Shown here: piece after piece, positions 1-64,000 of the stretch
Numbering within the stretch: the stretch's first letter is position 1
Layout: each line of letters starts with the position of its first letter
DNA from: Mesorhizobium qingshengii
GTDB taxonomy: Bacteria > Pseudomonadota > Alphaproteobacteria > Rhizobiales > Rhizobiaceae
Length of the DNA stretch: 64,000 nt
Reading direction: 5' to 3'
Assembly (NCBI RefSeq): GCF_027563465.1
Contig: NZ_JAPFQA010000010.1
Location: 124,001-188,000, forward strand
Translations under genes and position numbers: made by a program
Notes under the pieces: generated by a model
Told to the model about the DNA's origin: nothing
Databases searched by the model: none
Seen by the model: the letters and a program-made list of their open reading frames with translations, nothing else

Positions 1-1522
1 TCGTGAGGCCGCCTGCGCCGGAGATGACATTGCTGAGCGTGAGGGTCGTGCCGGGATCGGTCAGGAACGTTCCGCCCCCCGTCAGCGCGATGGTGCGGGC
101 ACTGGTGATGTCGGCGGTGGTTTCCAGCGTGCCGCCATTGAAGGTCAGGCCGCCCGAGGCCGCGCCCAGATTGTTGTCGCTCGAGATCTGCAGGATACCG
201 CCGGTCAACGTCCAGGGGGTGACGGCGGTCGTCGCCCCCGTCAGCGTCCACGTGCTGTTCCCGGTCTTCTCGTAAAACCCGAACCCGTCATATTTGGCGC
301 CAGGGCCGATCTGGGACACATCGAAACTGGCGCTGGTATCGCCGCCAAGCTTGAAAGTATCGGCGGTGCTGAAGGCAACCACATTGCCCGCGATGGTCGA
401 GCCGGCCTGAATTTCCAGCGAATTGACTCCGCCGGTGAACTCGATGGCTTTACCGGCTACCGGCGTTCCACCACCCGCACCGACGGCGCCGCCGCTGATC
501 GTGCCCGCATTGATGATGGCGATGTTGGCGCCCTTGATCCCCGCGCCGCCATCGCCGGCCGTCCCGGTCGCTCCGGCCTGACCGCCAGTCCCGCCAACGA
601 TCGTCGCCCCCGTCCCGTTGATGACCGTTCCGCCCGAAAGCAGGAGAACACCGGCTCCGCCGTCGCCGCCGCCCGCCGCCAAGAGGGTTCTTCCGCCTGT
701 TCCCCCAAGCAGATGTCCGCTGTTCTGGACCGTTCCGCCGCCGGTCAGGACGATGGCGGCCGCGCCGCCGCCACCGCCGCTCTGAGTGCCGCCTCGGCCG
801 CCAGTGCCGCCCGTGACGCTGCCGCCGGCATCAACGGTTACATTGGCTGACGAAAACACGCCGACGCCACCGCCGCCGCCACCTCCATTGGAGAAGGAGC
901 CCGCAATGCCGCCATTGCCGCCTGTGACCGATCCGCTGCCGGTTACGACAGTGTTCGCCGTGGCACTGACGCCGACACCGCCACCGCCGCCGCCGCCCCC
1001 CCGGAGCGAGCCGTTCACGCCATTGGGGCCAGGAGCGCCAGTCCCGCCGCTAATGCTGGTGGAGATGGTCCCACTCGTGGAAATGACCTGGCCCGTGCCA
1101 CCGGTCGCGCCTGGAACGCCGTTTGGGGCGTTGAATGTCGTGCCTGTCCCTCCCGAACCACCCGGCGCGCCGTTGCCCGTCGTGAGGTCGACGCCGCCAC
1201 CACCGCCGCCGGCGGTCGCGCCATTGGCGGCATTCTGACCCGTGGCGCCCGCCAACGCGCCATCCACGCCACCTTGTCCGGCACCCACGGGGGCTCCATT
1301 GCCGCCATCGGCCCAAGCGGGCGCGGTGCCCAGCGCAAGGGCGACAGCAAGGACCGTCGCAAGAGCGGTGAGAGGCAGCACTGCCGTGGAAGCGCCCGCC
1401 AGAAGGCGTTTGCGCCCTTCGGCCAGCAGCCGATCACGCGCCAGAATTTGCCCCACCATGCCCTTGATCCCTGATTCCCCGAGAGCCGAACGCAGCACGA
1501 ATGTTACTGCCCCGCAAGACAT
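1..1522 (-). CDS. Glycine-rich autotransporter-like secreted protein (partial, 3' end off window)
   Basis: The first 507 codons of a Gly/Ala/Thr-rich surface protein; the frame stays open to the left edge. The ATG at 1522 lies 7 nt after a GGAG and follows an in-frame stop; the later ATG at 1459 has a weaker site. Residues 1-61 look like a long signal peptide: basic stretch (about 28-40), hydrophobic core (about 41-58) and an AWA cleavage site before Asp62. Some 300 residues of GG-rich low complexity follow. From about residue 400 the pattern changes to phrases such as LTFNGGTLETTADI and TLTLSNVISGAGGLT, which match passenger-associated transport repeats of autotransporters (known family feature). 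The C-terminal beta-barrel would lie outside the window (inference). It could also be a two-partner-secreted protein. Confidence 0.8.
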   Translation of the reverse strand, partial: MSCGAVTFVLRSALGESGIKGMVGQILARDRLLAEGRKRLLAGASTAVLPLTALATVLAVALALGTAPAWADGGNGAPVGAGQGGVDGALAGATGQNAANGATAGGGGGGVDLTTGNGAPGGSGGTGTTFNAPNGVPGATGGTGQVISTSGTISTSISGGTGAPGPNGVNGSLRGGGGGGGGVGVSATANTVVTGSGSVTGGNGGIAGSFSNGGGGGGGVGVFSSANVTVDAGGSVTGGTGGRGGTQSGGGGGAAAIVLTGGGTVQNSGHLLGGTGGRTLLAAGGGDGGAGVLLLSGGTVINGTGATIVGGTGGQAGATGTAGDGGAGIKGANIAIINAGTISGGAVGAGGGTPVAGKAIEFTGGVNSLEIQAGSTIAGNVVAFSTADTFKLGGDTSASFDVSQIGPGAKYDGFGFYEKTGNSTWTLTGATTAVTPWTLTGGILQISSDNNLGAASGGLTFNGGTLETTADITSARTIALTGGGTFLTDPGTTLTLSNVISGAGGLT

Positions 1523-2119
1523 CTATAGTCTCCAGAGCTACCAAAATGCTAACACTGCTTAGTAAAGTTCAATCTGTGACGTTTGCGCGACAGAACAACG
1601 TCTAATTTAGTCTCTTCTTAAAAATCTAAATTAGCTCCCTCTTAAGAAGAGAGAAGATCTAAACAAGGATCGCTTGCACTTCGCAACTGAACCGGAATTG
1701 CACCCTCGCGCCCACATCATCTCGTCGCCCGCGATCACCCGCGGAGCGCTCAAATGATGGATTCCTGACCTGGACCCGATGATCTCGCTCTTCTGCTGGC
1801 CGCATGAAGATCGCCCGCAATATCCTGCGCCAGCAGGCGCTGCGGGCGGGCCGAGCAACAGCTTTATTGTCACGGAAGTCCCCCCACTGCTGCCGAACGG
1901 CTAGCAGTGGGAGCGCCCACAGTCCGCGCCAATTGCGCGACACATCCAGTATGTTCCGAGCCGCCGGGAATTTTCCGGTCCATGGCCCTCACGCAAGCCT
2001 GATCCAACCGGCCGACGGGCTGATCCAACCCAGGCCGATGGCGCCCGAATTCCGCCGCTCGAGGCACCGCGCGGCGTCGCCTATGTCGACGCCGACCTGG
2101 CGCGGCAGCTGGCAGCACT
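1523..2119. other. Intergenic region without a credible gene
   Basis: About 600 bases between the autotransporter-like gene and ssuD. No frame here has a convincing ribosome binding site or protein-like composition. It holds an AT-rich set of interleaved inverted repeats (1602-1652), a 9-bp hairpin (CCCACTGCT 1883-1891 with AGCAGTGGG 1903-1911, no T run on either side) and two 11-bp direct repeats CTGATCCAACC (1999-2009 and 2020-2030). Confidence 0.6.
1602..1652. repeat. Two interleaved inverted repeats upstream of the autotransporter-like gene
   Basis: Arm A (CTAATTTAG, 1602-1610) is complementary to A' (CTAAATTAG, 1626-1634). Arm B (TCTCTTCTTAA, 1611-1621) is perfectly complementary to B' (TTAAGAAGAGA, 1642-1652). 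The order A-B-A'-B' is interleaved, so both stems could coexist only as a pseudoknot or would compete. A and A' are each also a CTAA-N-TTAG palindrome, repeated 24 bp apart. It lies 80-130 bp upstream of the start at 1522. An operator pair or a structured 5' leader both fit. Confidence 0.6.
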
Positions 2120-3277
2120 TCACGAAGCGGTCGCGGCGACCTTGGGGCGCACGCCGCGCCCGAACTCGACGTCCCAGCTGCGCTCCGCGGGTGCGGCTTC
2201 GCTGCTTAGCCCGAGCTTGGGGAAAAGCAGTTCGGCGACATTGAACGCCTCTTCCAGATGCGGATAACCGGACGCGATGATCGTTTCGATGCCGATCTTC
2301 TGATACTCGCGAATCCGCGCGGCGACATTGTCGGGATTGCCGACCAGCGCCGTTCCCGCACCGCCGCGCACCAGCCCGGGTCCGGCCCACAGATTCGGAC
2401 CGACAACCAGCCGGTCGCGCCGGCCCTGATGAAGCGCGGACATGCGCTTCTGCCCAACGGATTCCGAGATGTGGACAAATCCGTTCTGGGCTTCGGCGAT
2501 CAGGTCGTCGGTGACGTGGCTGATCAGCCGGTCGGCGGCCGCCCAGGCTTCATCCTCCGTTTCGCGCACGATCAGATGGATGCGAAGGCCGAAGCGGATC
2601 GTTCGGCCTTGCGCCGCCGCGGCGTCTCTGACGCGATCAATCTTCTCGGCAAGCTGGTCCACCGGTTCACCCCAGCTCAGATAGGCGTCCACGTGCTTGG
2701 CGGCGATCGCGATGCCGGCGTCGGAAGAGCCTCCGAACCAGAGTGGCGGGTGGGGCTGCTGGACCGACGGGAAGGAAATGTCGGTGCCGTGGGCAGAAAG
2801 ATACTTGCCCTCGAAATCCGCCGGCTGACCCGAAAGGATTCGCCGCCAGATGGTCAGGAACTCATCGGCTTGCGCGTAGCGCTCGTCATGACTGAGCTTG
2901 TTGCCATCGCCGGCGAGGTCGGCAGGATCCGCGCCAGCGACCACATTGAGCAGGACGCGGCCACCGGAAATGCGGTCCAATGCAGCGGCATGACGCGCAA
3001 ACAGGGCTGGTGTTCCGCTGCCCGGCCGAAGTGCCACGAGGAACTTGAGCCGTTCGGTGAGCGGGATAAGTCCGGCCGCCACGATCCAGGCGTCCTCGCA
3101 CCGCGTGCCGGTGGGCAGCAGAACGCCCTTGAAGCCAAGCCGGTCGGCGGCCTGGGCGATCTCCCTGAGATATCCGAAGGTTGCCGGGCGGTGCCGCTCG
3201 TCCGTGCCAAGATACGGTCCATCGCCATGGGTCGGCAGGTACCAGTAGAGGTCGAGCGGGCGGGTGTTGCTGGACAT
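2120..3277 (-). CDS. ssuD: FMNH2-dependent alkanesulfonate monooxygenase
   Basis: A 385-residue luciferase-like monooxygenase, the usual SsuD length. It uses reduced FMN and O2 to split the C-S bond of alkanesulfonates, giving an aldehyde and sulfite. The SsuD hallmarks are visible: [13 protein letters not shown] at the N-terminus, FLVALRPG, a [10 protein letters not shown] segment, [10 protein letters not shown], and the [27 protein letters not shown] insertion region in the second half. It is the last gene of an operon whose transporter genes resemble tauABC, 45 bp after tauC. No ssuE-type flavin reductase lies beside it, so FMNH2 must come from elsewhere. Cytoplasmic. Confidence 0.93.
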
Positions 3278-3322
3278 CGGAATTGTTCCTTCAGTGATGA
3301 GGGATGTGCGGACGGGCAGGCG

Positions 3323-4171
3323 TCAGAGCTTGCCCTTCCAAGGGATGAGGCGGTGCTCCAGCCAGCGCATGCCGCTGGTGAAGGCGAAGGCAAGGACGGC
3401 GATGACAATGAGACCGACGAAGACGACGTCGGTGGCGAGGAAATTGGCCGCCGACATGATCATGTAGCCAAGCCCCGACTGCGCCGCGATCAGCTCGGCC
3501 GCGACCAGCGTCGACAATCCGGCGCCGATGGCAATCTTCAGGCCGGTCATGATCTCCGGCAATGCCGACGGCAGGATGATGCTCGTGAACAGCTGCAGCC
3601 GGCTCGCACCCAGCGACAGCGCGGCATTGATCCGTTCAACGGGCACCGAGCGGACACCGGCCTGTGCGGCAAAGCAGATCGGAGCAAAGGTCGACAGCGA
3701 CAGGAGCACGATCTTGGAAGTCTCGCCGATGCCCAGCCAGATGATCAGCAGCGGCAGGTAGGCGAGCGGCGGCAGACCCCAATAGAGATCGATCGGCACA
3801 CTGAAGATACCCTTGACCCAGCGATTGAGCCCCATCAGCAGGCCGAGCGGAATGCCCAGGAAAATACCGACGCCGAGCGCCGCGGCGATACGGCCAAGGC
3901 TGGCCAGCGTGTGTTCGAGGAGCGTGCCGTTGGCGTAACCGTCGGCCCAGACGGCGCTGAACTGGGTCAGCACCTCGGCGGGCGACGGCAGGAACAGCGG
4001 CGACGCCCATTCGAAATGCGCGGCGAGGAACCACAACGCGATCAGCGCGGCCAGCGTGACGAGGCTGATGCCGAGCGTGCTTGTCGATGCGGACCGGCGC
4101 GGCCGAGAGCCCGGCTCGCGCCTTGCGCTCGAGATCGGGAACGTGGTTGGGGAATTGGCGGCAAGCGTCAT
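3323..4171 (-). CDS. tauC: Taurine/sulfonate ABC transporter permease
   Basis: A 282-residue inner-membrane permease of the SsuC/TauC family with about six membrane segments. Phrases such as [42 protein letters not shown] and [19 protein letters not shown] follow TauC closely, and the EAA-type loop ([22 protein letters not shown]) contacts the ATPase. Its ATG overlaps the tauB stop (ATGA), so the two are translationally coupled. It forms the membrane channel with tauB and tauA. Which sulfonate it carries cannot be read from sequence. Confidence 0.93.
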
Positions 4172-4962
4172 TGCAAGGTTCCTGTGCGGGCGCCTTCCGG
4201 CTGGTGGATGAGCGAGCGGATTTCCTGCCGCAGTTCGATGAAACGCGGATGGGACTGGATCGGCCCGATATCGCCGCTCTGCGCGAACTCGCGCACGAAA
4301 TCGGCGTCGAACCGGGCGACGATGCGGCCTGGCCGCGGCGACATCACAACGATGGTCGTGCCGAGCGTGAGGGCTTCCTCGATCGAATGGGTGATGAACA
4401 GGATCTGCTTGCCGGTCTTGGCCCAGACCGAGGCCAGAAGCTGCTGCATCGTCTCGCGCGTCAGGCTGTCGAGGGCGCCGAACGGCTCGTCCATCAGCAG
4501 GATCTTCGGATCGGTGGCCAGCGCCCGCGCGATGCCGACCCGCTGGCGCATGCCGCCGGACAGTTCGTATGGCGGCTTTTCGGCGAAATCGGCGAGCCCG
4601 ACCAGCTCCAGCAGGCGCCTTGACCGCTCATGGCGTTCGTCGCGCGACACGCCCCGGTATTTCAGGCCGAGAGCAACGTTGTCCAGCACATTGGCCCAAG
4701 GCAACAGCGTATCTTTCTGGAAGACGACGCCACGATCGCCCCCGGGTGCAACGATCTCTTTTCCGTCCAGCGTGATCGAGCCTTCGCTGAGCGGCAGGAA
4801 GCCGGCGATCGCGTTGAGCAATGTCGACTTGCCGCATCCGGAAGCACCGACGGCGACGACAATGGAATCCGGAGCGATGTCGAGCGAGACGTGATCGAGC
4901 GCGTGGACGTCCTGGCCGTCCGAGGCTGGAAAGGTGACGCTGGCGTCGCGGATTCGAAGCAT
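4168..4962 (-). CDS. tauB: Taurine/sulfonate ABC transporter ATPase
   Basis: A 264-residue ABC ATPase that powers sulfonate import through tauC. Walker [10 protein letters not shown] is at residues 39-47, the Q-loop phrase [12 protein letters not shown] near 79-89, the ABC signature LSGGMRQR at 134-141 and Walker B ILLMDEP at 154-160, followed by a switch His in [10 protein letters not shown]. The C-terminal part resembles TauB, with a [10 protein letters not shown] segment before the final helix. It lies between tauA (68 bp upstream) and tauC (4-bp overlap). Confidence 0.93.
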
Positions 4963-5030
4963 GGTTGGCCTCCAGGCAGTCTGGCTGGCGAGACTGCCGC
5001 CAGCCAGAACCGAATACAGTTGAAGGATTT

Positions 5031-6038
5031 CTAGTTCGAAGCCTTGGCGGCTTCCGCATATTGCGGGTCGGCGGCCGCGGCGTAGCTGTCCTTGATGGCG
5101 GTGATCTTGTGCTGGTCCTTCAGGAAGCCCGCGGTGTCCCTGAGGATTTTCGCAACGGCGCTCTTCTCACCACCGCCCAGCCATTTGTCGGACACCTGAT
5201 CTTCGAGTGGCGGAACCACCGTCGTCTTCAGTTGCTCCGAATTCTCGGCCGCCGTGCCGCCCTGCAATTTGGCGATCGCCTTGGCGCTCTCGGAGTCCGG
5301 TCCCCAGGCGGCCGGGTCGCTCAGGTAGGCCGTGTTGTAGCCATCGATCAGCCGGACATACTGGCCAAGGAAGTCGGGATTGGCCTTGGCGAACGCGCCG
5401 GTCACGACCAGTGCGCTGAAGGTCGGAGCGCCACGGTCGGCGACCTGGCCGGCCGTGAGCAGAACCTTGCCGTTCTTCTTGAGTTCGGAAAGTGCCGGAT
5501 CCCAGACGAAGGCCCCGTCGATGTCCCCGCGCTTCCAGGCCGCGACGATCTCGGGCTGCGGGATGGCGATGACCTGGGTTTCCTTCTCGGAGATGCCTTC
5601 CTGCTTGAGGACGGCGAGAAGCTGGTAGTGGTCCGTCGAGACCGGCGCGGCGGCGAGCTTCTTGCCCCGCAGGTCCGCGGGCGACTTGATATCGGGCCTC
5701 ACCACCAGGGCCTCACCGTCGCGGGAGACCGACGAGATATAGAACGCCTTCACGTCGATGCCCTTGCTGACGGCCGCGGCGAACGGACTCGACCCGACAT
5801 CGCCGATCTGGACGTCGCCGGATGCGATGGCGGCGAAAATGTCGGCGCCTGAATTGAAGCGGCGAAATTCGATGTCCCAGCCGGTTTTCTTGGCGAGATC
5901 GCCATTGGCGATACCAAGATTGTAGGGATTGGCGCCCGTCTGATAGGCGATGACGACTTTCTTGTCGTCGGCGTGCGCCGTAGCGAACGTTGCGGCTACG
6001 GCAAACCCGACAAGGGCGGCGGAAATCAGATTTCGCAT
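5031..6038 (-). CDS. tauA: Taurine/sulfonate-binding periplasmic protein
   Basis: A 335-residue periplasmic binding protein with a signal peptide (residues 1 to about 23, cleavage after AHA). The mature start [15 protein letters not shown] and the phrases [43 protein letters not shown] and [17 protein letters not shown] match TauA more closely than SsuA. First gene of the tauABC-ssuD operon. In the 100 bp upstream of its ATG there is a GTGGA-TTAAAG-TCCAC inverted repeat (6098-6113) and an AT-rich stretch suited to a promoter. Expression during sulfate limitation would be expected for this family (inference). Confidence 0.92.
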
Positions 6039-6097
6039 GGCGACTTAATCCTTTGAACAGAGGGCACAGCCTCGATTGCCAGCCCTATCCGGGGGCC

Positions 6098-6113
6098 GTG
6101 GATTAAAGTCCAC
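6098..6113. promoter_or_regulatory. Inverted repeat upstream of tauA
   Basis: GTGGA-TTAAAG-TCCAC, a 5-bp inverted repeat with a 6-bp spacer, centred about 67 bp upstream of the tauA start. It is followed away from the gene by ATCT-N9-AGAT (about 6115-6131), the sort of T-N11-A dyad used by LysR-type regulators. Whether a CysB/Cbl-like regulator binds here is a guess. Confidence 0.3.
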
Positions 6114-6299
6114 TTATCTTATAGACTTAGATAGCAATTGAATTCTGAAAACCGGCTCGCGCTTGAAAAAGAATTCGGCTTACAACGGGTTATCGCCGCA
6201 AGGATCAATCACACGCATCGATGGGCGCCGGTCGCGGATCGGTGTCCCTGGACCAAACGACATTCATGGATCGGCGTGAGCCATGAATTTCGATCGGCC

Positions 6300-6497
6300 C
6301 TAAAGGTCGAGAGCGACCGTCATGCCGCGAACCTCGGCCATTTCCAGCAGCAGGTCTTGCAGGCTTTCGTCCAGCAAGGCACCGGTCCGCGCCAGAAGCT
6401 CCGTGACGATCTCTCTCATCGATATGACAGGGGCGCCGGTTTTCTCGGCAAGCAGCCGTCCTATGGCCGCGCGGATCAGGTCGTCCTGACCAGACAT
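6300..6497 (-). CDS. Small hypothetical protein, 65 aa
   Basis: A 65-residue acidic helical protein starting MSGQDDLIRAAIGRLL. The start at 6497 is supported by a strong GGGAGGTGAG site 5-9 nt upstream; a longer reading from 6569 begins with Cys/Gly-rich residues that look non-coding. No signal peptide or membrane segment. The pattern suggests two or three amphipathic helices, as in small regulatory or adaptor proteins. Function not recognised. It is monocistronic. Confidence 0.6.
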   Translation of the reverse strand: MSGQDDLIRAAIGRLLAEKTGAPVISMREIVTELLARTGALLDESLQDLLLEMAEVRGMTVALDL

Positions 6498-7032
6498 TGT
6501 CTCACCTCCCAACGCTCCACATCCTCCTTGCTCCCGGCAAGGTTTTTGGCGCGGCGTCCGATGGTTCACGCAAGCAGGTCATCAAGGGGCGGCCGATCGT
6601 CTTCGTCCGCCCGCCGGCCGGTCACCACCGGCAGTGACGGCGGCAAAATCGAGAACGTGCTTGTTGGCTCCCCAGGACGCTCCATTGCAAACCACCCCCA
6701 AACGCCGATCCTCGCCAAGAAGTTCCCCCGGCGAGGCATTTTTCGCGCCGTGGTTGCAACGCACCGGCGCTGTCATGACCGGCGAGTCAGCCATGCCGTA
6801 ATGGACAAGCAAATCATTGCGCATCAGTCCGGATATTGATGCATGTCAAATTTTTCCAAAACATGTGGAAATGCTGGCGGCGCCAACACCAGCATCACCT
6901 TCGGCCACGGCCATTGCGCTTCCCGCCGCGATCTGGCGCTGATGGCTGACATCATCGAGCGCATGAAGGAGAGCGGCCGGCGCTGAGCGCCGGCCTGGAA
7001 AACCGTTGTAGCGGCAGGCCCGAGACCGCGGT
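6498..7032. other. Gap with two weak small-ORF candidates
   Basis: On the plus strand, 6843-6986 encodes a 47-aa peptide, MSNFSKTCGN..., ending ADIIERMKESGRR, with protein-like composition (a Cys/His-bearing middle and an amphipathic tail) but no clear ribosome binding site; it may be a small gene or a gene remnant. On the minus strand, 6582-6824 is open for 80 codons, without a good start signal and with an Arg/Gly-rich end; I consider it unlikely. Nothing else is visible. Confidence 0.3.
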
Positions 7033-7308
7033 CTACTTCCCGCAGTGGTGATCGTTGATCTTGTTCAACGCGTTCGCGTCAGGGCCAACGCGATGGTAGG
7101 AGCACGCTCCTGCCGCGGTCGTGAACAGCTGCTGATCATAGTAGCGCGGGCCGCCGAACAGGAAGCCGATGAGGTCGTCATCGGCGGGGACGTAGCGTTC
7201 GGATTGGACCCGGTGGCCGTGATGCCGCTCGCCGGCGAGTGCCGAGGCGCAAAGGCTCGGGCCCATTGCGAAAGCGAGAGCCAGGATCGCAAAACGTTTC
7301 ATCGTCAT
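7033..7308 (-). CDS. Small exported hypothetical protein
   Basis: About 91 residues, starting MTMKRFAILALAFA. A typical Sec signal peptide covers residues 1 to about 25 (cleavage near ASALA). The mature part is short and His/Tyr-rich (GERHHGHR, RYYDQQLF) with two Cys (AGACSY and DHHCGK) that could form a disulfide. The start at 7308 has AAGGG about 10 nt upstream; an upstream ATG at 7329 would add seven non-hydrophobic residues before the signal. Exported, probably periplasmic. Function unknown; the His and Cys residues could bind metal (inference). Confidence 0.6.
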   Translation of the reverse strand: MTMKRFAILALAFAMGPSLCASALAGERHHGHRVQSERYVPADDDLIGFLFGGPRYYDQQLFTTAAGACSYHRVGPDANALNKINDHHCGK

Positions 7309-7522
7309 CTGGAATACCCTTCTGGCCATCCGGAATCACACCATACATCCAAAATCGCCAGCGCGACAAAAGTTCCCGACGGGGCAGTTTCGTGCGCCGC
7401 GCCAGGCTCGGCCGCAAGAACACCAGGTTGCAACAAAGACCGCCGACAAATCGCGATTGGCTCTTGCCGTCGGCGGCCGCCTCGCCCATCCATGACGCGC
7501 AAACGACAGCCTGGGACCAGCG

Positions 7523-9550
7523 ATGACCGATGCCAGCCTTCACCTCGTCGAAGCGACGATCGAACAATTGCGCCGCGCGCTCGATGAGGGCACCGTCACC
7601 AGTGTCGAACTGGTCGGGGCGTATCTGCGGCGCATCGCGCATTTCGACCGCCACGGCATCAGCCTCAACGCTGTCCCCGTGCTCAACCCTGACATGTTCG
7701 AGGAGGCGGCCGCCTCCGACCAGCGGCGCCGCGACGGCGCTGTGCTCGGGCCGCTCGACGGCATCCCCTACACCGCCAAGGACAGCTACAAGGTGTCAGG
7801 CCTGACGGTGGCCGCCGGCTCGCCGGCCTTCGAGCGTCTCGTCGCCAATGAGGACGCCTTCACCATCGCCCGGCTGCGGGCCGGCGGCGCCGTGCTGATC
7901 GGCCTCACCAACATGCCGCCGATGGCCAATGGCGGCATGCAGCGCGGTGTCTATGGCCGCGCCGAAAGCCCCTACAATGGCGACTACCTGACCGCCGCCT
8001 TCGCGTCGGGCTCCTCCAATGGCTCCGGCACCGCAACGGCCGCCAGCTTCTGCGCCTTCGGGCTTGGCGAGGAAACCTGGTCGTCCGGCCGCGCCCCGGC
8101 CACCAACAACGCGCTGGTCGCCTACACGCCGTCGCGCGGCGTCATCTCGGTGCGCGGCAACTGGCCGCTGGTGCCGACCATGGATGTCGTGGTGCCGCAC
8201 GCACGGACCATGCCCGACATGTTGGAGTTGCTCGACGTGATCGTCGCCGATGATCCGCGGACAAGAGGCGATTTCTGGCGCGCGCAGCCCTGGGTCGAGC
8301 TGCCGAAAAGTTCCGAGGTACGGCCGCCGCGCTACACCGGTCTCGCGCTGGCGGGGGCGCTCAGAGGTATGCGGCTCGGCGTGCCCAGGATGTATATCGG
8401 CCGCGACGCCGAGGCCGATCAGCCGATCGAAACCCGCGCTTCGGTGCTTGCCCTGTGGGAGCAGGCAGCGGCGGACCTCGAGCGGCTTGGCGCGGAGGTG
8501 GTGGAAGTCGATTTTCCCGTCGTCTCCAACTATGAGCGCGACCGCCCCGGCGCGCGCACCATGGTCGAGCGCGGGCTGGTGCCAGAAGAGTTCGCCGAGC
8601 GCGAAATCTGGGATCTCTGCATCTGGGGCTGGGACGATTTCCTGCGCGCCAATGCCGACCCGGCCCTTCCCGATCTCGCCTCGGTCGACGGCCCGAAGAT
8701 CTTCCCGCGCCCGCCAGGCACGCTGCCCGACCGCTATGACGGCGGCTTCGACCTGGCGGAGTATGTCGAGCGGGCCAAATCCGGCGTCACGCCCGTCAGG
8801 GATATTCCAACGCTGGAGGACGGCCTGAAAGGGCTGGAAGCGACAAGGCGGATCGATTTCGAGGACTGGCTGGACATGCACCGGCTCGACGCCGTGGTGC
8901 TGCCGGCCGCCGCCGATGTCGGGCCGGCCGACGCCGATGTCAACGAGGCGTCGGCCGCACTGGCCTGGCGCAACGGCACCTGGGTCGCCAACGGCAATCT
9001 GGTCTGGCGCCATTTCGGCATCCCGACCGTCACCGTGCCGATGGGAACCATGGCCGACATCGGTATGCCGGTCGGCCTCACCTTTGCGGGCAAAGCCCAC
9101 AGTGACGAAAGGCTGCTGCGCATGGCCGGCGATTACGAGCGCGCCACACGGCGCCGCACGAGCCCGCCACGCACGCCTGAACTGGCTGATGACGTATTTT
9201 CAGGTCGTCCCAGCCAAGCCGGCAATGGCAAGGCGCCACCGCTTGCGATCGCGCTTGCCGCCGAGACGCGCACTTTGGGCGACCGGGACGAGATCACCAT
9301 CATGCTAGACCTGCCTGTCGGGTCAGTCGAAGCGGAGAACGCCAGCTTCAAGGTGCATATCAACGGAGAACCTGTCGCCATGCAACGGAGCGGTGCGCGC
9401 TTCAGTGGACGGGCGCTGGTTCCCGCAGCCGAGCATAGGCGGTTCCACAGTGTCTGGCGCGGCTCGTACGGCTCGATCGTGACGGCGGTGGTGAGGCTCG
9501 CCGACGGCCGCGTCGCCGGCGCCTATGTGATTGTGGGTGGGATTGGGTGA
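7523..9550 (+). CDS. Amidase-signature hydrolase with C-terminal extension
   Basis: A 675-residue protein of the amidase signature family, which hydrolyses amide bonds with a Ser-cisSer-Lys triad. The triad can be read: Lys86 in YTAKDSYK, cis-Ser164 in SGSSNGSG and nucleophile Ser188 in TWSSGRAP; the 24-residue spacing between the serines is the family value. The usual TGGS before the nucleophile is changed to TWSS. Ordinary members have 450-510 residues; here about 110 extra residues (from about 565) form a predicted beta-rich tail with HINGEPV and GAYVIVGG phrases, suggesting an added Ig-like domain. No signal peptide. Single gene; substrate unknown. Confidence 0.85.
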   Translation: MTDASLHLVEATIEQLRRALDEGTVTSVELVGAYLRRIAHFDRHGISLNAVPVLNPDMFEEAAASDQRRRDGAVLGPLDGIPYTAKDSYKVSGLTVAAGSPAFERLVANEDAFTIARLRAGGAVLIGLTNMPPMANGGMQRGVYGRAESPYNGDYLTAAFASGSSNGSGTATAASFCAFGLGEETWSSGRAPATNNALVAYTPSRGVISVRGNWPLVPTMDVVVPHARTMPDMLELLDVIVADDPRTRGDFWRAQPWVELPKSSEVRPPRYTGLALAGALRGMRLGVPRMYIGRDAEADQPIETRASVLALWEQAAADLERLGAEVVEVDFPVVSNYERDRPGARTMVERGLVPEEFAEREIWDLCIWGWDDFLRANADPALPDLASVDGPKIFPRPPGTLPDRYDGGFDLAEYVERAKSGVTPVRDIPTLEDGLKGLEATRRIDFEDWLDMHRLDAVVLPAAADVGPADADVNEASAALAWRNGTWVANGNLVWRHFGIPTVTVPMGTMADIGMPVGLTFAGKAHSDERLLRMAGDYERATRRRTSPPRTPELADDVFSGRPSQAGNGKAPPLAIALAAETRTLGDRDEITIMLDLPVGSVEAENASFKVHINGEPVAMQRSGARFSGRALVPAAEHRRFHSVWRGSYGSIVTAVVRLADGRVAGAYVIVGGIG

Positions 9551-9560
9551 GTGACGGCCG

Positions 9561-9971
9561 CTAAGACGGCAGCGAAGCCAGCCATTCTTCCCAAAATTGC
9601 TGTTGTATGGCGACGAAAACCGGGATCACGTCGGGGCCGTCGTCAAATATGTCGACCAGGTCGGTTCCTTGAGGAAGTTGGCCCATCTTCACCTTGCAGG
9701 CCATCAATCCGCGACTCTTCTCCATCACGGTATTTTCGGGATATACATTGGCACTCGCGCCGTAACAAAAGGGCAGTAAGCCATCGATTTCGAGCTCCTG
9801 ACGGATCTGGAACAGAGCCTCGAAAAAGTCTTCCTCGTCGGCTTTGATGACCTTATCGCGGTAGGCACATGCAAGGCTGCAGACAGCGCCGTCAACATGC
9901 AGTGTAAACACGGCTTCCTCGTCTCCGCCCGTGCCCCCTCCGACCAAAAATACAGTTCGCTGATGATCCAT
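9561..9971 (-). CDS. Hypothetical protein, 136 aa
   Basis: Starts MDHQRTVFLVGGG after a GAAGGGGGT ribosome site; an upstream in-frame start at 10061 would overlap the thuA-like gene and adds Gly-rich residues, so the shorter form is preferred. Acidic, soluble, with a conserved-looking centre (FFEALFQIRQELE, LLPFCYGASANVYP) and end (LVDIFDDGPDVIP, FWEEWLAS). I recognise this layout as a widespread family of uncharacterised small proteobacterial proteins but can give no function. An immunity-like role is only a possibility. Confidence 0.6.
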   Translation of the reverse strand: MDHQRTVFLVGGGTGGDEEAVFTLHVDGAVCSLACAYRDKVIKADEEDFFEALFQIRQELEIDGLLPFCYGASANVYPENTVMEKSRGLMACKVKMGQLPQGTDLVDIFDDGPDVIPVFVAIQQQFWEEWLASLPS

Positions 9972-10042
9972 TCCACCCCCTTCGCCATTGCTGGAATGCG
10001 GACCGCTACCGCCCACTCGCCTTTGCAATTTGTGACCGAAGG

Positions 10043-10690
10043 CTAGCTCCGCGCCGCCCACACCAACCCGCGCTCGACAATCAGCGCCATTTCCGGCACC
10101 GCGAACTCATCGGCTGTGTGTCCAAGGGAACTGTAAAACACCTTCCCCAAACCATAACGCCGCTTCCAGACCACCGGCATCACCACGCCGCCAATGCCCG
10201 GGAAATGCGCGTCGCTGAAAGTCGTCGTCGCCAGCACCTCGTTGCTCGGATCGACATGCATGTAATATTGCTCCGACCGGTAGGCGAAATCGCCGATACC
10301 GCTGGTGATCGGATCGTCCGGTCTGCTGACGGCCACCGTGTAATCGATGATGTCGCCGGGATGCGCGACCCATTGGCCGCCGGTCATGAACTGATAGTCG
10401 GGCTCGTTGCGGAAGCTGTCGCCCATGGTGCCGTGAAAGCCGCCGAGCCCGGTTCCCTGGCGAACGGCAAGCGTCAGGTTCTGAAGTTCGGCCTTCTCGA
10501 TCGTCGACATCGTGATCACGGGTACGATGAGATCGAAGGAAGCAAGCTCCGGGTCGGCGAACATCGCCGTGCCCTCGCCCAGCGTGACGTCGAATCCGTT
10601 ACGTTCAAGCAGTGCGCGGATGACGTTGGCGCTGCGCTCGGGCGTATGGCCTTCCCAGCCACCCCAGGCGATCAAGGCTTTCTTCGGCAT
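10043..10690 (-). CDS. ThuA-like domain protein
   Basis: A 215-residue class-I glutamine-amidotransferase-like (ThuA) protein. Visible features: KKALIAWGGWEGHTPE at the start, DLIVPVITMSTI, a GLGGFHGTMGDSF turn in the place of the amidotransferase nucleophile elbow (no Cys there), and C-terminal YGLGKVFYSSLGHTADEF. ThuA of rhizobia is linked to trehalose/maltitol utilisation, but many stand-alone ThuA proteins have unknown roles, and no trehalose genes lie nearby. The gene ends 48 bp upstream of the LLM monooxygenase stop and reads the same way; the two may be cotranscribed. Confidence 0.75.
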   Translation of the reverse strand: MPKKALIAWGGWEGHTPERSANVIRALLERNGFDVTLGEGTAMFADPELASFDLIVPVITMSTIEKAELQNLTLAVRQGTGLGGFHGTMGDSFRNEPDYQFMTGGQWVAHPGDIIDYTVAVSRPDDPITSGIGDFAYRSEQYYMHVDPSNEVLATTTFSDAHFPGIGGVVMPVVWKRRYGLGKVFYSSLGHTADEFAVPEMALIVERGLVWAARS

Positions 10691-10738
10691 GCTGTACCTC
10701 CCTGGAGCTATCCGCCGTGATCGATCCGGCGATGAGCC

Positions 10739-11761
10739 TCAGCGCCAGCCCAGCGCTGGCGCGACATGGGTCAGGATCGCCTCGATGACATGCGCGTTGT
10801 AGTCGACGCCGAGCTGGTTGGGCACGGTGAGCAGCAGCGTATCGGCCTCGGCGATTGCCTCATCCTTCGCCAGTTCCGCGATCAGGACATCCGGTTCGGC
10901 GGCGTAGCTGCGCCCGAAGATCGCCCTGGTGTTCTCCTCGATAAAGCCGATCTGGTCGCGGCTCTCGTTGCCACGCCCGAAATAGGCGCGGTCGCGGTCG
11001 TCGACCAGTGCGAAGATGCTGCGGCTGACCGAGACGCGTGGCTCGCGCTCATGGCCGGCCGCCTTCCAGGCTTCGCGATAGATCCGGATCTGCTCGGCCT
11101 GCTGGATGTGGAACGGCTTGCCGCTCTCATCGAATTTGAGCGTCGAGCTCTGCAGGTTCATGCCCAGCTTCGCCGCCCACTCCGAAGTGGCGTTGGTGGC
11201 CGCGCCCCACCAGATCCGCTCGCGCAGGCCCTCCGAATGCGGCTCGAGCCGCAGCAGGCCTGGCGGATTGGGGAACATCGGCCGTGGATTGGGCTGTGCG
11301 AACCCCTCGCCCCGCAGCGTATCGAGGAAGACCTCGGCGTGATGCCGCGCCATGTCGGCGTCGCTTTGTCCTTCCTGTGGCGCGTAGCCGAAATAACGCC
11401 AGCCGTCGATCACCTGCTCGGGCGAGCCGCGGCTGATGCCAAGCTGCAGGCGACCGCCGGCGATGATATCGGCCGCGCCCGCGTCCTCGGCCATGTAGAG
11501 CGGATTCTCGTAACGCATGTCGATGACGGCGGTGCCGATCTCGATGCGGCTGGTCTTGGCGCCGACAGCCGCCAGCAACGGGAATGGCGAAGCGAGCTGG
11601 CGGGCAAAATGATGCACGCGGAAATAGGCGCCGTCCGCGCCCAGTTGCTCGGCGGCGACGGCGAGGTCGATGGACTGCAGCAGCGCGTCCGATGCCGACC
11701 GCGTCTGCGACTGTGACGAGGGCGTCCAGTGCCCGAATGAGAGGAAGCCGATTTTCTTCAT
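10739..11761 (-). CDS. LLM-class flavin-dependent oxidoreductase
   Basis: About 340 residues of a bacterial luciferase-like monooxygenase: MKKIGFLSFGHW start, AAEQLGADGAYFRVHHF, an IEIGTAVIDMRYENPLYMAED block and a QLGISRGSPEQVI block, all typical of this TIM-barrel family using FMN or F420. Members with this N-terminus are often annotated as putative luciferase-like oxidoreductases of unknown substrate. I chose ATG 11761, where the family start lies; the upstream ribosome site is weak and an in-frame start at 11839 is possible. Located 48 bp before the thuA-like gene on the same strand. Confidence 0.8.
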   Translation of the reverse strand: MKKIGFLSFGHWTPSSQSQTRSASDALLQSIDLAVAAEQLGADGAYFRVHHFARQLASPFPLLAAVGAKTSRIEIGTAVIDMRYENPLYMAEDAGAADIIAGGRLQLGISRGSPEQVIDGWRYFGYAPQEGQSDADMARHHAEVFLDTLRGEGFAQPNPRPMFPNPPGLLRLEPHSEGLRERIWWGAATNATSEWAAKLGMNLQSSTLKFDESGKPFHIQQAEQIRIYREAWKAAGHEREPRVSVSRSIFALVDDRDRAYFGRGNESRDQIGFIEENTRAIFGRSYAAEPDVLIAELAKDEAIAEADTLLLTVPNQLGVDYNAHVIEAILTHVAPALGWR

Positions 11762-11890
11762 GGAAATGCGATATAAGGATGCGGGCCAGGCTTCAATGCC
11801 AAAGCGATGACGGACCTGATGAGACCTTGTCATATCCACATTGCGATGTGACGAAATCCAGTGCCCCGAACGGGCACCTGGTCGGGTGCG

Positions 11891-14581
11891 TCACTCTGCC
11901 GCCTGAACTCGATTTGCCTGGATGATCGTCCGGATTTCGGCCCGGCAGGAGCCGCAATTGGTGCCGGCCTTCAGCGTGCCCCCGATGGCTTCGACGCTCG
12001 TGCAGCCCCCCGCCACGGCCGCCGCGATCTGGTTGGCGCCGACGCTGAAGCAGGAACACACGATCGCGCCGGCGTCCGGCCGATCGGCGCCGGCGCGGCC
12101 GGCGACGATGCGGAAGCGCTGGCGCTGGCCGGCATGGGTGACGTCGAGCTGTTCCGCCGCCCAGCCGCGCGACACGGCGACCGGGCCGGGCGCGACGAAC
12201 AAGGCGCCGGACAATTGATCGCCGTCGAAAGCGGCGATGCGATGCTGGCCGGCGTCGCGGTCATGATAGGCGAGCGTGTCGCCCCCCGGCGGCGCGCCGA
12301 ACAAGGACGCGGCGAAGCCGGCCCAGTCGATATCGTCATCGGCAAAGGCTAGCTCGACCCGCCAGCCGCCCCTGCAACGGGCGGCGGCCCAATAGGGGGC
12401 GGCAATCGACGCTGGCTTCTGGCGCGTCACGGCAAAGCCAAAGGCTTTCGCGGCAAACGTCTCGACGCGGGCCGCGACATGTTTCAGCGCCGGCTGGCCG
12501 GAAACCGGATCGGTCAGCGGCGCGGTGAGCGTGTCGAGCCGGCCCGTTGCGGCAAACTGGTCGGTCCAGTGCATCGGGGCAAACAGGCTGCCCTGGCGCT
12601 GGCGAGGCGTGACCAGCGCGCGCACCAGCACCTCGCCGCGCAGGCTGGATACACGCACGATGTCGGCGTCGCCGATACCTTGGCGCGCTGCATCCGCCGG
12701 ATGGATCTCGACGAACGGCTCGGCGATGTGCTGGGACAGCCGCGGACTTTTGCCGGTCCGCGTCATGGTGTGCCAGTGGTCGCGGACACGGCCGGTGTTG
12801 AGGATCAGCGGGAAGTCCGGGCTGGTGCGGATTTCCGTGGTGGGGCGGATGGCGATGAAACGCGCCTTGCGGTCGGAGGTGTAGAAATTGCCGTCGGCGA
12901 AGAAGCGCGAGCTGGAAGAACCACCGGCCGCCTGAGCGCCCTCCGCTGGTTTCGGCGCTGGCCACTGGAAAGGCACCAGCGCGTCGTAATCTTCTCCATC
13001 GATTCCAGCATAAGCACCGATATCGAAATCCCGCGCGCCATCATTCTCGAAACCCGACAGCGCGGCGTGTTCGGCGAAGACCTCCGCCGGCGTCTCATGC
13101 GCGAACGCCGCGCCAAAACCCATCCGCTTGCCGACTTCGGCAATGATCCGCCAGTCCGGCCGCGCCTCGCCGGGCACGGCCAGGAAAACGCGCTGGCGCG
13201 AGATGCGCCGCTCCGAATTGGTGACGGTGCCGTCCTTCTCGCCCCAGGCGGCGGCGGGCAGCCTGACATGGGCGTGGCGAACGGTGTCGGTCCTGGCCAG
13301 CACGTCCGAGACCACGACGAACGGGCAGGCCTTGATCGCCGCTTCGACGGCATCGGCGTCCGGCATCGAATCGACCGGGTTGGTGGCCATGATCCACAGC
13401 GCCTTGATGCGCCCGTCGGCCACCGCCTGAAACATCTCGACCGCTTTCAGGCCGGGCTTCCGCGCAACGGCTGGCGCATTCCAGAAGCGCTGCACGCGGT
13501 CGCGGTGCTCTGGATTTTCGATCTCCATATGGGCGGCCAGCATGTTGGCCATGCCGCCGACCTCTCGGCCGCCCATGGCGTTGGGCTGGCCGGTCACCGA
13601 GAACGGCCCTGTCCCAGGCCTGCCGATGCGGCCGGTGGCGAGATGGCAGTTGATGATGGCGTTGACCTTGTCGGTGCCCGACGACGACTGGTTCACGCCC
13701 TGGCTGTAGACCGTCACCGTCTTGGGGGTTGCCGCAAACAGGCTGTAGAAGCGGCCAAGTTCGTCTTCGCTCAGCCCCGTGGCGGCGGCAACACCGGCAA
13801 GGTCGAGCGCCGAGGCGGCGAAGAGCGCCTGCCCGAAGCCGGTCGTGTGCGCGGTGATATAGGCGCGGTTGAGCGCATTGTGCTGGCCGAGCCAGGCGAG
13901 CAGGCCGGTGAACAGAGCGACGTCGCCATCCGGCGCGATCGCCAGATGCATGTCGGCGATGTCAGCCGTCATGGTGCGGCGCGGATCGACCAGCACGATC
14001 TTTATCTCCGGCCGCTTCTCCCGGGCAGCCGCGATGCGCTGGTAGAGCACCGGATGGCACCAGGCGAGGTTGGAGCCGACCAGCACGATCAGATCGGCGA
14101 GTTCGAGATCCTCGTAGGTGCCCGGCACCGTGTCGGAGCCGAAGGCGCGGCGGTGGCCGGCCACCGACGAGGCCATGCACAGGCGCGAATTGGTGTCGAT
14201 GTTGGCCGAGCCGACAAACCCCTTCATCAGCTTGTTGGCGACATAGTAATCCTCGGTCAGCAGCTGACCCGACACGTAGAAGGCCACAGCGTCCGGGCCG
14301 TGTTCGGCGATGGTTTGCGAGAAGGTCGAGGCGACGAGGTCGAGCGCCTCGTTCCAGCCTGCGCGGCGACCGTGGATCTCCGGATGAAGCAGCCTGCCGT
14401 CGAGGTCGATGGTCTCGGCCAGCGCCGAGCCCTTGGAGCAGAGCCGGCCGAAATTGGCCGGGTGGTCGGGGTCGCCGCGGACGGACACTTGCCCGTCCGC
14501 AGCGACCTTCGCCAGCACGCCGCAGCCCACCCCGCAATAGGGGCAGGTGGTCCTCACCTCGCGTGCTTCTTCGATCTCCAT
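11891..14581 (-). CDS. nasA: Assimilatory nitrate reductase catalytic subunit with BFD-like domain
   Basis: An 896-residue molybdopterin oxidoreductase that reduces nitrate to nitrite in the cytoplasm. The N-terminal 4Fe-4S motif CPYCGVGCG begins at residue 13, with the fourth ligand in RLCSKGSA. Molybdopterin-binding segments follow (NTNSRLCMASSVAGHRRAFG, NPVDSMPD, NTGRVRDHWHTMTRTGKSP). The last 60 residues are a BFD-like [2Fe-2S] domain (IVCSCFSVG ... TNCGSCRAEI), which should receive electrons from a partner reductase. The ATG at 14581 lies 2 nt after the nirD stop, so translation is coupled. Last gene of the narK-nirB-nirD-nasA operon. No signal peptide, as expected for an assimilatory enzyme. 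Confidence 0.95.
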   Translation of the reverse strand: MEIEEAREVRTTCPYCGVGCGVLAKVAADGQVSVRGDPDHPANFGRLCSKGSALAETIDLDGRLLHPEIHGRRAGWNEALDLVASTFSQTIAEHGPDAVAFYVSGQLLTEDYYVANKLMKGFVGSANIDTNSRLCMASSVAGHRRAFGSDTVPGTYEDLELADLIVLVGSNLAWCHPVLYQRIAAAREKRPEIKIVLVDPRRTMTADIADMHLAIAPDGDVALFTGLLAWLGQHNALNRAYITAHTTGFGQALFAASALDLAGVAAATGLSEDELGRFYSLFAATPKTVTVYSQGVNQSSSGTDKVNAIINCHLATGRIGRPGTGPFSVTGQPNAMGGREVGGMANMLAAHMEIENPEHRDRVQRFWNAPAVARKPGLKAVEMFQAVADGRIKALWIMATNPVDSMPDADAVEAAIKACPFVVVSDVLARTDTVRHAHVRLPAAAWGEKDGTVTNSERRISRQRVFLAVPGEARPDWRIIAEVGKRMGFGAAFAHETPAEVFAEHAALSGFENDGARDFDIGAYAGIDGEDYDALVPFQWPAPKPAEGAQAAGGSSSSRFFADGNFYTSDRKARFIAIRPTTEIRTSPDFPLILNTGRVRDHWHTMTRTGKSPRLSQHIAEPFVEIHPADAARQGIGDADIVRVSSLRGEVLVRALVTPRQRQGSLFAPMHWTDQFAATGRLDTLTAPLTDPVSGQPALKHVAARVETFAAKAFGFAVTRQKPASIAAPYWAAARCRGGWRVELAFADDDIDWAGFAASLFGAPPGGDTLAYHDRDAGQHRIAAFDGDQLSGALFVAPGPVAVSRGWAAEQLDVTHAGQRQRFRIVAGRAGADRPDAGAIVCSCFSVGANQIAAAVAGGCTSVEAIGGTLKAGTNCGSCRAEIRTIIQANRVQAAE

Positions 14582-14583
14582 GT

Positions 14584-14922
14584 TCAGGCCGCGCGGCAGG
14601 CCAGCGCTTCCAGCGCGATGAACAGACGCTCGCCTTCGATCCTGACAGGAATGGTGCGCACCGCGCCTTCGTCGGCGCCGAGCGCCCTGCCCGTTTCCAG
14701 CGAGATCACCCAATTGTGCAAGGGACAGGTCACCGCCGCGCCATGCACGATGCCCTGGCTGAGCGGCCCTCCCTTGTGCGGGCAATGGTCATCGATGGCA
14801 TAGACCTGGTCGTCCTGGGTGCGGAAGACCGCGACCTTGCCTTCCGGCGTGGCGACGCAGCGCGCGCCGCGGCGCGGAATGTCGGAGAGGAAACCGATGG
14901 CGATCCAGTTCATATGCTCCAT
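14584..14922 (-). CDS. nirD: Assimilatory nitrite reductase small subunit (Rieske type)
   Basis: A 112-residue Rieske-fold protein. Both cluster motifs are intact: CPH in DDHCPHKGGPL and CPLH in TCPLHNWV, so it should bind a [2Fe-2S] centre. It pairs with NirB in NAD(P)H-dependent reduction of nitrite to ammonium. It lies between nirB (57 bp upstream) and nasA (2 nt downstream) on the same strand. Two possible starts three residues apart (MEHM) make no difference to function. Confidence 0.94.
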   Translation of the reverse strand: MEHMNWIAIGFLSDIPRRGARCVATPEGKVAVFRTQDDQVYAIDDHCPHKGGPLSQGIVHGAAVTCPLHNWVISLETGRALGADEGAVRTIPVRIEGERLFIALEALACRAA

Positions 14923-14979
14923 CCTTTTTTGCGCGTGTTCCTGACCGAAAACCGGTTTCCACTTTTCGGCAACACGCGA

Positions 14980-17430
14980 CTACTCCGCCGCCTGCGCAAA
15001 CCCGACCGAGGCCATCGGCCGGAATTCGTGCTTGTCCTTGCCGGAAACGCGTTCCGACCACGGGTCGACCTGAGCGAATTTCTGGCTGAAGACGAAGCGG
15101 TCGTAATAGGCCTTGCGTTTCTCTCCATCGTCCATGATCTGGCGCTTGATCTCCGGGATGCCGATGCGCTTGGCCCATTTGTAGATGCGCTCGAGATAGC
15201 GGCCCTGCTCGCGGTACATCTGCGTCAGCGCCACGATATGCTCCAGCGCCTCGTCTTCCGTCTTCACAAGGCCGAGCACTTCGGTGCCCTTGATGTCGAG
15301 GCCGGCGGCGCCGGCGAAGTGGATCTCGTAGCCAGAGTCGACGCAGATGACGCCGACATCCTTGCAGGTCGCCTCGGCGCAGTTCCTTGGACAGCCCGAT
15401 ACCGCCATCTTGACCTTGGCCGGGGTCCACGAGCCCCACATGAACTTCTCGATGCGGATGCCCAGTCCCGTCGAATCCTGCGTGCCGAAGCGGCACCAGT
15501 CGGAGCCGACGCAGGTCTTCACCGTGCGCAGGCCCTTGGCATAGGCATGGCCGGAGACGAAGCCGGCCTGGCCGAGATCGGCCCACACGGCCGGCAGGTC
15601 TTCCTTGCGGATGCCCAGCATGTCGATGCGCTGGCCGCCGGTGACCTTGACCATCGGGATCTCGAACTTGTCGACGACGTCGGCGATGGCGCGCAGTTCG
15701 GCGGCGTTGGTCACGCCACCCCACATGCGCGGCACCACCGAATACGTGCCGTCCTTCTGGATGTTGGCGTGGACGCGTTCGTTGATGAAGCGCGACTGGT
15801 AGTCGTCGGCGTAGTCGTCCGGCCAGTCGCAGACGAGATAGTAGTTGAGCGCCGGCCGGCATTTGGCGCAGCCGCAGGAGGTCTTCCATTCCAGTTCCTG
15901 CATGACCGCCGGAATGGTCTTCAGCCGCTTGGCCACGATCAGCCGGCGCACCTCGTCATGGCCGAGTGTGGTGCAGCCGCACATCGGCTGCACCGCCGCC
16001 GGGTTGTATTTGTCGCCGATGGTCAGCACCATCAGCTTCTCGACCAGTCCGGTGCAGGAACCGCAGGAGGCCGAGGCCTTGGTGTGGGCGCGCACGTCGT
16101 CGAGCGAGGTCAGGCCCTTGGCCGTGACCGCACCGGTGATCTTTCCCTTGCAAACGCCGTTGCAGCCGCAGATTTCCGCATCATCCGGCAAGGCTGCAAC
16201 GGCCGCCATAGGGTCCAGCGGGGCACCTCCCTGGTAGGACTGGCCGAAGATGAGCGTGTCGCGCATTTCGGAAATGTCGGTCTGCTTCTTCTTGAGGTCG
16301 TTGAACCAGGCGCCGTCGGCCGTCTCGCCATAGAGTACCGTGCCGATGATGCGGTCGTCCTTCAGCACCAGCCGCTTGTAGACGCCGGCGGCGGCATCGC
16401 GCAGCACGATCTCCTGGCGGTCCTCGCCCTCGGCGAAATCGCCGAGCGAGAACAGGTCGATGCCGGTGACCTTGAGCTTGGTCGGCGTGTCCAGATGGAC
16501 GAAGGCCGCCGCCTCGTTGCCGGCAAGCTGGCTGGCCGCGACACGCGCCATCTCGTAGAGCGGCGCGACGAGACCATAGACCTGGCCGTTGACCTCGGCG
16601 CATTCGCCCAGCGCGTAGATGTCGGGATCGTTGCTGCGCATGCCGGCGTCGACGACGATGCCGCGATTGACGGCGATGCCCGCTTGCTTGGCCAGCGCCG
16701 AATTCGGCCGGATGCCGACCGCCATGACCACCAGCGTCGCCGGGATGATGGTGCCGTCGGCAAGTTCCACCTGCCCGACCTTGCCGTTGCCGGTGATCGC
16801 CTGCGTGTTGGCCTTGGTGATCACCTTGATGCCGCGCTGCTCGACCGCGCGCTGCAGGAGATAGCCGGCGGCCGGATCGAGCTGGCGCTCCATCAGCGTC
16901 GGCATGACATGCAGTACGGTGACGTCCATGCCCTGCGCATTCAGCCCCGCCGCCGCCTCCAGCCCGAGCAGGCCGCCGCCGATGACCACGGCCTTGGCCC
17001 GTGACTGGGCGGCGAGCATCATCGCCTGCACGTCGTCGAGATCGCGATAGGTCAGCACGCCCGGCAGATCATGGCCGGGCACCGGAATGATGAACGGCAC
17101 CGAGCCGGTGGCGATGACCAGCTTGTCGTAGGGCTCGGTGACGCCGTGATCGGAGGTGACGGTCTTGGCCTCCCGGTCGATGGCGATGATCTTGTGGCCC
17201 TTGTAGAGGGTGATGCCGTGCTTGATGTACCAGCCGTCGCCATGGATGATGATTTCCTCGTAGGCCTTTTCGCCCGACAGCACTGGCGACAGCATGATGC
17301 GGTCGTAATTGACGCGCGGTTCGGCGTTGAAGATGGTGACGGTGTAGCGCCCCGGCGCCTGCTCCAGCAGGTGCTCCAGCATGCGCCCTGGCGCCATGCC
17401 GTTGCCGATGATGACGAGTTTCTCGGTCAT
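14980..17430 (-). CDS. nirB: Assimilatory nitrite reductase [NAD(P)H] large subunit
   Basis: An 816-residue multidomain flavoprotein reducing nitrite to ammonium. Order: N-terminal FAD domain (LVIIGNGMAPGRMLE), NAD(P)H domain (VIGGGLLGLEAAAGL), a BFD-like [2Fe-2S] region (EICGCNGVCKGKI ... SCGSCTG, plus CGCTTLGH and SCGCAKCRP), then the nitrite/sulfite reductase halves with the siroheme/4Fe-4S ligands TCVGSDWCRFG and SGCPRNCAEA. I place the start at ATG 17430 (TEKLVIIGNG); a GTG at 17454 just after the narK stop would add eight residues. Cytoplasmic; second structural gene of the nitrate operon. Confidence 0.95.
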   Translation of the reverse strand: MTEKLVIIGNGMAPGRMLEHLLEQAPGRYTVTIFNAEPRVNYDRIMLSPVLSGEKAYEEIIIHGDGWYIKHGITLYKGHKIIAIDREAKTVTSDHGVTEPYDKLVIATGSVPFIIPVPGHDLPGVLTYRDLDDVQAMMLAAQSRAKAVVIGGGLLGLEAAAGLNAQGMDVTVLHVMPTLMERQLDPAAGYLLQRAVEQRGIKVITKANTQAITGNGKVGQVELADGTIIPATLVVMAVGIRPNSALAKQAGIAVNRGIVVDAGMRSNDPDIYALGECAEVNGQVYGLVAPLYEMARVAASQLAGNEAAAFVHLDTPTKLKVTGIDLFSLGDFAEGEDRQEIVLRDAAAGVYKRLVLKDDRIIGTVLYGETADGAWFNDLKKKQTDISEMRDTLIFGQSYQGGAPLDPMAAVAALPDDAEICGCNGVCKGKITGAVTAKGLTSLDDVRAHTKASASCGSCTGLVEKLMVLTIGDKYNPAAVQPMCGCTTLGHDEVRRLIVAKRLKTIPAVMQELEWKTSCGCAKCRPALNYYLVCDWPDDYADDYQSRFINERVHANIQKDGTYSVVPRMWGGVTNAAELRAIADVVDKFEIPMVKVTGGQRIDMLGIRKEDLPAVWADLGQAGFVSGHAYAKGLRTVKTCVGSDWCRFGTQDSTGLGIRIEKFMWGSWTPAKVKMAVSGCPRNCAEATCKDVGVICVDSGYEIHFAGAAGLDIKGTEVLGLVKTEDEALEHIVALTQMYREQGRYLERIYKWAKRIGIPEIKRQIMDDGEKRKAYYDRFVFSQKFAQVDPWSERVSGKDKHEFRPMASVGFAQAAE

Positions 17431-17450
17431 GGTGCTGATCTGCTCCAGTC

Positions 17451-18752
17451 TCACTCTGCGGCGTAGGAAAGGGCTGGAGCTTCGGCGGCTGCAGCGCGCT
17501 CCATGCGCCTGATGGAGAAATGCATCCAGGCAAGGCAGGCGACGACGATCACGAAGAGCAGCATGAAGCAGCTCGACCAGACACCGGTGAGGTCGTTAAG
17601 CGCGCCGAAGGCGATCGGAAGGATGAAGCCGCCGAGCCCGCCGATCATGCCCACGACGCCTCCGACCGCGCCGACACTCTGCGGGTAGTAGGCGGGGATG
17701 TGCTTGTAGACCGCGGCCTTGCCGAGGCTCATGAAGAAGCCGAGCACGCAGGCAACGGCGATGAAGGCGAGCGGGCCGATCTCGAAATGGAAGGCGATCG
17801 GCCCGCTGATGCCGCGCACGACGTAGTCTGCCGAGGGGAGGGACAGAACGAGAGTCGCGACGGCACTGACGGCGAAGGTCGAATAGAGCACGGTACGGGC
17901 GCCGATGCGGTCGGAAAGCACGCCGCCATAGGCGCGGAAGACGCTTGCGGGAATTGAATAGGCCGCGCCGATCATGCCGGCGGTCGCAAGCCCGAAGCCG
18001 TAGACGCCGATCAGGTAGCGCGGCAACCACAGCGACAGCGCGACGAACGCGCCGAACGCGAAGAAATAGTAGAAGGCGAAGCGCCAGACCTGCGGGTTCT
18101 TGAGCGGCGTGAATTCCTGCCAGAAGCTTCTCGCGGGTGCTGCCTTGCCGGCACGGCGCTCGCGAATGACCGGATCGTCGCCGGTGGTGAACCAGAAGAT
18201 GGCAGCCATGACGACGAGTGCGGCCGCCCAGATCAGCGCCACCGACTGCCAGCCCCAGGAGAGAAGCACGAACGGCGCCAGGAACTTGGTGACCGCGGCC
18301 CCGACATTGCCGGCACCGAAGATGCCGAGGGCCGTGCCCTGCCGGTCGGCGGGGAAAAAGCGCGAGACATAGGACACGCCGACGGCGAAGGAACCGCCGG
18401 CGAGCCCCACGCCGAGCGCGGCGATCAGCATCTGCCCGTAGGTGTGCGCAAAAGCGAGCAGGAAGGTCGCGACCGCCGCCGCAAGCATGGTCGCGGTGTA
18501 GACCAGCCGCCCGCCATAGCGGTCGGTCCAGACGCCGAGCACCATGCGCACGAGAGAGCCGGTGAGGATCGGCGTGCCGAGGAGCAGGCCGAACTCCGTC
18601 TCGTTCAACCCAAGCTCCTGTTTTATGCGTACGCCAATGATCGAAAAGATCGTCCACACCGCGAAGCAGACGGTGAAGGCGATGGTGGACATCACGAGCG
18701 CCCGCCGGGGAGCATTGTCCTGGCTGGGCGCGGCTGCGAGATTTGCGGTCAT
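17451..18752 (-). CDS. narK: Nitrate/nitrite MFS transporter
   Basis: A 433-residue major facilitator of the NarK/NasA nitrate porter family with 12 predicted membrane segments. Diagnostic stretches: the motif-A loop GVWTDRYGGRLVY, the nitrate signatures around GLAGGSFAVGVSYVSRFFP and GNVGAAVTKFLAP, and a second signature near GAVGGVVGMIGGLGGFILPI, with the substrate-binding Arg of helices 2 and 8 preserved as far as can be judged. It brings nitrate in for nasA. Positioned 55 bp after a 65-aa ORF and ahead of nirB. Confidence 0.94.
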   Translation of the reverse strand: MTANLAAAPSQDNAPRRALVMSTIAFTVCFAVWTIFSIIGVRIKQELGLNETEFGLLLGTPILTGSLVRMVLGVWTDRYGGRLVYTATMLAAAVATFLLAFAHTYGQMLIAALGVGLAGGSFAVGVSYVSRFFPADRQGTALGIFGAGNVGAAVTKFLAPFVLLSWGWQSVALIWAAALVVMAAIFWFTTGDDPVIRERRAGKAAPARSFWQEFTPLKNPQVWRFAFYYFFAFGAFVALSLWLPRYLIGVYGFGLATAGMIGAAYSIPASVFRAYGGVLSDRIGARTVLYSTFAVSAVATLVLSLPSADYVVRGISGPIAFHFEIGPLAFIAVACVLGFFMSLGKAAVYKHIPAYYPQSVGAVGGVVGMIGGLGGFILPIAFGALNDLTGVWSSCFMLLFVIVVACLAWMHFSIRRMERAAAAEAPALSYAAE

Positions 18753-18807
18753 TGTCGGCTCCGGTCTGCGGCGTGGGAGGCGCCGCTTTGTCTGTTCGTT
18801 GCGGTTA

Positions 18808-19005
18808 TCAGCGGCGCTGCGTCGGGGAGCTGGATGAAACCGAGCTTCGCGCCGTCACTTCAGGACCCTTGCCGTCAGTCTTGGCGCCGGCGGGGTGGAG
18901 CAGGAGCGCGGCGGTGAACAGCGCCGCCGTCAGCGCGCTGCTCGCCAGAAAATCGCGGTGTGTGAAATCCTTGAGGGTGGTGGCAGTTCCGATCTGTATT
19001 GTCAT
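18808..19005 (-). CDS. Small membrane ORF between the nitrate leader and narK, 65 aa
   Basis: MTIQIGTATTLKDF..., with GGAG 6 nt upstream of ATG 19005. Residues about 21-42 are hydrophobic (ASSALTAALFTAALLLHPAGA), giving one membrane segment or an uncleaved signal; the tail is Ser/Thr-rich and polar. It is the first frame after the ANTAR-type terminator (60 bp downstream) and is cotranscribed with narK. No family recognised. It may be a small partner of the transporter, or a leader ORF that tunes narK translation. Confidence 0.55.
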   Translation of the reverse strand: MTIQIGTATTLKDFTHRDFLASSALTAALFTAALLLHPAGAKTDGKGPEVTARSSVSSSSPTQRR

Positions 19006-19064
19006 CGTCGTCTCCGCTTGGCGCTGCCTGGGACCAGCGCCGTCGATTGCGTATCGGCCAAAAC

Positions 19065-19131
19065 AAAAAAGCCGCCGGCCAGGTCTCGCGCGTCCGTCCA
19101 TCCGGGATCGCGTGTTGACCTGAGCGGCAGC
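19065..19131 (-). terminator. Intrinsic terminator in the nitrate operon leader
   Basis: In the leader RNA (minus strand) the 5' arm GCTGCCGCTCAGGTC (19131-19117) pairs with GACCTGGCCGGCGGC (19085-19071), 14 of 15 positions counting G-U pairs, followed at once by TTTTTTGTTTT (19070-19060). The 5' arm shares bases with the second ANTAR hairpin (P2), so the two structures exclude each other. Confidence 0.85.
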
Positions 19132-19161
19132 TTTGCCTGAGGGCGCCCGCCATTGGACGCC
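19117..19161 (-). promoter_or_regulatory. ANTAR-type two-hairpin antitermination leader (NasT target)
   Basis: Two hairpins with hexanucleotide loops carrying A at position 1 and G at position 4, the signature bound by ANTAR proteins. P1: GGCGTCC - AATGGC - GGGCGCC (19161-19142), 7 bp with one G-U. P2: GGC - AAAGCT - GCC (19137-19126), with a flanking CCT/AGG pair across a small internal loop. P2 uses bases of the terminator's 5' arm. The known mechanism for NasT/NasR is that binding stabilises P1-P2 and prevents termination; the nasT gene lies 2 kb upstream. Confidence 0.88.
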
Positions 19162-19196
19162 TCTTCGATTGCCCTGGAAGGGCTCGTTTATTTCAA

Positions 19197-19212
19197 AGCA
19201 GGAACTGTGCCA
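19197..19212 (-). promoter_or_regulatory. Sigma54 (RpoN) promoter of the nitrate operon
   Basis: TGGCACAGTTCCTGCT on the minus strand, with GG (19211-19210) and GC (19199-19198) separated by exactly 10 nt, the strict -24/-12 rule. It matches the consensus TGGCAC-N5-TTGCW with one loss in the TT. Transcription would begin near 19186, about 25 nt before hairpin P1. Confidence 0.82.
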
Positions 19213-19320
19213 GTTTTGGGTTGCAGGAAAAAAGTCAATAAAATCAGTGACGCGAAGCGGTCGTCGCCGCGCGACCCCACCTGTCGCATAGGCCAAAGAT
19301 TGTTCATTGGAGCAATCGCA

Positions 19321-19345
19321 CGCACAATTTTTGTGCAATGCACAA
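19321..19345. promoter_or_regulatory. NtrC-like enhancer sites
   Basis: Read on the minus strand, 19337-19321 is TGCAC-AAAAATT-GTGCG, which matches the NtrC consensus TGCAC-N7-GTGCA in all but the last base. An overlapping dyad TTGTGC-AAT-GCACAA occupies 19331-19345. The main site is centred about 117 bp upstream of the -24 element, a normal enhancer distance, and lies just after the nasS stop codon. Together with the sigma54 promoter it implies control by nitrogen limitation. Confidence 0.75.
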
Positions 19346-19362
19346 GAATGGCGCGGAAATGA

Positions 19363-20607
19363 TCAGGCTTCCGCGCGGGCCGATTTCTGGGCGGCGATGT
19401 AGGCGTCGATCTCGTCCGGATCGAAGATCTGGCCGTCGAAGAAACCATCCGGGCCGAGCACCAGCCCCGCCCCTGTCGCGCCGACCGCTGTGGCCACGCG
19501 CAGCGCGCCCTCGACCTTCGAATTGGCGCCGGGAAGTGCGACGCCAAGCGGCTTCAGCGCCGAGCGGTAGAGGTCGGGCCGGTAGCAGTCACGGGCAATG
19601 GCGAGGTTTTCCGGCGTGTGCGCCACATGCCCCCAGCGCACCATCTGCGTGTAGAACCACAGCGCATGGCTCTTCCACGGAAAGTTGGCCGCCTTGTCGA
19701 AGGGCAGGAAGAAGTCGTCGATATCCAGCTCCGCCCCGCCGCCCAATCGGAGATGGCCGGTCAGGATCGGCATCTGCACGGCCGGCGGCAGACCGAGGAA
19801 GCCGGGCTGCGCCATCACATTAGCCAGTTCGCCGTGGTTGGCCGGATCCTGGCACCAGCGTGCCGAGTGATGCAGCGCGCGCAAGAGCGCCGCCAGCGCC
19901 TCGGGGCTCTGCTCGGCCCAGGCCTTGCGCACGCCGATCACCTTCTCCGGGCTGTTGCGCCATATCTGCGCCTTGACGGTGACGATGTGGCCGGTGCCGG
20001 CGGCAACCGCAGCGCTGTTCCAGGGCTCGCCGACGCAGTAGCCGTCGATCCGCCCCGTGGCCAGCGCGTCGGCCATGAAGGGCGGCGGCACGATGACGAT
20101 CTCGATCTCGAGCGTCGGATCGATGCCGCAGGCCGCAAGCCAGTAGCGCAGTTCGTAATTGTGCCCGGAATGCGGGTGCACGACGGCGAAGCGCAACGGA
20201 TCGTGGCCGGCGGCAGCGCGTTCGCGAATGAGCGCGCCAAGGGCTGCACCAGCGCGCGCCGGATCGAGATCAGGCGCGGCGCCATGCGCCGTCATGCCGG
20301 CCCAGACGGCGTTGGAGATGGTGACGCAATTGCCGCCGAGCCCGAGCGAGAACGGCACGATGGTCTCGGAAGCGAGCGGCGTCAGCCCGAGATTGCAGGC
20401 GAGCGGCATCGGCCCGAGCATATGCGCGAGATGGAAGTGGCCGATGGCGATGCGGTCGCGGATGTTGGCCCACGACGTCTCGCGGTGCAGCGTCAGATCG
20501 ATGCCTTCGCGCGCGGCGAAGCCCAGCTCGCCGGCCGCGACCAGCACGGCGCTGTCGAAAAGCGGCATGAAGCCGGCGGTGATCTGATGCTCGGCGCCCA
20601 TGCTCAT
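19363..20607 (-). CDS. nasS: Nitrate/nitrite sensor NasS (cytoplasmic NrtA-like protein)
   Basis: A 414-residue relative of the nitrate-binding protein NrtA without any signal peptide, which is the mark of NasS. Family phrases are clear: AGFMPLFDSAVLVAAGELGFA, LHRETSWANIRDRIAIG, DGYCVGEPWNS, FLPFDKAANFPWKSHALWFYTQMVRWG. In known systems NasS holds NasT in an inactive complex and releases it when nitrate or nitrite binds. Its ATG overlaps the nasT stop by 4 bp. It ends immediately before the NtrC-like site of the nas operon. Confidence 0.93.
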   Translation of the reverse strand: MSMGAEHQITAGFMPLFDSAVLVAAGELGFAAREGIDLTLHRETSWANIRDRIAIGHFHLAHMLGPMPLACNLGLTPLASETIVPFSLGLGGNCVTISNAVWAGMTAHGAAPDLDPARAGAALGALIRERAAAGHDPLRFAVVHPHSGHNYELRYWLAACGIDPTLEIEIVIVPPPFMADALATGRIDGYCVGEPWNSAAVAAGTGHIVTVKAQIWRNSPEKVIGVRKAWAEQSPEALAALLRALHHSARWCQDPANHGELANVMAQPGFLGLPPAVQMPILTGHLRLGGGAELDIDDFFLPFDKAANFPWKSHALWFYTQMVRWGHVAHTPENLAIARDCYRPDLYRSALKPLGVALPGANSKVEGALRVATAVGATGAGLVLGPDGFFDGQIFDPDEIDAYIAAQKSARAEA

Positions 20608-21206
20608 TCGTCCTCCGCCGGTCCCAGCAGCCCTGCGGCGGTCACCAGGCTCTGGGCGATGTCGCCGATCTTGCGGTTCTGGTTCATCGCCGTCTTGCGC
20701 AGCAGCGTGTAGGCCGCCTCTTCCGTCAGGCCGCGCGACTTCATCAGGATGCCCTTGGCGCGATCGATCACCTTGCGGCTCTCGAGCTCGCTGCGCGCCT
20801 CTTCCAGTTCGCGCGCCATGCGCGAGAAGGCGTTGAAGCGGCTGACCGCCATGTCGAGGATCGGCTTGACGCGCTCTTGCCTGAGACCATCGACGACATA
20901 GGCTGACACGCCGGCATCGACCGCCGCCTCGATCGAGGCCTGATCGGAGCGGTCGACGAACATGGCGATCGGCCGCTTCACCGCGCGCGACAGCTGGAAC
21001 ATGTTCTCCAGCATGTCGCGGTTCGGATTTTCGAGATCGATGACGATGACGTCGGGCTCGATCTCGGCGATGCGCCGCGCGATGCCGGTCACGTCGTGGA
21101 TGACGGTGACCCGTTCATGGCCGGCCTCGCGCAGTCCCGCCTCGATGATCGAGGCGCGGATGCGGTTTTCGTCGATGACCAGGACGGCGAGTGAGCTGCG
21201 GACCAT
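20604..21206 (-). CDS. nasT: ANTAR-domain antiterminator NasT
   Basis: About 200 residues: an N-terminal receiver-like domain (LAVLVIDENRIRASIIEAGL, DVIVIDLENPNRD) that starts DEN where a phosphorylated receiver usually has paired acids, then a coiled linker (about 120-140) and a C-terminal ANTAR domain with the conserved ARSELESRKVIDRAKGILMKS helix and the AYTLLRKTAM helix. It binds two-hairpin leader RNA and lets polymerase pass the terminator. I chose ATG 21206 (VRSSLAVLVID); an upstream ATG at 21248 is possible. Its target is very probably the leader at 19117-19161. Operon partner of nasS. Confidence 0.93.
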   Translation of the reverse strand: MVRSSLAVLVIDENRIRASIIEAGLREAGHERVTVIHDVTGIARRIAEIEPDVIVIDLENPNRDMLENMFQLSRAVKRPIAMFVDRSDQASIEAAVDAGVSAYVVDGLRQERVKPILDMAVSRFNAFSRMARELEEARSELESRKVIDRAKGILMKSRGLTEEAAYTLLRKTAMNQNRKIGDIAQSLVTAAGLLGPAEDE

Positions 21207-21232
21207 GCCTGCATTGTGCCCATGCGAGGAAA

Positions 21233-21243
21233 TTGTGCAATGC
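21233..21243 (+). promoter_or_regulatory. TTGTGCAATGC element upstream of nasT
   Basis: The 11-mer TTGTGCAATGC recurs exactly at 19331-19341, inside the NtrC-like region of the nas operon. Here it lies 27-37 bp upstream of the preferred nasT start. A related TTGTGC half-site is at about 21214-21219. It may bring nasTS under the same nitrogen control. Confidence 0.4.
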
Positions 21244-21314
21244 GGCATGGCCTGCTGATCGCAATGGATGGTGATTTGGATGACGACATGACGCCGGGGC
21301 CCGGCGCCGATGCA

Positions 21315-22106
21315 TCACCCCGCCAGCGCCATTTCGGGGCGTTTTGACCCCTCGCGGATGGCCTTGTGCACGCCGCGCTGCAGATCCATGAAAGCCGGGC
21401 TTTCCATCACCTCTTCCCGGCGCGGCCGCTCGATGTCGACGTTGAAGGTCTGCGTGATGCGTCCCGGGCCGATCCCCATGACGACGATCCGGTCCGACAG
21501 GTAGACCGCCTCCTCGACGTCGTGCGTGACGAACAGCACGGTGAGCCGGTGTTCTTCCCAGATCTGGGTCAGCAGTTCCTGCATCTGGTGCCGGGTCAAG
21601 GCATCGAGCGCGCCGAAGGGCTCGTCCATCAGCAGCATCTTGGGCCGATAGGAAAGCGCACGCGCGATGGCGACGCGCTGCTTCATGCCGCCCGAGAGTT
21701 CGGACGGGTAGCGGTCGGCGCTATGCGACAGCTTGACCAGGTCGAGATGCTCGAGCGCGATCCTGCGGCAGGTCGCGCGATCGTAACCCGCGGCCTTGAG
21801 GGCAAACTCGATGTTCTGCCGCGCCGTCAGCCAGGGAAGCAGCGTGTAGGACTGGAAGACGACGCCACGGTCGAGGCCCGGCTGCAGGATCGGTGCGCCG
21901 TCGATGCTGAGATCGCCGGCGTCGAAGTCCTGCAGTCCGGCGACAATCGACAGCAGCGTGCTCTTGCCGCAGCCCGACGTGCCGACGAGCGAGACGAACT
22001 CATTGTCGGCAAGATCGAGGTTGATGTCCCGCAGCACCTCCGTGCGCCGCTCGCCCGTGCCGAAGCTCTTGTGGAGACCCGCGATCCGCAATTTGGGGGG
22101 GGTCAT
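21315..22106 (-). CDS. ABC transporter ATPase, nitrate/sulfonate/taurine type
   Basis: A 263-residue ATPase of the SsuB/TauB/NrtD group. Walker A GTSGCGKST (about 42-50), GVVFQSYTLLPW Q-loop, signature LSGGMKQR (about 137-144), Walker B MLLMDEP and switch His in LFVTHDVEEA. The start MTPPKLRIAG at 22106 has GAGG 9 nt upstream and follows the permease stop; an ATG at 22133 inside the permease end is the alternative. It works with the next two genes upstream. The locus context (HisD, kinase, SDR) argues for a catabolic substrate other than nitrate, although nasTS lies directly beyond it. Confidence 0.88.
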   Translation of the reverse strand: MTPPKLRIAGLHKSFGTGERRTEVLRDINLDLADNEFVSLVGTSGCGKSTLLSIVAGLQDFDAGDLSIDGAPILQPGLDRGVVFQSYTLLPWLTARQNIEFALKAAGYDRATCRRIALEHLDLVKLSHSADRYPSELSGGMKQRVAIARALSYRPKMLLMDEPFGALDALTRHQMQELLTQIWEEHRLTVLFVTHDVEEAVYLSDRIVVMGIGPGRITQTFNVDIERPRREEVMESPAFMDLQRGVHKAIREGSKRPEMALAG

Positions 22107-22116
22107 CGACTGTGCC

Positions 22117-22992
22117 TCATTGCGAGTGGCCATCCTGCCGGAACAGCACCTTTTCCAGCGCCTTCATCACCTGGTCGGTGATGAGGCCGAGCACGCCCAG
22201 AAGCAGGATGTAGCCGATGATGGTGTTTGTCTGGAAATAGCGCTGCGACACGGTGATGCGATAGCCGAGCCCGGATGTCGCCGCGACGAGTTCGGCCAGC
22301 ACCAGCCAGGTCCACGCCCAGCCCAGGCTAATGCGCAGCGTGTCCCAGATGCCCGGCAAGGCGCTGGGCACGACGATGCGCGTCAGGATCTTGCGGTCCG
22401 ACAGGCCGAGCGTGCGCCCAAGGCCGATGAAATCGGTGGGAACACGTTTCACGTTGTCCATGATCATCAGCACCTGCTGGAAGAAGGTGCCGATGAAGAT
22501 GATCAGGAACTTCTGCGTATCGCCGGTGCCTGCCCACAGGATGGAGAGCGGCACGAAGGCGACGACCGGCATGTAGCGGATGAAATCCACCAGCGGCTCG
22601 ATACCTGCTTCCCAGGAACGGAAACTGCCGATCAGCACGCCGATCGGGATCGACAGTGCCGAGGCGATGAGGAAGCCGATCGAAATCCGGTACATCGAGG
22701 CCTTGAGGTCCAGCCACAACGTACCGTCGGTAGCGAGCTTGGCGATCTGGGTCGCGACGCTGCCCGGTGACGGCAGGAAGATGGGTTTCACCCATTCCAG
22801 TCCGGTCGCCGCCCACCAGGCCAGGCCAAGCCCGACAAAGACAGCCACGGCGATCATCAGGAAACGCGACCTGGCGATCGGCACGCCGATCCCGGAGGAC
22901 CGGCGGCGTCTCGCCTGTTTCGTGACCGGCCCCGGCGCGGAAAGAGCCGGGACCGTTTTCGCGGGGGGCTCCCCGGACATCCGTGTCACCAC
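22117..22992 (-). CDS. ABC transporter permease, SsuC/TauC type
   Basis: A 291-residue inner-membrane permease with about six membrane helices and a basic N-terminal extension of about 40 residues. Family phrases include WVKPIFLPSPGSVATQIAKL, PLVDFIRYMPVVAFVPLSILWAGTGDTQKF and the ATPase-contact loop TLGLSDRKILTRIVVPSALPGIWDTLRI. Candidate starts are GTG 22992, GTG 22989 and ATG 22980; I list the first. It lies 17 bp after the binding protein gene. Confidence 0.88.
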   Translation of the reverse strand: MVTRMSGEPPAKTVPALSAPGPVTKQARRRRSSGIGVPIARSRFLMIAVAVFVGLGLAWWAATGLEWVKPIFLPSPGSVATQIAKLATDGTLWLDLKASMYRISIGFLIASALSIPIGVLIGSFRSWEAGIEPLVDFIRYMPVVAFVPLSILWAGTGDTQKFLIIFIGTFFQQVLMIMDNVKRVPTDFIGLGRTLGLSDRKILTRIVVPSALPGIWDTLRISLGWAWTWLVLAELVAATSGLGYRITVSQRYFQTNTIIGYILLLGVLGLITDQVMKALEKVLFRQDGHSQ

Positions 22993-23008
22993 CGCGATCC
23001 GGCCTTCG

Positions 23009-24019
23009 TCATTGCGCCGCCTTGACGAAGGACGGGTCGATCATCTGCTCCGGCGTCACATCGGCCTGCAGCAGCTTGGCGTTCTTGGCGGCCGCTTCGA
23101 CATCGGCGAATGTCTTGGTGGTGAAATCGCCGGTGAGCGCCGTCTTGTTTTCGGCGAGAGAGTAGTAGCGCACGCCTTCGAAAGCGGTGTTGAGGTCCTT
23201 GACGTCCGAACCGACGGCCTTGGCGATGATGGCGCGGCCACCGGGCGTGTCGGCATTGTAATCCTTGAGCGCCGCGTCCCAGCTCTTGATCATGGCCAGC
23301 ACCTGGCCGGGCCGCGACTTGATCACCTCGTCGCGCACCACCAGCACGTCGCTGATCAGGCCGGGATCCTCGCCTGCGGTGAACAAAAGCTTGACGTCCT
23401 TGTTCTGCGCCATGGCGACGGTGAGGTACGGTTCGTAGGTGACCGCGACCGGCACGCGGCCGGCGATCAGGGCGCCGCCGGCATCGGCGGCCGGCATCGG
23501 AACCGGCTTCACATCGTCGATCGACATGCCGTTCCTGGCGAGCGCGTATTTGAGCAGGATGTCGCTCGTCGTGCCTTCCTCGAAGGCGACCTCCTTGCCC
23601 TTGAGGTCCTTGATCGAGGTGATGTCCTTGCCGGCGATCATGGCGTCGGCCGTCATGCTGACGTCGAGCAGCAGCACGATCTTCACCGGCAGGCCGGCCG
23701 CGACCATGCCCATCGCCGTGTGGGTGGCGATGTTGGCGGCGTCGAGCTGGCCGCTCGCGAGAGCCGCGTTGATGTCCTTGTCCTCGGCGAAATTGACGAT
23801 CTGAACGTCCGTCAGCCCGTTTGCCTTGAACAGCGCCTTGGCGTCGGCGACATGCCACTGGCCATATCCGAGCCAGGGCTCGATGCCGATCTTGAACGCT
23901 CCGGCTTCGGGCGTGGTGGGAATGGCCGCATCGGCGGCATGGGCTGCCGGGGCGGCGGCGAGCCCGATGGCGGCGGCCATCACGAGCGCGCGAAATTGTC
24001 CTGTTAGGTTACGCATCAT
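23009..24019 (-). CDS. ABC transporter periplasmic binding protein, NMT1/TauA-like
   Basis: About 336 residues. Signal peptide 1 to about 28 (cleavage near AAHA-A), start ATG 24019 with AGGGGA upstream. The mature protein follows the NrtA/SsuA/TauA fold: FKIGIEPWLGYGQWHVA, ASGQLDAANIATHTAMG, LKGKEVAFEEGTTSDILLKYAL, VAVTYEPYLTVAM. Such proteins bind sulfonates, nitrate, taurine or heterocycles. The ligand here is unknown; membership in the GntR regulon (operator at about 24196-24205) links it to the HisD/SDR pathway. A CAGACCG/CGGTCTG inverted repeat (24038-24071) also lies upstream. Confidence 0.88.
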   Translation of the reverse strand: MMRNLTGQFRALVMAAAIGLAAAPAAHAADAAIPTTPEAGAFKIGIEPWLGYGQWHVADAKALFKANGLTDVQIVNFAEDKDINAALASGQLDAANIATHTAMGMVAAGLPVKIVLLLDVSMTADAMIAGKDITSIKDLKGKEVAFEEGTTSDILLKYALARNGMSIDDVKPVPMPAADAGGALIAGRVPVAVTYEPYLTVAMAQNKDVKLLFTAGEDPGLISDVLVVRDEVIKSRPGQVLAMIKSWDAALKDYNADTPGGRAIIAKAVGSDVKDLNTAFEGVRYYSLAENKTALTGDFTTKTFADVEAAAKNAKLLQADVTPEQMIDPSFVKAAQ

Positions 24020-24189
24020 CTTGTTCCCCTTGATGATCAGACCGCTTTTTTTCAACCAAGCATCCGGTCTGGTGAGACTGCGGGTTTCTGCTCTTGCGGC
24101 ACTGTGCCTCGGCGTCATACCTGCCACTTCATGGTGAAGTGCAAGGATATTTCAGCGTCAGCGGGAGCGGATGTCAAGGCTAAAATACA

Positions 24190-24207
24190 TACATGCATAT
24201 ACAAGTT
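24190..24207. promoter_or_regulatory. GntR/HutC-type operator upstream of the transporter operon
   Basis: Contains GCATATACAAG (24195-24205), one base from the GTATATAC core found before the kinase and hisD-like genes. It is about 175 bp upstream of the binding-protein start. A nearby ATACATACATGCAT gives further partial symmetry. Confidence 0.55.
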
Positions 24208-24266
24208 GGATGGACTCGATTCCCGCCTTGATCGGGCCCATCCGCCTGCCTTTCCGCGAGGATCAT

Positions 24267-25553
24267 TCATGCTCTTTCAGGATCGATCCGGTCGAGGAAA
24301 CCGGTCACCCGATCGGCCCCGGCATCGGGCTCGCTGCCGACCATGACCGCGACTGAAAAGGCAATGAGCGAGGAGACCGGCGTGTGGCTGCGCGCGCCGG
24401 CGCGCAGGTTCATGACCAGCGTCGGCGACAGGAAGAGCCCAGAGCGCAGCACCGCGCGCCAATCCGCCGGAAGCATGCCGCGCCGCTTGAGTTCCAGCAG
24501 CAATGGCCGCCACAGGGCTGTCGCCTTGACCTCCAGCAGGTCGCGACGGACCGGGCTCAGGTCCCAGTCCGTGTCGACATGGAGCAGGTTTCCGTCCAGC
24601 CGCGCCCGCGCGCGAAAAGCCTCGGTCGCGGTGGTCGGATCGTAGAGCCAGAACGGATGGGCGAAGATGTTGTGGAACGTCGCCTTGACCTCCGCCAGCA
24701 GTGTCGGGATATGCGACCCGGCAAAGGCGGGGTCGAAGAAGGACAGCTCAGCCCTCCCCGCCTTCGCCGTGTACCAGACATTGGCGTTATGGGCGTCGCC
24801 ATGCGCGACCACGCCGCCGGCATCGGCGAGCCTGTCCGGCCGAAGGCGCACTGCCGCGGCATCGAAAAGCTCGCCGACGCTGTCGACATAGCGCTGGCCG
24901 TTGATGACGAATTTCAGCCGGGAAAACCGATCCCAGTCCAGTTCCACGCCGGGAAAGATGAACGGCTTGCCGACATAGAAATCGGCCAGGCGGCCGCCCG
25001 GCGACGAATGCGTATCGGCATCGACGAGCCGCTCGTGGAAGAGCCGGTGGATCGGCTCCGCCGCCACCTGCGCGACGGTGACCGGATGCAATGTCTCGAG
25101 ATAGACCTCGAGCAGCCTGGCTGACAGGTCGCGCTCGGCAAGAACAGCCTCGCGCCGTTTGCCTGCATCGTCCTGCGCGTCCAGTGCGAACAGCACATCC
25201 GAAAATCTCGGATCCGTGCGGCGGCGATAGACGAGGATCTGCTCGCCGGGCTGGGCGGACATGTGCACGGGTTGGTCGACCGGCAGGCCGGCACGCGACA
25301 GGATTTCGGCCCGGTAATACTCGCCCGTCATCGCCTCTTCCCGTTCCTCCTGATGGAACTTGAAGAAGTAGGCATTGCCGTCATCCTCGAAGAAGCCGTT
25401 CAACGAATTGAGGCTGTATTTGTCGAAGTTGATGCGGACATTGGAGGGGCGCATCTCGAACAGATCGCCCAGCAATGCCGACAGCGCGCGCTGCGCCTCG
25501 GCGACATCGTGTTGCGCGAGAGCCCGGATCCGCGCCGTGCGGCTCGGTGTCAT
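24267..25553 (-). CDS. Aminoglycoside-phosphotransferase-fold small-molecule kinase
   Basis: A 428-residue protein with the APH/choline-kinase fold. The catalytic loop HGDAHNAN (about residues 248-255) and the metal-binding Asp in FFDPAF are intact; an N-terminal segment with YFFKFHQEE supplies the likely ATP-binding Lys. It should phosphorylate a hydroxyl group of a small alcohol, but not necessarily an antibiotic. Start ATG 25553 follows GGAAGGGA. It is a separate unit with its own GTATATAC operator (25612-25619) and lies between the transporter genes and the GntR regulator, so its substrate is probably the imported compound or a metabolite of it (inference). Confidence 0.75.
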   Translation of the reverse strand: MTPSRTARIRALAQHDVAEAQRALSALLGDLFEMRPSNVRINFDKYSLNSLNGFFEDDGNAYFFKFHQEEREEAMTGEYYRAEILSRAGLPVDQPVHMSAQPGEQILVYRRRTDPRFSDVLFALDAQDDAGKRREAVLAERDLSARLLEVYLETLHPVTVAQVAAEPIHRLFHERLVDADTHSSPGGRLADFYVGKPFIFPGVELDWDRFSRLKFVINGQRYVDSVGELFDAAAVRLRPDRLADAGGVVAHGDAHNANVWYTAKAGRAELSFFDPAFAGSHIPTLLAEVKATFHNIFAHPFWLYDPTTATEAFRARARLDGNLLHVDTDWDLSPVRRDLLEVKATALWRPLLLELKRRGMLPADWRAVLRSGLFLSPTLVMNLRAGARSHTPVSSLIAFSVAVMVGSEPDAGADRVTGFLDRIDPERA

Positions 25554-25607
25554 CTGTCGTCCCTTCCGCCCAGGCCGTCCGCCAGGGGTGAACCCATTCT
25601 CATCAGT

Positions 25608-25627
25608 ACCTGTATATACATTTTGGG
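25608..25627. promoter_or_regulatory. GntR/HutC-type operator upstream of the kinase gene
   Basis: TGTATATACA, a perfect 10-bp palindrome at 25611-25620, 58 bp upstream of the kinase start. Its core GTATATAC fits the GTNTANAC pattern reported for HutC-subfamily GntR regulators. Confidence 0.65.
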
Positions 25628-25661
25628 CCAAATCTCCTCGGCTTGCATTCGCGCCATGCCG

Positions 25662-26393
25662 TCAGTTGGTCCCGGAAGGCGAATAGCGGCTGCCGAGCGA
25701 GTAGCGGCTACCGGCATAGGTCAGCTTGCTGATCGTGGCGACCACCGCGCCCGTCCACGTCCGGCGGTGCAGGAGCAGGCAGCAGCTGCCGACATCGATG
25801 CCCAGATGCCGCGCCGTCTCCTTGTCGGCCGGGATGGCGGAGATGATATGCTCGACCTCGGTCACCGGGGTCTTCTGCATCAGGTAGTCATAGGTCGCCG
25901 TCCTGGTGAAGTCCTGCTTGTCATAGTCGGGTATCAGGCTCGGATTGACGAAGCGTTCTTCCAGTTGCACCGGCAGGTCGTTCTCGAAATTGACGACGAC
26001 GGAGTGATAGATCGGGACACGCTTTGCGAACTCGAACGACAGCACGAGCTCCTTTGTCGGCATGATCGTTTCGAGGACGAGGACTTCGGAGCGATGCCTG
26101 TTGCCGCGCTCGACGATCTCCGCCGCGATGTTGTTGATCTCGATCAGCGTCGACTGCGGCCGGGGCGGCGCGATGAACGTCCCCACGCCTTGCAGGCGGA
26201 TCAGGAAGCCCGCCGCCGTCAGTTCCCGCAAGGCCCGGTGAACCGTCATCCGCGACACGCCCAGCGAAGCCACCAACTCATTCTCGGACGGCAGCTTGCG
26301 ATCCTTGCCCCACCGGCCGGTTCCGATGTTGGTCAGGATGTAATCCTTCACCTTCTCGTAAAGAGGGCTGGCCGTATCGGGCAAATCGATCAT
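25662..26393 (-). CDS. GntR-family (HutC/UTRA) transcriptional regulator
   Basis: A 243-residue regulator: N-terminal winged helix-turn-helix (SPLYEKVKDYILTNI, LPSENELVASLGVSRMTVHRALREL, about residues 9-75) and a C-terminal UTRA ligand-binding domain (PIYHSVVVNFENDLPVQLEERFVNP). This is the HutC subfamily, whose members bind small catabolic effectors. It follows the zinc dehydrogenase by 31 bp and so is cotranscribed with the hisD-like gene. Four GTATATAC-like sites precede the units of this locus, making it the obvious local repressor with autoregulation. Confidence 0.88.
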   Translation of the reverse strand: MIDLPDTASPLYEKVKDYILTNIGTGRWGKDRKLPSENELVASLGVSRMTVHRALRELTAAGFLIRLQGVGTFIAPPRPQSTLIEINNIAAEIVERGNRHRSEVLVLETIMPTKELVLSFEFAKRVPIYHSVVVNFENDLPVQLEERFVNPSLIPDYDKQDFTRTATYDYLMQKTPVTEVEHIISAIPADKETARHLGIDVGSCCLLLHRRTWTGAVVATISKLTYAGSRYSLGSRYSPSGTN

Positions 26394-26424
26394 CGCAAAG
26401 TCCTTTCCGGCGGTTTATCGGACG

Positions 26425-27450
26425 TCACCCATGCTCGGCAGGTTGCCGCATGCGGATGATTGTTTTCAAGCCGTCGCTCTGCCCCGCCAGCAGGCGTTCA
26501 TAGGCAGCGGGAACGTCATCCAGGCCGATCTCGCGGTCGATCAGGGCCAGCAGCGGCTCGCTGAGTTCACCCAGCATCCGCACGGCGTCGGGCAGTTCGT
26601 CGGCGAAGGCATGGCATCCCAGCAATGCGATTTCGCGTTCGACCAATGTGTTGGGGTCGATGTCGAGGCGGCCGTGGAAGATGCCGACCATCGCCACCGT
26701 GCCGCCGGAATCGAGAACGCCGAGCAACTGATTGAATGCGGCGATGCTGCCGGTCGCCTCGACGGCCGCCAGCAACGGGGCATTGGCGGTCGCGGCGGCA
26801 ATGGCATCGCGGCTGAGATCGACGATCGTCGCGCCCGTCACCCGCGCCACGCGGGCGCAGCGACCCTGGTTGCGGTCGGCGACGAGCACGGTGCCGGCAA
26901 AGGTTCGGGAGAGCAGCAGCGCGGCAAGACCGCCGATGGGCCCGCAGCCGACGACAAGGACGCAGCCCGCCGTTTTCGGCAGCCGCCGCACCGCGTGCAG
27001 CGCTACCGCAAGCGGCTCGGCCATCGCCGCGACCCGCTCGTCGAGCGCGGCATCGATCACATGCAGCAGGCGCGCGGGCAACAGCGCCTGTTCGGCAAAT
27101 CCGCCGTCGCAGATTTCGCCGACAAAGCCCAGCGAAGTGCAGAGATGTCGCTTGCCGGCACGGCATTGCGCGCAGTCTCCGCACCAGAAACGGGAATCGG
27201 CGACCACCCTGTCGCCGACGGCGACGGTGTCGACACCCTCGCCGATGGCGGTCACCGTGCCGGTCAGTTCATGGCCGGCCGTCGAAGGCGACCGGCTTAT
27301 CCATTGGCCTGTGCGGAAATTGTGCAGGTCCGAACCGCAGATGCCGGCGGCATCGACCCTGAGCTTCACCCAGCCGGCATCCGGAATGCCTGGCGCAGCG
27401 ATATCCTCGACGCGCAGATCGCCGGGTCCATAAAGTCGTGCCGCCTTCAT
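26425..27450 (-). CDS. Zinc-dependent medium-chain alcohol dehydrogenase
   Basis: A 341-residue MDR enzyme of the sorbitol/threonine dehydrogenase type. Catalytic zinc ligands Cys38 (GICGSDLHNF), His60-Glu61 (AGHELTG); structural zinc cysteines 90, 93, 96 and 104 (CGDCAQCRAGKRHLC); Rossmann motif VVGCGPIGGLAALLL. It should oxidise a secondary alcohol with NAD(P)+. It lies 15 bp after the hisD-like gene. In dihydroxypropanesulfonate catabolism a dehydrogenase pair (HpsO, HpsP) accompanies the HisD-like HpsN; this gene and the SDR could play those parts (inference). Confidence 0.86.
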   Translation of the reverse strand: MKAARLYGPGDLRVEDIAAPGIPDAGWVKLRVDAAGICGSDLHNFRTGQWISRSPSTAGHELTGTVTAIGEGVDTVAVGDRVVADSRFWCGDCAQCRAGKRHLCTSLGFVGEICDGGFAEQALLPARLLHVIDAALDERVAAMAEPLAVALHAVRRLPKTAGCVLVVGCGPIGGLAALLLSRTFAGTVLVADRNQGRCARVARVTGATIVDLSRDAIAAATANAPLLAAVEATGSIAAFNQLLGVLDSGGTVAMVGIFHGRLDIDPNTLVEREIALLGCHAFADELPDAVRMLGELSEPLLALIDREIGLDDVPAAYERLLAGQSDGLKTIIRMRQPAEHG

Positions 27451-27465
27451 CGCGATCGTTTCCGC

Positions 27466-28788
27466 TCAGCCGCCGAGATAACGGTCGCGGATCTCCGAGA
27501 CCGCGTTCTCATGCGAGCTGAACCCTTCGTAACGGGCGAGCCTGCGGGCATGCAGCGCCAGTTCCGGATAGGCGGCAGAGGTGACATAGCCGACCGACGA
27601 GCGCTTGACGAAATCCGTCACCGAGAGCGGCCCGTACGTCCGCGCCCAGCGGCTGGTCGGCAGCACCGCATTGGGCCCGAGGACGAAGTTGGCCAGCGTT
27701 ACCGGCGTGTGCGGGCCCATCAGGATTTCGGCCGCCTCGGTGATGTGCCCGAGATGCGCGAACGGCTCCTTCGACAGGATTTCGAGATGTTCGGGCGCAT
27801 AGTCGTTGATGAAGCGGTAGCTGTCTTCCAGCGACGCGGTCAGCACGATGCCGCCGCGCTTTCCGGTCAGCACCGCGCGCGAGAACTCCACCCGCTGTTC
27901 GGTCATCCGCGACCAGTGCTCGGGAAGTGCTGCGAGCGCCGCTTCGGCGACCTTGCGGCTGTGCGTCACAAGATAGGCCGAGGAATCCGGCCCATGCTCG
28001 GCTTCGATCAGGAGGTCGAGCGCGGCAAGGCCGCCGTCGACGCTGTCATCGGCAAAGATGATCGCTTCCGACGGACCGGCCGGAAGGCCCGTGTTGATGA
28101 TCGACGACAGCACGCTCTTGGCCGCCACCACCCACGGGCTGCCGGGGCCGACGATCTTGAGCGCCGGCTTCACCGTCTCGGTGCCGTAGGCGACGGCGGC
28201 GACGGCTTGCGCGCCGCCGCATTTGTAGACTGTCCCCACGCCGGCGAGGCGAGCAGCGACCAGCGTGGCCGCATCCACCGAACCATCCGATGTCGGCGGC
28301 GTCACGATGGCGATCCGTGGCACGCCGGCAATCACCGCCGGAACCGACGTCATCATCGTCACCGACGGAAAGGCGCCCTTGCCGCGCGGCACGTAGAGCG
28401 CGACGGACGCGATCGGCGTGTACCTGTCGCCAGCATAGGCGCCCGGCCGGACTTCCTTGAGCCACATCGTTTCCGGCTTCTGCTCCTCATGGAAGCGACG
28501 GATATTGTCGATGCCGAACTTGATGCTCTCCACGACATCCTTTTCGACCTTGTCGAATGCCGCGTCGAACTCCGCCTCCGACACCTTCAGTTCGCCTTCG
28601 GCCACATTGGCCTTGTCGAGTTCCCGGGCGAAGCGGATCAGGGCGGCGTCGCCCTCGTCCTTGACGGCCTGGATGATCGGACGGACCTTTTCGATGAAGA
28701 CCGTCAGGTCGCCCTCGGCGCGCTTCAGCAAGCCGGCGCGCTGGTCGGCGCCGATGGATGACAAATCGTGGAAGCTGATGTCGGACAT
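27466..28788 (-). CDS. Histidinol dehydrogenase family protein (HpsN-like)
   Basis: A 440-residue HisD paralog. HisD oxidises an alcohol to an acid in two NAD+ steps using Zn and a Glu-His pair. The catalytic pair is present (Glu333-His334 in YAPEHLEI) and two zinc ligands are kept (His265 in EAEHG, His426 in SSHENAV). Set against the E. coli enzyme, Gln259 becomes Glu262, the metal/imidazole ligand Asp360 becomes Asn367, and the substrate-side His367 becomes Ala374. It is therefore unlikely to act on histidinol. Start ATG 28788 (SDISFHDLS). It sits with a zinc dehydrogenase, SDR and sulfonate-type ABC genes, which recalls HpsN, the (R)-dihydroxypropanesulfonate 3-dehydrogenase. Confidence 0.85.
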   Translation of the reverse strand: MSDISFHDLSSIGADQRAGLLKRAEGDLTVFIEKVRPIIQAVKDEGDAALIRFARELDKANVAEGELKVSEAEFDAAFDKVEKDVVESIKFGIDNIRRFHEEQKPETMWLKEVRPGAYAGDRYTPIASVALYVPRGKGAFPSVTMMTSVPAVIAGVPRIAIVTPPTSDGSVDAATLVAARLAGVGTVYKCGGAQAVAAVAYGTETVKPALKIVGPGSPWVVAAKSVLSSIINTGLPAGPSEAIIFADDSVDGGLAALDLLIEAEHGPDSSAYLVTHSRKVAEAALAALPEHWSRMTEQRVEFSRAVLTGKRGGIVLTASLEDSYRFINDYAPEHLEILSKEPFAHLGHITEAAEILMGPHTPVTLANFVLGPNAVLPTSRWARTYGPLSVTDFVKRSSVGYVTSAAYPELALHARRLARYEGFSSHENAVSEIRDRYLGG

Positions 28789-28914
28789 GGCTGCTCCTTC
28801 TCCTGCAACTCTTGGAAAGCAATGTTGGCTGGCGCTGGTCGGCCACGCTTTGGAGGTCGACAGGTCGACCCTGGACAAGGATCACAGCCATCACGAGGCT
28901 TCTCACGGTGAAAA

Positions 28915-28935
28915 GTATATACATGTATGTATAAT
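28915..28935. promoter_or_regulatory. GntR/HutC-type operator upstream of the hisD-like operon
   Basis: GTATATACATGTATGTATAA (28915-28934): an exact GTATATAC core followed by a partly overlapping ATACATGTAT palindrome. It is about 130 bp upstream of the hisD-like start and about 60 bp after the end of the SDR gene, so it can control hisD-like, dehydrogenase and gntR. Confidence 0.65.
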
Positions 28936-28994
28936 GACCGCCAGCGATTTTTCCGTCATCCTTCCAGCCGAAACTGTCCAGGCAAACCGGAGCA

Positions 28995-29768
28995 TCAGAT
29001 AGAAGCGAGAAAGCCGCCGTCGACCGGAATGGACTGGCCGGTGATGTAGGCCGCCGCATCCGAAGCGAGGAACACCGCGATGCCGTGCAGGTCAGCGAGA
29101 TCGCCGAAACGGCGCTGCGGGATCTTGGCGAGCATGGATTGCTGCCATGCCTCGTTGCTGTAGAAGACGTCCGTCATCGCCGTCCTGAAATAGCCCGGGG
29201 CGATGGCGTTGACCCGGATGCCAAGCTCCGCCCACTCCGCCGCCAGCGCCCGGGTCATGCCGAGCAGGCCCGACTTCGACGAGCCATACGGCACCGCCGT
29301 GGGAATGCCGACTTCGGATGTCAGCGAACACAAATTGATGATGGCGCCGGAACGGCCGGCATCCCGCATCTGCCGCGCCGCGGCCTGGGCGCAGAAGAAC
29401 GCCCCCTTGAGGTTCGTGTCGACGATCCTGTCCCACAGCGCCTCGTCGACATCGAGCGAGGGCCGGACCTCTTCCATCCCGGCATTGTTGACGAGGATGT
29501 CGAGACCGCCAAGCAGGCCGGCGGCCTCGGCGGTCGCCGTCCGGCACCGCTCGACATCGGTGACGTCCAGCGCGATGGCGTGCGCCACCCCGCCGGCCGC
29601 GCGGATGGCCGCGGTGGTATCCTCCAGCGAGGCCAGCGTGCGCGCGGTGACCGCGACGTCGGCGCCGGCCGCGCTCAACGCCTCGGCGATGCTGCGCCCG
29701 ATGCCGCGGCTTGCGCCGGTGACAAGCGCCTTCCTGCCGGAGAGATCGAAGAGAGAAGCGTTGCGCAT
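28995..29768 (-). CDS. Short-chain dehydrogenase/reductase
   Basis: A 257-residue classical SDR. Cofactor motif TGASRGIG (17-24), NNAG (LVNNAGMEEV), catalytic Ser in NLCSLTSEVG and YxxxK as YGSSK, and the C-terminal signature AAYITGQSIPVDGGF. It oxidises or reduces a hydroxyl/keto group with NAD(P)(H). It is divergent from the hisC-like gene and shares with it a tandem operator at 29828-29846. Possible HpsO-like partner of the HisD paralog (inference). Confidence 0.88.
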   Translation of the reverse strand: MRNASLFDLSGRKALVTGASRGIGRSIAEALSAAGADVAVTARTLASLEDTTAAIRAAGGVAHAIALDVTDVERCRTATAEAAGLLGGLDILVNNAGMEEVRPSLDVDEALWDRIVDTNLKGAFFCAQAAARQMRDAGRSGAIINLCSLTSEVGIPTAVPYGSSKSGLLGMTRALAAEWAELGIRVNAIAPGYFRTAMTDVFYSNEAWQQSMLAKIPQRRFGDLADLHGIAVFLASDAAAYITGQSIPVDGGFLASI

Positions 29769-29826
29769 GTGATCCTCCTTGCCGGCATCGTCTTCGGGCC
29801 TGGTTTCGAGACTATCAGATCAGGTT

Positions 29827-29848
29827 ACATATACAAGCATATACAAAC
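29827..29848. promoter_or_regulatory. Tandem GntR/HutC-type operator between SDR and hisC-like genes
   Basis: Two direct copies of CATATACAA, at 29828-29836 and 29838-29846, 10 bp apart, in the 214-bp gap between the divergent genes. Each differs by one base from the GTATATAC core of the other sites. One regulator bound here could control both directions. Confidence 0.6.
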
Positions 29849-29982
29849 TATTTCGGCTTCGGTAGTGATGACAATATCCGCCGCATGGACGCGCCTGTCC
29901 CCGGGAAGATGCAGCGAAACCCGGTGCTTGAGAACCCGGCCGATGACGAGAGCCTGTCGGCCAACCGCAGAGGAGCCCGCTT

Positions 29983-31086
29983 GTGTCGAAAGCCTCGAAT
30001 ATAGTCCGAACCGAAGTCACGCGTCTGTCGCCCTACAATTCCGGGCTGACCATTGACGAAGTCATGCTGCGATACGCGCCCTCAAGGATCGCCAAACTGG
30101 GCTCGAACGAAAACCCGTTGGGCCCGAGCCCGTTGCTGGCGACGATGATGCAGGCCGGCTCCGAGATGTTCCGGCTCTATCCGGACCCAGCCGGACGCAA
30201 GCTCCGCCAGGCGATCGGCGAAAGATATGCCGTTGCCGAGGATCAGGTCATCCTGGGCAACGGTTCCGAAGACCTGCTCTCGGTCATCAGCCGCGCCGTG
30301 TTGCGGCCGGGCGACGCCGTCGTCACCCTCTATCCATCGTTTCCGCTGCACGAAGACTACGCGACGTTGATGGGCGCGACCGTCAGGCGCGTTGCCGTCA
30401 ACGGCGATCTCACCATCAATGTCGGCGCGCTGGTAGAGGCGGCGCGCGAACGGCCCCGCATGCTGTTGTTCTCGAACCCGATGAACCCGGTCGGCAGCTG
30501 GCTCTCCGGCGGCGATCTGTCTCGGGTCCTCGATGCGGTGGGCGACGAGACGCTGATCGTCATCGATGAAGCCTATGCCGAATACGCCGAGGGCGACGGC
30601 TATGCGTCGTCCCTGCCCTATCTCGGCAAGCTCGACCGGCCCTGGATCGTGCTGCGGACATTTTCCAAGGCGTTCGGCCTCGCCGGGTTGCGCATCGGCT
30701 TCGGCATCGTCGGCGACCCGGAGCTGCGCGCGCTGCTCGACCGTGTCCGCACGCCTTTCAACGCCAACGGCATGGCGCAGGCCGCCGCGTTGGCGGCCCT
30801 GGCCGATGAGGAGCACCTCGCCAGGGTCGTCGCGCTGGCCAGGGCGCAGAGAGCACGTGTCGAGAATTTCCTCACCAGCAAGGGCCTCGAAGTCGCCCCC
30901 TCCAGAGGCAACTTCCTCTTCTTCAACTGCCGGCAAAATGCTTCGGCATTCGCCGAAAGCCTGCTGCGCGAAGGCGTCATCGTCAAACCGTGGAAGCAGG
31001 AGGGCTTCGACACCTATGTGCGCGTCAGCATCGGCTCGGCCTTTGAGAACGACCACTTCATGGCTGTCCTGTCGGACCTGCTATGA
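29983..31086 (+). CDS. Class I/II aminotransferase, histidinol-phosphate aminotransferase-like
   Basis: A 367-residue fold-type I PLP enzyme of the HisC group. PLP Lys229 lies in RTFSKAFGLAGLRIGF, Asp195 in VIDEAYAE, Asn165 in FSNPMNPVG, and the N-terminal KLGSNENPLG loop is typical. GTG start with AGAGGAG 8 nt upstream. It transcribes away from the SDR gene and shares its operator, so it probably serves the catabolic pathway and not histidine synthesis; no other his genes are near. It could transaminate a keto intermediate (for instance a sulfo-keto acid) or a phosphorylated amino alcohol made by the APH-fold kinase. The true substrate is open. Confidence 0.82.
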   Translation: MSKASNIVRTEVTRLSPYNSGLTIDEVMLRYAPSRIAKLGSNENPLGPSPLLATMMQAGSEMFRLYPDPAGRKLRQAIGERYAVAEDQVILGNGSEDLLSVISRAVLRPGDAVVTLYPSFPLHEDYATLMGATVRRVAVNGDLTINVGALVEAARERPRMLLFSNPMNPVGSWLSGGDLSRVLDAVGDETLIVIDEAYAEYAEGDGYASSLPYLGKLDRPWIVLRTFSKAFGLAGLRIGFGIVGDPELRALLDRVRTPFNANGMAQAAALAALADEEHLARVVALARAQRARVENFLTSKGLEVAPSRGNFLFFNCRQNASAFAESLLREGVIVKPWKQEGFDTYVRVSIGSAFENDHFMAVLSDLL

Positions 31087-31182
31087 GCGCACGCCTGCCG
31101 GCGCCGAGCCGGGCAGCATCAATGCGTATCGCCGCAGGAGCTGCAATACAGCAGAGCGGCGTCAGCCAACGAACCGGGCTTC

Positions 31183-31395
31183 CTAGGCCTTCTTCAGGAA
31201 TTCCGTCCTGAGAACCAGATCCTTGACCTTTTCAGCCCGGCACTCGACCTCGTCCTCGTTGCCCGTGAGGCGGATGTTCTTGATCAGCGTTCCACGTTTC
31301 AGAGTAACGGAAGTGCCCTTGACCTTGAGATCCTTGATGAGCGTGACGGAATCGCCTTCGCTCAGTGGCGTGCCGTTGCTGTCCTTGACCTTCAT
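31183..31395 (-). CDS. PhnA-like small protein (YjdM C-terminal domain)
   Basis: A 70-residue beta-rich protein matching the C-terminal domain of PhnA/YjdM: VKDSNGTPLSEGDSVTLIKDLKVKG, RGTLIKNIRLTGNEDEVECR, LRTEFLKKA. The N-terminal zinc ribbon of the full-length E. coli protein is absent. ATG 31395 with AGGA upstream. Despite the historic name, a role in phosphonate use is unproved and no phn genes are near. It overlaps the upstream small ORF by 4 bp. Confidence 0.8.
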   Translation of the reverse strand: MKVKDSNGTPLSEGDSVTLIKDLKVKGTSVTLKRGTLIKNIRLTGNEDEVECRAEKVKDLVLRTEFLKKA

Positions 31396-31604
31396 GATCC
31401 TGTTTCCCGTCTTTGTGCATCGAGTTTGCCAAGAAGATCGGCGATTTCCTCGGCATCCTGCTGGTTCATTCCAACGATGGTTCGGCTGCCCATCTCGGCG
31501 GGCCGCCCGGTAAGAGCGTCGTTGACGGCCCAGGTGCCAGCCGGCTCCCGACAGAGTTTGTAGCGTTGAGTCATGTCGGCACCATAAACGCGGCATCCCG
31601 CCAT
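31392..31604 (-). CDS. Small hypothetical protein upstream of the phnA-like gene
   Basis: Up to 70 residues (an internal start at 31574, MTQRYKLCREP, is equally likely). Soluble, with a QQDAEEIADLLGKLDAQRR helix at the C-terminus. Its stop overlaps the phnA-like ATG by 4 bp, which supports real translation. Function unknown. Confidence 0.5.
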   Translation of the reverse strand: MAGCRVYGADMTQRYKLCREPAGTWAVNDALTGRPAEMGSRTIVGMNQQDAEEIADLLGKLDAQRRETGS

Positions 31605-31636
31605 GCCAAGGGAGCAGCAATATTTTTTCGGTTCAT

Positions 31637-31657
31637 ATTGATGTTCTGCACATCAAT
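31637..31657. promoter_or_regulatory. Inverted repeat upstream of the first XRE gene
   Basis: ATTGATG-TTCTGCA-CATCAAT, a 7-bp perfect inverted repeat with a 7-bp spacer, about 50 bp upstream of the XRE start. The AT-rich stretch beyond it carries ACTATC twice (31661 and 31670). A plausible autoregulatory operator, unproved. Confidence 0.4.
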
Positions 31658-31704
31658 GATACTATCGAGACTATCATTTCTCACACTCAGACATTGATGC
31701 CTCG

Positions 31705-31977
31705 ATGATCACAGCCTTCCAGCTTCGTGCCGCCCGCGCCCTCCTCAACATCGACCAGAAGACCCTGGCGGAAATGGCGGGCGTCTCCGTGCCAACCATC
31801 CAGCGAATGGAGGCCAGCCAGGGTAATGTGCGGGGCGTTGTCGATAGTCTGATGAAAGTGATCAACGCGCTCAACCGGGCCGGCGTCGAACTGATCAGCG
31901 AGCATGTGCGCAGCGACGATGGCGGCCGCGGCGTCAGGTTCCGGCATCCCGATGCGCTGACAGCCAGACCAAGCTAA
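31705..31977 (+). CDS. Small XRE-type helix-turn-helix regulator
   Basis: A 90-residue protein made mostly of one helix-turn-helix domain: LRAARALLNIDQKTLAEMAGVSVPTIQRMEAS (residues about 7-38), then a VDSLMKVINALNRAGVEL helix. It is a clear paralog of the regulator at 34010-34333 (shared QLRAARALL, SVPTIQRMEAS, VDSLMK, GGRGVR). Such short rhizobial XRE proteins are usually repressors of a neighbouring gene; the partner here is not obvious. Start ATG 31705 has a poor ribosome site. Confidence 0.78.
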   Translation: MITAFQLRAARALLNIDQKTLAEMAGVSVPTIQRMEASQGNVRGVVDSLMKVINALNRAGVELISEHVRSDDGGRGVRFRHPDALTARPS

Positions 31978-32117
31978 GCCGCAAACTCTCACCTTCGCTC
32001 ACGCCAGCACCATGCGTTGGCCGATCCCTTGTTTTCGCTCCAGAACCTGTTGATGAACCCGCCTCGGCACCCCCACTCCTGGTCACGACTTGCCGCGTCG
32101 AGAGGCAGGATTCGCTC

Positions 32118-32876
32118 ATGATCGTGTATCTGCGCCGGTTGACCGGAAAGGAACGAAGCGAAAGAACCGACCGGCATCTCGCTCGTTTTCTGACGTTCAT
32201 CGCGGGAGCCGCCAACGCTGGCGGCTTTCTGGCGGTTCAGCAGTACACATCCCACATGTCCGGCATCGTTTCGTCGATGGCCGACCACGTCGCACTCGGC
32301 AATATCGCGCTGGCGCTTTCCGGGTTGGGGGCCTTGCTGTCGTTCGTCGCGGGCGCGGCCTGTTCGGCGGTGCTGGTCAACTGGGGAAGGCGGCAGGGCC
32401 TGCAGAGTGAATACGCGTTCCCGCTTGTCCTGGAAGCAGTCCTGCTGATCTGTTTCGGCCTGCTCGGCGGCCATCTCGCACGTCACGAAGCGCTGTTCGT
32501 GCCCATGACGGTGATGCTGCTTTGCTTCATCATGGGGTTGCAGAACGCCATCATCACCAAGCTGTCGGAAGCCAGAATCCGGACGACGCATGTCACTGGC
32601 CTGGTGACCGACATGGGCATCGAACTCGGCAAGCTGCTCTATTGGAACATCTCGGGGAATGACTCCGACGAACTGTTCGTGAAAGCGGATCGAAGGAAGC
32701 TGAGGCTGCTTGCGTCGCTTGTCGGATTGTTCTTCATCGGCGGCGTCATCGGCGCCGTCGGTTTCAAGCACGTCGGCTTCGCATCGACGTTGTTTCTCGC
32801 GGCCATTCTCCTCGTGCTGGCCTCCATGCCCGTCCTGGAGGATGTCTCCGTTCGCATGAGGCGGCTCTGGCAGTAG
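32118..32876 (+). CDS. DUF1275 (YoaK-type) membrane protein
   Basis: A 252-residue inner-membrane protein with about six hydrophobic segments. Family marks: FLTFIAGAANAGGFLAVQQYTSHMSGIVSSMAD near the N-terminus and GLQNAIITKLSEARIRTTHVTGLVTDMGIELGKL in the middle. DUF1275 proteins are widespread and of unknown function, possibly transporters. AGGA lies upstream of the ATG. Single gene, divided from the next by a convergent gene. Confidence 0.85.
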   Translation: MIVYLRRLTGKERSERTDRHLARFLTFIAGAANAGGFLAVQQYTSHMSGIVSSMADHVALGNIALALSGLGALLSFVAGAACSAVLVNWGRRQGLQSEYAFPLVLEAVLLICFGLLGGHLARHEALFVPMTVMLLCFIMGLQNAIITKLSEARIRTTHVTGLVTDMGIELGKLLYWNISGNDSDELFVKADRRKLRLLASLVGLFFIGGVIGAVGFKHVGFASTLFLAAILLVLASMPVLEDVSVRMRRLWQ

Positions 32877-32977
32877 CCCATGGAGCTTTGCCACATGTCG
32901 GATTTGGCCATCAGGAATCCGGCGCCATATCGGCGACAGCTGGTCCTGAAGCAGAACACGACGGATGACACCGGCCT

Positions 32978-33748
32978 CTAGCTGGCGCCCTGCCCTGCGC
33001 TTTGCGCTGCTGGTCGTGGCACATGCCAGGGCCTGAACGCCAGCAGGCTCAGCTCATGCGCGATCTCGTCGGCGCCAACCGACGGCGGTACCAGCAACAT
33101 CGGCCGGACGAGATCACGCACCTTGCCTGCCATGACGAGCGCGTTGCGGTCCGATGCGCCGCGGGTATCGAGCAGTCTGACATTCGCCCAGATATTGCTG
33201 AGTTTCGCGGCAACCCGATCCGGCATGGTGTCAAGGTCGTGGCGGGCATGAACATTCCCGATCAGCATGCCGGATGAGTTCTTGAGACGTGTCTGCGCCA
33301 GACCGAAGAATGTCTCTGCGCACAGGTGATCCGGAATGCGCCGCCCGGAATATGCGTCGAGAACGATGGCGTCGTAGCGATGACGGTCGGCGCGCAGGAA
33401 ATCCCGCCCGTCGGACGTGCAGCAGTGAACTCCCCGAGGCAGCCCAAAATATTGCTGGGCGATCTGGAAAGCCTTTGGGTTGATGTCGACGATCGTGACA
33501 CGCACGCCAACCCTGTCCAGCATCGTGCCCAGGCTGCCGCCGCCACAACCGATCATCAGGACGTCGGAAACTTCCGCTTGCGCGAGAAGACCAAAGATCG
33601 CGTGTATATAGGGCACGACGCTAATGCCGTTCGGGTCGCACTCGCTTTGGTAGCAACCGCCTTGGCGATAGATGAACGAACCGGAATCCTTGGCCCGCAG
33701 AACCTCGATGTTGCCGAAATCGGTATGATATTTCGCAACCCGGATCAT
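32978..33748 (-). CDS. Spermidine-synthase-like methyltransferase-fold protein
   Basis: A 256-residue Rossmann-fold protein of the spermidine synthase group. Visible are the nucleotide motif VLMIGCGGGSLGTML, VDINPKAFQIAQQYFGLP, a DGRDFL loop and AIVLDAYSGRRIP. True spermidine synthases carry specific Asp residues in the catalytic loop (usually DxxDP); here DAYSGR stands in that place, so polyamine synthesis is doubtful. Soluble, cytoplasmic. No link to the Ehr operon, which reads the other way. Confidence 0.7.
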   Translation of the reverse strand: MIRVAKYHTDFGNIEVLRAKDSGSFIYRQGGCYQSECDPNGISVVPYIHAIFGLLAQAEVSDVLMIGCGGGSLGTMLDRVGVRVTIVDINPKAFQIAQQYFGLPRGVHCCTSDGRDFLRADRHRYDAIVLDAYSGRRIPDHLCAETFFGLAQTRLKNSSGMLIGNVHARHDLDTMPDRVAAKLSNIWANVRLLDTRGASDRNALVMAGKVRDLVRPMLLVPPSVGADEIAHELSLLAFRPWHVPRPAAQSAGQGAS

Positions 33749-34009
33749 GACCTGGTCATCACAGCCAAATTCCTAAATCCGCCGCTCTACCCGTCTCTCG
33801 AACGGCCTTTAGCCAGGGCGTTTCGCGGCCTTCGTCATTGCAGGCCCGCTTTGCATTTGCCGGGCACCGGTGAGCGCCCAATACCGGCTCATGTCGCGCG
33901 GTTTCCCATGGCGCAGGGATAGATGTGCCACGCATCATTTGTTGAACGCACCGCATTTTAATATATGCTGGAACCGGCAGAGACAATATCTCAAAGCTAA
34001 CAATAAGGG
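33749..34009. other. Promoter region of the Ehr operon
   Basis: Noncoding between divergent genes. An AT-rich stretch TTTTAATATATG lies at about 33957-33968, followed by a GAGA-CAATA-TCTC dyad (33980-33992) just upstream of the ATG at 34010, a fitting place for the XRE regulator to act. No sigma54 or FNR box was found. Confidence 0.4.
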
Positions 34010-34333
34010 ATGCAACCCGTGATAACTGCTCCACAGTTGCGTGCCGCGAGGGCGCTCCTTGGCATTGACCAGCGCCGGCTGGCCGAATTGTCCGGCCTTT
34101 CAGTGCCGACAATTCAGCGCATGGAAGCCAGCGAGTCGATTATCCGGGGCAACGTCGATTCCCTGATGAAATTGATCGGGGCCCTTGACCTTTCCGGCGT
34201 CGAGCTGATCGCCGAGGGCGCTTCCAGCCAGATCGGTGGACGCGGCGTGCGGCTTAAAGCAGATTTCGACCCCGCCAAAGTTCTGGGCGGGGTCGATGCG
34301 GGCACCAAATTCGCTGCGAGGAACGTGGCGTGA
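34010..34333 (+). CDS. XRE-type regulator coupled to the Ehr operon
   Basis: A 107-residue helix-turn-helix protein: LRAARALLGIDQRRLAELSGLSVPTIQRMEAS at about residues 10-41, then VDSLMKLIGALDLSGVEL. It is a paralog of the 90-aa regulator at 31705. Its TGA overlaps the GTG of the hyfB-like gene (GTGA), so the regulator and the complex are translated together and it is very probably their regulator. The C-terminal 25 residues (DPAKVLGGVDAGTKF) are extra compared with the paralog. Confidence 0.8.
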   Translation: MQPVITAPQLRAARALLGIDQRRLAELSGLSVPTIQRMEASESIIRGNVDSLMKLIGALDLSGVELIAEGASSQIGGRGVRLKADFDPAKVLGGVDAGTKFAARNVA

Positions 34334-36351
34334 TTTCGGACGCCGCGGTCCTTCTGTGGGGCGTTGCTTCGCTCCTGGGGACAGCGGTGCTCGCGATTGC
34401 GTTGAGCCGCACACCGGGCTCGGGAACACGCCTCGTCTACGGCTTGACGCTCGGTATTTCGGCCACCGCGCTGTTGGTCCTTGCTGGCCGCATGCTCGAA
34501 GCCCCCGTCACGCCGTCGACTGCCGTATTGCCGGTCGGGCTGCCCTGGGTTGGGGCTCATTTCCGCCTGGATGCGCTCTCGACTTTCTTCCTCGTCGTCA
34601 TCAATTTCGGCGGCGCCATGGCCAGCCTCTACGGTCTCGGCTATGGCAGCCACGAGCCCTCGCCGCACCGGGTGCTGCCGTTCTTCCCCGCCTTCCTCGC
34701 CGGAATGAACCTGGTCGTGCTCGCGGACGACGCCTTCACCTTCCTGCTTTCCTGGGAATTCATGTCGCTCTCTTCCTGGGCGCTGGTCATCGTCCACCAT
34801 CGCGAAAGGGAAAATGCACGGGCGGGTTACATTTATCTCGTGATGGCGAGCTTCGGCACGCTCGCGCTGCTGCTTGCGTTCGGCTTGTTGTCAGGGCCGG
34901 GCGGAAACTACACGTTCGAAGCGATGCGTGCCGCTGGACCCACCCCGCTCGTCGCCACTTTCGTCCTGGCTCTCATGTTGCTGGGCGCCGGCTCCAAGGC
35001 GGGTCTCGTTCCGCTGCACGTTTGGCTTCCACTCGCTCACCCGGCCGCGCCAAGCCATGTCTCGGCTCTCATGAGCGGCGTCATGACCAAGGTCGCCGTG
35101 TATGGCTTCATCCGCGTTGTCTTCGACCTGCTCGGTGAACCGACATGGTGGTCGAGCACCATCGTCCTTTTCTTCGGAGGCCTCACCGCTGTCTTGGGCA
35201 TCCTTTACGCGTTGATGGAAAAGGACCTCAAGCGGCTGCTGGCCTATAGCACCATCGAGAACATCGGCGTCATCTTCGTCAGCCTTGGTCTCGCGCTCGC
35301 CTTCAAGGCGAACGCCATGCCATCGGCGGCGGCGCTGGCGCTCACGGCCGCGCTGTTCCACGCTCTCAACCATTCGTTCTTCAAGAGCCTGCTTTTCTTC
35401 GGCGCGGGCGCCGTCCTCACGGCAACCGGCGAACGGGACATGGAAAAGCTGGGCGGTCTTATCCATCGGATGCCGCAGACCAGCTTCGTCTTTCTCGTTG
35501 GCTGCGTGGCGATCTCCTCGCTTCCGCCCTTCAACGGCTTCGTCTCCGAATGGCTGGCTTTCCAGGCTGTCCTGCAGAGCCCGGATCTGCCGCAATGGGG
35601 CCTGAAGGTGATGGTGCCCGCCGTCGGCGGCCTGCTGGCCCTGTCGGCGGCGCTGGCCGCGGCCTGCTTCGTGAAGGCCTTCGGAATTACGTTTCTGGGC
35701 CGGCCACGGACCTCGGCGGTGGAACACGCGCACGAAGCCGACCGCTACTCGTTGGCGGCCATGTTCATCCTGGCCGCGCTTTGTCTGCTTGCCGGCATTC
35801 TGCCGGGCTTTGTCATAGATGGCCTTTCACCCGTGACGCTTTCGCTCATCGGCAGCCGCATGCCGGTGCAGATGGCGCAGCCCTGGCTTTCTATCGTGCC
35901 GATCGCCGAGAGCCGCAGTTCCTACAACGGCCTGCTGGTATTTGTGTTCATCGCCATTTCCGCATCCGCCGCGGTCTATGTCATCCATCGCTTCGCCTCG
36001 CACGCACTGCGTCGCGGTCCCGCCTGGGGTTGTGGCTTCGCGGATGCCGTCCCGGGCTCGCAGTACACAGGCGTCAGCTTCGCACAGCCTATCCGCCGCG
36101 TCTTCGGCGCGTTCGTGTTCCGCGCGACTGAAAGCGTCGAAATGCCGGCACCCGGCGAAACCGGTCCGGCTCGTTTCAATCTGCAAATCCATGATGTGAT
36201 CTGGGAGACGCTGTATCTGCCCATAGGCAAGGCCCTGGACTTTGCGACCGACCACCTGAACCATCTGCAGTTCCTGACGATCAGGCGCTACCTGACCCTT
36301 GTCTTTCTCTTCCTTATTGTCTTGCTCCTGGTGCTCGCACTATGGCCCTGA
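34330..36351 (+). CDS. hyfB: Ehr complex membrane subunit, HyfB/NuoL-like
   Basis: A 673-residue membrane protein of the proton-conducting antiporter family (HyfB, HycC, NuoL/M/N). About 15 helices; conserved TM5 Glu in FLLSWEFMSLSSWALV, TM7/TM8 Lys/His region GAGSKAGLVPLHVWLPLAHPAAPSHVSALMSGVMTKVAVYG, and MEKDLKRLLAYSTIENIGVIF. It should move protons (or Na+) across the inner membrane, coupled to the peripheral module. GTG start inside the XRE stop. The 3' end overlaps the next gene by 10 bp. Confidence 0.9.
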   Translation: MISDAAVLLWGVASLLGTAVLAIALSRTPGSGTRLVYGLTLGISATALLVLAGRMLEAPVTPSTAVLPVGLPWVGAHFRLDALSTFFLVVINFGGAMASLYGLGYGSHEPSPHRVLPFFPAFLAGMNLVVLADDAFTFLLSWEFMSLSSWALVIVHHRERENARAGYIYLVMASFGTLALLLAFGLLSGPGGNYTFEAMRAAGPTPLVATFVLALMLLGAGSKAGLVPLHVWLPLAHPAAPSHVSALMSGVMTKVAVYGFIRVVFDLLGEPTWWSSTIVLFFGGLTAVLGILYALMEKDLKRLLAYSTIENIGVIFVSLGLALAFKANAMPSAAALALTAALFHALNHSFFKSLLFFGAGAVLTATGERDMEKLGGLIHRMPQTSFVFLVGCVAISSLPPFNGFVSEWLAFQAVLQSPDLPQWGLKVMVPAVGGLLALSAALAAACFVKAFGITFLGRPRTSAVEHAHEADRYSLAAMFILAALCLLAGILPGFVIDGLSPVTLSLIGSRMPVQMAQPWLSIVPIAESRSSYNGLLVFVFIAISASAAVYVIHRFASHALRRGPAWGCGFADAVPGSQYTGVSFAQPIRRVFGAFVFRATESVEMPAPGETGPARFNLQIHDVIWETLYLPIGKALDFATDHLNHLQFLTIRRYLTLVFLFLIVLLLVLALWP

Positions 36352-37298
36352 TCCTTGAACTGGCGGTCCAGGGCGCGCAGATGATGCTGGTGCTTTTGCT
36401 GGCGCCGCTCCTCACCGGCTTCGTCCGCAAGGTGAAGGCAAGACTGTTGCGCCGCCAGGGTCCTCCCCTCATCCAGCCCTATCGCGATCTCTTGCGGCTC
36501 ATGCGCAAGGAGGTGGTTCTGGCCGACAATGCATCCTGGCTGTTTCGCGTCATACCCTATCTGATCTTCGCCGCCACCTGGGTCGCCGCCGCGCTCGTCC
36601 CGACGTTCGCCACTGGCCTCAAATTCAGTTGGACCGCCGATCTCATAGCGATCGTCGCGCTGCTTGGAAGCGCACGGTTCTTCCTGGCGCTGGCGGCGAT
36701 GGACGTCGGCACGAGCTTTGGCGGCATCGGCGCCAGCCGCGAGGTGATGATCGCTTCCCTGGCCGAGCCCGCCATGCTCCTGATCGTGTTCAGCCTGGCA
36801 CTCGTTGCCGGAGCTACGCAACTGTCCACGGTGGCGGCTTTCATGGGCTCGCCGCAGGTTGGCCTGCGGGTATCGCTCGGAATGTCGCTGATCGCGCTCG
36901 TCATGGTGGCGATCGCGGAAAATGCCCGCGTCCCGGTGGATAACCCGGCGACGCATCTGGAGCTGACCATGATCCACGAGGCGATGGTCCTGGAATATTC
37001 CGGCCGCCATCTGGCGATGATCGATTTCGCTGCCTTCCTCAAGCTTCTGCTCTACGTCTCGCTGATTTCCTGTGTCTTCGTTCCCTGGGGGCTGGTGACC
37101 GCCGGGGCCGGGCCCTGGTCTTATGTCCTGGGCGTCGTTTTCTACATCTGCAAACTTGCCGCGAGCGGCGTTCTCCTCGCCTTGTTCGAGACTGCCATCG
37201 CCAAGATGCGTGTCTTCCGCGTCCCGGATTTCCTCGGAGCGGCGCTCATGCTGGCCCTGCTCGGCACGCTCCTGCTGTTCGTCTCACGGAGCCTATGA
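36342..37298 (+). CDS. hyfC: Ehr complex membrane subunit, HyfC/NuoH-like
   Basis: A 318-residue membrane protein related to HyfC/HycD and complex I NuoH, about eight helices. Family marks: LLTGFVRKVKARLLRRQGPPLIQPYRDLLRLMRKE and ENARVPVDNPATHLELTMIHEAMVLEYSGRHLAMIDFA, which includes the acidic quinone/energy-coupling loop. It anchors the hydrophilic module to the membrane arm. Overlaps hyfB (10 bp) and the hyfE-like gene (ATGA). Confidence 0.9.
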   Translation: MALILELAVQGAQMMLVLLLAPLLTGFVRKVKARLLRRQGPPLIQPYRDLLRLMRKEVVLADNASWLFRVIPYLIFAATWVAAALVPTFATGLKFSWTADLIAIVALLGSARFFLALAAMDVGTSFGGIGASREVMIASLAEPAMLLIVFSLALVAGATQLSTVAAFMGSPQVGLRVSLGMSLIALVMVAIAENARVPVDNPATHLELTMIHEAMVLEYSGRHLAMIDFAAFLKLLLYVSLISCVFVPWGLVTAGAGPWSYVLGVVFYICKLAASGVLLALFETAIAKMRVFRVPDFLGAALMLALLGTLLLFVSRSL

Positions 37299-37960
37299 TG
37301 AACGGCCTCACCTTCGACATCGCTCATCTGCTCGCCGGTGGCCTGGTGCTGGTCAGTTTCATGATGCTGTACCAGGATCGCCTCTTCGCGCTGATCAACG
37401 TTTTTGCGGTTCATGCCATCGTGCTCGCCCTGTCGGTGGCTTGGCAGGCCTATATCCAGGACGCGCATCATCTCTACGTCACGGCGGCGATTGCCCTCAT
37501 TTTCAAGGCGATCGTCATTCCCGTCGGGCTTCATCGCATCATTCAGCGGCTCGGCATCCATCGCGATATCGAGACCGCCGTCGGGATCGGTCCGACCATG
37601 CTTGCGGGAATAGGTCTGGTGACCCTGTCCATGGTCCTGATGCTGCGGGTCACTTCCGGCGCCGACCCCCTCGCCCGCGAGGACCTGGCCTTCGCGCTGT
37701 CCATCATACTGCTGGGGCTCCTGGTGATGGTCACCCGGCGCAATGCCGTCAGCCAGGTGGTGGGATTCATGTCGCTCGAGAACGGTCTGGTCCTTGCCGC
37801 CACGGGGGCCAAGGGCATGCCGCTGGTCGTCGAGATCAGTGTCGCCTTCTCGATCCTCATCGCCTTCATCGTCATCGGTGTCTTCCTGTTCCGCATCCGC
37901 GAAAGGTTCGATTCGGTCGATGTCGGCGCGCTCGACGACTACAGGGGAGAACATCGTTGA
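37295..37960 (+). CDS. hyfE: Ehr complex membrane subunit, HyfE-like
   Basis: A 221-residue membrane protein with about six helices; the C-terminal half resembles NuoK (LARED..., SQVVGFMSLENGLVLAATGAKGMPLVVEISVAFSILIAFIV). HyfE subunits occur in HyfB/F-bearing group 4 complexes. Its stop overlaps the TTG of the next gene (TTGA). Two adjacent ATGs (37295, 37298) are possible starts. Confidence 0.88.
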   Translation: MMNGLTFDIAHLLAGGLVLVSFMMLYQDRLFALINVFAVHAIVLALSVAWQAYIQDAHHLYVTAAIALIFKAIVIPVGLHRIIQRLGIHRDIETAVGIGPTMLAGIGLVTLSMVLMLRVTSGADPLAREDLAFALSIILLGLLVMVTRRNAVSQVVGFMSLENGLVLAATGAKGMPLVVEISVAFSILIAFIVIGVFLFRIRERFDSVDVGALDDYRGEHR

Positions 37961-39408
37961 CCGCGTTTTCCCTCGATGCGGTGGCCGCCATTTTGCTGAT
38001 ACCAGTCGTCGCGGCCGCGCTGCTGGCGGCGCTGCCGAATTACCGGCTGGCGGCTGGCCTCAATGTCGCCGCGAGCTTGCTGACCTTGCTCGCCGCACTG
38101 TCGCTTTTCGTCACCGATCGGCCGCAGCCCGGGCAATACCTGCTCGTCGACGATCTCAACATCGTCTTCATCGTGCTCAATGCGTTTGTCGGCTTCACGA
38201 CCAGCGTCTTCAGCGCCTCCTACATTGCGCACGAACTGGATACCGGACGGCTGACCGCGTCGAACCTGCGGTTCTACCATGCCATGTACCAGATCATGAT
38301 GTTCGGCATGAACCTGGCGTTCGTGTCGAACAATATCGGCTTGATGTGGGTGGCGGTGGAGCTTGCCACGCTGACCACCGTGCTCATGGTCGGCATCTAT
38401 CGCACGCATGAAGCGCTGGAAGCCGCCTGGAAATATTTCATTCTGGGAAGCGTCGGCATCGCGCTTGCCCTGTTCGGCACCATCCTCGTCTACATGGCCG
38501 CGCAACCAGTTGTTGGCGAGGGCACGAATGCCATGGTCTGGACAGTGCTCATCGCACACGCGGCACATTTCGACCCGGCCCTGCTGAATGTCGCCTTCGT
38601 CTTCCTGCTGCTCGGCTACGGTACGAAGGTTGGCCTTGCGCCCTTGCACGCCTGGCTGCCCGACGCGCACGCGGAAGGCCCGACGCCGATTTCCGCGGTG
38701 CTGTCGGGCTTGCTGTTGAATGTCGCGCTCTATGCCGTGCTGCGCTTCAAGCTGTTGCTCGCGGCAAGCCCGGAAGCGATCGCGACGGGGCCATTGATGA
38801 TCACGATGGGGCTGACGTCGCTGGTTTTCGCGGCCTTCATGCTCTACCGCCGCCGCGACATCAAACGCCTGTTCGCCTATTCCTCCATCGAGCACATGGG
38901 CATCATCGTGTTCGCCTTCGGCATGGGTGGCCCGCTCGCCAACTTTGCCGGCCTGCTGCACATGGTGATGCACAGCCTGACCAAGTCGGCGATCTTTTTC
39001 ACGGTCGGACACATTGCGCAGGTCAAGGGAACACAGAACATAACCGAGATCAGGGGGCTGACGGAGACGCATCCGGCGCTTGGCTGGGCGCTCGTCATCG
39101 GCGTCGTCGCCATTGCCGGCCTCCCTCCATCCGGCATCTTCATGAGCGAATTCCTGGTTGTGAGTTCGACATTTGCAAGGCACCCCTTTCTGGCGGTGCC
39201 GCTGGTATTCGGGATTCTGCTCGCTTTCGGCGCCCTGCTGCTTCGGCTGACCGGCGTCGCTTTCGGCGAACCGCGCGGCAGCACCGCGCCAGCCGAGGCG
39301 TCCTACATTCCGATGTATTCCCACCTGGCGCTGGTGTTTGCCGCCGGCATCTATCTGCCGCCACCGCTGGTCACATGGTTCCAGCATGTCGCCAACCTTC
39401 TGGGATGA
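37957..39408 (+). CDS. hyfF: Ehr complex membrane subunit, HyfF/NuoN-like
   Basis: A 483-residue second antiporter-like subunit. The correct start is TTG at 37957, preceded by AGGGGAG and overlapping the hyfE stop by 3 bp; longer readings in this frame run through hyfE and are not protein-like. About 14 helices, with FVSNNIGLMWVAVELATLTTVLMV (TM5 Glu), GYGTKVGLAPLHAWLPDAHAEGPTPISAVLSGLLLNVALY and RRRDIKRLFAYSSIEHMGII. With HyfB it gives the complex two putative ion channels. Confidence 0.9.
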   Translation: MTAFSLDAVAAILLIPVVAAALLAALPNYRLAAGLNVAASLLTLLAALSLFVTDRPQPGQYLLVDDLNIVFIVLNAFVGFTTSVFSASYIAHELDTGRLTASNLRFYHAMYQIMMFGMNLAFVSNNIGLMWVAVELATLTTVLMVGIYRTHEALEAAWKYFILGSVGIALALFGTILVYMAAQPVVGEGTNAMVWTVLIAHAAHFDPALLNVAFVFLLLGYGTKVGLAPLHAWLPDAHAEGPTPISAVLSGLLLNVALYAVLRFKLLLAASPEAIATGPLMITMGLTSLVFAAFMLYRRRDIKRLFAYSSIEHMGIIVFAFGMGGPLANFAGLLHMVMHSLTKSAIFFTVGHIAQVKGTQNITEIRGLTETHPALGWALVIGVVAIAGLPPSGIFMSEFLVVSSTFARHPFLAVPLVFGILLAFGALLLRLTGVAFGEPRGSTAPAEASYIPMYSHLALVFAAGIYLPPPLVTWFQHVANLLG

Positions 39409-39426
39409 TGGAAGGGAGAAAGAAGC

Positions 39427-40941
39427 ATGCCCGCTCTGATCGACCTCATCCTTGCTGGCCAACGTGTCGACAACCATTTTCCGTGGCCCCGCGCCGTGGT
39501 GGCTCCCAGGATATGGAGCTTTGCCCTTGAACAGCTGGTCGAGGGTCACTGGGGCTTGCTCGGTCTCTGGGGTGAGCCTGGCGTCGTCCACATGGCGCTT
39601 ATCGATGAAGGCGCCAGCGACATCGGCGTTGTCAGCCTGGCATGTCCGGATGGCCGCTACCCATCGGTCGGCCGGCTGCATCCGCCCGCATTGCGCCTCG
39701 AACGTGCGGCCGCCGACTTGTTCGGTCTCCTGCCGCAGGGCGCGCCCGATACACGCCGGTGGCTTGATCATGGCCAGTGGGGGGTCAACTATCCGCTGGC
39801 AACCCAGCCGGCGGTGTCTCCGACGGCATTCCCCTATCATTTCCTGCCTGCCGAGGGGGAGGGCCTGCACCAGATCCCGGTCGGACCTGTGCATGCCGGC
39901 ATCATCGAGCCGGGGCATTTTCGGTTCACGGCGAGCGGCGAAACGGTTGTCCGGCTGGAAGAGCGCCTTGGATACACGCACAAGGGCATAGAAGATCTGA
40001 TGGCGGGATCCGGCATCGATCGTGCCACCACGCTGGCAGCCAGGACCTCGGGCGACAGCACCGTGGCGTACTCCCTCGCCTTCGCCCGCGCGATCGAAGC
40101 GGCGCTCCGTGTCGAGATCCCTCAACGCGCGGTCTGGCTGCGAGCGCTCATGGCCGAAATGGAACGTCTGGCCAATCATCTGGGCGATATCGGCGCAATC
40201 TGCAACGACGCCTCCTTCTCGCTCATGCATGCCCACTGCGGGGTGCTGCGTGAGCGCGTATTGCGAGCAAGCGATGCCGCTTTCGGCCATCGTCTGATGC
40301 GCGACTGCATCGTGCCTGGAGGCGTGGCAGGCTTCCTGAGCGACGAAGGAACGACAGCGGTTCGGTCCCTGCTCACCGAGATCAGGCAGCGGTTCCCCAA
40401 GCTGATCGACCTCTACGACAATACGGCGTCGCTGCAGGACCGGACAGTCGCAACCGGCCGGCTCAAGGCGGAGCTCGCCCGACAGTATCGTGCCGGAGGC
40501 TATGTCGGCCGAGCCTCTGGCCGGGACTTCGATGCGCGGCGCGGCCTGGCCTATCCGCCCTATGACGAACTCGCCTTCGACGTCCCTCTCCTCCAGGAAG
40601 GCGACGTCAACGCGCGCGTCTGGATTCGCATCCACGAGGTGAAGCAGAGCCTGTCCCTGATCGAACAGGTCCTTGGAAAACTGCCCGGCGGCCCGGTCCG
40701 TGTCGATTTGGCGCCGACAGACGGACCGCATGAAGGCATGGCGCTCGTCGAGGGGTTTCGCGGCGACATTCTGGCCTGGCTGCGCATCGGCAAGGGCGGC
40801 CTTGTCGAGCGCTGTCACCTGCGTGACCCGTCATGGTTTCAATGGCCGCTTCTTGAAGCCGCCATCGAGGGCAACATCGTCGCCGACTTTCCGCTCTGCA
40901 ACAAATCGTTCAACTGCTCTTATTCCGGGCACGATCTTTGA
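39427..40941 (+). CDS. hyfG: Ehr complex large subunit (HyfG-like, NiFe cysteines missing)
   Basis: A 504-residue fusion of a NuoC-like N-terminal domain (about 1-145) and a NuoD/hydrogenase-large-subunit domain. In true NiFe hydrogenases an RxCGxC motif follows the LEERLGYTHKG segment; here it reads RTSGDS (206-211), with no cysteine. The C-terminal DPCxxC motif is replaced by CNKSFNCSYSGHDL (491-504), with Cys497 but Ser500 in place of the second cysteine. There is no C-terminal extension for protease maturation. The site cannot hold a normal NiFe centre. This matches the energy-converting hydrogenase-related (Ehr) large subunits known in several proteobacteria, whose reaction is unsettled. 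Confidence 0.9.
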   Translation: MPALIDLILAGQRVDNHFPWPRAVVAPRIWSFALEQLVEGHWGLLGLWGEPGVVHMALIDEGASDIGVVSLACPDGRYPSVGRLHPPALRLERAAADLFGLLPQGAPDTRRWLDHGQWGVNYPLATQPAVSPTAFPYHFLPAEGEGLHQIPVGPVHAGIIEPGHFRFTASGETVVRLEERLGYTHKGIEDLMAGSGIDRATTLAARTSGDSTVAYSLAFARAIEAALRVEIPQRAVWLRALMAEMERLANHLGDIGAICNDASFSLMHAHCGVLRERVLRASDAAFGHRLMRDCIVPGGVAGFLSDEGTTAVRSLLTEIRQRFPKLIDLYDNTASLQDRTVATGRLKAELARQYRAGGYVGRASGRDFDARRGLAYPPYDELAFDVPLLQEGDVNARVWIRIHEVKQSLSLIEQVLGKLPGGPVRVDLAPTDGPHEGMALVEGFRGDILAWLRIGKGGLVERCHLRDPSWFQWPLLEAAIEGNIVADFPLCNKSFNCSYSGHDL

Positions 40942-40953
40942 AGGCACGCTGTC

Positions 40954-41487
40954 ATGCGCAAGCTCCTCTTCGAAAGCCTGATACGCCCTGTCCTCACCGA
41001 GCGACCACCGTTGGCACGCGACTCGGCGGTCGAGGAACTGGCGCGCGCCCTCAACGGATCCGCCCGCAAAAGGCTGGGGAGAAGCCTGGCCATTCGGGCT
41101 GTCGACGCCGGTTCCTGCAATGGCTGCGAACTTGAGATGCACGCGCTCAACAATGCATTCTATGACGTCGAGCGTTTCGGAATCCGCTTTGTCGCCTCGC
41201 CGCGCCATGCCGATATCCTGCTTGTCACGGGACCGGTGACCAAAAACATGCGCGAAGCGTTGAAGCGAACATACGACGCGACTCCCAACCCCAAATGGGT
41301 GGTTGCACTGGGGGATTGCGCCGGCAACGGCGGCTGTTTCGCTGGCAGCTATGCCGTGGTGGGGGGAGTGTCTGAGGTGCTGCCGGTCGATCTGCACATT
41401 CCAGGTTGTCCGCCGCCGCCAATCGAAATCCTGAAGGGCTTGCTCGCCTTGCTCGAAGATTCAAGGACCGCTGTTTCCAGGGGTTGA
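40954..41487 (+). CDS. hyfI: Ehr complex small subunit, HyfI/NuoB-like
   Basis: A 177-residue iron-sulfur protein related to NuoB/HyfI. The N2-type 4Fe-4S ligands are intact: Cys55 and Cys58 (GSCNGCELEMHAL), Cys122 (GDCAGNGGC) and Cys152 (PGCPPPP). So electron transfer to the interface with HyfG remains possible although the NiFe site is lost. Last subunit of the operon. No 2[4Fe-4S] ferredoxin-like subunit (HyfA/HyfH) and no maturation genes (hypABCDEF) are nearby. Confidence 0.92.
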   Translation: MRKLLFESLIRPVLTERPPLARDSAVEELARALNGSARKRLGRSLAIRAVDAGSCNGCELEMHALNNAFYDVERFGIRFVASPRHADILLVTGPVTKNMREALKRTYDATPNPKWVVALGDCAGNGGCFAGSYAVVGGVSEVLPVDLHIPGCPPPPIEILKGLLALLEDSRTAVSRG

Positions 41488-41852
41488 ATGCCGATGTGGG
41501 AGCTTTTCCAGCCGGGCTTGTCGCTGTCTCGGAATAGCTTTTACGAGCGCTCGATTGTCGATTTCACCGCTTGCGCACCCACCGCGCATCTTGCGGCATT
41601 GGTGCTCCGCCCTCGCTCTGCGGGCCCATCCCGGCCCTCGGCAGCTGACAGGATCGCCACCAATTGAAACCGCACCGCTGGTGCAATCCGCCGCGCCGGC
41701 GTAAAGCCGCCGCAGAGCGGGACAATTCCCTGTGGGCGACCTCTTGAAGGAACGGCAGCTTATTTGTCGTCGCGTGCCGGCTGGCCCTGCCATCTGGTCG
41801 AAAGCCGAGCGAAACGCTGATGATGCCGGCGTCGCCGCTGACATTGAGCGGC
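41488..41852 (+). other. Gap after the Ehr operon with a coupled 59-aa ORF candidate
   Basis: Directly after the hyfI stop (TGAATG) an ATG at 41488 opens a 59-codon frame, ending at 41667, with MPMWELFQPGLSLSRNSFYERSIVDF at its N-terminus. Its position hints at translational coupling, but the second half (Arg/Pro/Ala-rich) looks degenerate. It may be a small subunit or a decayed gene. The remaining 185 bp show nothing I can name. Confidence 0.3.
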
Positions 41853-42845
41853 TTACCGCGACATTGATGTTGTTGTTGCCAATGACGGGATCAGGCCCGC
41901 CCCTGCCAGAAACGTGCGAACTGCCGTGCGGACCTGCTGCGCCTGTCCCACCAAAAGATGTCCACCCGTGTCATAGACGACCAGCTTGGCACCAGGGATC
42001 TTGCCCGCTGCGAACTCAGCTGCCGGCAGCGTGTTAAACAGGTCGTCACGCGCGGAGATGATCATTGTCGGCGCGGTAATTTCACCCAACGGCATTTCAT
42101 GTAGTTCGGGGACGCTGTCGATATTGATTCCAGAGAAGCGCAGCGACAAGGGCTCAACGCTCCGGACGAAGCTCATGACGCGGTCCCGCTCGGCCTGAGG
42201 CGCAGCCGCTACCAGCGCCGGTCGAACGCCGAGGAAGCGAATGAGTACTGACGGCGCGACGTTCTCGGCGGCCCACCAGGCGAAATCGCCGCCAGCGTTG
42301 ACGGCCCAGAATGCGAACCTGTTGCCGCGGCCCACTTCGATCGAGATCGGACTGGTGGGCGAATAAAGAGCTGGGACGATCAGGATGAGAGCGGCGACCT
42401 TGTCCGGGTGCCGGAGTGCTAGCTCAGCCGCGGAACGCGCGCCTGCCGAAATGCCGACGACCACCGCTTTGGGGACGTTGAGTCTGGAAAGCAACGCCGC
42501 GTGCGCATCGGCCTGCGCGGCTGGAGAGGCGTCCGGTGGAACGGGGGTGCGTAGATAGCCGAAGCGCGACGGCGCGATGACCCGAAAGCCCTCACCCACA
42601 AGATCGGCTGCATTGGCAAGGCCTTGGTCAAAGCCGCCGCCGGCGCCGTGGATCGACAGGAGCGGAAAGCCCGCGCCGCTGTCGGCGTATTCGATCGGGC
42701 CCATGTCGAGGTTGGCGACCAGACTGCCTCGGCTGGCGGTGTCGCGCATGCGACCAAGCTCGTTCTTGTAAAGCAAGAAGGCCACACCGGCCGCGGCCAC
42801 TATGGCGATGAACATGGCCAGCAGGAAACCTCTAGTCCGGCTCAC
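41853..42845 (-). CDS. Membrane-anchored alpha/beta hydrolase
   Basis: A 330-residue hydrolase with an N-terminal membrane anchor (residues about 7-26, FLLAMFIAIVAAAGVAFLLY) and a periplasmic catalytic domain. Oxyanion region SIHGAGGGFDQG, nucleophile elbow GISAGARS (Ser), acid in SARDDLFN and catalytic His in YDTGGHLLVG. GTG start with GGAG 8 nt upstream. It resembles small esterase/lipase-like or haloperoxidase-like proteins of unknown substrate. Monocistronic. Confidence 0.82.
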   Translation of the reverse strand: MSRTRGFLLAMFIAIVAAAGVAFLLYKNELGRMRDTASRGSLVANLDMGPIEYADSGAGFPLLSIHGAGGGFDQGLANAADLVGEGFRVIAPSRFGYLRTPVPPDASPAAQADAHAALLSRLNVPKAVVVGISAGARSAAELALRHPDKVAALILIVPALYSPTSPISIEVGRGNRFAFWAVNAGGDFAWWAAENVAPSVLIRFLGVRPALVAAAPQAERDRVMSFVRSVEPLSLRFSGINIDSVPELHEMPLGEITAPTMIISARDDLFNTLPAAEFAAGKIPGAKLVVYDTGGHLLVGQAQQVRTAVRTFLAGAGLIPSLATTTSMSR

Positions 42846-42946
42846 TGCAAGACTCCACCAAATGAGCCGCCATTCTGCCGCCAGACGCCTGAATCAAGGC
42901 GAGCCGCGCAGGGTACCGGCCAGTCATTTGCACGACCGATCCCCGT

Positions 42947-43726
42947 TCAGTGCGAGACGAACACCGGCAGCGAGAATTGCTCGAGCAGGGACTTGGTCAT
43001 TCCGCCGAACAAGGCCTCACGGATTCGCGAATGGCTATATGCGCCGGCCACGATCAAGTCGGCGTCCTCCAAAGCGCGCGAAGCGAACAGCGCCTCGATT
43101 GCCGACAAGTCGCCACTGTCAGTCCAGCGGTCGGTCCCGGCCTTCACGCCATGGGCGAGCAGATGGTCGCGCAGCAATTCGATATCCGTATCCTTTATGT
43201 CGGCCGGCGGATCGAACGCGGACACCGTTATCTTCCGCGCCCGGACCAAAAGGGGCATTGCATCATGCACGGCACGGGCGGCTTGTCCGCTCGGTGACCA
43301 GGCAATCGCGATCTCTTCTCCAACCGGTCTCGGCCGCCAGTCCCGCGGCAGCAGGATCATCGGCACGCCTGCCGACGTCAACAAATCTCCGGGCACCTCG
43401 GGCGCGATCCTGTCGGAAACCTCACGGTAGGGCTGTGTGGCGATCACCAGATCCGCATAGGGCGCATAGTAGTGCTTCCATTCCGCCGAATTACGATCCG
43501 CGACCTTGAAGCGAACGTCGACGCCGAAGCGATTGGCACTGGCTAAAAATGTGTCTTCAAGCGATTTGGCGCGTTCAGCCCACTCGCTGGCGAAAGCTGC
43601 GGCGGAGTCGACGTCGACGCCAGTCAATCTCGCGCCGTGTGTTTTCGCCAGCGAAAGGGCGAAATCCACCCGCGCTGCGTTTTCGACCGAACCGTCGAGG
43701 AACACCAAGATATCCTTGTAGCTCAT
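42947..43726 (-). CDS. uspA: Tandem universal stress protein
   Basis: A 259-residue protein with two Usp folds. The first begins KDILVFLDGSVENAARVDFAL; the second ends DLIVAGAYSHSRIREALFGGMTKSLLEQFSLPVFVSH, which keeps the Gly-rich ATP-binding pattern and the GG-x-T-x-x-LL end typical of the family. Usp proteins help survival under stress or low oxygen. Cytoplasmic, monocistronic. The gap to the next gene (43727-43990) holds a dyad ATGGACC-AGAC-GGTCCAT at 43906-43923. Confidence 0.85.
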   Translation of the reverse strand: MSYKDILVFLDGSVENAARVDFALSLAKTHGARLTGVDVDSAAAFASEWAERAKSLEDTFLASANRFGVDVRFKVADRNSAEWKHYYAPYADLVIATQPYREVSDRIAPEVPGDLLTSAGVPMILLPRDWRPRPVGEEIAIAWSPSGQAARAVHDAMPLLVRARKITVSAFDPPADIKDTDIELLRDHLLAHGVKAGTDRWTDSGDLSAIEALFASRALEDADLIVAGAYSHSRIREALFGGMTKSLLEQFSLPVFVSH

Positions 43727-43990
43727 GTGACGCTCCTTCTTCAGTGTGCCGGCTGTTTCCGGGCAGTTTCACCTAAGCGCGATGGATGCTGCCACGCCTT
43801 GCGGCGGATCAAACCGCCCGAGCGGCACCGATATCGATCCAGTCAGTTCGATGCACGGCCAGAGCGTTCTTCCCGGGCCGAACGAGCCGGCAGGACCGAG
43901 AGCCTATGGACCAGACGGTCCATGAGCACCACGCACGGCCGGCAACACGCAAGCCGGTGCTTGGCGAATCGGCGTCCGAAGTGCGCCAGC

Positions 43991-44971
43991 TTACCCGGAA
44001 GCCGTCAGTCGGCCATCACGCGGCGTCGTGCCGAACATAGTCTTGTACGCGCGGCTGAACGCTGCCTCGGACTCATATCCGATGGCGTGCGCGACCTCCC
44101 CCACCGGAAGGTTTGATCTTCGCAGCAGATCGAAAGCCATCAACAGACGCCAGCGATGAAGATAGCGCAAAGGTGGCTCTCCGACTGTTGCCGAGAACAT
44201 TTCGGCGAATCGCGAACGCGACATTCCAGCCACCGACGCCAGGCCTTCGACGGACCAGTTCCGCGTGGGATCACGATGGATTTCGGCGACGGCCCTGCTC
44301 ACCCGCGCATCGGCAAGCGCCCCGATCCAGCCCTGACGGGGCCCAAGCGATTTCGCCCAGGTCCGGATGCAGCGGATAATCAAGACATCGATCACACGGG
44401 AGATCATGAGCGCGGCCCCTGGCTCCTGGGCCGCATGCTCAACGACCAGGAATTGGGCGACATCACGGATCAGGACTGCGGACTGATCGGCATCCTTGGC
44501 GATGTGAACGACATCAGGCAGGAGCCCCAGTAACGGCGAAACCCCACCTTTGTTTTCGAACTGAAAGGTCGCGCTGATGGTTCTCGCCGCGATCGCGCCA
44601 TGCCCATGTTCAAGCACCGAGATATTCACGCCTGATGCCTCGATCGCAAGAGGAGCTTCCAGAGCGGCGTCCGGTCGGCCACCGTCGCTGAGCCGGTATC
44701 TCGCGGGATGCGGCAAGACCACGATATCGCCAGCGGAAAGCCTCAAAGGCGCTCGGCCCTCTACGGAGATTCGGAGTTCGCCTTCCTGAACCACATGGAT
44801 GCAAGCCATCCCCCGCTGGAATTCGACGTTGAACCCGGACCGGAATCTGGTTGTCAACACCCGCTCTCCCTTGAGCCGAACGAACCTCAGAATGTCGGAA
44901 AGAAGATCGGTGTGCGGCTGAAAATCGGACGCTGGAGCAAGAACTTCGTCGTTGGCGTCATGGGGTTTCAA
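43991..44971 (-). CDS. AraC-family transcriptional regulator with cupin domain
   Basis: A 326-residue regulator: N-terminal cupin-type domain (about 1-200; CIHVVQEGELRISVEGRAPLRLSAGDIVVLPHPARYRLSDG) and C-terminal AraC helix-turn-helix pair (about 225-320; WSVEGLASVAGMSRSRFAEMFSATVGEPPLRYLHRWRL ... VGEVAHAIGYESEAAFSRAYKTMFG). This AraC_binding_2 layout is common next to oxidoreductases or hydrolases induced by electrophiles or aromatics. TTG start at 44971 after AGGATCC; no in-frame ATG is near. Divergent from the hydrolase at 45156, its likely target. Confidence 0.85.
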   Translation of the reverse strand: MKPHDANDEVLAPASDFQPHTDLLSDILRFVRLKGERVLTTRFRSGFNVEFQRGMACIHVVQEGELRISVEGRAPLRLSAGDIVVLPHPARYRLSDGGRPDAALEAPLAIEASGVNISVLEHGHGAIAARTISATFQFENKGGVSPLLGLLPDVVHIAKDADQSAVLIRDVAQFLVVEHAAQEPGAALMISRVIDVLIIRCIRTWAKSLGPRQGWIGALADARVSRAVAEIHRDPTRNWSVEGLASVAGMSRSRFAEMFSATVGEPPLRYLHRWRLLMAFDLLRRSNLPVGEVAHAIGYESEAAFSRAYKTMFGTTPRDGRLTASG

Positions 44972-45155
44972 GGAAGGATCCTCTAGTTACCGGCTCAAGC
45001 GAATTCAACCACTGAGCCGTGTGACGCTTAAATCGGGATGAGGGATACAACCCCCAACACCATTTCGCAAATGGCAGCTGGAAGAACGCGACTTTGCCGA
45101 AACGCCTGACCATTCCCTGGGCTTGCGTCATCCGGCACACCAACAGGAGCAATCA

Positions 45156-45926
45156 ATGCGACATCTTCTAATCTCAGCCGCCACCGCCCTCATAGCCGGA
45201 GCAGCATTTTCCGCCACCGCCCATTCGGCTCAGTTGCCCAAGGGGGCGGCTCACAACATCGTGCTCGTACACGGTGCTTTCGTCGACCAGACAAGCTGGA
45301 AGCCCGTTGCCGATATACTTGCGAAGAAGGGCTACAACGTAACGCTCGTCGAAAATCCGCTCACGTCCCTCGCCGCCGATGTCGATGCCACCAGGCAGGC
45401 TCTGGCCAAGCAGGACGGCAAGACGGTTCTGGTCGGCCATTCCTGGGGCGGCGTGGTCATCACGCAGGCGGGTGACGACCCCAAGGTCTCGGCGCTCGTC
45501 TACGTCTCCGCATTCGCGCCCGACGTGGGAGAATCTCTCGCGGCCCTGGCCAAGGGCGGTCCGGCCACCGAAGGCACCGCGGCGATTCATCCGGACGACA
45601 AGGGCAACCTCTACATCGATCGCAAGGTGTTTCCTTCGGCGGTCGCGGCTGACCTTCCCCCGGAGATCGCCGAGTCCCTGGCAAGCCATCAGCTCCCGTT
45701 GAACCATACGGCGTTCGAGGCCCCGGTCGATACGGCAGCCTGGCACGACAAACCGACGTTCTACGTGATCAGCACGAAGGACAAGGTGATCGCACCCGAG
45801 GCCCAGAAGATGTTCGCAGCCAGGATCAAGGCCAGGACGACGGAGGTCGCTGGCAGCCATGCCTCCCTCGTCGTCCATGCGAGCGAAGTCGCCGCCGTGA
45901 TTGAAAAAGCCACGCTCGCGAAGTGA
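45156..45926 (+). CDS. Secreted alpha/beta hydrolase
   Basis: A 256-residue hydrolase with a signal peptide (1 to about 24, cleavage near AHSA). Start ATG 45156 with AGGAG 6 nt upstream, preferred over an earlier ATG at 45123. Features: NIVLVHGAFVDQTSWKPVADIL, nucleophile elbow GHSWGGVV, SAFAPDVGESL, and a C-terminal acid and His (TKDKVIAPEAQ, VAGSHASLVVHA). It belongs to the EstC/pyrethroid-hydrolase-like group often found with AraC regulators. Probably periplasmic; likely controlled by the divergent AraC gene. Confidence 0.85.
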   Translation: MRHLLISAATALIAGAAFSATAHSAQLPKGAAHNIVLVHGAFVDQTSWKPVADILAKKGYNVTLVENPLTSLAADVDATRQALAKQDGKTVLVGHSWGGVVITQAGDDPKVSALVYVSAFAPDVGESLAALAKGGPATEGTAAIHPDDKGNLYIDRKVFPSAVAADLPPEIAESLASHQLPLNHTAFEAPVDTAAWHDKPTFYVISTKDKVIAPEAQKMFAARIKARTTEVAGSHASLVVHASEVAAVIEKATLAK

Positions 45927-45932
45927 CGATCC

Positions 45933-45960
45933 TGCTCCCGGTGCCTTGGTGCCGGGAGCA
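45933..45960 (+). terminator. Strong hairpin after the secreted hydrolase
   Basis: TGCTCCCGG (45933-45941) pairs perfectly with CCGGGAGCA (45952-45960) around a 10-nt loop that could add CC/GG pairs. It starts 7 bp after the stop codon. There is no T run, so it may be a Rho-assisted terminator or RNA 3'-end stabiliser; placement is the main support. Confidence 0.45.
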
Positions 45961-46063
45961 CCACGCCTGTAGGCCGGGATGACCCGCTTTTCCAGGCAGG
46001 AAGGGGGCTGTCTTGCCTCGCCTGGCGATGCTCTCTCAGCCCGAACCTCGGCAAGTCCTCGCT

Positions 46064-47002
46064 TTATGACAGGTTGATTGCGACGTTGCGCAGGAGCGCG
46101 ACGGATTTTCGCATGCCTTCCATCGGGGTCAGCATCATGTCCTCGTGCTCGATCGACAGGACATCGTCGTAGCCAACCTGCTTGAGCGCGGTACAGAACT
46201 GCCGCCACCAGGTCTCACCGTGACCGTATCCGAGAGTGATGTAGTTCCAGGCTCGTTCGGCATACAGGTTCGGTGGGCGAGCATCGAGCGTGCCGTCGAT
46301 TCCAGCGGGAATTGGCTCGATCCGGGTATCCTTGGCGTGGACATAGTAGATCGCCGAGCCGAGCTTGCGGATGGCGGCAATCGGGTCCGCCCCCATCCAG
46401 AGCGGATGACTGGGGTCATAGTTGGCGCCGACCGTTTCGCCGACGGCGTCACGCAGCTTGAACAGTGTCTGGACATTGTACACGGCCTGATGGCCATGCA
46501 GTTCCAGGCACAGTTTGTGGATGCCGAGGTTGTTCGAAAAGGCGACGAGGTCGCGCCAGTAAGGAATGATCCGCTCTTCCCACTGGTAGCGCTGGATCTC
46601 CAGGCATTCCGGCGGCCAATCGGTGATGATCCAGTTCGGATTGGCGTCGCCCGGTCCGCCTGGCAGGCCCGACATCATGACCACGCGATCGATCTCCATC
46701 AGGCTGGCCAGCCTGATGGTATCCTGTGTAACGCCATGATGGACCGCGCCCTGCGGCCCGGGATGCAGCGGATTGCCCGAGCAGTTGAGCGCCGCGATCG
46801 TCAGCCCGTGGTCCCTGATCTTGGCGACGAATTCCTTGCGCTTGGCCGCGCTCGCCAGCATCGCCTGCAGATCGATATGGGGCGCCGACGACCAGTTGCC
46901 GCACGCAAACTCCAACGTCTCAAGTCCAAGCTCTGCCGAGGCGCGCAACATCTCGTCGAATGCGAGATTGCCTAGGCTGTCCGTAATCATGCCGATCTTC
47001 AT
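46064..47002 (-). CDS. Sugar-phosphate isomerase/epimerase-type TIM-barrel protein
   Basis: A 312-residue AP-endonuclease-2-like TIM barrel. Metal ligands are suggested by Glu in LCLELHGHQAVYN, Asp/His in GANYDPSHPLWMG, His in IYYVHAKDTRI and Glu in VLSIEHEDMML. Such enzymes isomerise or epimerise sugars and inosose derivatives (IolE/IolH/IolI group). Last gene of the operon, 24 bp after the iolG-like gene. Exact reaction open. Confidence 0.8.
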   Translation of the reverse strand: MKIGMITDSLGNLAFDEMLRASAELGLETLEFACGNWSSAPHIDLQAMLASAAKRKEFVAKIRDHGLTIAALNCSGNPLHPGPQGAVHHGVTQDTIRLASLMEIDRVVMMSGLPGGPGDANPNWIITDWPPECLEIQRYQWEERIIPYWRDLVAFSNNLGIHKLCLELHGHQAVYNVQTLFKLRDAVGETVGANYDPSHPLWMGADPIAAIRKLGSAIYYVHAKDTRIEPIPAGIDGTLDARPPNLYAERAWNYITLGYGHGETWWRQFCTALKQVGYDDVLSIEHEDMMLTPMEGMRKSVALLRNVAINLS

Positions 47003-47026
47003 CTGGAAACTCCTCGTTCCGTCGCA

Positions 47027-48019
47027 CTAGAACCGGACGGTCTCGAACCTGCCGGACTTGGCGGAGGCAAGCGCTGCCTCGCACAGGATCATCGCCTTGC
47101 GGCCGTCGCTTGCCGTGACGTCGGGCCGTCGGCCTGTTTCGACACAGATAATGAAATGATCGATCTCGGCGGCGTAGGACTCGGCATAGCGCTCGACGAA
47201 GAAGTAATAGGGCTTGTCGCGCGATATCGCCTTCGCGCCTGAAACTTCGACCGATGTCGGCACCCTGTTGCCGGCCCGCAGCATCCCATCCGCCCCATGC
47301 ACCTCGATGCGCTGGTCGTAGCCGTAGGCGGCCCTGACGCTGTTGTTGATGTGACACTGCCGGCCGGACGCCGTGCGCAGCACGAACATCGCGGTGTCGT
47401 AGTCGCCCAGCTTGGCATATTGCGGCGCGACAAGGGACGACCCGGTCGCGAAGAGTTCCACCGGCTCTTCGCCCAACAGGTTTCGTGCCATGTCAAAGTC
47501 GTGGATGGTCATCTCGCGGAAGACGCCCCCTCCTCCGGCCAGCGCTTCCTCGGTTTCCGGTTCCGGATCCCGGCTGGTGATGATGACCTGCTCAACGGCG
47601 CCGATCTCGCCTTGCCCAAGACGCGCCTTGAGCGCCCGAAAACTCGGGTCGAAACGACGGTTGAACCCGATCTGAAAGGGCACGCCGGCCTTCTCGACAG
47701 CCGCCAGGCATTGATCGGTGCGCTTGAGATCAAGATCGATCGGCTTCTCGCAGAAGATCGCCTTGCCCTTTGCGGCCGCGGCCATGGCCAGGTCCGCGTG
47801 GGTTCTCGTCGCCGACGCGATGAACACCATGCGGATCGACGGGTCATTCATCACGGTCTGGGTGTCGGCGATCTCGGCTCCGGTAAGGGCCGAGACCTTC
47901 GAGGCGGCCTCGGTGTTCGGATCGACGATGTAGCGCAGGCGCACGCGGGGATGGCGCGCCAGATTGCCTGCATGCACCTGGCCGATGAGGCCCGCTCCAA
48001 ATAGACAGACATCGATCAT
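47027..48019 (-). CDS. iolG: Gfo/Idh/MocA oxidoreductase, inositol 2-dehydrogenase-like
   Basis: A 330-residue NAD-dependent dehydrogenase. Rossmann motif LFGAGLIGQVHAGNL, the family EKPI (FCEKPIDLDL) with the catalytic Lys, and GGGVFREMTIHDFDMARNLLGEEP with the catalytic Asp/His, all as in IolG. It likely oxidises myo-inositol or a related cyclitol to a 2-keto compound, the substrate of the IolE-like dehydratase in the same operon. Assignment to myo- versus scyllo- or chiro-inositol cannot be made. Confidence 0.82.
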   Translation of the reverse strand: MIDVCLFGAGLIGQVHAGNLARHPRVRLRYIVDPNTEAASKVSALTGAEIADTQTVMNDPSIRMVFIASATRTHADLAMAAAAKGKAIFCEKPIDLDLKRTDQCLAAVEKAGVPFQIGFNRRFDPSFRALKARLGQGEIGAVEQVIITSRDPEPETEEALAGGGGVFREMTIHDFDMARNLLGEEPVELFATGSSLVAPQYAKLGDYDTAMFVLRTASGRQCHINNSVRAAYGYDQRIEVHGADGMLRAGNRVPTSVEVSGAKAISRDKPYYFFVERYAESYAAEIDHFIICVETGRRPDVTASDGRKAMILCEAALASAKSGRFETVRF

Positions 48020-48116
48020 GCGTTTGACTTCCCTGAAAGGCCGCGTGGTGTCGGCCGGCCTTGCGCGTGGCCGAGGCGGCGACTTGATTGAGGTGAGTGG
48101 CTGCCCGGCCGGATCG

Positions 48117-48935
48117 TCATTTCACGGCTCCCATGGTCAGCCCGCGAACCAGATGGCGCTGCACCAGAAGCGCGAAGAAGACGATCGGCAACGCGCCGAT
48201 GACGCCGGCCGCCGACATCGAGGCCCAGTCGGTGTCGATGCGGCCGATCAGCGTGGCGGTGCCGCGCGGCATCGTCATCGCGCGGGGCGTGGCCGTCAGC
48301 GCCAGCGCGAACAGGAATTCGTTGAAGGTGACAAGCACGGCAAAGATGGCGGTCGCCGCGAGGCCGGGTGCTGCCAGTGGCAAGGTGATGCGCCGGAACG
48401 CACCGAAACGGGAATCGCCGTCGACCATGGCGGCTTCCTCCAGATCCACGGGGATTTCGCGAAAGAAGCTCTCCATCATCCAGACGCAGAAGGTGATGTT
48501 GAACGCGGTGTAGGTGGCGATCAAACCCAGCCAGCTGTCGAGCAGGCCGAGCTTGAGCATCAGCAGGTAGACCGGGATCAGGATGACGACCGGCGGCACG
48601 ATGCGCAGCGTCAGCAGGAACAATCCGACCTTGCGCTCCATCGCGAAAGGCAGGCGAAAGCGGGCGATCGCATAGGCGCCCATGGCGCCGGCGACCAGGG
48701 CGACCGCCACGGAGAAGAACGTCACCACCAGCGAGTTGGTCAGATAGGCGCCGAACTGCTTCTCCGTGAACAACCTGATGTAATTGTCCAGTGTCGGGAC
48801 ATGCGGATAGAGCGTGCCTTCCTGGGTGATCTCGCGATTGGACTTCAGCGAGGTCGAGACGAGCCAGTAGATGGGCAACAGCACGATGGCCAGCACCGCG
48901 CTCATCACCCCGATCCGCGCCAGACGACTGTTCAT
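48117..48935 (-). CDS. Sugar ABC transporter permease, MalG-like
   Basis: A 272-residue inner-membrane permease with six helices (MNSRLARIGVMSAVL start). EAA loop: EEAAMVDGDSRFGAFRRITLPLAAPGL. Its ATG overlaps the stop of the preceding permease gene (ATGA). CUT1-type carbohydrate uptake. Followed by a 97-bp gap before the iolG-like gene, without a visible terminator. Confidence 0.9.
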   Translation of the reverse strand: MNSRLARIGVMSAVLAIVLLPIYWLVSTSLKSNREITQEGTLYPHVPTLDNYIRLFTEKQFGAYLTNSLVVTFFSVAVALVAGAMGAYAIARFRLPFAMERKVGLFLLTLRIVPPVVILIPVYLLMLKLGLLDSWLGLIATYTAFNITFCVWMMESFFREIPVDLEEAAMVDGDSRFGAFRRITLPLAAPGLAATAIFAVLVTFNEFLFALALTATPRAMTMPRGTATLIGRIDTDWASMSAAGVIGALPIVFFALLVQRHLVRGLTMGAVK

Positions 48936-49840
48936 GATGCGTCGACCCTGCGCAAAAGCCGCACGGCGCTGAAGGCCAGCGCAAGCACGACGAGACCGAT
49001 GGTGACGAAAAGTGCTGCCGCATAGCCGGTCTGCTGGAATTTGAAGGCGGTGTCGTAGCCATAGATCGAGACCAGCCGCGTCGCCTCGCCCGGTCCGCCC
49101 CGGGTGAGCACGAACACCTGGTCGAACGTGCCGAAGGCGTCGATCGTGCGAAGCACGATGGCGATCGCCAGCACCGGCCGCATCATCGGAAAGGTCAGGT
49201 CGGCAAACACCCGCCAGTTGCCGGCGCCGTCGACGCGAGCGGCCTCGAAGGGCTCGTGCGGCAGCGACTGCAGGCCGGCCAGCAGGATCAGGAACATCAG
49301 CGGCGTCCATTCCCAGACATCGAGAACGACAAGGCCGATGAACGCCTTGACGGGGCTGCCGAGGATCTGCACCTGGCCGCCGCCCATCCACTCGGAGATC
49401 GCCGTCAGCATGCCGGCGTCGCTGGCATAGATCAGCCGGAAGACGATGGCGACGACGACCGGCGTGATCACCATCGGGATGATCAGGATCGTCCTGAGCA
49501 AGCGGATGCCGCGAAACTCCCGCAGGCAGAACAGCGCCAGGGCAAAGCCCAGGATTGCCTCGAAGGTGACCGACAGGGCGACGAATTCGACCGTCACCCA
49601 GAGCGAGTTCAGAAACTGCGGATCGCTCCACAGCTTGATGTAGTTCTGCATGCCGACATCGGCGACGACCGAGCCGTAGCGATAGACCTTGGTGCTGGCG
49701 CGCAGGCCGTCCCAGAGCGGATAGACAAGCACGCCAAGCACGATCAGCAGGCCCGGCGCCAGCATGAGATAAGGGAGGGCGAGGTCGAGCCCCGCCCCCT
49801 GCAGACGGTATTTGCGGCTCTGCGTCCCGCCGTTCGCCAT
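48932..49840 (-). CDS. Sugar ABC transporter permease, MalF-like
   Basis: A 302-residue permease with six helices; start MANGGTQSRKY at 49840, where the ATG shares its A with the last base of the binding protein's stop codon. EAA loop EAARVDGAGNWRVFADLTFPMMRPVL; a GGPGEATRLVSIYGYDTAFKFQQTGYAAA segment typical of CUT1 permeases. Works with the MalG-like gene next to it. Confidence 0.9.
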   Translation of the reverse strand: MANGGTQSRKYRLQGAGLDLALPYLMLAPGLLIVLGVLVYPLWDGLRASTKVYRYGSVVADVGMQNYIKLWSDPQFLNSLWVTVEFVALSVTFEAILGFALALFCLREFRGIRLLRTILIIPMVITPVVVAIVFRLIYASDAGMLTAISEWMGGGQVQILGSPVKAFIGLVVLDVWEWTPLMFLILLAGLQSLPHEPFEAARVDGAGNWRVFADLTFPMMRPVLAIAIVLRTIDAFGTFDQVFVLTRGGPGEATRLVSIYGYDTAFKFQQTGYAAALFVTIGLVVLALAFSAVRLLRRVDAS

Positions 49841-51159
49841 CAGTAATAGCCGACCGAAGACAGGTAGTCCTTGACCTGCTTGGCGGCATTGTCCAACGCG
49901 GCGCCGCCACCCGAGCCGGCCTGCAGCGCCTTGTTGAGCTCGATGCCGAGCAGTTCCTCGACCTTGGCCCAGTCGGGCGTGCGCGGCCGCGGCAGCGCGC
50001 CCGCGTCGAGCTGCTGCAGCGCGACCGGGATCAACCGGTTGCCTGGCTTGGCGATGCCGAAGGCGCTGCGCTTGACCGGGATGGAGCCTGCTTCCGACAG
50101 CTTGGCCTGGATGTCGGCGCTGACATACCACTTCAGGAACTCGACCGAATTGGCCTTGTTGGGCGCCGATTTCGGAATGCCGGCGATGAAGATGCCCATC
50201 TGGGCGATCGCCGATGTCTGCTTCGGCACGACGCCGAAATCGAGCTTGCCCGCCACCTTGGTCTGCGCGGGATCGTCGGCCTTCAGCGCATTGCCGGAAT
50301 ACTGGATGATCGCGCCGGCTTCGCCGCCCAGGATCGCCGCACCTTCCTGATCCGAGTCGAATTCGACGACGCCGCTCGGCGCGTTCTGCTTCATGGCACC
50401 GACGAAGAATTCGGCCGAAGCCTTGCCTTCCGCCGAATTGAAGACCGGGTTCCACTTGTCGTCGAAGAAGGAGCCGCCAAACGACAGGAAGACCGGATAC
50501 CAGCTGGTCACGATCGGATTTCCGGAAACACCGCGGAACACGACCGGATATTTGATCTTGCCAGCCGCCACGCCTTCCTTGCCCTTGGCGATGACCTCGT
50601 CCCAGGTCTTCGGCGCGCCGCTCGTGTAGACATCGTTGCGGTAGGTCAGGGTCTGCAGATCGCCGACGAACGGCACGCAGATCAGCGTCGGCGTGGCGGT
50701 TTCGAAGCCTTTCACCCGTGCGCCCTTCTGCGGCGGCCAGTAGCCCATGTCGATCATCGAGCCGATCCAGTCCTTGTCGCCGCCGTCGATACCGGCGGCG
50801 CCGAGATCCTCGAGCACATTGGCCGCGCCGAACTGCGGCACCCATGGATCGTCGAGAAGGTAGAGGTCGTACTGGCCGGCGCTGTTCTTGGCGTCGGCGA
50901 ACCACTTCTCCAGCGTCACGCCATATTCATCCTCGAGGAATTCGATGTCGAAGCCGGCATCCTTGGCGAGCGGGATGATCTTCTGCTTGAACGGCGTCAG
51001 CCCGCCATCGGCGAAGGCGCCGATGATCACCTTCTTGCCGGCCGCCCTGGCCGGGACAGGCAGGCCGAGTGCGGTAAGGGCGGTGGTGGCAAGCGCCAGG
51101 CCAAGTCCTCCCTTGAGTACGGAGCGGCGAGTAAGTCTGCTTCTGCTTGAATGCGTCAT
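49840..51159 (-). CDS. Sugar ABC transporter substrate-binding protein (Tat-exported)
   Basis: About 439 residues, CUT1 cluster (MalE-like). The N-terminus carries a twin-arginine signal, LTRRSVLKGGLGLALATTALTALG, so it is folded before export. Mature phrases: DLYLLDDPWVPQFGAANVLEDL, LQTLTYRNDVYTSGAPKTWDEV, WYPVFLSFGGSFFDDKW. Start ATG 51159 (THSSRS) with GGAG upstream; it begins 1 nt after the ATPase stop. Ligand probably a cyclitol or its glycoside, judging from iolE/iolG-like genes in the operon (inference). Confidence 0.87.
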   Translation of the reverse strand: MTHSSRSRLTRRSVLKGGLGLALATTALTALGLPVPARAAGKKVIIGAFADGGLTPFKQKIIPLAKDAGFDIEFLEDEYGVTLEKWFADAKNSAGQYDLYLLDDPWVPQFGAANVLEDLGAAGIDGGDKDWIGSMIDMGYWPPQKGARVKGFETATPTLICVPFVGDLQTLTYRNDVYTSGAPKTWDEVIAKGKEGVAAGKIKYPVVFRGVSGNPIVTSWYPVFLSFGGSFFDDKWNPVFNSAEGKASAEFFVGAMKQNAPSGVVEFDSDQEGAAILGGEAGAIIQYSGNALKADDPAQTKVAGKLDFGVVPKQTSAIAQMGIFIAGIPKSAPNKANSVEFLKWYVSADIQAKLSEAGSIPVKRSAFGIAKPGNRLIPVALQQLDAGALPRPRTPDWAKVEELLGIELNKALQAGSGGGAALDNAAKQVKDYLSSVGYY

Positions 51160-51160
51160 T

Positions 51161-52252
51161 TCACTCTCCATCACTGTTGATCCTGTGGACGGCCGTCAGG
51201 CCGGCCGAATTGAAGAAGCATGCGTTCGACACATCAAAAGTGACCGCGATGTTGGCGCCGACCGCGCCCCTGAAGTCGCGGCCTGCGCGGACCGAAACAT
51301 TGCCGCCGCCAAGGCGCACGTTGACCAGCGTCTCATTGCCCATGGGTTCGACGACATAGATCTCGCCAGGCAGCGCATTGGCCGCGCCCGGTGCCGAGAC
51401 GCTCATGTCTTCCGGCCGCAGGCCGATCTCCACCACTTGCGCCGCGCGGCACGCCGCCAGCCGGGCAGCGTCCATCGCAACCGGCGTTCCACCGATCGCG
51501 ATGCCTTGTTCGGCCAGTGTGACAGGAAGGATGTTCATCGGCGGGTTGCCGACGAAGGTGGCGACGAAACGGTTGGCCGGGCGGTCGTAGATGTCGGCCG
51601 GCGGCGCCATCTGCTGCAGCTCGCCGCCGTGCATCACCGCGACGAAGTCCGCCATGGTCAAGGCCTCGACCTGGTCGTGGGTGACATAGAGGGTGGTTGC
51701 CCCGAGCCGCTGACAAAGCCGCTTGATCTCGCCGCGCATGGTCAGGCGCAATCTTGCGTCGAGGTTCGACAACGGTTCGTCCATGAGGAAGGCCGCCGGA
51801 TCGCGGACGATGGCACGCGCAAGCGCCACGCGCTGCCTCTGGCCACCGGAGAGCTGGCGCGGCCGCCGGTCGAGCAGATGGCCGATTTCGAGAACCGCGG
51901 CGACCTCATCGATCTTGCCGCGGCGCTCGGCGTCCGGCATGCCGCGAATCCACAGGGGATAGCCGATGTTCTCGCCGACCGTCATCTGCGGATAAAGCGC
52001 ATAGCTCTGGAAGACCATGGCGATGTCGCGGTCGCGTGGCTGCAGCCGGGTGACATCGCGCTCGCCGATGAAGAGCTTGCCGGCGCTCGGCATGTCGAGG
52101 CCGGCCAGGATGCGCAAGGCCGTCGTCTTGCCGCAGCCCGAAGGACCGAGCAGGGCCAGGAACATGTGGTCGGGAACTGCGAGGTCGAGCGACCGCAAGA
52201 CGTTCAGCGCGCCGTAGTTCTTGACCACACTTTGGTACAGGACAGAACTCAT
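51161..52252 (-). CDS. Sugar ABC transporter ATPase, UgpC/MalK-like
   Basis: A 363-residue CUT1 ATPase: Walker [10 protein letters not shown] (about 36-44), Q-loop [14 protein letters not shown], signature LSGGQRQR, Walker [12 protein letters not shown], and a C-terminal TOBE/MalK regulatory domain ([25 protein letters not shown]). Start ATG 52252; a long upstream extension in this frame overlaps the iolE-like gene and is not protein-like. Second gene of the operon. Confidence 0.9.
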
Positions 52253-52280
52253 TGCCGCTCCCCAGCGCCCCCGAAGGGTA

Positions 52281-53192
52281 TCAGTTCTTCCGTTCCTCGA
52301 CCTCGAAACCGGCTTTGCGGGCCACGTCGCGCAGGTTGCGATAGCCCATCGTCGCATAGGTAAGCGGGTGGGCCTTGGCCGGATCCTGTTCGGCCTCGAC
52401 CACCAGCCAGCCGGCATAGCCATTGTCGGCCAGCACCCGCAAAAGCGTCAAATAGTCGATGGACCCATCTCCGGGCACGGTGAAGATGCCTTCCATCACC
52501 GCGCCCATGAAGCTCATATCCAGGGCGCGAGCGCGCTTCAGCACATCCGGTCGCACATCCTTGCAGTGCACGTGGACGACGCGGCCGACATGCCGCCGCA
52601 GCAGCGCCTCGGGATCGCCGCCGGAAAACAGGCAATGGCCGGTGTCATAGAGGAGGCCGACGGCTTCGCCCGAACCGGCCATCAGCCTGCCGATCTCGTC
52701 ATCCGTCTCGACAATGGTTCCCATGTGATGATGAAAGGCCATGCCGACGCCGAAATCCGCGAACCGTTCGGCCAGCCGCGTTATCTTGTTGCCGTAGGAT
52801 TTCCACTCGCCGTCGGCAAGTCTGGGACGCTGCGAGATCGGATCGTGAATGGCGCCATGGCGGCCGCGCGACGTGTCGGCGTAAACGACGTGCTTGGCGC
52901 CGAGGTCGCGCAGAAGCGTCAGATGCGGCAGGATGGCGTCGAATTCCTCCTCGACCTCCTTTTCGCAGATCCGGCCATCGTACCATCCGGAGACCAGTTC
53001 AAGGCCATGAGGCGCGAGAACCGCGGCCAGATCCTTGCTGGCGCGCGGGAACTTGCCGCCGAGCTCGGTGCCGGCGTAGCCGGCCTCGGCTGTTTCGGAA
53101 AGGCAGACCTCGAGGGGCGTATCTCCGCCCAGCTCGGGCACGTCGTCATTGGTCCACGTGATCGGATTTATGCCTATCCGGACTGCCATCAT
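52281..53192 (-). CDS. iolE: Inosose dehydratase-like protein
   Basis: A 303-residue TIM-barrel protein close to IolE (2-keto-myo-inositol dehydratase): IGINPITWTNDDVPELGGDTPLEVCLSE at the start, KHVVYADTSRGRHG, AFHHHMGTIVETDDEI, LLYDTGHCLFSGGDP and VHVHCKDVRPDVL, with a metal site of Glu, Asp, His and Glu. It converts 2-inosose to a diketone in the inositol pathway. GAGGAG precedes ATG 53192. First gene of the operon, divergent from the MocR regulator. iolB, iolC and iolD are not in the window. Confidence 0.87.
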   Translation of the reverse strand: MMAVRIGINPITWTNDDVPELGGDTPLEVCLSETAEAGYAGTELGGKFPRASKDLAAVLAPHGLELVSGWYDGRICEKEVEEEFDAILPHLTLLRDLGAKHVVYADTSRGRHGAIHDPISQRPRLADGEWKSYGNKITRLAERFADFGVGMAFHHHMGTIVETDDEIGRLMAGSGEAVGLLYDTGHCLFSGGDPEALLRRHVGRVVHVHCKDVRPDVLKRARALDMSFMGAVMEGIFTVPGDGSIDYLTLLRVLADNGYAGWLVVEAEQDPAKAHPLTYATMGYRNLRDVARKAGFEVEERKN

Positions 53193-53311
53193 CGCTCCTC
53201 ACCGAACCGGACCATTGGCCGCGACGCTTCATCCCAACCATTCCGGTCGGTGAAGGCGTTTCGCTTGCGGTCTGTTCTGGCCCGTCGTTCCCTTTTTCTT
53301 TTCATCTAAGC

Positions 53312-53366
53312 GCCAATCTGTCTCCATCGCGAGAGCCAGTTTGCATGGAAGTGAAGGTGCCAGTTT
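53312..53366. promoter_or_regulatory. Direct repeats between the iolE-like operon and the MocR gene
   Basis: GCCAGTTT occurs at 53335-53342 and 53359-53366, with a degenerate copy GCCAATCT at 53312-53319; starts are 23 and 24 bp apart. TCTAAGC also occurs twice (53305-53311 and 53385-53391). MocR regulators typically bind direct repeats with such helical spacing, so this is the likely operator. Confidence 0.5.
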
Positions 53367-53423
53367 CAATCGGCGCGGCGCTCGTCTAAGCTCTGCCTGC
53401 TCTCATGCGGCCGAGGATTTTCG

Positions 53424-54902
53424 ATGCGGATGTCAAGGCGAAGGCGCCAGGCCTTTCCGATGGATGCGCTGGTCATCGACCGGACCATCGACGAACCGAT
53501 CCACCGCCAGCTCTATCGGCAGATTGCCTCGATGATCCGCGAGCGTCGTCTGGCGCCGGGATCGGAATTGCCGTCCACGCGCGCGCTCGCGGAGGATCTG
53601 GGCCTCGCGCGCAACACCATCGTCGGTGCGTATGATCAGCTGGCCACGGAAGGCTATCTTGCAAGCCGGCAGGGCGCGCGCCCGGTGGTCGTCGACCTTC
53701 CCGTGAACTCGACCGATCGAGGCAACAAACCCGCGGCCACGGCACTTCGACGCCCGCTTTCCAGGCGCGGGGAGAGCCTGATGCAGCAGCCCTTCCATCA
53801 TGGATCGCCCGGTCGCTTTGCCTTTCATCCGGGCATGCCGGACTCCCAGAACTTCCCCTTCGGGGTCTGGGGCAGGCTTCTCGCGCGCCGGGCCACCTTT
53901 GGCGCCGACATGTTGTTCGGCACCTATCATGTGACAGGTCTGCCGGCGCTCAAGGAGGCGATAGCCGGCTACCTGATCTCGGCCAGGGGCGTGCGATGTT
54001 CTCCCGAACAGATCGTCGTGACGACAGGAGCACAGGCGGCGTTCGACCTGCTGGCGCGCCTGCTGCTCGATCCGGGCGACACGGTCTGGCTGGAGGAACC
54101 AGGCTACTACGCGGCCAAGGCGACCTTCACGGTGGCGGGCGCCAACATCCTGCCGCTTGTCGTCGACCGCGACGGCTGGCAGATGAACCAGCCGGAGGTT
54201 TCGCCGCGCCTGATCTATGTGACGCCCGCCTGCCAGCATCCCCTGGGGATCACGATGCGAATGGACCAGCGGCTGCGCCTGTTTGAAATCGCCGAGCGCA
54301 GCAATTCGTGGATCATCGAGGATGATTTCGACGGAGAATACAGGTTTCAGGGAAGGCCGGTCCCCGCCATACAGAGCATGGATTACGCCGACCGGGTCAT
54401 CTATGTCGGCACCTTTGCGAAATTGCTTTTCCCTGCGCTCAGGCTGGGGTTCATGGTCTTGCCCGCCGCTCTGTGCGAGGGCATTCCGCATGCGCTGAGC
54501 ACCACCGGGCAGTTCGCCCCCCTGGTGCTTCAGGCAGCACTTGCCGATTTCATCGACGAGGGCCACATGAGCCGCCACCTCAAGCGCATGCGCCGCATCT
54601 ACGCCGAGCGCCGCAAATTCTTCTACGAATTGTGCGAGACCGAACTGGCCGACCACATGACCCTTTCGGCGGCGGAAGCCGGAATCCAGGTCGTTGCCGC
54701 GCTTCACGAAAGTTGCGACGACCGGGCGGTCGTGCATTGCGCCGACAAACTCGGCGTCAACGCATCGCCGCTGTCGAAATATTACTGGTCGTCCTCCGGC
54801 AACGGCCTGGTGCTTGGCTACGCCGCCTGCAACAAGGCCGAGAGCGAAGCAGGCATCCGACGTCTGCGCCAGGCCATCGAGCACGTGCGGACCCTGTCAT
54901 GA
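53424..54902 (+). CDS. MocR-type regulator (GntR HTH fused to aminotransferase fold)
   Basis: A 492-residue fusion: N-terminal GntR winged helix (IHRQLYRQIASMIRERRLAPGSELPSTRALAEDLGLARNTIVGAYDQL, about 26-75), a linker of about 50 residues, then a fold-type I aminotransferase-like domain with the PLP Lys at about 333 (VGTFAKLLFPALRLGF) and Asp in IIEDDFDGEYRF. MocR regulators use PLP and an amine or sugar-derived effector. ATG 53424 has GAGG 7 nt upstream; 53460 is an alternative. Divergent from the inositol-type operon, its probable target. Confidence 0.88.
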   Translation: MRMSRRRRQAFPMDALVIDRTIDEPIHRQLYRQIASMIRERRLAPGSELPSTRALAEDLGLARNTIVGAYDQLATEGYLASRQGARPVVVDLPVNSTDRGNKPAATALRRPLSRRGESLMQQPFHHGSPGRFAFHPGMPDSQNFPFGVWGRLLARRATFGADMLFGTYHVTGLPALKEAIAGYLISARGVRCSPEQIVVTTGAQAAFDLLARLLLDPGDTVWLEEPGYYAAKATFTVAGANILPLVVDRDGWQMNQPEVSPRLIYVTPACQHPLGITMRMDQRLRLFEIAERSNSWIIEDDFDGEYRFQGRPVPAIQSMDYADRVIYVGTFAKLLFPALRLGFMVLPAALCEGIPHALSTTGQFAPLVLQAALADFIDEGHMSRHLKRMRRIYAERRKFFYELCETELADHMTLSAAEAGIQVVAALHESCDDRAVVHCADKLGVNASPLSKYYWSSSGNGLVLGYAACNKAESEAGIRRLRQAIEHVRTLS

Positions 54903-54974
54903 GCCTCGTCCGCCGGCTATGGGCTGGCGGTCTGCCCCGGCCTATCGGCCTGAGCAGCCATGCCGGCATGAGCG

Positions 54975-55250
54975 CACATCAACCGCATGAAGCTGACCAC
55001 GATCCGCTATGTCGGACTGGCCAAGGCTTGCGCCCAAGTGACGATGGCGGCGATCGCCTTCAACATGCGCCGATGGGCCGCCGTCACAGGACAGGCGCGC
55101 CCGCAGCCCGGCCGCGCGAGGCCGAACCACCTGTGGCGGTCAGCGCCGCGTGCAATTCGCCGTCCTGTCTCTGGCTACAGGCGAGGTCCCGTTTGTCCAT
55201 GCGCGGATTGCGGCTGGAGGACTGAACATCCATCTGTGCCGAAGATATGA
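54975..55250 (+). pseudogene. IS5-type transposase C-terminal remnant
   Basis: A short frame reading AHINRMKLTTIRYVGLAKACAQ then VTMAAIAFNMRRW, which matches the extreme C-terminus of IS5/IS1182-like transposases (the RYRGLAKVxAQVxxAAIAFNLRR end). The catalytic DDE part is absent, and an in-frame stop lies just upstream at about 54968. After Trp the frame continues as Arg/Pro-rich sequence unlike a protein. A decayed insertion sequence end, now between the MocR gene and the Amadori-type operon. Confidence 0.65.
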
Positions 55251-56299
55251 AGATCGCCTGGGTTGGCGTTCAAACGCACCGTCGCACTGCGCTTGACCTC
55301 TACATTGCCAGGTAGCTTGGTGACCAGCGGCAGGTCGGCCTGGCCGATATCGACATAGACCAGCTGCACCTCGCCGAGCTGCTCGACATAGTCCACCGTT
55401 CCTTCGAACAGATAGTCCGCGCCGGCGGCGATGAACAGATCCTCCGGCCGCACGCCGAGACTGATCTCAGTCCCGTTGGCGGACGCTGGCGTCGCCAGGG
55501 GTACGGTCACCTTGTTCGCGCCAATATGGCTGATCGCTGTCACCTCGCCCGCGGTCTCGATCCTGGCCGGCACGATGTTCATGGCCGGCGAGCCGATGAA
55601 CTGGGCGACAAACAGGTTGCCGGGCTTCTTGTAGAGGTCCATCGGCGTGCCGACCTGTTCGATATGGCCGTCCTTGAGCACCACGATACGGTCGGCCAGT
55701 GTCATCGCCTCGACCTGGTCGTGGGTGACGTAGATCATCGTTGTGTTGGGCATCGATTCCTTGAGCTTGGCGATCTCGATGCGGGTGGCGACGCGCAGCG
55801 CCGCGTCAAGGTTCGACAGCGGCTCGTCGAACAGGAACACTTTCGGATTGCGCACGATGGCGCGGCCGATGGCGACACGCTGGCGCTGGCCGCCCGACAT
55901 CGCCTTGGGCAGGCGGTCGAGATATTTGGTCAGCTGCAGGATTTCCGCTGCCTGCCGCACCCGCTTGTCGATCTCGGCCTTGCTCACCTTGGCGATCCGC
56001 ATGCCGAAGGCCATGTTCTCGTAAACGGTCATATGCGGATAGAGCGCATAGGACTGGAACACCATGGCGATGCCCCGCTTCGACGGCGGCACGTCGTTGA
56101 CCACCTCGTCGTCGATGCAAAGGTCCCCGGAGGTGATTTCCTCGAGCCCGGCGATCGAGCGCAGCAATGTCGACTTGCCGCAACCCGAAGGGCCGACGAA
56201 GACGATAAACTCGCCCGACTTTATGTCGAGGTCGATGCCATGAAGGATATCGACACTGCCGTAGGACTTCCTGATTTGCCTGAGGGTCAGATCGGCCAT
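55175..56299 (-). CDS. Sugar ABC transporter ATPase, UgpC/MsmK-like
   Basis: A 374-residue CUT1 ATPase: Walker A GPSGCGKST (about 36-44), [14 protein letters not shown], signature MSGGQRQR, Walker [12 protein letters not shown], and a TOBE/regulatory C-terminal domain (GVRPEDLF, VEQLGEVQLVYVDIG). It is the last gene of the Amadori-type operon, 49 bp after the oxidase gene, and overlaps the transposase remnant on the other strand at its 3' end. It should drive the two permeases at 58.7-60.5 kb. Confidence 0.9.
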   Translation of the reverse strand: MADLTLRQIRKSYGSVDILHGIDLDIKSGEFIVFVGPSGCGKSTLLRSIAGLEEITSGDLCIDDEVVNDVPPSKRGIAMVFQSYALYPHMTVYENMAFGMRIAKVSKAEIDKRVRQAAEILQLTKYLDRLPKAMSGGQRQRVAIGRAIVRNPKVFLFDEPLSNLDAALRVATRIEIAKLKESMPNTTMIYVTHDQVEAMTLADRIVVLKDGHIEQVGTPMDLYKKPGNLFVAQFIGSPAMNIVPARIETAGEVTAISHIGANKVTVPLATPASANGTEISLGVRPEDLFIAAGADYLFEGTVDYVEQLGEVQLVYVDIGQADLPLVTKLPGNVEVKRSATVRLNANPGDLHIFGTDGCSVLQPQSAHGQTGPRL

Positions 56300-56348
56300 T
56301 GTGCTCTCTTCGATTGCGTGACGATGGGCAAGGTGCTCGGCATAATGC

Positions 56349-57767
56349 CTATTTCTTGCGGTGGCCCGGCTTCAGCCCGGCCAGCAGGTTGGTGATCCGG
56401 TCCGGTTTGCGGTTGCGGATCTCGGCCTCGTTCTTGCGGCGCACCGCACTGCGGACAAGCTTGGCGCCGAGATAGCGGAACGGCTCGGGCGGCAGCGACA
56501 TGCGCCGCTCGATGCCAACCAGGCCGCTGGCGCTCCAGCGATCCTTTCGCTCCAGAACAAGGCTGGCCAGGATCCGTCCGCCAATCGGCGCCTGAGCGAT
56601 GCCGGTTCCGTTGAACCCCATGCCGTAGAAGATGTTGGGATGACCGCGCAGGTGATCGAAGACGGGAACGTGTTCGGGCACGCAGTCGATCGGACCGGCC
56701 CAGTCATACTCGACCGGCACGCCACGCAGTGCCGGATAGACCCGGTGCAGTTCCCGCACATTGTCGCGACCGTGCTCCGGGCTGCGGTTAAAGCTGGCGC
56801 CGCAATTTCCGCTGAAGGCCACGTTGCCGCTGCCGCGACCGAAGACCACCCTGCCCGTGGTGGTGCGCTGGTAGTAGAGGACCTGCGCCTGTGAATCGCA
56901 GATCGCGGCGCCATCGCGCCAGCCAATGCTGTCGAGCAGTTCGGGCACGGCAGCAGTAGCGATCACCTCGCTACCGACGACATAGAGATGACGGCGCAGT
57001 TCCGGCAACGCCGAGAGCCAAGCATTCGATGCGAGCACGACCTTCTCGGCCTGCACTGTGCCTCGCGCCGTGCGCACGGTGCACGTCCTGCCCGGTTCGA
57101 TGTCGAGGACGGGGCTGCGTTCATGGATGACAATGCCGCGTGCCAATGCCAGGTTACGCAATCCGATCGCCAGCTTGGCTGGATGGACCGTGCCGGCATT
57201 GGTCTCCACGACGCCGGCATAGGATGCCGACGAGCCGGTGCGCTGCTTGATGTCCTCGGCCGTCAGCGGTCTGAAACGGTTCTCGCCTACCGCCGCCGTC
57301 ATGGCAACAGCGCGCTCCCATGCACCTTCCTGGGCAATCGAGCTCGCGGTCCACAGCCATCCGTCGAGCCGCAGATCCATGTCGATCGTGCCGTCTCGTT
57401 CCAGCGCCTTCAATTCCGCGATCGACGCCACTGTGTCGGCGCAGAGTTGGCGCGCCTCTTCGAGGCCGACGACGGCGCTAATCTGGTCAAGTTCGGCGAA
57501 CCATGAATGGACCTGGCCGCCATTGCGGCCCGAGGCTCCCGAACCGCAGAGGTCGGCCTCCAGCACGGTAACCTGCGTTTCCGGAGCAAGCTCACGGATA
57601 CGCAGCGCCGTCCACAAACCGGTATAGCCGCCGCCGACGATCAGCACGTCGGCGCGCGCATTGCCCTGTAATGGCTCGGTCACCGCGCCGGCGCCGATGT
57701 CCTGCAGCCAGAACGACCGGTTGGACGGAAGTGCTATCGCCGGCTGTCGCAAACGAAGTGTCGTCAC
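56349..57767 (-). CDS. FAD-dependent amine oxidoreductase (DAO family)
   Basis: A 472-residue flavoprotein of the D-amino acid oxidase/PuuB-like family. The FAD motif VLIVGGGYTGLWTAL starts at about residue 40; GSGASGRNGGQVHSWF is the flavin-binding loop, and the C-terminal GMGFNGTGIAQAPIGGRILASLVL closes the site. GTG start at 57767, 2 nt after the kinase stop with GGGAG upstream. In an operon for Amadori-type compounds it may oxidise the C-N bond of a glycated amine or the released amine (inference). Confidence 0.85.
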   Translation of the reverse strand: MTTLRLRQPAIALPSNRSFWLQDIGAGAVTEPLQGNARADVLIVGGGYTGLWTALRIRELAPETQVTVLEADLCGSGASGRNGGQVHSWFAELDQISAVVGLEEARQLCADTVASIAELKALERDGTIDMDLRLDGWLWTASSIAQEGAWERAVAMTAAVGENRFRPLTAEDIKQRTGSSASYAGVVETNAGTVHPAKLAIGLRNLALARGIVIHERSPVLDIEPGRTCTVRTARGTVQAEKVVLASNAWLSALPELRRHLYVVGSEVIATAAVPELLDSIGWRDGAAICDSQAQVLYYQRTTTGRVVFGRGSGNVAFSGNCGASFNRSPEHGRDNVRELHRVYPALRGVPVEYDWAGPIDCVPEHVPVFDHLRGHPNIFYGMGFNGTGIAQAPIGGRILASLVLERKDRWSASGLVGIERRMSLPPEPFRYLGAKLVRSAVRRKNEAEIRNRKPDRITNLLAGLKPGHRKK

Positions 57768-57769
57768 GG

Positions 57770-58627
57770 TCAGGCTCCCTGGGCGTCGATGATGAAGCTG
57801 GCATATTTGGCCGGCAGCCATTCCGGTATGGGACGCGGCTGCTGGGGAAACCCGCCGAGATGGGTACAGGTTTGCGCCGCCGCCACGGAAGCCATGTGCA
57901 GCGCTTCGGCCGCCCCCCGGCCTTCGAAGCGGAACGCGGTCAGGAAGGTCGCGATGAAGCTGTCACCGGCACCGCATGTGTCGACCACGTTGACCAGCGT
58001 GGCCGGCGCATGCACGACGCTCGTGCCATCATCGAAGTAGGAACCGCGCCGGCCGCAGGTCAGGACGACCTGCCTTGCGCCGGCAGCCCTGAGCGCTGCC
58101 AGCAGCGGCTCGACCGGCACATCGACATCGTCGGGCCCGGAGGCGAACAGCATCGGCACGCCGTCGAGCGGCAGCGCCAGATGTGCCGTCGAGACGTCGA
58201 TGCTGAACGGCACATGATCCGCGACCAGGCGGCGGACGAGATCCTCGTTGGCATTGGTGCCGAGATGCACCCAGTCGGCTGCAGCGATGACCGCATAATG
58301 CTCCTGCGTCGGCATGTAGTTCTCACCCACCCCGAACGATTCGTGCAGGAACTTCCGGTCCCCTGATTCGTCGCGGAGCAAGGTGACGGCCGTGTCTCCG
58401 GCGCGCCGCTCGACATCGTCCGGCGACAGGCCGATGCCTGCCAGTTCGGCAAGCACCACGTCGCCTTCGGGATCCTCGCCGACGGCGCCGAAATAACGCG
58501 CCGACCAGCCATTGCGTCGCCATTGCGCGGCAACATTCAGGGCGTTGCCGCCGACGGTGAGCAGGCCGTTGGTGAGGTAGGCGTCCAGGCAATTGTCGCC
58601 GACGGCGACGAGTTTTGGCTGGGTCAT
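57770..58627 (-). CDS. frlD: PfkB-family sugar kinase, fructoselysine 6-kinase-like
   Basis: A 285-residue ribokinase-fold enzyme. Starts KLVAVGDNCLDAYL, with VGGNALNVAAQWRRNG as substrate loop and the C-terminal DTCGAGDSFIATFL motif (catalytic Asp about 222). The FGAVGEDPEGD stretch and overall size fit FrlD, which phosphorylates fructoselysine at C6. Presence of an FrlB-like deglycase in the same operon supports this. The start is uncertain (58627 or 58654), as neither has a good ribosome site. Confidence 0.8.
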   Translation of the reverse strand: MTQPKLVAVGDNCLDAYLTNGLLTVGGNALNVAAQWRRNGWSARYFGAVGEDPEGDVVLAELAGIGLSPDDVERRAGDTAVTLLRDESGDRKFLHESFGVGENYMPTQEHYAVIAAADWVHLGTNANEDLVRRLVADHVPFSIDVSTAHLALPLDGVPMLFASGPDDVDVPVEPLLAALRAAGARQVVLTCGRRGSYFDDGTSVVHAPATLVNVVDTCGAGDSFIATFLTAFRFEGRGAAEALHMASVAAAQTCTHLGGFPQQPRPIPEWLPAKYASFIIDAQGA

Positions 58628-58717
58628 GCCGATACCCGGACAGTCAGGGAGCAAAGGTCGGCTCCGATCAGCTGGTGAAAGACAAGCTGCGGCATGAAGG
58701 TTCCTTTCGAGGGATTG

Positions 58718-59578
58718 CTACTTACCGATGCCTTCGGACAGGCCACGAATGAAATAGCGCTGCGCGGCAAAGAACACGATCACGATGGGCAGTGCCGAAA
58801 TCGTCATAGCCGCGAACACCACGGCATAGTTGGTTCCATGCGTCGCCATGATAGAGGTGAGGCCGACCGGCAGCGTCTGCACGTCACTGCCGCTCGTGAA
58901 GATCATGGCGAACAGATATTCGTTCCAAGCGAACAAAACGTGCAGGATGACGCACGAGATGATGATCGGCCGACACAGCGGCAGGGTGATGCGCCAGAAG
59001 ATCTGACCCTCGCTGGCGCCGTCCATCGTCGCCGCCTCGTCGAGATCTCCAGGCAGATCCAGCATGTAGGCACGGATCAGGAAGGTGGTGAACGGCACCC
59101 GAAACGCGGTGTAGAGAATGATCAGCGCCCAGTAGGTGTTGTAGAGGCCGAGCGCCTGCAGCATCTTCACCAGCGGAATGATTGCCACGGTGGGGCTCAG
59201 CATCAACCCGCCCAGCACGATGGCTACGACCAGGGGTTTTGCCGGCATCTTGGTTCGGGTCAAGCCGAAGGCCGTCCAGGCGCTGATGAGCACGGTGCAT
59301 ATGGCCGAGGCGACGGTCACCAGGACAGAGACGGTCACATAGCCACGAACGCCCTGGTTCCAGGCCTGCACATAGTTGTTCCACGCCCAATGGACAGGCA
59401 GGGCGAAGGGATCGCCGAAGATCTGCGCATTGTCCTTGAAGCCGCTGAGCGCCATCCAGATCAGCGGATAGATGACGACGACGCCGAGGCAGATGAGGAA
59501 CGAATAAAGGAACGTCCTCGCGATGACGGACCACACATTCACGTGCCTGGCTCGCCCGACTGCAACCGTAGCGCTCAT
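58718..59578 (-). CDS. Sugar ABC transporter permease, MalG-like
   Basis: A 286-residue six-helix permease beginning MSATVAVGRARHVN. EAA loop DEAATMDGASEGQIFWRITLPLCRPII. The ATG overlaps the preceding permease's stop (ATGA). CUT1 import, second channel subunit of the Amadori-type transporter. Confidence 0.9.
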   Translation of the reverse strand: MSATVAVGRARHVNVWSVIARTFLYSFLICLGVVVIYPLIWMALSGFKDNAQIFGDPFALPVHWAWNNYVQAWNQGVRGYVTVSVLVTVASAICTVLISAWTAFGLTRTKMPAKPLVVAIVLGGLMLSPTVAIIPLVKMLQALGLYNTYWALIILYTAFRVPFTTFLIRAYMLDLPGDLDEAATMDGASEGQIFWRITLPLCRPIIISCVILHVLFAWNEYLFAMIFTSGSDVQTLPVGLTSIMATHGTNYAVVFAAMTISALPIVIVFFAAQRYFIRGLSEGIGK

Positions 59579-60537
59579 AGCTGCACCCGGCGACGCTTGG
59601 TGTACCAGAGCTGTGCCGCGCCGGTGAGCATGGTCAGGACGAAGATAACGGCGGCAATCGCGGCACCGTAGCCGAAATTGTCCTCGATGAAGGCCTTCTG
59701 ATAAAGCCATGTGCCCAGGACCTGGCTGCTGTTGTTGGGGCCGCCCGCGGTCATGACCATGACCTCGTTGAAAACCTGGAACGCGCCGGTGATGGTGACG
59801 ATGATCATTAGACCCGTCATTTCCCGGGTCAGCGGAAAGGTGATGCTCCACAGGCGGCGAAACGCACCGGCTCCGTCCATCGTGGCCGCGTCGTAGAGGT
59901 CGCGGGGGATTTTCTGGATGGCGATAGCGAACAGCAGCGTCGAGTAGCCGAAGCCCTGCCACTGGCTCATGGCAATGATGGCGTAGATGGCAGTGTGCTC
60001 GTTGCCGAGCCAAGGCTGCACGAGCTGGCCGAGGCCTAGCCGGCTCAGCGCGGCGTCCAGCAAGCCGATCTGCGGCTGGTAGATGAAATAGAACAGCAGA
60101 CCGGTCACCGTGATCGAAATGGCGGAAGGCACGAAGTAGACGGCGCGCCAAAAGCGGCGCCAGCGTTCGCTCCTCAGATCCTCGATGAGGGCCGCCAGCA
60201 GGAACGCACCGAAGACCTGGAAGACGACAGAGATGATGGCGTAAAGGCAGTTGTTCCACAGCGCGACCAGCACGATCGGGTCATGCAGAAGCCGGTCGTA
60301 ATTGGCGAGGCCGACATTGGTGACCTCGCCGGTATAGATGTCCTGGTCGGTGGTGCTGACGACGAAGTTGTCGACGATCGGATAGTAGACGAACCAGCCG
60401 ATGAGGATCAGTGCGATGGCAGCCCATCGGAACGACAACAGGTTGCCGAAGCGGGCTCGCAAGCTTTTCTGCCTTTGCGGCCTGGCGGCGCCGTGGACCA
60501 CGGCGCCACCTCTGATTGTGTCCGATGCCCTTGCCAT
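59575..60537 (-). CDS. Sugar ABC transporter permease, MalF-like
   Basis: A 320-residue permease with six helices after a basic N-terminus of about 35 residues; start MARASDTIRGG at 60537, 8 bp after the binding-protein stop. EAA loop YDAATMDGAGAFRRLWSITFPLTREMTGL and GGPNNSSQVLGTWLYQKAFIEDNFGYGAA near the end. Pairs with the MalG-like gene. Confidence 0.9.
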   Translation of the reverse strand: MARASDTIRGGAVVHGAARPQRQKSLRARFGNLLSFRWAAIALILIGWFVYYPIVDNFVVSTTDQDIYTGEVTNVGLANYDRLLHDPIVLVALWNNCLYAIISVVFQVFGAFLLAALIEDLRSERWRRFWRAVYFVPSAISITVTGLLFYFIYQPQIGLLDAALSRLGLGQLVQPWLGNEHTAIYAIIAMSQWQGFGYSTLLFAIAIQKIPRDLYDAATMDGAGAFRRLWSITFPLTREMTGLMIIVTITGAFQVFNEVMVMTAGGPNNSSQVLGTWLYQKAFIEDNFGYGAAIAAVIFVLTMLTGAAQLWYTKRRRVQL

Positions 60538-60545
60538 TGTGCGCG

Positions 60546-61868
60546 TTATTTGGCTGCCGAGGCGGTCTTGCGCACCTCGTCCATCACCTGTTCCGGCGTC
60601 ATCGAACCACCCGCCAGCGCCTGCAGGCCGGACAGCCAGACGGCGGCAACGCGCGGCGGATTGGCCGTGTCGAGCCAAGGCATCAGGAACGAGGCCGCAT
60701 TGATCTCCTTGAGACCATCAACCACCGCCACGCTCATGTTCGATTCCGAGGCGCCGCCGATGGTGGCGCTCGGCTGGCCATAGGGCGGCGCGGACAGGAC
60801 CTGCGCATTTTCCTTCGAGGTCACGAACTTCATGAAGTCGATCGCCAGCGGGATGTTTTTCGACGCCGCATTGATCATGTAGCCCTCTGGCGCACCCTCG
60901 ATCGACTTGGGGTCACCCTTGGCGCCATCGGGCACGGGCAGTTTGAAGAATCCGAAATCGGCGGGCTTCACTGCCGAATCCGGCGTGGCGGCCTGATCGA
61001 ACTCGATGATCTCCTGATAGTACATGGCCGACTGCGCGTTGGTGAAGGCCTGGAGAGCCGAGGCATAGGACGTGCCGTTGACGCCGGCGCCGTCGGTGCA
61101 GCGCACGACAAGCTGGCTGAATTGCTTGAGCGCCGCGACATAGCCCGGATCGGTATATTCAGCCGTGGCCGGATCGAAATCGCGTTCCAGCGCCGCCTGC
61201 GGCACGTTGTAGGCGAGCAGCTGACCCGCAAAATGGATTGCCGGCCACGCTTCCTTGTTGCCCAGCGAGATCGGTGTTGCGCCGGATTTGCGAATGGCGT
61301 CGCAGCTTGTCAGCAGTTCCTCGAAAGTGGCCGGCGCCTTCAGGCCGAGCTTGGCGAAGATCTGCTTGTTATAGCCCATGAATTTGGCATCCTGATACAA
61401 AGGTATGCCGTAGAGCTTGCCATTGTACTCGAACGCCTTGACGGCTGCTGGAGAGAGCGTCTTGCCCCAGTCGGTATCAGGGCCGATCACCTTGCTCAGA
61501 TCGACGGCGCGGTTGCCGCGCACGAAGTTCGCGCCCCAGCTGCCCGTCCATGAGAAATAGACATCGGGAAGCGAGTTCGAAGCGACCAGCGTCTTCGTCT
61601 TGCCCTTCACGCTGTCGTCGCTCTCCTGGATAAGCTCCACCTTCACGCCCGGATGGAGCTTTTCATAGTCCTGCGCCAGATTGACGAAATAGGGCGACAG
61701 CTGCTGCAGTCCGAACTTGGTCAGGATCGACAGCGTGCCGCTGTATTCCACCTTGGCGTTGGGGTCGGCCGTGACAGCCGGCGAAGCAGCGGAACTGCCG
61801 CCCATCGATAGCCCCAATGATGATACCGCGGCCACTGTGACCGCCACGACTTGCAGCGAACGTTTCAT
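60546..61868 (-). CDS. Sugar ABC transporter substrate-binding protein
   Basis: A 440-residue CUT1 binding protein. Signal peptide about 1-28 (cleavage near SSAA), ATG 61868 with AAGGAG upstream. MalE-like phrases: SGTLSILTKFGLQQLSPYFVNLAQDYEKLHPGVKVELI, YNGKLYGIPLYQDAKFMGYNKQIFAKLGL, EGYMINAASKNIPLAIDFMKFV. The ligand is probably a glycated amine or related sugar conjugate, to judge from the enzymes encoded with it (inference). Confidence 0.88.
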   Translation of the reverse strand: MKRSLQVVAVTVAAVSSLGLSMGGSSAASPAVTADPNAKVEYSGTLSILTKFGLQQLSPYFVNLAQDYEKLHPGVKVELIQESDDSVKGKTKTLVASNSLPDVYFSWTGSWGANFVRGNRAVDLSKVIGPDTDWGKTLSPAAVKAFEYNGKLYGIPLYQDAKFMGYNKQIFAKLGLKAPATFEELLTSCDAIRKSGATPISLGNKEAWPAIHFAGQLLAYNVPQAALERDFDPATAEYTDPGYVAALKQFSQLVVRCTDGAGVNGTSYASALQAFTNAQSAMYYQEIIEFDQAATPDSAVKPADFGFFKLPVPDGAKGDPKSIEGAPEGYMINAASKNIPLAIDFMKFVTSKENAQVLSAPPYGQPSATIGGASESNMSVAVVDGLKEINAASFLMPWLDTANPPRVAAVWLSGLQALAGGSMTPEQVMDEVRKTASAAK

Positions 61869-61896
61869 AAGCAGCTCCTTCAGAGGTGAGAGTGGA

Positions 61897-62910
61897 TCAG
61901 TATTCAACGCGTTTGTAATAGCGACGGGTCGTCAGCGGGTGGTTGCGGAGAACCTCGAGATGCGCGCTCAGCCGCTCGAGCAAAGTGGCGAGCAGGACCG
62001 GCGAGATCATGCTGCGCACCTGAGCCGAGATACCCGGCAACTTGACCGAGGCCGCATCCAGTGTGCGCACGCGGTCCGTGTAGCGCCTGGCGAAGCTCTC
62101 GACCCGGTCCGCCAGCGGGCGGAGCGCATCCTCGCCCTTGAACACGATGACGCTGACGCCTGGCTCGACCAGTTCAAGCGTGCCGTGGAAGAAGTCCGCG
62201 GCGTGCACGGGGCGGGTGCGGATCCACTGCATCTCTTCCAGGATGCACATGCCGTAGTAGTTGGCCTCCGGCCAGACCGATCCGGCACCGGTGAAAATGT
62301 GATAGGTTTCGTCCTTGATGGTCGCGGCCAGTTCGGCGGCCTTGTCCTCGAAGGCGGCTTTCGCATCGGCGAGCAGACCGGGCAGCAGCTGGAGTTGGGC
62401 GACAGCCGCGTCGAAACCGTCATATTCGCCGCGCTCGGCCAACAGCGCCAGGACGATCAGCAGCGTCTGCAGATAGAATGATTCCGACGAGGTGTCGTCC
62501 TCGGCGAAGTTCGTGAAATTGTGGTCGGCCTCCTGCGCGATCGGTGTGTCCGAATGGCCGGTGAGCGAGATCGTGCGCACGCCCCGCTTCTTCAGGAAAG
62601 CCATCAGCTCGACGCCTTCCTTGGTCGTGCCCGACAGCGACGGAATGACGACAACTGCCTTGTTGTCGAGACCGGCCGGCGGATCGAGGACGACCTGAGC
62701 CGGATATTCAGCGCTCACCGGAAAGGTCGAATAGCGCTTCGCCAGATCGATCGCCGGGAGCGTCAGAAGCTGCACACCGCCTGTACCCATGAAAAACAGC
62801 CGCTCGACGCCCTCCGAAAGCAGTGCGCGCATGAGCGAGCGCGCCTCGCCTGCGATGGCAACGGCCCCGCTCTGGATCCTTATGAAGCGGTCTTTGTCAA
62901 AGTTCAGCAT
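61897..62910 (-). CDS. frlB: SIS-domain deglycase, fructoselysine-6-phosphate deglycase-like
   Basis: A 337-residue protein with two sugar-isomerase (SIS) domains. First domain: LFFMGTGGVQLLT and VIPSLSGTTKEGVELMAFLKKRG; second: HIFTGAGSVWPEANYYGMCILEEMQWIRTRPVHAADFFHGTLEL, whose Glu and His are those of the FrlB/GfrF deglycase site. It should split a 6-phosphorylated Amadori compound into glucose 6-phosphate and an amino acid. ATG 62910 follows AGGAAG. First gene of the seven-gene operon, 94 bp from the palindromic operator. Confidence 0.85.
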   Translation of the reverse strand: MLNFDKDRFIRIQSGAVAIAGEARSLMRALLSEGVERLFFMGTGGVQLLTLPAIDLAKRYSTFPVSAEYPAQVVLDPPAGLDNKAVVVIPSLSGTTKEGVELMAFLKKRGVRTISLTGHSDTPIAQEADHNFTNFAEDDTSSESFYLQTLLIVLALLAERGEYDGFDAAVAQLQLLPGLLADAKAAFEDKAAELAATIKDETYHIFTGAGSVWPEANYYGMCILEEMQWIRTRPVHAADFFHGTLELVEPGVSVIVFKGEDALRPLADRVESFARRYTDRVRTLDAASVKLPGISAQVRSMISPVLLATLLERLSAHLEVLRNHPLTTRRYYKRVEY

Positions 62911-63003
62911 GTAGTTCTTCCTTGTACTCGGATGCGGCGGAGCCTCTGTCCGGGCGCAAGCGTCGAGGCGCCTGTGCAACCAGCTTTTGATCGATCCTGA
63001 TCA

Positions 63004-63023
63004 ATGTGAGATCGATCTCACAT
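63004..63023. promoter_or_regulatory. LacI-type operator of the Amadori-type operon
   Basis: TGTGAGATCGATCTCACA (63005-63022), a perfect palindrome with the central CG usual for LacI-family operators; one more pair extends it to 20 bp. A second dyad, TTGATC-GATCCT-GATCAA, adjoins it at 62987-63004. Both lie between the deglycase start (62910) and the LacI gene's stop (63104). Confidence 0.8.
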
Positions 63024-63103
63024 CCGGATAATGGACATGCAATTTCGCGCTTGGCAAGCCCCCTCACGATGAAATTATTGGAACCGCGGGGATTCGGCGG
63101 CTG

Positions 63104-64000
63104 TCAGCGCCTGTTGAACTGAGCAACCGAGCCGCGCACAATCAGACGCGTCGGGAACCGGATATGGCGCGGGGCGATCTTCTTGCCGGCTAACCGTTCA
63201 AGCAGAAACTTGGCGGCGAGCGGACCGATCTCGGAGATAGGCTGCGCCACGACCGTGATCTGCGGGTCGGTGAAGGTAGCGAGATTGAAATCGTCGAAGC
63301 CAACCAGCGACACGTCGTGCGGGATCGACAGGCCCATGGAGCGCAGACCCAGAAGTGCGCCTTGGGTCATCAGGCTGTCCACGGTGAAAAGGGCTGTCGG
63401 ACGGTTGCGGCGGCTGAACAGGCGAATGGTGGCTTCGACGGCATGTTCGACGGTCGAGCGCGACACGCTGATCAGCGATTCATCCAGCGCGATGCCATGC
63501 GACCGTAGTGAATTCTGATATCCGGCCAGACGCTCCTGGGCGGTAAAGATACGCGACTCATCGCGCAACAGTCCGATTCGTTCGTGATCGTTGGCGATGA
63601 GGTAATCCACCGCTTCGCGCGCGCCGCCTTCATTGTCGACGACGACGCTATCGCATTGCAGGTCCTTGACGACGCGGTCGATCAGCACGACCGGTGCGCC
63701 TTCGTTCGCCAGCTGCACGATGTGCTGGCTATCGGTCGCCGATGTCGGCGCCAGAATGAAACCGCGGATGCTCAGCGAGCGCAGGCTCTCAAGCAATTCC
63801 TTTTCCTGCTCGACGTTCTCCTCGCTGCTGGCGATCAGGAGATTATGGCGGTGCTTGCGCAGCTCGACCTCGATGTCGTGGGCGATTCGGGCGAAGAATG
63901 GATTCTGGATGTCGCCAGGCACGAACCCGACGATCGGCAACTGTCCGCTGCGCAGCGCCTGCGCAACGAGGTTTGCCCGATAGCCCAGTCTTTCCGCTGC
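63104..64000 (-). CDS. LacI-family transcriptional regulator (partial, 5' end off window)
   Basis: 298 codons of a LacI/GalR regulator; the frame is open to the right edge and begins AAERLGYRANLVAQALRSG, the hinge after the missing DNA-binding domain. The periplasmic-binding-protein-like core is complete: IVGFVPGDIQNPFFARI, DRVVKDLQCDSVVVDNEGGAREAV, RPTALFTVDSLMTQGALLGLRSMGLSIPHDVSLVGFDDF, IRFPTRLIVRGSV. It reads in the same direction as the deglycase operon and very probably binds the palindrome at 63004-63023, with a sugar derivative as effector. Confidence 0.9.
   Translation of the reverse strand, partial: AAERLGYRANLVAQALRSGQLPIVGFVPGDIQNPFFARIAHDIEVELRKHRHNLLIASSEENVEQEKELLESLRSLSIRGFILAPTSATDSQHIVQLANEGAPVVLIDRVVKDLQCDSVVVDNEGGAREAVDYLIANDHERIGLLRDESRIFTAQERLAGYQNSLRSHGIALDESLISVSRSTVEHAVEATIRLFSRRNRPTALFTVDSLMTQGALLGLRSMGLSIPHDVSLVGFDDFNLATFTDPQITVVAQPISEIGPLAAKFLLERLAGKKIAPRHIRFPTRLIVRGSVAQFNRR

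Follow-up and report, generated by a model that had tools for sequence, protein, structure and literature searches.

The leader of the narK-nirB-nirD-nasA operon described here is predicted from its sequence to work as a NasS/NasT transcription antiterminator, a reading to which we assign a probability of slightly above nine in ten. In the window, by which we mean the whole stretch of 64,000 nucleotides that was analysed, the minus strand carries in this order nasT, nasS, a gap of 610 nucleotides, narK, nirB, nirD and the gene for a nasA-type nitrate reductase:

20604 to 21248, minus strand: nasT, ANTAR antiterminator with a receiver-like N-terminal domain (Pfam ANTAR, 1.3e-22; Response_reg, 4.9e-8).
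19363 to 20607, minus strand: nasS, nitrate/nitrite sensor of the NMT1_2 family (Pfam NMT1_2, 3.7e-71).
17451 to 18752, minus strand: narK-type nitrate/nitrite transporter (Pfam MFS_1, 2.2e-50).
14980 to 17430, minus strand: nirB, large subunit of the assimilatory nitrite reductase (Pfam NIR_SIR, 1.6e-32, and others).
14584 to 14922, minus strand: nirD (TIGR02378, 1.2e-30, above the cut-off).
11891 to 14584, minus strand: nasA-type assimilatory nitrate reductase (molybdopterin oxidoreductase domains; named from the operon context).

Adjacent genes for a receiver-like plus ANTAR protein (NasT) and for an NMT1_2 family protein (NasS), upstream of nitrate assimilation genes, make up a NasS-NasT system. 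The preliminary description had placed this cognate pair just upstream of the switch, and the common strand as well as the Pfam matches are in line with that claim. The nasS and nasT genes overlap by four bases, and the nasT open frame comprises 214 codons, with an alternative form of 200 amino acids from a start at 21206. The first full gene downstream of the switch is narK, whose product matches the NarK family TIGR00886 at 4.1e-61 and 207.1 bits, under the cut-off of 311.7. None of the listed NCBIfam models is matched above its cut-off by the nasA-type reductase, the formate dehydrogenase alpha (6.1e-141) and NasC (2.8e-132) models both remaining below.

The switch lies between nasS and narK, with P1 200 nucleotides past nasS, and comprises the following elements:

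19139 to 19163, minus strand: P1 hairpin with the hexaloop AATGGC (19154-19149); read directly, folded and compared with shuffled sequences.
19126 to 19137, minus strand: P2 hairpin GGC-AAAGCT-GCC with the loop at 19134-19129 and a three-pair stem; read directly and folded.
19071 to 19131, minus strand: intrinsic terminator hairpin that overlaps P2, stem 19131-19117 with 19085-19071.
19065 to 19070, minus strand: T6 tract of the terminator; read directly.

Direct reading of the bases bears out two earlier statements, namely that A1 and G4 are present in both hexaloops and that P2 shares bases with a terminator stem of 14 base pairs followed by T6. The stem spans 15 positions, comprising 14 pairs and one C.C mismatch. 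The first base of its 5′ arm is G4 of the P2 loop, and the arm also takes up C5, U6 and the 3′ strand of the P2 stem; P2 and the terminator are thus mutually exclusive. An ANTAR-target dual-hexaloop RNA is characterised by a pair of tandem hairpins whose six-base loops both have A1 and G4, and by the overlap of P2 with a terminator ending in a T tract, all of which the window leader shows. Folding yielded −13.5 kcal/mol for P1 (z −2.7; one of 200 shuffled sequences was as good), −36.2 kcal/mol for the terminator (z −4.5; none of 200) and −53.9 kcal/mol for the whole switch (z −3.8; none of 200), and P2 by itself is weak (−5.1 kcal/mol in a 29-nucleotide piece). Where the leader is predicted to begin, a small GCCC/GGGC hairpin can be seen (19171-19183, minus strand), and similar short hairpins are visible in some relatives.

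Covariance models were built from 27 leaders, which were taken first by script and then by eye from 70 loci around nasS matches (L024-L093); the script required A1 of P1, both G4 residues and pairing. Model R1 comprises P1 and the terminator, and model R2 comprises P1 and P2. In these 27 chosen leaders the P1 stem and the terminator stem covary, with 90% of the cells paired and changes on both sides in 15 of 21 pairs for P1 plus terminator and 99% of the cells paired for P1 plus P2, although the covariation in both models is inflated because the rows were chosen for pairing. The outermost P2 pair is G-C in 22 and A-U in five of them. A third model, R3, was made from 33 leaders of 29 loci in records not named Mesorhizobium, a few of which are metagenome genomes of unspecified genus; R1, to which the window was already known, guided the alignment of R3. 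The preliminary description had proposed a search with the ANTAR RNA family. No Rfam family reached its gathering score in the window, but R3 matched the window site with 80 bits and an E-value of 1.6e-18 over the whole 6.5-Mb genome, followed by the next match at 0.089. When this genome was searched for further NasT targets with R1, R2 and R3, the window site alone was strong; the four weaker matches that were inspected (L104, L095, L096 and L105) lie in or across long open frames, and therefore we do not name a second target.

The best Rfam match of the window leader is RF00625 (P11) with 20.7 bits and an E-value of 0.025, far under its gathering cut-off of 70. We take this family, which is filed as a Pseudomonas sRNA, to correspond to the P. 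aeruginosa nirBD attenuator (Romeo 2012). The match raises the question whether the leader RNA, once terminated, has a second role in trans, either titrating NasT or serving as a small RNA, and by reading, the printed P11 consensus contains a sigma-54-like element and two A1/G4 loops. Against this, both copies lie in cis before transporters in the loci with two switches that were examined (see below), and we regard an additional function in trans as unlikely. The narK RNA family RF03032 matched the window leader with 17.7 bits and an E-value of 0.75 at a gathering cut-off of 43.2. Among 61 related genomes, none reached this cut-off and 47 had a match at an E-value of up to 1, and the own genome had none; these weak matches in relatives were discarded as noise, since three of 14 control genomes also matched. 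Farther afield, nine loci of gammaproteobacteria, betaproteobacteria and other distant groups gave no Rfam match, and the best R2 match in 11 such loci had an E-value of 0.19, the models being alphaproteobacterial.

To follow the leader beyond the window, we surveyed the best 80 nasS loci of the matches listed, all from named genomes with NasS, which were picked by nasS and not by the leader; those nearest to the window come mostly from Mesorhizobium. An R1 leader site of at least 29.3 bits was present in 59 of the 80 loci, with 68 sites on the plus strand. As judged by tblastn, the next gene was narK after 27 of these sites, an NrtA- or NasS-like binding protein gene after 34, a nasA-type reductase gene after four, and another gene or none after three; narK or the binding protein thus follows 61 of the 68 sites. 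Second leader copies before a nasA-type reductase gene rather than a transporter gene were seen in Martelella (L181 at 2173, L184 at 1633) and Xanthobacter (L175 at 2148, L179 at 2183).

The loop bases were counted in the best 61 of 77 R2 sites, leaving out the 16 with an E-value above 0.061. P1 has A1 and G4 in all 60 six-base loops, the remaining weak site having a four-base loop, and in P2 all 61 loops have G4 and 58 of the 61 have A1, counts that are favoured because the models that find the sites know these loop bases. The three P2 loops lacking A1 have G1 and C6, and one of them belongs to the weak site with the four-base P1 loop. Loops of this kind occur in L035/L176 (Bauldia litoralis), L036 and L180 (Zavarzinia marina). 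Pairing of loop positions 1 and 6 as a rule was ruled out, as A1-C6 is common.

Within the genus Mesorhizobium, 128 of 146 genomes encode NasT at an E-value of 1e-40 or better, and the same 128 all contain a strong leader match (2.4e-15 or better). Conversely, none of the 18 genus genomes without NasT has a strong leader; 14 yielded no match and four a weak one (0.006 to 0.05). NasT and the leader are neighbours, and their joint presence may hence reflect gain or loss of one DNA block. In one genome (G274:C2:95231-95904) nasT is apparently broken over two frames and the leader match is still strong, and in another (G308) NasT was seen in part. In addition, we analysed 71 loci, that is the window and 70 hand-chosen rather than random ones, in which R3 found 104 leaders. 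In each of the 104, both loops retain A1 and G4.

Upstream of P1, we found two elements that the preliminary description had overlooked, a predicted sigma-54 promoter and a site that is presumably of NtrC type:

19322 to 19336, minus strand: NtrC-type site GCAC-N7-GTGC, exact match to the consensus.
19197 to 19212, minus strand: predicted sigma-54 promoter TGGCACAGTTCCTGCT (-24/-12), one mismatch to TGGCAC-N5-TTGCW.

By consensus match, the candidate promoter has GG and GC at −24/−12, proper spacing and a conserved distance from the RNA. It predicts a transcription start near 19186, about 22 nucleotides ahead of P1, and thereby speaks against a start downstream of P1, which had been named as an observation incompatible with the switch. 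Promoter motifs were counted at the 62 best of the 68 named sites, the six weakest (up to 31.4 bits) being left out. A sigma-54 site precedes 44 of these 62, as compared with 99 of 3100 random stretches, and an NtrC-type motif with at most one mismatch is found at 38 of 62 versus 338 of 3100 (exact motif: 10 of 62 versus 22 of 3100), although these counts are not independent because many leaders are close relatives. In 41 of the 44 the sigma-54 site starts 40-53 nucleotides before the model match. A good sigma-54 match is absent in 18 and an NtrC-type match in 24 of the 62 named sites; among the genus leaders, 103 of 104 are preceded by a sigma-54 site.

The position of the terminator, which begins about 230 nucleotides past the nasS stop, would also fit a terminator that merely ends the nasT-nasS transcript, with hexaloops that are accidental. 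However, the leader with conserved loops recurs in 59 of 80 nasS loci, a promoter-like site separates nasS from P1, and second leader copies occur after nrtC, away from nasS, which renders this explanation extremely improbable.

The antitermination reading suggests the following course of events. Under nitrogen limitation, NtrC and sigma-54 would initiate RNA synthesis near 19186, as judged from the sequence. Without nitrate, NasS would hold NasT, by analogy to Paracoccus, the terminator 19131-19071 would form, and the RNA would end near 19065. With nitrate or nitrite, NasT would be freed, bind the hexaloops of P1 and P2 and fix P2; since the 5′ arm of the terminator is consumed in forming P2, polymerase would continue into narK, nirBD and nasA. 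The predicted promoter layer would make the switch a two-signal gate, the operon responding to low nitrogen and to nitrate. The parts and the read-through logic of the preliminary description hold, with strong comparative support, but the off state, described there as the lack of NasT, is probably NasT held by NasS and freed by nitrate or nitrite, as shown in Paracoccus denitrificans (PMC3795266).

In P. denitrificans, nitrate or nitrite causes the NasS-NasT complex to come apart, and the RNA of the nasA leader is a binding target of NasT (PMC3795266). Mutation of hairpin HI severely reduced the activity of a leader-lacZ fusion on nitrate, and cells with the HI mutation in the chromosome were unable to grow on nitrate, as were cells of a nasT mutant; mutation of HII had little effect on nitrate and gave twofold higher activity on ammonium (PMC5424462). 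As a counterpoint, nitrate and glutamate gave similar amounts of nas transcript (PMC5424462). For Bradyrhizobium diazoefficiens, PMC6759348 tells of an interaction between NasT and the nosR leader that impedes the terminator there, yet under denitrifying conditions narK-bjgb-flp was raised in a nasT mutant despite predicted NasT-type hairpins in the narK leader (PMC6759348). The latter result would fit genuine hairpins together with a NasT that, under the relevant conditions, does not activate narK, other control dominating the leader. In the window, however, narK heads an assimilatory operon beside nasTS, and the terminator overlaps P2; moreover, the leader accompanies NasT through the genus, with intact loops in every leader examined. 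We therefore give such a dominance of other control little chance, and retain antitermination by NasT as the preferred reading.

The NasT protein itself is in line with binding to such an RNA. EutV contacts its RNA through R142, K143, K147, K149, E160, Y164 and M172 (PMC8934654), and the contacts of the EutV structure (6wsh) align with R158, K159, R163, K165, E176, Y180 and M188 of the 214-residue NasT frame. Six of the seven are identical and K147 is replaced by R; a two-residue offset between the chain and the published EutV numbers was assumed because all seven letters agree. NasT lacks the receiver lysine (YVVDGL versus YLVKPL), consistent with a protein that is governed by NasS and not through phosphorylation. 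The genome encodes three ANTAR domains in all, NasT and two more (L002 and L003, on another contig), so that another ANTAR protein might be the one that reads the leader. The latter two adjoin amide-binding-type genes on a different contig, whereas NasT is encoded beside the leader, and a reading of the leader by either of them is very improbable. As read from the frames, the surroundings of L002 and L003 are AmiC/AmiR-like, with a formamidase-like frame after one of the two.

Several relatives have the gene order nasT-nasS-switch-nrtABC-switch-small frame-narK-nirBD-nasA, and at least 35 of the 146 genus genomes contain two strong leader copies about 3.5 kb apart. In the examples L142, L143, L145 and L147, one complete switch precedes nrtABC and one precedes narK. 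The 71 loci comprise 33 with two switches, 19 with nrtABC only and 19 with narK only (a missed gene or leader was added by hand in L143 and L276, leaving their states unaffected), and a complete ANTAR switch stands ahead of each transporter, nrtABC or narK, in all of them. In the nrtABC-only loci nirB follows nrtC, with eight nucleotides between the matched stretches in 18 of 19. The window also contains a sulfonate/nitrate-type ABC transporter set (21315-24127, minus strand) upstream of nasT, unlike the nrtABC genes of the two-switch relatives examined, which sit between nasS and narK.

Between the terminator and narK the window contains a further open frame:

18808 to 19005, minus strand: small open frame of 65 amino acids with a Tat-signal-like N-terminus.

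Frames of 55-79 codons precede narK in 39 loci including the window, most of them with a ribosome-binding-like GGAGACGACG before the start. The small frame matches the N-terminus of NrtA, i.e. the signal end, of two-switch relatives, and by reading, the copy in L126 retains a further NrtA-like piece. Ka/Ks is about 0.2 in the N-terminal and about 0.67 in the C-terminal part (496 pairs, 32 distinct sequences). In the window copy the twin arginine is now HR, and a search without the first codon revealed no Pfam or NCBIfam family match; the copy in L142 scored 16.4 bits against the Tat signal model, just under the cut-off of 16.7. Judged by sequence comparison, the small frame is apparently derived from the 5′-end of nrtA, as a remnant kept under selection.

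The flanks of the window switch resemble different copies. The first upstream block of the gap is identical to switch 1 of L147 at 57 of 60 positions and to switch 2 at 35 of 60; in contrast, the small frame agrees with switch 2 at 54 of 60 and with switch 1 at 33 of 60. The single switch of the window thus looks like a fusion of two copies. Its nearest relative, L272, which is 95% identical over nasTS, has nrtABC in place of narK. On a quick nasT-nasS tree, in which 25 of 68 inner branches have a support under 80, the transporter states of the 71 loci need at least 22 changes (shuffled mean 31.7), and the well-supported branches alone force 9, 8 and 8 changes for the three states, each against the rest. 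We tentatively propose, at somewhat less than even odds, that the Mesorhizobium NasT switch moves together with the transporter under its control and serves as a site of module swapping, and that the window switch is a fusion from which nrtABC and one switch were lost by recombination within the switch.

As a general history of the narK-only loci, recombination within the switch was rejected, as the clear mixed pattern, with an upstream flank clearly nearer to switch 1, was found in only three of 19 (the window, L268 and L275). In at least three others (L287, L289 and L290) the upstream flank is clearly closer to switch 2, and so is the downstream flank in 13 of 19. The rarity of the mixed pattern and the switch-2-like upstream flanks indicate that several histories must be at work.

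Taken together, the element in front of the Mesorhizobium nitrate-uptake genes is very probably a switch by its sequence features, and a new member of a kind described before. It is complete, resolved to the base and widely conserved in a rhizobial genus, with no Rfam model reaching its cut-off in the window. A literature search of titles and abstract beginnings, which covered few subscription journals, yielded no account of a Mesorhizobium leader or of paired NasT switches, and as far as the searches go the paired and fused arrangement is undescribed. The paired switches raise the question of how operons swap transporters and yet keep control. Likewise, the G1 P2 loops of a few other lineages provide a natural test of the role of A1, which the EutV-RNA structure leaves open (PMC8934654).

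The closest known system is NasS-NasT with the nasA leader of P. denitrificans, which shares the proteins, the site between nasS and the first structural gene, and the leader hairpins. There, the binding of NasT to the leader and the need for HI are experimental (PMC3795266, PMC5424462). The window operon differs in that it starts with narK, preceded by a small open frame, and in a promoter that looks sigma-54 dependent. The NasR-nasF leader of Klebsiella oxytoca has in common the ANTAR antitermination, the nitrate signal and the importance of A1 and G4 in the loops, as told in PMC3369931, but NasR senses nitrate itself by its NIT domain, whereas here sensing would fall to the separate NasS. 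With EutV and the eut leaders of Enterococcus faecalis the switch shares the two A1/G4 hexaloops, the overlap of P2 with the terminator and the RNA-contact residues (one K being R). The modes of control differ: EutV becomes active when phosphorylated via EutW, whereas the receiver lysine is missing from NasT, which in Paracoccus is sequestered by NasS. The consensuses of the narK RNA (RF03032) and of P11 (RF00625) both contain, by reading, two A1/G4 hexaloops like those of the window leader, which scores far below both gathering thresholds.
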